Shown here: in pieces, positions 1 to 14,031 of the stretch
How positions within the stretch are numbered: position 1 is the first letter of the stretch
Layout of the letters: every line of letters begins with the position of its first letter
Assembly: GCA_020352575.1 (NCBI GenBank)
Contig: CP070681.1
Location: 864,159 to 878,189 of the forward strand
DNA from: Acidimicrobiia bacterium
GTDB taxonomy: Bacteria; Actinomycetota; Acidimicrobiia; Spongiisociales; JAENVV01
Direction: 5' to 3'
DNA: 14,031 bases
Program-made: the position numbers and the translations under genes
The notes under the pieces: generated by a model
Seen by the model: only the letters and a program-made list of their open reading frames with translations
Told to the model about the DNA's origin: nothing
Database searches by the model: none

Positions 1-66
1 GAGGGGGAAGAACCCCGCCTCATCCAGACCGTACGCGGTGTGGGGTACGTCCTGAGGCCTGCATGA
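1..66 (+). CDS. OmpR/PhoB-family response regulator, C-terminal end (partial)
   Basis: Only the last 21 codons are in the window. The frame opens at base 1 and ends at the TGA at 64-66. The residues LIQTVRGVGYVLRP are the characteristic end of an OmpR/PhoB winged-helix DNA-binding domain: the recognition wing followed by the GxGY hairpin. The protein would be the transcriptional output partner of the histidine kinase that begins at 63 and overlaps this stop in an ATGA tetranucleotide, so the two are translationally coupled in one operon. The receiver domain and phosphoacceptor Asp lie outside the window, so target genes and stimulus cannot be judged. Confidence 0.9.
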   Translation, partial: EGEEPRLIQTVRGVGYVLRPA

Positions 67-1403
67 CGCTCCGCTGGCGCCTCTCTCTCGTCCTTGCCGC
101 GTCGGTGTTCTTCGCCTTCTTCGTCGCATCCGGCGCAGCCTTCGTCGCAACGCAGGGCATCCTGCTGCGCTCGTTGGAGAACGCCATCGTCGACCGGGCG
201 AACACCATCACCGCGATCGAGAACCCGTTCATCGCCCAGCGTTCGCTGTCACGCGACGGCGGTCCCGAGGCCCTTGCCGGCGATCAGTTCGCCGTGCAGG
301 TCATCAACCGCCGGGGGCAGTCGGCACTCGAGGCCGGCATCGAGGTGGAGATCCCCATCGAGTCCAAGGACCAGGCGATCGCCCAGTTGGGCGGAGTCGC
401 CGTCCGATGGTCGTTCGAGGACGAGGGCAAGCGCTATCTCGCCGTGACCGCGCCCTATCCGGGGGTCGGCGCCGTCCAGGTGGCGGGGTCGACCGATCGG
501 ATCGACGCCAACCTCGCTGCCCTTCAGAGCAACCTCTGGCGCTTCGGACTCATAGCCGCCGGTGTGGCGGCGATCGTCGGTGCCGCCATTGCCACCCGCA
601 TCGCCAGACCGGTGGCCGAGCTCACCGAGATCTCGGAGGAGATCACGTCCACCGGCCGACTCGACCGCCAGATCGAGACAGAGCGGGACGACGAGATCGG
701 TCGCCTGGCCCGATCCTTCAACCGGATGGTGCGCTCGTTGGCCCTCAGCCGCGAGCAGCAACACCGGCTCGTCCAGGATGCCTCGCACGAACTCCGGACC
801 CCCCTCACCTCGCTGCGGACGAATGTCGAGGTGTTGCGCAGGGCCAAGTCCATCGATGCGGGGGAACGCGACCAGCTGCTCGGTGACATCAATGCCGAAC
901 TAGTGGAGCTCTCCGAGCTGGTGGGCGAGTTGGTGGAGCTCGCCACCGACCAGCACACCGCCGAGGTGGCCGAACGGGTGCAGCTCCACGAGGTCATTGC
1001 CGCCGCCGTCGATCGGTTCTCCCGGCGACACGGCCGGGAGGTGTCGACGGACCTGCAGCCGAGCCACCTCATGGGCCGCCCCGGCATGCTCGACCGGGCG
1101 GTCACGAACCTGCTCGAGAATGCCCACAAGTGGAGCCCCATCGGCACGTCCGTCGAGGTCCGCCTCGCCGACGGGGTCGTGACCGTGGCCGACCACGGGC
1201 CGGGGATCCCTGCCGAGGAGCGGGACAAGGTGTGGAACCGGTTCTATCGCACCGACGAGGCCCGCACGATGCAGGGGTCCGGCCTCGGCCTCGCCATCGT
1301 CCGCCACATCGTCGAGACCCACGCCGGGAGCGTGTTCGTCGAGGAGGGCGAGGACGGCGGGGCGCTCGTCGGGTTCCGACTCCCGGGCGTCACGGCGACC
1401 TGA
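63..1403 (+). CDS. Two-component sensor histidine kinase (HAMP-HisKA-HATPase_c, MprB-like)
   Basis: A 446-residue membrane sensor kinase. In order: an N-terminal transmembrane helix (about 5-29), an extracytoplasmic sensor region (about 30-158), a second transmembrane helix (about 160-180), and a HAMP linker (about 180-232, with the DDEIGRLARSFN motif). The H-box DASHELRTPLT follows with the phosphoacceptor at His242. The ATP-binding domain has an N-box around Asn349-Asn353 (NLLENAHKW), a G1 box at Asp377-Gly381 (DHGPG) and a G2 box at 405-409 (GSGLG). All catalytic boxes are intact. The ATG overlaps the response-regulator stop (ATGA), which fixes the start. The architecture resembles actinobacterial MprB/PrrB-type kinases, but the sensor region gives no clue to the ligand, so no gene symbol is given. 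Confidence 0.95.
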   Translation: MTLRWRLSLVLAASVFFAFFVASGAAFVATQGILLRSLENAIVDRANTITAIENPFIAQRSLSRDGGPEALAGDQFAVQVINRRGQSALEAGIEVEIPIESKDQAIAQLGGVAVRWSFEDEGKRYLAVTAPYPGVGAVQVAGSTDRIDANLAALQSNLWRFGLIAAGVAAIVGAAIATRIARPVAELTEISEEITSTGRLDRQIETERDDEIGRLARSFNRMVRSLALSREQQHRLVQDASHELRTPLTSLRTNVEVLRRAKSIDAGERDQLLGDINAELVELSELVGELVELATDQHTAEVAERVQLHEVIAAAVDRFSRRHGREVSTDLQPSHLMGRPGMLDRAVTNLLENAHKWSPIGTSVEVRLADGVVTVADHGPGIPAEERDKVWNRFYRTDEARTMQGSGLGLAIVRHIVETHAGSVFVEEGEDGGALVGFRLPGVTAT

Positions 1404-1437
1404 GACCCCTCGCCCGCAGGGTGGCGGGACTGCTGCC

Positions 1438-1443
1438 TACGCT
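1438..1443 (+). promoter_or_regulatory. Putative -10 element (TACGCT) of the first SDR gene
   Basis: TACGCT fits the actinobacterial TAnnnT -10 consensus. It lies 7 nt before an ATG at 1451 and 22 nt before the preferred ATG at 1466, which is preceded by AAGGAG (1455-1460). No convincing -35 is visible. The same spacing recurs at several genes in this window. Confidence 0.45.
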
Positions 1444-1465
1444 CGGCTCCATGGAAGGAGCTCGG

Positions 1466-2203
1466 ATGGACTTCAGCGGGAAGGTGGTGCTCGTCACCGG
1501 TGCGTCGAGTGGGATCGGCAAGGCGACGGCCGAGCGATTCGCCGCGCTGGGAGCGACGGTTGCGGTGAACTCGAGGAGCAGCGTCGAAGAGGGACGAGCG
1601 GTCGCAGAGCGGATCGGCGGGTCGTACCACCAGGCCGACATCGCCGACGAGGGCGCCGTCCTCCGGATGATCGATGCCGTGGTGGCGACCCACGGCGGGC
1701 TCGACGTGCTCATCAACAACGCCGGGACGACGACGGTGATCCCGCATGCCGACCTCGCTGCGGTGACCGATGAAGTGTGGAACCGCATCCTCGGCGTGAA
1801 CATCATTGGGACCTGGTATGCCACCCGGGGGGCGGTGCCCCACCTCCGGGGCTCGGAGAACGGCTCGATCGTGAACATCACCTCGATCGCCGGTTCGAAC
1901 GCCGTCGGGAGCTGCATCCCGTACTCGGTGAGCAAGGCGGGGCTCGACCAGATGACGATCCTGCTCGCCAACGCCCTCGGTCCCGATGTGCGGGTGAACG
2001 CCGTCGCACCGGGATTGGTGCGAACGCCCTGGACCGAGGACTGGGACGAGGTGCGAGCAGCGGTCGAGCGCGCCGCGCCCATGGGCCGGGAGGCGATGCC
2101 GGAGGACGTCGCCGAGGCGTGCACCTACCTGGCGGACTCCACCTTCATCACTGGCGAGGTGCTCACCGTCGATGGTGGGCACATGCTGAGCAGGGCGTTC
2201 TGA
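1466..2203 (+). CDS. SDR-family NAD(P)-dependent oxidoreductase (FabG-like)
   Basis: A 245-residue classical short-chain dehydrogenase/reductase. It has the cofactor-binding TGASSGIG near residue 11, an INNAG segment, the catalytic Ser140, and Tyr153-x-x-x-Lys157 (YSVSK). It ends with the usual ITGEVLTVDGG motif. After strand beta-2 the sequence reads NSRSS. An Arg there, with no acidic residue at the strand end, usually favours NADP(H); this is inference. The substrate is unknown. The preferred start is ATG 1466, because AAGGAG lies 5 nt upstream and the SDR fold begins immediately. An in-frame ATG at 1451 would add five residues and sits 7 nt after a -10-like TACGCT, so a leaderless start is a real alternative. 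The gene lies 62 nt after the kinase with its own apparent promoter, so it is probably not part of the two-component operon. Confidence 0.93.
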   Translation: MDFSGKVVLVTGASSGIGKATAERFAALGATVAVNSRSSVEEGRAVAERIGGSYHQADIADEGAVLRMIDAVVATHGGLDVLINNAGTTTVIPHADLAAVTDEVWNRILGVNIIGTWYATRGAVPHLRGSENGSIVNITSIAGSNAVGSCIPYSVSKAGLDQMTILLANALGPDVRVNAVAPGLVRTPWTEDWDEVRAAVERAAPMGREAMPEDVAEACTYLADSTFITGEVLTVDGGHMLSRAF

Positions 2204-2217
2204 GCACCCCGGCTGCG

Positions 2218-2223
2218 TAGGGT
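2218..2223 (+). promoter_or_regulatory. Putative -10 element (TAGGGT) of the second SDR gene
   Basis: TAGGGT lies 24 nt before ATG 2248. The implied leader of about 17-18 nt contains AAAGGAG at 2235-2241, 6 nt before the ATG, so this gene would have a short leader with a proper ribosome binding site. Confidence 0.45.
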
Positions 2224-2247
2224 TGGTGGTGGCGAAAGGAGCCCCGC

Positions 2248-3060
2248 ATGCAGGTGAACGGCAAGGTCGTCGTGGTGACGGGTGGCGGGGACGGAATCGG
2301 GCGCCAGATCGTGACGCTCCTCCTGCAGAAGGGGGCACGGGTGGCTGCCGTCGACATCCGACAGGACGCCCTCGACGAGACGAGGGCCTCGGTCGGTGGA
2401 CACGCCGAGCGGCTCTCGACCCACGTCGCCGACATCACCGATCGCGAGCGCGTGTTCGCGTTGCCCGCCGAAGTGGAGGCGGCCCACGGACCCGTCGATG
2501 CAATCGTCAACAACGCAGGGGTCATCCAACCCTTCGTGCGGGTGCACGAACTCGAGATGGAAACGATCGATCGCGTCCTCGCCGTCAACCTCGTCGGTCC
2601 CGTCAACGTGACGAAGGCGTTCCTTCCGGGTCTCATGGCCCGGCCTGAGGCACACATCCTGAACGTCTCCAGCATGGGTGGGTTCCTCCCCGTGCCCGGC
2701 CAGGCGATCTACACCACGGCAAAGGCGGGCGTGAAGCTCTTCACCGAGGCGCTGCACTCCGAACTCGCCGGCACGAACGTAGGAGTGACGGTGGTCTTCC
2801 CTGGCGGTGTGGGAACGAGGATCAGCGAGAACTCGGGTGTCGAGGTTCCCGGGAACCTGTCCGAGGCGGAGGCCGAGAAGATGGCTGCCCGGACCACCTC
2901 TCCGGAAGAGGCAGCAAGGATCATCGTGGGTGGCATCGAGGAGGGTGCACAGCGCGTGCTCGTCGGGTCCGATGCGAAACTCATGGATCGCCTCTCCCGT
3001 TTGAACCCGAAGTTCGCCGCCGGGTTCATCACGAAGCAGATGAAGGACCTACTCGGCTGA
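2248..3060 (+). CDS. SDR-family oxidoreductase (classical, probably NAD-preferring)
   Basis: A 270-residue classical SDR with the glycine motif TGGGDGIG near residue 11, the VNNAG segment, the catalytic Ser142, and Tyr155-x-x-x-Lys159 (YTTAK). Strand beta-2 ends in an acidic residue (VAAVDIRQD), which in this superfamily usually means NAD(H) preference; this is inferred. The C-terminal 80 residues, with a VGSDAKLMDRLSRLNP segment, resemble longer actinobacterial SDRs that often sit among lipid or xenobiotic catabolism genes. The substrate cannot be named. The ATG is supported by AAAGGAG 6 nt upstream. The gene follows the first SDR by 44 nt but has its own -10-like sequence. Its last 12 bp overlap the convergent redoxin gene on the minus strand. 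Confidence 0.93.
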   Translation: MQVNGKVVVVTGGGDGIGRQIVTLLLQKGARVAAVDIRQDALDETRASVGGHAERLSTHVADITDRERVFALPAEVEAAHGPVDAIVNNAGVIQPFVRVHELEMETIDRVLAVNLVGPVNVTKAFLPGLMARPEAHILNVSSMGGFLPVPGQAIYTTAKAGVKLFTEALHSELAGTNVGVTVVFPGGVGTRISENSGVEVPGNLSEAEAEKMAARTTSPEEAARIIVGGIEEGAQRVLVGSDAKLMDRLSRLNPKFAAGFITKQMKDLLG

Positions 3061-3750
3061 CCGGTCCCGCAGTCGTCGGTGGAGGCCCTTGAGGGCCTCG
3101 ATGTAGCGGTCCATCTCGGCACCGTAGGCGATGGACTCGGCCTTGGCGGCCTCCCTGGCCTCGGGGATCGACCGCATGCGCAGGTACATGGCCATCGCGG
3201 CGAACTTGGCGCCCCTGAAGTAGGGCACGAGGTCGAGCCGTGCCATCGCCGCCGGTCCCGGTTCGGGCGTCCCGTTCACCATCGGCGTCGCACCGACGGG
3301 CTCGAGCCCGAGGCCTCGCGCTGCTGCAAGGACCTCGTCCTCGGGGATGCGATCGGCGTAGTCGCGGCTCACCCATCGCCACGCCTCCTCGCCGTCGGGC
3401 CCGACGATCACGATCGCCGGATATGCGAGCCCCCGGGCGTCGTCGGGGTTGGAGAGCCCGTACGGTGCGATCGCGCCGTCCCGGTCCGGGTCACTGAGGA
3501 AGGGGAACGGAAGGTCGAGCTTCTCGACCATCGCCGCGTGTTGGCCCGGGGAGTCGACATCGATGGCCACGATCCGGGTGCCCGCCGCCAGGAACTCGTC
3601 GTACAGCGCCGCCAAGCTGACCAGCTGGCCGTTGCAGTACGGTCACCAGTCGCCGCGGAGGAACAGCAGCAGCGTGGCGCCGTCGGGATGGTCGGAGAGC
3701 GTCCACGAGGTGCCGGATTGGTCGCGCAGGGTGAAGTCGGGGGCTGCCAT
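3049..3750 (-). CDS. Peroxiredoxin-like (AhpC/TSA) protein, candidate selenoprotein with in-frame UGA
   Basis: From ATG 3750 to TAG 3049 the frame holds 233 residues plus stop, interrupted once by TGA at 3645-3643 (codon 36). Residues before the TGA read DFTLRDQSGTSW and LLLFLRGDW; those after it read PYCNGQL. Together they form the RGDW-[C]-PYC redoxin active site of AhpC/TSA-like proteins, so the TGA replaces the first (peroxidatic or nucleophilic) cysteine, giving U36-P-Y-C39. The thioredoxin fold continues with VAIDVD, FPFLSDPD and a cis-Pro segment, AYPAIVIVGPDG. A helical tail of about 75 residues follows, whose role I cannot name. A SECIS-like hairpin lies just after the UGA. The expected role is thiol/selenol-dependent peroxide reduction in the cytoplasm. 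The start follows the crotonase stop by 11 nt, and a -10-like TAGGGT lies 8 nt upstream. Naive calling would start at TTG 3615 and lose the active site. A nonsense mutation is the alternative. Confidence 0.85.
3611..3629 (-). promoter_or_regulatory. Putative bacterial SECIS hairpin in the coding sequence
   Basis: Read on the minus strand, GCCAGCTGGTCAGCTTGGC folds as GCCA-GCU, loop GGUC, AGC-(U)-UGGC: seven base pairs with one bulged U (3615 or 3614) and a four-base loop (3622-3619). The loop starts 21 nt after the UGA. The E. coli fdhF SECIS likewise has a 3-bp apical stem capped by GGUC and a single bulged U, with the loop about 19 nt after its UGA. There, SelB contacts the loop G and U and the bulged U. 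Here the bulge is on the 3' side of the stem rather than the 5' side. The folding was done by hand. Confidence 0.75.
3643..3645 (-). other. Putative selenocysteine codon (UGA, residue 36)
   Basis: This TGA lies in the frame of the redoxin gene, which stays open for 35 codons before it and 197 codons after it. It occupies the first position of the CxxC-type active site, where homologous redoxins carry cysteine. The second cysteine (Cys39) is encoded by TGC at 3636-3634. Confidence 0.85.
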
Positions 3751-3758
3751 CGGCAGCG

Positions 3759-3764
3759 ACCCTA
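3759..3764 (-). promoter_or_regulatory. Putative -10 element (TAGGGT) of the redoxin gene, overlapping the upstream stop
   Basis: On the minus strand TAGGGT is followed by 8 nt and then ATG 3750. Its first three bases are the TAG stop of the crotonase-family gene. It could give the redoxin its own leaderless transcript in addition to read-through from the upstream gene. No other convincing ribosome binding site is present. Confidence 0.4.
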
Positions 3765-4562
3765 CCGGGCCCTTCGGAAGTCCGGCGGGCGCCGCTCGAT
3801 GAACGCCGCCATGCCCTCCATGAAGCCGGGCAGGTTCGGGAGCCGGCCGTTCTCATCGCGCTCCACGTCGAGTTGCTCGTCGAACGAGCGATCCATGCCG
3901 CCGTCGAGGATGGCCCTGATCGATCGCATCGCCTCCCGGTCGTAGGAGCCGAGTTGCCCGGCGAGCGAGCGGGTGACCTCGACCAGATCGCCGTCCGGGA
4001 CGCACTCCCAGATGAGGCCCCACTCCTTCGCGGTGGGTGCGGGCAGCTTGTCGCCGAGCATCATGAGCCCCCGGGCGCGGGCCGGCCCGATGAGTCGTGG
4101 GACCCACCAGGTGGAGCCGACATCGGGGACGAGCGCGAGTTGCGGGCCGAAGACCTGCACGAATGAGGCCGACTCGGCCGCAACCACGATGTCGCAGGCG
4201 AGGGCGAGCCCGATGCCACCTCCGGCCGCCACGCCGTTCACCGCCGCAACCGTCGGCTTGGATGACCCGGCGATGGCCCGGGCGCAGGGGTTCCACCACT
4301 CCTCGAGGACCCAGGCGACGCCCTCGCCGATCGTGAGGCCGTCGGGCCACCAGTTCCCGGCGGTCAGGTCGGCCCCGGCGCAGAAACCCCGACCCGCACC
4401 GGTGAGGAGGATGGCATCCACGGCGTCGTCGTGCTCAGCGGACTCCAGCGCCGCACGGAGGCCACCGAGGAGGTCCCGGTTGCCTGCATTCAGCACCTCT
4501 GGGCGGTTGAGCATGATCGTGGCGACTCCGTCGTCGACGGTGGTGAGGACGGCGTCGGACAT
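3762..4562 (-). CDS. Enoyl-CoA hydratase/isomerase (crotonase) family protein, isomerase-like active site
   Basis: A 266-residue crotonase-fold protein. The CoA/oxyanion-hole motifs are clear: GAGRGFCAGADL (55-66) and AVNGVAAGGGIGLALACD (107-124). Both glutamates of true enoyl-CoA hydratases (Glu144 and Glu164 in rat ECH) are absent: the aligned positions are Gly118 and Phe138. Instead LVPDVGST carries Asp147, which lines up with the catalytic Asp of PaaG and related enoyl-CoA isomerases. A double-bond isomerase acting in fatty-acid or aromatic catabolism is therefore likelier than a hydratase, with unknown substrate. The start ATG is preceded by GGGAGG 4 nt upstream. The gene is divergent from the MFS gene across 50 bp and leads directly into the redoxin gene. 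Confidence 0.92.
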   Translation of the reverse strand: MSDAVLTTVDDGVATIMLNRPEVLNAGNRDLLGGLRAALESAEHDDAVDAILLTGAGRGFCAGADLTAGNWWPDGLTIGEGVAWVLEEWWNPCARAIAGSSKPTVAAVNGVAAGGGIGLALACDIVVAAESASFVQVFGPQLALVPDVGSTWWVPRLIGPARARGLMMLGDKLPAPTAKEWGLIWECVPDGDLVEVTRSLAGQLGSYDREAMRSIRAILDGGMDRSFDEQLDVERDENGRLPNLPGFMEGMAAFIERRPPDFRRAR

Positions 4563-4595
4563 GGGGCCTCCCGGTGGATGGACGGCGACCGTGCG

Positions 4596-4601
4596 ACGGT
4601 A
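4596..4601 (-). promoter_or_regulatory. Putative -10 element (TACCGT) of the crotonase-family gene
   Basis: TACCGT on the minus strand lies 33 nt before ATG 4562, implying a leader of roughly 25 nt that contains GGGAGG. It overlaps by two bases the -10-like element of the divergent MFS gene, so the two promoters could not be occupied at the same time. Confidence 0.3.
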
Positions 4602-4605
4602 GCGT
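4600..4605 (+). promoter_or_regulatory. Putative -10 element (TAGCGT) of the MFS gene
   Basis: TAGCGT is followed by 7 nt and the GTG at 4613, which fits a leaderless transcript starting at or next to the start codon. There is no ribosome binding site before that GTG. No recognisable -35 hexamer is present. Confidence 0.45.
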
Positions 4606-4612
4606 TCCGCCG

Positions 4613-5776
4613 GTGTCCACGTCCTTCACCCGGGATCGGCTCACGCTCGTGCTCTACGCAACACTCGTCGCGTTCGGGTTCGCGATCGCGACGCTCGGGC
4701 CTTCCGTGCCGCTGCTCAGATCGGACCTCGGCGTCTCCCGCACCGTGGCGGGACTCCATTTCACCGCGGGCGCCCTCGGCTCGGTGTTCGTGGGCGTGGC
4801 CGGGCGCCGACTCGTCGTTCGTATCGGCCGGGCGGCGGTGCTGCGAAGCGGCCTCCTCGGGCTTGTCATCGGGCCCCTCGGCCTCGTGCTCGGGCAGTCG
4901 GCGAGGTGGACGATCGCAGGGACCTTCGCCGCCGGTCTCGCGGCCAACCTGGTCTTCCTCGTCGTGAACGGTGTCCTCGCCGACCATCACGGACCGCGTC
5001 GATCGACGGCACTTGCCGAGGCGAACGCCATCGCCGGGGCGGTGTTCATGCTGCCCGGACTCCTCGTGGGCGCCTTCGCCGCGGTCGGGATCTCGTGGAG
5101 GATCGCGTTCTTGGTTCCGGTCCTCGTGGCGCTGGTCCTCCTCCGGCCGACCTCGCGTTTGGCGCTCCCAGAGACCCCTCCCCCCACCGACGACACCAGT
5201 GGCCGGTTCCTCGCGGGATTCGGTGCCGCGGTGGCGGCCCTCACCCTCTCGGTCGCCATCGAGTGGTCGATGGCCGGGTGGGCAGCCGAGCACCTCGTCG
5301 GCGTCGGTGCCGCACCGGGCATGGCCGCCGCAGGCGCAGCCATCTTCTATGGGGCGGTGCTTGCAGGGAGACTCGCAGTGGTGCCGCTGACCCGCCGGTA
5401 CGCCGAGGGTCCACTCCTCTTCGCCTCGCTTGCCGTCACTGCGGCGGGCGCCCTCATCTTCTGGCTTGGCTCCTCCCCGGCGCTGGTGCTCGCAGGTGTC
5501 GTGCTCGGCGGTGTCGGCGTCTCCTATCAGTTCCCGTTGCTCGCCTCGGTCCTGTTCGCCCTGGCCCCGGGGAGGACGGATGCGGCGAGCGCCCGGATCA
5601 GCCTCGTTGGTGGCCTGGCCGTGATGACGGCACCGGTGACCCTTGGGGCGTGGGCCGATGCCCGCGGCCTCGAGGAGGCGTTGTCCGGTGTGGTGTTCCT
5701 CGTGGCTGCCCTCGCCGTGGCTCTCGCCTTCGTGCTCTGGGCGGCACGACGTCCCCCCGATAGGCTTCCAGCGTGA
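4613..5776 (+). CDS. MFS-family transporter
   Basis: A 387-residue, strongly hydrophobic protein with about 12 predicted transmembrane segments, the usual size for a major facilitator permease. The first segment is LTLVLYATLVAFGFAIATLG. The loop after the second segment reads AGRRLVVRIGRAAVLR, which corresponds to the MFS loop 2-3 basic motif. The substrate cannot be read from the sequence. The gene overlaps the nicotinate phosphoribosyltransferase gene by 4 bp (GTGA), and a nicotinamidase gene lies beyond, so niacin or a related compound is a plausible cargo by context only. I chose GTG 4613 because it follows TAGCGT by 7 nt and removes a polar, arginine-rich N-terminal stretch. An earlier GTG at 4574 would add 13 residues and run into the divergent promoter region. 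Confidence 0.85.
   Translation: MSTSFTRDRLTLVLYATLVAFGFAIATLGPSVPLLRSDLGVSRTVAGLHFTAGALGSVFVGVAGRRLVVRIGRAAVLRSGLLGLVIGPLGLVLGQSARWTIAGTFAAGLAANLVFLVVNGVLADHHGPRRSTALAEANAIAGAVFMLPGLLVGAFAAVGISWRIAFLVPVLVALVLLRPTSRLALPETPPPTDDTSGRFLAGFGAAVAALTLSVAIEWSMAGWAAEHLVGVGAAPGMAAAGAAIFYGAVLAGRLAVVPLTRRYAEGPLLFASLAVTAAGALIFWLGSSPALVLAGVVLGGVGVSYQFPLLASVLFALAPGRTDAASARISLVGGLAVMTAPVTLGAWADARGLEEALSGVVFLVAALAVALAFVLWAARRPPDRLPA
5761..5766 (+). promoter_or_regulatory. Putative -10 element (TAGGCT) of pncB, inside the MFS gene end
   Basis: TAGGCT is followed by 6 nt and the GTG start at 5773. It lies within the last codons of the MFS gene and could provide an independent leaderless transcript for nicotinate phosphoribosyltransferase. 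Confidence 0.4.
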
Positions 5777-7326
5777 CTCCTCCGCACCTGTCCGCCGGCA
5801 TCCTCGCCACGGACCAGTACCAACTCACGATGGCGCAGGTGTACTTCCGGCAGGGCCTCCACCAACGGCGTGCCCGGTTCGACTGGTTCTTCCGCTCGTA
5901 CCCCGACTACGGCGAACACCAGGCCGGGTATGCCATCACCGCCGGCCTCGAGTGGCTCGTGGAGTGGATGGAACGGACCGTCTTCACCGCCGACGACGTG
6001 GCCGCCCTCGCAGCCCAACGAACGGCCGGTGGGGACCCGCGGTTCGACGACGACTTCCTGTCCTGGATCGAGGGGCGCGGGTTCGATGACCTCACGGTGC
6101 ATGCCGTCCCCGAGGGCCGGGTGGTCCATGCCCACGTGCCGATCGTCATCGTCGACGGCCCGCTCGCCATGGCACAGATCCTCGAGACGGCGCTGCTCAA
6201 CCGCCTCAACTACCAGACCCTCATCGCCACCAAGGCGTCGAGGGTCAAGGAGGCCGCAAGGCAGGGTGCCGTGCTGGACTTCGGCCTGCGTCGTGCGCCC
6301 GACCTGGGTGGCGCTGCGGGGTCCCGGGCCGCCCTCATCGGTGGGGCCGACCATTCGTCGAATGTCGAGGTCTCGAACCTCCTCGGATTCGACCCGAAGG
6401 GAACCCATGCGCACAGCCTCGTGCAGGTGTTCATGGCGCTCGGGATGGGCGAGCTCGAGGCGTTCCGTGCGTTCGCCGGTCGGTATCCCGATGAGTGCGT
6501 GCTGCTCGTCGACACCGTCGACACGCTGGAGTCCGGGATCCCGAACGCGATCACCGTGTTCCGGGAGCTCGAAGCAGATGGGCACGTGCCGGTCGGCATC
6601 CGCCTCGACTCGGGTGACCTCGCCTACCTCGCGATCCGATCCGCCCAGATGCTCGATGACGCGGGCTTCCCGGAAGCTGGGATCGTCCTTTCGTCCGACC
6701 TCGATGAGCTTGCCATCTGGCAGATCCTCTCCCAGATCGACGTCGAGGCTCCTCGGTATGGCGTCGACCCGAGGAGGCTGGCTGCGCGCCTCACCTACGG
6801 CGTCGGCACCAGGCTCATCACGTCGGCGGGACACTCGGCCCTGAACGGCGTCTACAAGCTCGTTGCGATCGAGGGGGACGGCGGCGGCTGGCTTCCCGCC
6901 ATCAAGGTGTCCGAGAACCCGGTGAAGGTTCCCACGCCGGGCGAGAAGGAGGTCTGGCGGGTGTACGACGAGCGGGGGCTCGCCACGGCCGACGTGATCG
7001 GCGTCGCCGGCGAGGACCTCGACGGAACGAGCGATCTCCCCGTGCTGCACCCCCACCGAGCGGGCGTGCGCCGCACCATCCCGGCAGACCGTATCTCCTC
7101 GGTCGAGTCGCTCCTCGAGCCGGTGTTCGCCGATGGGGCCAGGATCGGCGCCCCATCATCCGTCGCCGAGATGCGGGCGCGGCGTGATGCGGACCTCGCC
7201 CGCCTCGACACCGGTGTGCGACGCATCGTGAACCCGCACATCTACCACGTGTCGCTCACCGAGCGGATGAAGCAGCTCCAGGCGTCGCTGATCGAGGACG
7301 CCCGCGACGGCGTGTTCGGGAACTAG
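5773..7326 (+). CDS. pncB: Nicotinate phosphoribosyltransferase
   Basis: A 517-residue cytoplasmic enzyme converting nicotinate and PRPP to nicotinate mononucleotide (Preiss-Handler NAD salvage). Family motifs run in order: the N-terminal ATDQYQLTMAQVYF; KEAARQGAVLDFGLRRA; GADHSSNVEVSNLLGFDPKG; and GTHAHS, with His212 in the region of the family's phosphorylated histidine. VGIRLDSGDLAYLAI, the phosphate-binding SSDLDE region and YGVGTRLITS follow. The length fits the longer NAPRTase subgroup. The start is GTG 5773, in a GTGA overlap with the MFS stop and 6 nt after TAGGCT. Its stop directly abuts the stop of the convergent nicotinamidase gene, which supplies its substrate. Confidence 0.96.
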   Translation: MTPPHLSAGILATDQYQLTMAQVYFRQGLHQRRARFDWFFRSYPDYGEHQAGYAITAGLEWLVEWMERTVFTADDVAALAAQRTAGGDPRFDDDFLSWIEGRGFDDLTVHAVPEGRVVHAHVPIVIVDGPLAMAQILETALLNRLNYQTLIATKASRVKEAARQGAVLDFGLRRAPDLGGAAGSRAALIGGADHSSNVEVSNLLGFDPKGTHAHSLVQVFMALGMGELEAFRAFAGRYPDECVLLVDTVDTLESGIPNAITVFRELEADGHVPVGIRLDSGDLAYLAIRSAQMLDDAGFPEAGIVLSSDLDELAIWQILSQIDVEAPRYGVDPRRLAARLTYGVGTRLITSAGHSALNGVYKLVAIEGDGGGWLPAIKVSENPVKVPTPGEKEVWRVYDERGLATADVIGVAGEDLDGTSDLPVLHPHRAGVRRTIPADRISSVESLLEPVFADGARIGAPSSVAEMRARRDADLARLDTGVRRIVNPHIYHVSLTERMKQLQASLIEDARDGVFGN

Positions 7327-7914
7327 TCAGACGACGGCGACGCCCGCCGCCACCAGGTCGGCGACCGCCCGAGCCCCGTCGCCCGGCCGGAGATTCACTG
7401 CTGCGGTTGCGTCGGCCACGACGGTCGTGGCGAAGCCGAGTCGGGCGGCATCGAGTGCGGTGTCCCGGACGCAGTAGTCGAGGGCGAGGCCGACCACGAC
7501 GACATCGGTGGCGCCCCGGGCACGGAGCTCCTCCCCGAGTTCGGTGGGTGTGTCCTCGCCCGACGCGGGATCTCGCATGGTGAATCCCGAGTACCCGTCC
7601 TCGCCCCCGACGCCCTTGCGAACGACCGGTGCACCCTCGACGACGAGGAGGTCCGGATGGAACGTGGACCCGTCGGTTCCGCCGACGCAGTGCACCGGCC
7701 AGATGCCGCCGTCCTTGGCGAAGTGCGGCGTCGAGGGTGGATGCCAATCCTGGGTGTAGGCGACGGTGGCGCCGGCGTCCGTCGCCTCGGCGATGAGCTC
7801 GTTCACCAAGGGGATCGTCGCCGGGCCGCCCGTCACGAACAGGCTTCCCGATGGGTCTGTGAAGTCGTGTTGGACGTCGACCACGACGAGCGCGGTGGTG
7901 GGGGAGAACTCCAT
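7327..7914 (-). CDS. pncA: Nicotinamidase
   Basis: A 195-residue isochorismatase-fold amidase that hydrolyses nicotinamide to nicotinate and ammonia. The catalytic triad is visible as Asp13 (VVDVQHDF), Lys100 (VVRKG) and Cys148 (GLALDYCVRDTA). The metal-binding set is Asp56, His58 and His64 in QDWHPPSTPHF. All expected residues are present. It lies 3 nt-adjacent to the pgl stop region, and its start ATG 7914 follows TAGCCT by 6 nt, so it is probably leaderless. Its stop abuts that of pncB with no intergenic base, so the two successive steps of NAD salvage are encoded convergently. PncA of this type activates pyrazinamide in mycobacteria, which is family knowledge and not shown here. Confidence 0.96.
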   Translation of the reverse strand: MEFSPTTALVVVDVQHDFTDPSGSLFVTGGPATIPLVNELIAEATDAGATVAYTQDWHPPSTPHFAKDGGIWPVHCVGGTDGSTFHPDLLVVEGAPVVRKGVGGEDGYSGFTMRDPASGEDTPTELGEELRARGATDVVVVGLALDYCVRDTALDAARLGFATTVVADATAAVNLRPGDGARAVADLVAAGVAVV

Positions 7915-7920
7915 GACGGC

Positions 7921-7926
7921 AGGCTA
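7921..7926 (-). promoter_or_regulatory. Putative -10 element (TAGCCT) of pncA, overlapping the pgl stop codon
   Basis: On the minus strand TAGCCT is followed by 6 nt and ATG 7914. Its TAG is the stop codon of the 6-phosphogluconolactonase gene, the same arrangement as at the redoxin gene. Confidence 0.45.
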
Positions 7927-8634
7927 GGAGGGCCGGTGCAGGGGAGTGGAGCGCAGGTGGGCCGCCGCCGCCTCATCGACCAGCCAGTGCACGTTGCGTC
8001 CCCCCGCGGCGACGCGGGCCGCCGGCGTTGATCCGTCCCCCTCGAGTACCTCGGCCAGGGCGTCGGCCTTGCCCGGTCCTTGCACGAGGAACACCAGTTG
8101 CTCCGCCCGGTGGAGCAACGCCATCGTCGTGGTGATGCGCCACGCGTCCTTGGCGGGCACCCAGTTGGCGACGACGTCACGATCGGTCACGGCGAGGGCT
8201 TCGGTCCCGGGGAAGAGCGAGGCCGTATGGCAGTCGTCACCGATCCCGAGCATGACCAGTCCCGGCCGGATCACACCGTCGGCGTCCCCGAGTCGTGCCC
8301 GGAGCAGGTCCTCGTACTGCGCTGCGGCGATGTGCGGATCGACGGCGTCGTGGTGGGGGATCGGGAGCAGCGATCCGCGCACGGCACCCCTGGTGGCCTC
8401 CAGTGCCATCCCGGCGTTCGAATCGGGGTGGTCGATCGGCACCCACCGGTCGTCGGCGAACCAGCAGTCGACCCCGGTCCAGTCGACGCCCCGATCGGCA
8501 AGGACCTCGTACGTCGCTCGGGGCGTGCTGCCGCCGGCGAGCGCGATGTCGACCCCCGGGCGGACGTACGCCGCAACGAGGCCGGCCGAGAAGGTCGCCA
8601 GCGCTGCGGCGTCGGGGAGCACGGTCACGGTCAT
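7924..8634 (-). CDS. pgl: 6-phosphogluconolactonase
   Basis: A 236-residue enzyme of the DevB/SOL family, hydrolysing 6-phosphogluconolactone in the oxidative pentose phosphate pathway. Recognisable blocks are the sugar-phosphate-binding ALAGGSTPR (31-39), FADDRWVPIDHPDSN (59-73), LGIGDDCHTASLFPG (129-143) and the late RITTTMALLHRAEQLVFLV region with GPGKADAL. The usual signature is G-(E/D)-D-G-H-T-ASLFPG; here Gly is replaced by Cys135 (TGC at 8232-8230), next to the conserved His136. I chose ATG 8634 because TACCCT lies 6 nt upstream and the fold begins right there. The frame stays open another 70 codons upstream, but that stretch overlaps the divergent gene and has no family similarity. 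Confidence 0.93.
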   Translation of the reverse strand: MTVTVLPDAAALATFSAGLVAAYVRPGVDIALAGGSTPRATYEVLADRGVDWTGVDCWFADDRWVPIDHPDSNAGMALEATRGAVRGSLLPIPHHDAVDPHIAAAQYEDLLRARLGDADGVIRPGLVMLGIGDDCHTASLFPGTEALAVTDRDVVANWVPAKDAWRITTTMALLHRAEQLVFLVQGPGKADALAEVLEGDGSTPAARVAAGGRNVHWLVDEAAAAHLRSTPLHRPS

Positions 8635-8640
8635 GTCGGC

Positions 8641-8646
8641 AGGGTA
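8641..8646 (-). promoter_or_regulatory. Putative -10 element (TACCCT) of pgl
   Basis: On the minus strand TACCCT is followed by 6 nt and ATG 8634, fitting a leaderless transcript. The divergent gene has its own element 17 bp away. Confidence 0.45.
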
Positions 8647-8663
8647 GGTGGTGCGGGCGGAAC

Positions 8664-8669
8664 TAGCCT
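8664..8669 (+). promoter_or_regulatory. Putative -10 element (TAGCCT) of the SDR-like/FabG operon
   Basis: TAGCCT is followed by 7 nt and GTG 8677. The GGAGGA directly before the GTG is too close to act as a normal ribosome binding site, so leaderless initiation is likelier. It would drive the three overlapping genes to 10516. Confidence 0.45.
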
Positions 8670-8676
8670 CGGAGGA

Positions 8677-9141
8677 GTGCCACACCTCCACCTGCCGCCC
8701 GGATCCGCGCCACTCGAGGCGGCGCTCGCCGGAGCCGGGATCCACCATGGCCCGGTCTCCGAGGGCCTCGTGTTCGTGGCAGCCGGTCCCCAGATGGGCG
8801 ATGACTTCGAGGCCGTGCAGGCCGAGCTGGAGGAGGCGTTCCACCTGTCACAGTCGGCGGCCCGCGAGGCGGCGTCGATGGTCTACGTGGTGGCCGGGGA
8901 GGACCTCTTGGGGCAGCGAGGAGCACCGGCCGCCATGGTGGCGTGCGGGCTGCTCTCAGCGGCACGCACTGCGGCCATCGAAGGGGCGAAGCCGGGTTTC
9001 ACCGTCAACGTGCTCGCGCCGGAGCAGGGCGAGGTTCCCGAGCGAATCGCCTCCTGGATTGCCCGCCTGCTCGACGCCGACGGGGCGACCGGCGAACTCG
9101 TGCGACTTGGGCCCGCCCACCTCGGGAAGGCGCTGCCGTGA
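8677..9141 (+). CDS. Small degenerate SDR-like protein, possible non-catalytic partner of the following FabG-type SDR
   Basis: A 154-residue protein I cannot assign to a named family. The order of its segments mirrors an SDR core. LVFVAAG stands at the NNAG strand. FEAVQAELEEAFHLSQSAA stands at the helix after it, and MVYVVAGEDLLGQRG at the catalytic-serine strand. The segment ending in AARTAAIEGAKPGFTVNVLAP stands at the helix and strand that normally read YxxxK...E...VNxIAPG. The TGxxxGxG cofactor motif and the YxxxK pair are absent, so it should be catalytically inactive. It overlaps the next gene, an intact FabG-type SDR, by 4 bp (GTGA). Mycobacterial FabG4 and the mitochondrial ketoacyl-ACP reductase give precedents for a non-catalytic SDR-like part beside an active one. 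The start is GTG 8677, 7 nt after TAGCCT. Confidence 0.8.
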   Translation: MPHLHLPPGSAPLEAALAGAGIHHGPVSEGLVFVAAGPQMGDDFEAVQAELEEAFHLSQSAAREAASMVYVVAGEDLLGQRGAPAAMVACGLLSAARTAAIEGAKPGFTVNVLAPEQGEVPERIASWIARLLDADGATGELVRLGPAHLGKALP

Positions 9142-9854
9142 GTGTGGCCGTCGTGACCGGTGTTGCCGGGGGGATCGGTGCATCGCTCGCCGGCAGGCTT
9201 GCGGCTGGTGGCCACACCGTCGTCGCGGTCGACCTCGCCGACGGCGTACACGACGTGGTCGAGCGGCTCTCGGCCGACGGGCACGCGGCGATCGGCGTCC
9301 AAGCCGATCTCACCGGCTCCAGCGGGCGGTCGGAGGTGCTCGGCGCAGCAGCCGCGGTCGGTCCGATCCATGTGCTCGTGAACAACGCCGGCATCACCCG
9401 CGATGCGCGCCTCGTGAAGATGGATGAGGCCCAGTTCGGTGCCGTCATCGCCGTGAACCTCGGGGCCGTCTACGCCTTGTCGGTCGAGGCCGTGGACCAG
9501 ATGGCCGACGGTGGATCGATCGTCTCGATCTCCTCGCGTGCGTACCTCGGCAACTTCGGGCAGTTCAACTACTCCATGTCGAAGGGCGGGGTGGTCGGAC
9601 TCACCCGTGCCCTTGCCCTCGAGCTCGCCCCTCGGATCCGGGTGAACGCGATTGCGCCGGGTCTCATCGAGACGCCGATGGCGCTCGCCATCCCGGAGGA
9701 GATCCGGAATCGGATGGTCGAGGCGAACCCCATGAAGCGCATGGGAGCGCCCAACGACATCGCCGAGGCCGTGGCCTGGCTCGCCGACGGCGACCGGTCC
9801 GGCTACGTGACCGGCCACGTACTCGTGGTCGGTGGTGGAAGGTCGCTCGGATGA
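9138..9854 (+). CDS. 3-oxoacyl-ACP reductase-like SDR (FabG type)
   Basis: A 238-residue classical SDR. The cofactor motif is TGVAGGIG near residue 7. VNNAGITRDARLVKM (81-95) closely matches the FabG signature NNAGITRD. The active site has Ser132 and Tyr145-x-x-x-Lys149 (YSMSK), followed by RVNAIAPGLIETPM. Strand beta-2 ends VVAVDLAD, and the acidic residue there suggests NAD(H) rather than the NADPH of housekeeping FabG (inference). It starts at GTG 9138 inside the GTGA overlap with the SDR-like protein, and its stop overlaps the ATG of the hydrolase gene (ATGA), so all three are probably translated together. A role in beta-oxidation or a specialised acyl-thioester reduction is as likely as fatty-acid synthesis. 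No fab genes adjoin it. Confidence 0.92.
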   Translation: MSVAVVTGVAGGIGASLAGRLAAGGHTVVAVDLADGVHDVVERLSADGHAAIGVQADLTGSSGRSEVLGAAAAVGPIHVLVNNAGITRDARLVKMDEAQFGAVIAVNLGAVYALSVEAVDQMADGGSIVSISSRAYLGNFGQFNYSMSKGGVVGLTRALALELAPRIRVNAIAPGLIETPMALAIPEEIRNRMVEANPMKRMGAPNDIAEAVAWLADGDRSGYVTGHVLVVGGGRSLG

Positions 9855-10516
9855 TCACCACGTCGACGGTCGAGTGGCTCCCGGGACGAACGGTGACGCT
9901 CCGCCACCTCCGGGGACACCGGTCGCCCGCTGTGCTCCTCGCCCACGGCGCCGGCGTGGACCAGGACCACCCGCTCCAGGTGGCGGTCCGCGATGCGATC
10001 GCCGAGGCCGGCTTCCCGGTGGTGACCTTCAACTACCCCTACAAGGAGGAGGGCAGGGGCCGGCCCGACCGGGCCGACGTGCTCCTCGACGTGCATGGCC
10101 GAGTGGCGGGGCACGTCCGGGAGCTGCACGGACGGGTCGCCCTGGTGGGGCGGTCGATGGGTGGTCGCCTGGCCACCATGCTCGCGGCCGAGCCGTATCC
10201 CTACAGCGGCGTCATCGCCCTCGCCTACCCACTCCACCCGATCGGCAAGCCCGAGATACTCCGGATCGAACACCTCCCCCTCGTGCGGACCGAGGTGCTC
10301 ATGGTCATCGGGGACCGGGATCCGATGTGCACGATGGAGTTGTACGACGAGCACGTCCGGGACCTGCCCCTCATCGAGACGCACGTGATCGCCGACGGCG
10401 ATCACTCGTTCCGTGTGCGGAAGTCCTCGGGGAGGACGAACGAAGAGGCGTTTGCCGAGGTGATGGCTGCGGTGATCGGTTTCCTCGAGCACCTCGAGCA
10501 GCAGGCCGAGGCCTAG
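9851..10516 (+). CDS. Alpha/beta hydrolase (Tex30/KANL3-like, dienelactone-hydrolase-like fold)
   Basis: A 221-residue single-domain alpha/beta hydrolase without signal peptide. The oxyanion-hole region is [13 protein letters not shown] (29-41). The nucleophile elbow is GRSMGGR with Ser102. The acid is probably Asp157 in VIGDRDPMC, and the catalytic His185 lies in ADGDHSF. This combination, with [11 protein letters not shown] after the second strand, resembles the COG3571/Tex30 group, whose substrates are mostly unknown. The ATG is fixed by the ATGA overlap with the FabG-type gene. Its TAG stop shares a CTAG tetranucleotide with the stop of the convergent rpiB. Esterase or thioesterase activity coupled to the SDR step is possible from context only. 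Confidence 0.9.
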
Positions 10517-10971
10517 TCCTCCCGGGGAGGCGAGCCCTCGAGGGCGAGCACCTTGTTGAGGCGGCGGAGGTGGCGCTCCTCGCCGGTGAACTCGGCGCCG
10601 ACGAAGGCGTCCACGAGTTCCTCGGCCACATTGCTCCCCACGACGCGAGCACCCAGGCACAGCACGTTGGCGTCATCGTGCTCGACACCCTGATGGGCCG
10701 TATACGTGTCGTGGGCGACCATCGCCCGCACCCCCGTGACCTTGTTGGAGGCGATGCAGGCTCCGGCGCCGGACCCACAGATGACGATCCCACGGTCGGC
10801 GCGACCGTCCGACACCGCCCGGCTCACCGCCTCGGCGAAGTCGGGGTAGTCGACCGGCGACTCGTCGTGGGTGCCGAAGTCGATGACGGTGTGCTCCCCC
10901 TCTGAGAGGAGGCCCACGAGGTGCTGCTTGAGGGGGAAACCGGCGTGGTCGGAGCCAAGGGCGATGCGCAT
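10513..10971 (-). CDS. rpiB: Ribose-5-phosphate isomerase B
   Basis: A 152-residue RpiB/LacAB-family enzyme interconverting ribose 5-phosphate and ribulose 5-phosphate in the non-oxidative pentose phosphate pathway. The N-terminal [10 protein letters not shown] (6-15), DYPDFA (41-46) and [20 protein letters not shown] (64-83) are family hallmarks. Cys65 corresponds to the catalytic base and His98 in [17 protein letters not shown] to the ring-opening histidine. ATG 10971 is chosen because the family's N-terminus ([11 protein letters not shown]) begins there and TACCGT lies 6 nt upstream. The frame stays open far beyond, but only as an antisense shadow of murA. It is divergent from murA across 33 bp. 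Confidence 0.95.
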
Positions 10972-10977
10972 GCGCAG

Positions 10978-10983
10978 ACGGTA
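10978..10983 (-). promoter_or_regulatory. Putative -10 element (TACCGT) of rpiB
   Basis: On the minus strand TACCGT is followed by 6 nt and ATG 10971. It lies 8 bp from the -10-like element of murA on the other strand. This 33-bp gap would hold both promoters, with each -35 region lying inside the opposite gene. Confidence 0.45.
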
Positions 10984-10991
10984 GTGCCCCC

Positions 10992-10997
10992 TACCCT
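10992..10997 (+). promoter_or_regulatory. Putative -10 element (TACCCT) of murA
   Basis: TACCCT is followed by 7 nt and ATG 11005, fitting a leaderless transcript. No purine-rich ribosome binding site at normal spacing precedes the ATG. Confidence 0.45.
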
Positions 10998-11004
10998 TCG
11001 GGGC

Positions 11005-12258
11005 ATGGACGAGGCGATTCGGGTCGTCGGGGGTGGCCCCCTCGAGGGTGAGGTGCGGGTCCTCGGGGCGAAGAACGCGGTCCTCAAGCAGATGGTGACT
11101 GTCCTCATGGTCGAGGGCCGGCACACGCTCACGAACGTCCCCGGAATCCTCGACGTCTCGATCATGCAGGAGGTCCTCGAGCACGTCGGCGCGACGTGCG
11201 TCCGCGAGGGCAACACGCTCCGGGTCGACGTGCCGTCCGAGCTCAACCCTGAAGCGCCGCTCGACCTCGTCCGGAGGATGCGGGCGTCGACGATCGTGCT
11301 CGGCTCGCTGCTCGCCCGGTGCGGGGAGGCACGCGTGGCCTTCCCGGGAGGCGACGACCTCGGGGCCCGGCCGATCGACCTCCACATGAAGGCCCTCGAA
11401 GCCATGGGCGCCGAGTTCTCCCTCGACCACGGCGTCCTCACCGGGTCTGCCCCGGGTGGCTTGCGTGGCGCCGAGATCGACCTCGAGTTCCCGTCGGTGG
11501 GCGCCACCGAGAACGCGCTGCTGGCAGCGGTGCTGGCCCGCGGGACCTCGCGGATCCACAACGCGGCACGGGAGCCCGAGATCCGTGACATCTGCTGCCA
11601 GCTGCGGGAGATGGGCGCAGACATCGATGGTGATGGCACGGCGACCATCACCGTCAACGGCGTCGAGGACCTGCAGCCGGTCGCCCACCGGGTGGTGCCC
11701 GACCGCCTCGAAGCGGGCACGTATGCCGTCGCAGCCGCGATCTCCGGTGGCAACGTGGTCGTCCAGGACTGCGTCCCCGAGCACCTTCGCATGGAGTTGG
11801 TGAAGCTCGAAGCGGTCGGGTGCGAGATCGAGACCGGTGGGGACTGGATGCGGATCGTCGGGCCGGATCGGCCTCGTGCGGTCGATGTTGCGACCCTTCC
11901 GTACCCGGGGTTCCACACGGACATGCAGCCGCAGATGGTCGCCCTCCTCAGCATCGCCGATGGGACGTCGGTGGTGACCGAGAACCTCTATGACGCCCGA
12001 TTCCGGTACGTCGGGGAGTTGGCGCGGATGGGTGCCGACATCGGCGTCGAGTGGCAGCACGCGGTGGTGCGAGGGGTCGAGGGCCTCTCCGGCTGCCCCG
12101 TGATCGCACCCGATATCCGGGCGGGTGCGGCGCTCGTCCTCGCAGGCCTGCGGGCCGACGGCGAGACCACGGTGACGGGGGTCTCCCACATCGACCGTGG
12201 GTACGAGGACTTCGTCGGGCGCCTCTCGTCGCTCGGGGCCGACATCTCCCGCTCCTGA
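11005..12258 (+). CDS. murA: UDP-N-acetylglucosamine 1-carboxyvinyltransferase, Cys-to-Asp active-site variant
   Basis: A 417-residue EPSP-synthase-family enzyme that transfers enolpyruvate from PEP to UDP-GlcNAc, the first committed step of peptidoglycan synthesis. GAKNAVLK (21-28) carries the substrate-binding Lys23-Asn24. The mobile active-site loop reads [24 protein letters not shown]. Where E. coli MurA has Cys115 (PGGC), this protein has Asp117. The later [17 protein letters not shown] and [14 protein letters not shown] blocks and the end segment [21 protein letters not shown] are typical of MurA and distinguish it from EPSP synthase. Asp at this position is known in Mycobacterium tuberculosis and Chlamydia MurA and confers intrinsic insensitivity to fosfomycin. 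The stop is 2 nt before the SpoIID-like gene. Confidence 0.96.
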
Positions 12259-12260
12259 TC

Positions 12261-13796
12261 GTGCGCCGGATCCTTGTCGTCGCGCTCGTCGGCGTGGCCT
12301 TCCTCACCGGACTTCCGGCTGCCGCGACCGTGGACGACGCGCTGTACGCCGACGAGGTCACCATCGTCGGAGCCGGCGGCCCGATGGAGTTCAACGGCAG
12401 GCGCTACGGCGGCACCTTCTCGGTGCGCGTGGTGGGCGACCGGGTGGTGCTCACCGAACGGGTCGACCCGGACGCCTACATGCGAGGGATCCGTGAGGTG
12501 CCGGCGTCGTGGGAGCCCGCTGCACTGCGCGCCCAGGCGATCGCGGCCCGCACGTACCTTGCATGGCGCCTCGATCGGGGTCGGTCGACGAGCGGCCAAC
12601 GGTACGGCTACGACATCTGCGCCACGGCCGCGTGCCAGGTGTACCGTGGAGGGGTCGGCGAGCCGGGGGCGGCGGAGTGGGATGCGGCCGTGGCGGCGAC
12701 CGCCGGGGAGATCCTGCTCCACGATGGGGCGCCTGCCCAAGCGATGTACTCGTCGACGACGAGTGGACGCACCCGCAACTTCGAGGACGTCTTCGGTGGG
12801 ACCCCCAAGCCCTACCTGGTGTCCGTCCCCTCGCCGAACGAGCCATCTCCCTACGTCAGGTGGACGATCGACGTGACGCAGGCGGAGATGCGAGCCATCC
12901 TCCGGGAGGCCGGCATCAGCGCAGAGTTGCTCAACCTCCGGGTCGAGACGACGGCGGACGGCAACGGACCGTGGATCGTGGAGGGTGTCTTCACCGATGG
13001 CCTGCGGTCGTGGACGTCATGGCAGTTCCGCAGCCTCATGAACCGACACGCCGACGACGCGCTCCCGGACGACTTCCCGGCCCTGCGCCCCGATGGGCGC
13101 CGGTATCCGACCACGATCCTCGGTCCGACCTACACGGTGGTGCGCGGCCTGCGCTATGACGCCGCCGTTACGACCGGCCCGCCCCTCGTCGGGGTGTACT
13201 CGTTCGTCGGCGGAGGGTGGGGCCACGACGTCGGGATGAGCCAATTCGGGGCGCAGGCCATGGCGCTCGAAGGGTCGAGCCATGAGGAGATCCTTGCGCA
13301 CTACTACTCCGACCTCGTGCCGAGCCAGGCCGGGCGGTTCCTCCCCTCCCAACTCGTCGTCGGGCTCTCCTTCACCTCCGATCCCGTGGAGGTCGGAGGG
13401 ACGTTGGCCGTGTCGATCGATGGAGCCCCGATCGCCGATGGCGTCGAGGGCTCGTGGCGATTCGAGTCGACGGGGGCGCAGGTTCGGATCATCCCGCCCG
13501 TGGCGTTCGGGGTGGCCCCGTCGCTGTCCGAGGCTGCCACAGAGGTCACGTCGACGGCACCCCTCGTCGTCGTCGCCAAGCCCGAGGGGGGTGGTCAGGT
13601 CCGACTCGTGGTCTTCGAGGGAGGCACCCCGGTCTTCCGCACGGCGTGGGAGAATTGGTTCGGTGGGACGATCGTGTTCGCCCCTCCGGGCCTCCGTGGG
13701 GGAGAGGGCGTGCGGGTCGCGGTCGAACGTCGGGAGGCGGTGGACGGCCCGACCACGGTGGTCCCGGTCACCCCGGGCTTCATCCGCTGGGGCTAG
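12261..13796 (+). CDS. Secreted SpoIID/LytB-domain protein (putative peptidoglycan lytic transglycosylase)
   Basis: A 511-residue exported protein. Residues 1-22 form a signal peptide ([22 protein letters not shown]). A SpoIID domain follows: the [19 protein letters not shown] block, then [14 protein letters not shown]. Glu79 stands at the position of the catalytic Glu in B. subtilis SpoIID. Next come [33 protein letters not shown], and the closing [19 protein letters not shown] with ILAHYYSDL. The last 130 residues or so are beta-rich and unassigned, possibly a wall-binding or structural domain. SpoIID cleaves glycan strands lacking stem peptides during sporulation in Firmicutes; in non-sporulating actinobacteria homologues probably act in wall remodelling (inference). 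GTG 12261 lies 2 nt after the murA stop with no ribosome binding site, implying coupled translation. Confidence 0.9.
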
Positions 13797-14008
13797 GAGG
13801 CTTCGACGGCGGTCACGCCGGGCACGCGGTCCGTGAGGATGCGCTCGATGCCGGCCGTGAGGGTCATCTGCGAGAGGGGACACCCCCCACAGGCGCCGAC
13901 GAGCTCGAGCTTCACGACGCCGTCGTCCACACCGTTGAGGATCATGTCGCCACCGTCGGCCTGGAGGGCCGGGCGGATGTACTCCAGGGTCTCGGCGAGC
14001 ACGTCCAT
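13793..14008 (-). CDS. NifU C-terminal-domain Fe-S cluster scaffold protein (start may lie beyond the window)
   Basis: A 71-residue NifU-like (Nfu) domain: IRPALQADGGDMIL, then LVGACGGCPLSQMTLTAGIERIL. Cys40 and Cys43 form the CxxC pair that binds a bridging [4Fe-4S] or [2Fe-2S] cluster between two subunits. The expected job is delivery of Fe-S clusters to apo-proteins in the cytoplasm. ATG 14008 with GAGG 5 nt upstream is a usable start, giving a minimal Nfu. The same frame is still open (DPDAEVD) to the window edge at 14031, so a longer protein is possible. Its TAG stop shares a CTAG with the stop of the convergent SpoIID-like gene. Confidence 0.88.
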   Translation of the reverse strand: MDVLAETLEYIRPALQADGGDMILNGVDDGVVKLELVGACGGCPLSQMTLTAGIERILTDRVPGVTAVEAS

Positions 14009-14031
14009 GTCGACCTCGGCATCCGGGTCGG

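What the first reader, a model, noticed from the sequence alone, without database searches (positions are those of the whole stretch)
3049..3750. Candidate selenoprotein: redoxin with UGA at the active-site cysteine (U36-P-Y-C39)
The frame from ATG 3750 to TAG 3049 is open except for one TGA at 3645-3643. The protein similarity to AhpC/TSA-like redoxins is continuous on both sides, with RGDW directly before it and PYCNGQL directly after it. The TGA falls exactly on the first residue of the CxxC-type active site. Random nonsense mutation hitting that one codon, with no other damage in 233 codons, is unlikely. UxxC redoxins are among the known types of bacterial selenoprotein. I do not recognise this exact protein with its long helical C-terminal tail, and standard annotation would cut it to a TTG start at 3615 and remove the active site.
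Basis: partly seen in the sequence, partly recalled or inferred. Interest (0 to 1): 0.93.

Follow-up and report, generated by a model that had tools for sequence, protein, structure and literature searches.

The report
Overlooked selenium-containing redoxin family
A bacterial redox protein that gene finders cut short turns out to belong to a family that very probably carries the rare selenium amino acid selenocysteine in its active site, written by a codon that normally means stop.

Summary
The 233-codon frame (window 3750-3049, minus) has one internal TGA, codon 36. In 44 of 44 related loci read from the order and class, TGA sits at the same place in RGD[WF]-U-xYC. In another family of the phylum the site is TGA in some genes, Cys in nine, Ser in two and Asp in one. 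A bSECIS-like hairpin, loop 20 nt after the UGA, is constrained at nucleotide level and mostly lost in the non-Sec genes. The genome keeps SelB and SelD. SelA and tRNA-Sec were not found in this 69%-complete, gapped assembly; a gap cuts selB at the end where relatives carry selA. Databases hold the family truncated: 118 of 120 listed homologues lack the active-site motif. The predicted fold is a peroxiredoxin domain plus a helical hairpin; UxxC and a proline replace peroxidase residues, so I read it as a thiol:disulfide oxidoreductase. UxxC Prx-like selenoproteins are a known kind; this looks like an unnamed subfamily. Nothing was tested experimentally.

The parts
3049..3750 (-). Selenoprotein gene, 233 residues, ATG 3750 to TAG 3049, UGA at codon 36 read as Sec
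3643..3645 (-). Sec codon UGA (residue U36), first residue of the U-P-Y-C motif
3634..3636 (-). TGC codon of Cys39, second residue of the UxxC pair, aligned with the peroxidatic Cys of peroxiredoxins
   Evidence: alignment
3611..3629 (-). Apical hairpin of the predicted bSECIS: GCCAGCU-GGUC-AGC-U-UGGC, 7 pairs with one bulged base, loop GGUC 20 nt after the UGA
3049..3615 (-). Truncated 188-aa ORF (TTG start) that mechanical gene calling gives; lacks the active site
3301..3750 (-). Peroxiredoxin-fold domain, residues 1-150 (predicted)
3055..3240 (-). C-terminal helical hairpin, residues 171-232 (predicted), with conserved YFRGAxFAAxAM motif
3762..4562 (-). Enoyl-CoA hydratase/isomerase gene directly upstream on the same strand, 11 nt gap; possibly co-transcribed, not seen as a recurring neighbour

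Best explanation
The locus encodes a selenoprotein. SelB with Sec-tRNA(Sec) reads UGA 36 as selenocysteine, directed by a bSECIS hairpin that starts 13 nt after the UGA and has its loop at 20 nt. The product is a Prx-fold redoxin with a C-terminal helical hairpin. Sec36 is probably the attacking residue of a U-P-Y-C pair, forms a selenenylsulfide with Cys39, and is regenerated by a thioredoxin- or mycothiol-type reductant; it most likely exchanges thiols and disulfides rather than acting as a classical peroxidase. Shown by sequence: conserved UGA, Sec/Cys exchange, nucleotide constraint, SelB and SelD, the predicted fold. Inferred: actual Sec insertion, the chemistry, the reductant, the role of the tail.
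For: UGA at the same codon in 44 of 44 loci. Sec/Cys exchange at that codon inside one family, f71; three genomes (G465, G650, G731) hold both a Sec and a Cys gene. Tree: the 8 Cys and 2 other rows in it lie inside one f71 subclade, the other 62 of 72 rows are Sec. Synonymous codon variety falls to 0.28 of expectation at residues 39-46 (5 residues) against 0.92 elsewhere (79), p = 1.3e-4; with the wider span 37-48 it is 0.51 against 0.91, p = 0.027. Mean best-hairpin energy in Sec groups is well below synonymous recodings (A -7.8 v -2.6; B -9.5 v -4.0; f71 Sec -5.7 v -1.4; other Sec -8.9 v -2.5), not so in 10 non-Sec genes (-1.6 v -1.2). Hairpin kept in 17 of 17 distinct f71 Sec and 2 of 12 non-Sec genes, p = 3.3e-6. 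The bSECIS rule of loop size, G in the first two loop positions, stem and 16-37 nt spacing (PMC13188914, passages) is met. SelB and SelD over cut-off in this genome. tRNA-Sec in 37 of 43 genomes with the redoxin v 209 of 352 without, p = 4e-4. TGA ends six of the twelve window genes checked, so it is an ordinary stop there.
Against: tRNA-Sec and SelA were not found in this genome; the assembly is 69% complete with 100-N gaps. The window's hairpin alone is -7.3 kcal/mol, just short of the published -7.5, and only 27 of 65 Sec genes pass that cut as an isolated hairpin (0 of 15 in f71), against 6.9 expected by recoding. Whole-element folding of the window is not exceptional against dinucleotide shuffles (z -1.06). 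RNAalifold of all groups, and of group A alone, found only a 4-pair stem. Covariation rests on one stem pair; seven members break one pair of this hairpin, and the seven RGDFU members fold into another hairpin. The span 39-46 and the f71 hairpin rule were chosen after seeing Sec genes, and the sequences and genomes are related. Two distant copies look damaged. The oxidoreductase activity has no direct evidence.
Confidence: 0.93

Rival explanations
1. It is a selenoprotein, but the enzyme is a peroxidase: Sec36 attacks hydroperoxides as in a glutathione peroxidase, and Cys39 resolves the selenenic acid.
Against: The peroxiredoxin Pro, Thr/Ser and Arg positions are R32, U36 and P111 here (alignment with 2cx3), which is the CxxC-plus-proline arrangement of thioredoxin-like oxidoreductases.
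Confidence: 0.3
2. The TGA is a nonsense mutation or sequencing error in a dying or mis-assembled gene.
For: One base change separates TGA from TGC or TGT; tRNA-Sec was not found in this assembly.
Against: The same TGA in 44 of 44 loci, no other stop before the terminal one in them, and constrained downstream codons.
Confidence: 0.01
3. UGA is read as tryptophan or another residue by readthrough or a changed code.
For: Two JGI homologues show Trp there (P0015, P0019), as a gene call with TGA = Trp would give; their DNA was not seen.
Against: In f71 the non-TGA genes have Cys in 9 of 12, Ser in 2, Asp in 1, and none has a Trp codon; TGA ends six of twelve window genes checked; SelB, SelD and a SECIS-like hairpin are present.
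Confidence: 0.02
4. The gene is a Sec gene in its relatives, but this one species has lost Sec decoding, so only a truncated product is made.
For: No tRNA-Sec or SelA found.
Against: SelB and SelD are kept; both frames abut 100-N gaps, selB at the end where relatives have selA; the hairpin and the full frame are intact.
Confidence: 0.04

Closest known systems
Prx-like thiol:disulfide oxidoreductase selenoproteins (PF00578, UxxC/UxxU; 'Prx-like 1' of the GOS survey)
   Same: PF00578 domain with Sec in a UxxC pair, Cys homologues known (PMC13188914 Table 1 and PMC2398784 Table 2, passages seen)
   Different: The described representative was not compared by sequence here. This family has the RGD[WF]UxYC motif and a C-terminal helical hairpin; I cannot say whether published families include it.
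Selenoperoxiredoxin / PrxU (TxxU)
   Same: Same fold
   Different: Sec is at the Thr position of TxxC, not at the peroxidatic position; NF040737 scores 26.1 against a cut-off of 270
SelL and SelL-related redoxins
   Same: Best NCBIfam match by E-value, NF040769 (47.9 bits)
   Different: Far below its cut-off of 120; one Sec (UxxC), not UxxU (UxxU of SelL is recalled)
Peroxiredoxin-like family cd02970, UxxS selenoproteins; redoxin family PF08534, UxxC (HEU0032618.1)
   Same: Redoxin selenoproteins in the same review table; PF08534 also matches here at 59.3 bits
   Different: Motif UxxS differs for the first; the sequence of the second was not fetched, so identity with this family is open
ResA/TlpA thiol-disulfide oxidoreductases
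   Same: CxxC in the same place, sequence match over residues 2-90
   Different: ResA model 38.2 bits against a cut-off of 170; this family has Sec and an added tail

Membership tests
Bacterial selenoprotein | In-frame UGA at a redox position, conserved across species | tested here: met
   44 of 44 loci
Bacterial selenoprotein | Homologues with Cys at the Sec position | tested here: met
   9 Cys, 2 Ser, 1 Asp genes in f71; 1 Ser database protein P0122. None found for the window's own subfamily
[quoted passage not shown]
   loop GGUC at 20 nt, 7 pairs with one bulge; rule from PMC13188914 (passages)
Bacterial selenoprotein | bSECIS free energy of -7.5 kcal/mol or lower | tested here: inconclusive
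   window 46 nt element -17.8; isolated hairpin -7.3
Bacterial selenoprotein | SelB and SelD in the genome | tested here: met
   over the curated cut-offs
Bacterial selenoprotein | SelA and tRNA-Sec in the genome | tested here: inconclusive
   not found in a 69%-complete gapped assembly; SelA in 19 of 21 genomes of the relatives search and tRNA-Sec in 48 of 59, G000 counted in both totals
Bacterial selenoprotein | Selenium in the protein | not testable with these tools
   needs 75Se or mass spectrometry
Peroxiredoxin | PxxxT/SxxC motif and catalytic Arg | tested here: not met
   Pro is R32, Thr/Ser is U36, Arg is P111; only the Cys (C39) is kept (alignment with 2cx3)
Prx-like thiol:disulfide oxidoreductase selenoproteins (PF00578, UxxC) | PF00578 domain and UxxC | tested here: met
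Prx-like thiol:disulfide oxidoreductase selenoproteins (PF00578, UxxC) | Sequence kinship with the described members | not tested
   the representative sequence was not fetched
SelL-related redox protein NF040769 | curated score cut-off | tested here: not met
   47.9 against 120 bits

The most novel reading that the evidence does not exclude
This is a Sec-first redoxin lineage of the phylum: Sec is the old state, held in nearly every member found across many families, and Cys (then Ser or Asp, with loss of the second Cys in some) is a later replacement in one subclade, where the SECIS decays in step. The Sec pair and the helical tail together would then mark one unnamed enzyme with a dedicated partner, and the family would be one reason why these bacteria keep Sec decoding.
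Probability: 0.3. Interest if true: 0.65.

Novelty: new member of a known kind. Interest (0 to 1): 0.52.

Why it matters
Gene finders remove the active site of this family: of 120 listed database homologues, 118 lack the motif (lengths fit starts after the UGA) and the other two show Trp there. Adding the family to selenoprotein models could restore many enzymes, perhaps hundreds (362 proteins at E 1e-10 or better, 120 of them listed). Sec and Cys genes of one family, in three cases in one genome, with the SECIS-like hairpin kept in the first and mostly decayed in the second, make the cost and benefit of Sec directly testable by exchange.

Tried and rejected
Rejected: nonsense mutation or sequencing error (44 of 44 conserved TGA); altered code or Trp readthrough (TGA ends six of the twelve window genes checked; the residue is exchanged mainly with Cys). 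The apparent tRNA-Sec hits in this genome are Leu, Cys, Thr, Asp, Glu and His tRNAs. No Rfam match over the gathering score in the window and no tRNA in it. Plasmid search of the gene: no match. The genome-contig scan gave only 4 loci, three of them close. Gene neighbourhood: no recurring neighbour across the groups; one subgroup sits before Fe-S genes. Folding energy against dinucleotide shuffles did not separate well; synonymous recoding did (codon usage for the null was taken from groups A and B). Consensus folding by RNAalifold found only a 4-pair stem, for all groups and for group A alone. The C-terminal hairpin alone gave no Pfam family for the window and only single weak ones for 3 of 32 members (best E 0.066), and no Foldseek match below E 0.001; a two-helix hairpin is too plain for that to mean a new fold. 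The N-terminal search for Cys forms of the window's own subfamily found none (4 hits, of which only P0015 shows the motif, with Trp). Literature: the searches listed no paper on this family in Acidimicrobiia. Seen: passages of PMC13188914, PMC2398784, PMC1794560, PMC5330540, PMC5029168; listings only for the rest, PMC9312934 and PMC13083753 among them. Supplements and most subscription papers were not seen, so absence from print is not claimed.

Full report
THE OBSERVATION. The frame window 3750-3049 (minus strand) runs from ATG to TAG with one internal stop, TGA at codon 36. The flanking residues are RGDW and PYCNGQL as described. The Pfam AhpC-TSA model covers residues 2-120 with 95.1 bits, so the similarity crosses the TGA. 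Mechanical ORF calling gives the predicted TTG 3615 start and 188 aa, and the database holds a protein with that start, P0002, 99% identical.

THE SITE IN RELATIVES. A search of 59 genomes of the order and 395 of the class gave 43 of 395 genomes with a homologue at E 1e-20 or better. Of 45 match rows, the 43 that cover residue 36 all contain a TGA; the other two start at residues 65 and 78. I read 44 loci (these 43 and one fragment) and all 44 have TGA in RGD[WF]-U-[PTAS]-Y-C. Weaker hits are other redoxins, mostly without an inner stop. The 44 fall into two groups: A, like the window (38 with full flanks, and the fragment), and B (five) with YRGDWUPYCC[GA]Q. Among 120 listed database homologues of 362, only two reach the motif, and both show W at the site, as a gene call with TGA = Trp would; their DNA was not seen. 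A search with residues 1-75 found no Cys form of group A.

SEC AND NON-SEC FORMS. The phylum search (396 genomes) reached family f71, labelled only 'same phylum'. There the site is TGA in some genes (17 distinct sequences counted), and in twelve genes read it is Cys (nine), Ser (two) or Asp (one). Two of these, L207 (Cys) and L208 (Ser), have also lost the second Cys (Asp at 39). Genomes G465, G650 and G731 hold both a Sec and a Cys gene; these are partly contaminated MAGs (1, 2 and 6%). Group B has a database homologue with Ser (P0122). One f71 hit, L209, has a duplicated motif with two TGA and a TAG and looks decayed, and L196 (family f91) keeps the motif but reads out of frame after it. In a tree of 72 proteins (two short Sec rows dropped; L202, L204, L205, L207, L208 and L209 not in it) the 8 Cys and 2 other rows all lie within one f71 subclade, and the remaining 62 rows are Sec; the fewest changes for Sec are 2. 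The root is unknown, so Sec as the older state is an inference. Hits weaker than about E 1e-20 were not read.

THE SECIS. The window has GCCAGCU-GGUC-AGC-U-UGGC with its loop 20 nt after the UGA. [quoted passage not shown] In 36 group A genes, synonymous codon variety at residues 39-46 is 0.28 of expectation against 0.92 at the other conserved residues (5 against 79 residues, p = 1.3e-4); over the wider span 37-48 it is 0.51 against 0.91 (p = 0.027). Ser45 is AGC in 29 of 29 and Gln42 is CAG in 36 of 36. On 38 group A sequences 96.2% of cells pair; five cells have compensating changes on both sides against 0.8 in shuffles, but these sit in one pair. Mean best-hairpin energies lie well below synonymous recodings in all four Sec groups and not in ten non-Sec genes. 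In f71 the hairpin is kept in 17 of 17 distinct Sec and 2 of 12 non-Sec genes (the rule was set after seeing the Sec genes). Against this: only 27 of 65 Sec genes pass -7.5 as an isolated hairpin (0 of 15 in f71; 6.9 of 65 expected), the window's own is -7.3, the window's z-score against dinucleotide shuffles is only -1.06, and RNAalifold found only a 4-pair stem. Seven members break one pair of this hairpin; the seven RGDFU genes fold instead into a hairpin with an AGUU loop.

THE MACHINERY. This genome is one scaffold of 1.70 Mb, 69% complete. SelB (266.9 bits, cut-off 242.25) and SelD (206.1, cut-off 125) are present. SelA and tRNA-Sec were not found. Both selB and selD frames abut 100-N gaps, and in relatives selA ends just upstream of selB, where the gap lies. 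tRNA-Sec is over the cut-off in 48 of 59 genomes of the order search, with anticodon TCA in all seven loci tested by ARAGORN. Across 395 genomes of the class, 37 of 43 with the redoxin have tRNA-Sec against 209 of 352 without (Fisher p = 4e-4). The genomes are related, and one search scored few candidates per genome, so this is support, not proof.

COMPARISON WITH WHAT IS KNOWN. UxxC Prx-like selenoproteins are a listed kind (PMC13188914 Table 1, passages; PMC2398784 Table 2, passages; PMC5029168, passages; PMC1794560, passages). No NCBIfam model listed for the window protein reaches its cut-off; for the other 66 members of the alignment only best E-values were shown, not cut-offs. The published representatives were not fetched, so whether this subfamily is already counted somewhere stays open. 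Acidimicrobiia as the host class is an inference from the titles of L084 and P0109.

Noticed in passing
L041 1501-1959 (+), G042:C43: A different redoxin with an in-frame TGA at its active-site position (FDFGNI-U-SHEL) besides the terminal TGA: probably a second Sec redoxin family in this order; other hits with two TGA may belong to it.
   Followed up: no
L107-L110 and L119-L121, directly downstream of the redoxin: In the seven RGDFU members the redoxin is followed on the same strand by one conserved frame (CCG domain PF02754, tested in L120 only) and, in six, by a further frame that looks like LutB of lactate utilisation (name by eye).
   Followed up: partly
L209 (G668:C75), about position 766 of the minus strand: An f71 copy with a tandem-duplicated active site (RGDWUPDWUPDCNG), two TGA and one TAG: probably a decayed Sec gene.
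   Followed up: no
L197 (Asp), L199, L208 and P0122 (Ser), L207 (Cys then Asp): Homologues with Asp or Ser at the Sec/Cys position, and two (L207, L208) without the second Cys; the role of these forms is unclear.
   Followed up: no
L196 1501-2109 (+), G683:C139: Sec motif intact, then about 45 residues read out of frame before the similarity resumes: two compensating indels or assembly errors.
   Followed up: no
window 12279-13793 (+): SpoIID-domain protein (PF08486, 62.7 bits) next to a gene that looks like MurA (by eye).
   Followed up: no
window 5773-7326 (+) and 7327-7914 (-): Nicotinate phosphoribosyltransferase and an isochorismatase-family (nicotinamidase-like) gene end to end; homologues of both lie 3.6-5.5 kb downstream of the redoxin in L123 and L124.
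   Followed up: no
L085 (QQUL01000246.1): Contig titled Armatimonadetes has the same length and match start as G290:C202, which the genome tool places in the window's order: the public label may be wrong.
   Followed up: no
G260, G278, G352, G358, G362: Five further genomes with the Sec redoxin but no tRNA-Sec match; completeness 75-93%, so incompleteness is likely but not shown.
   Followed up: no
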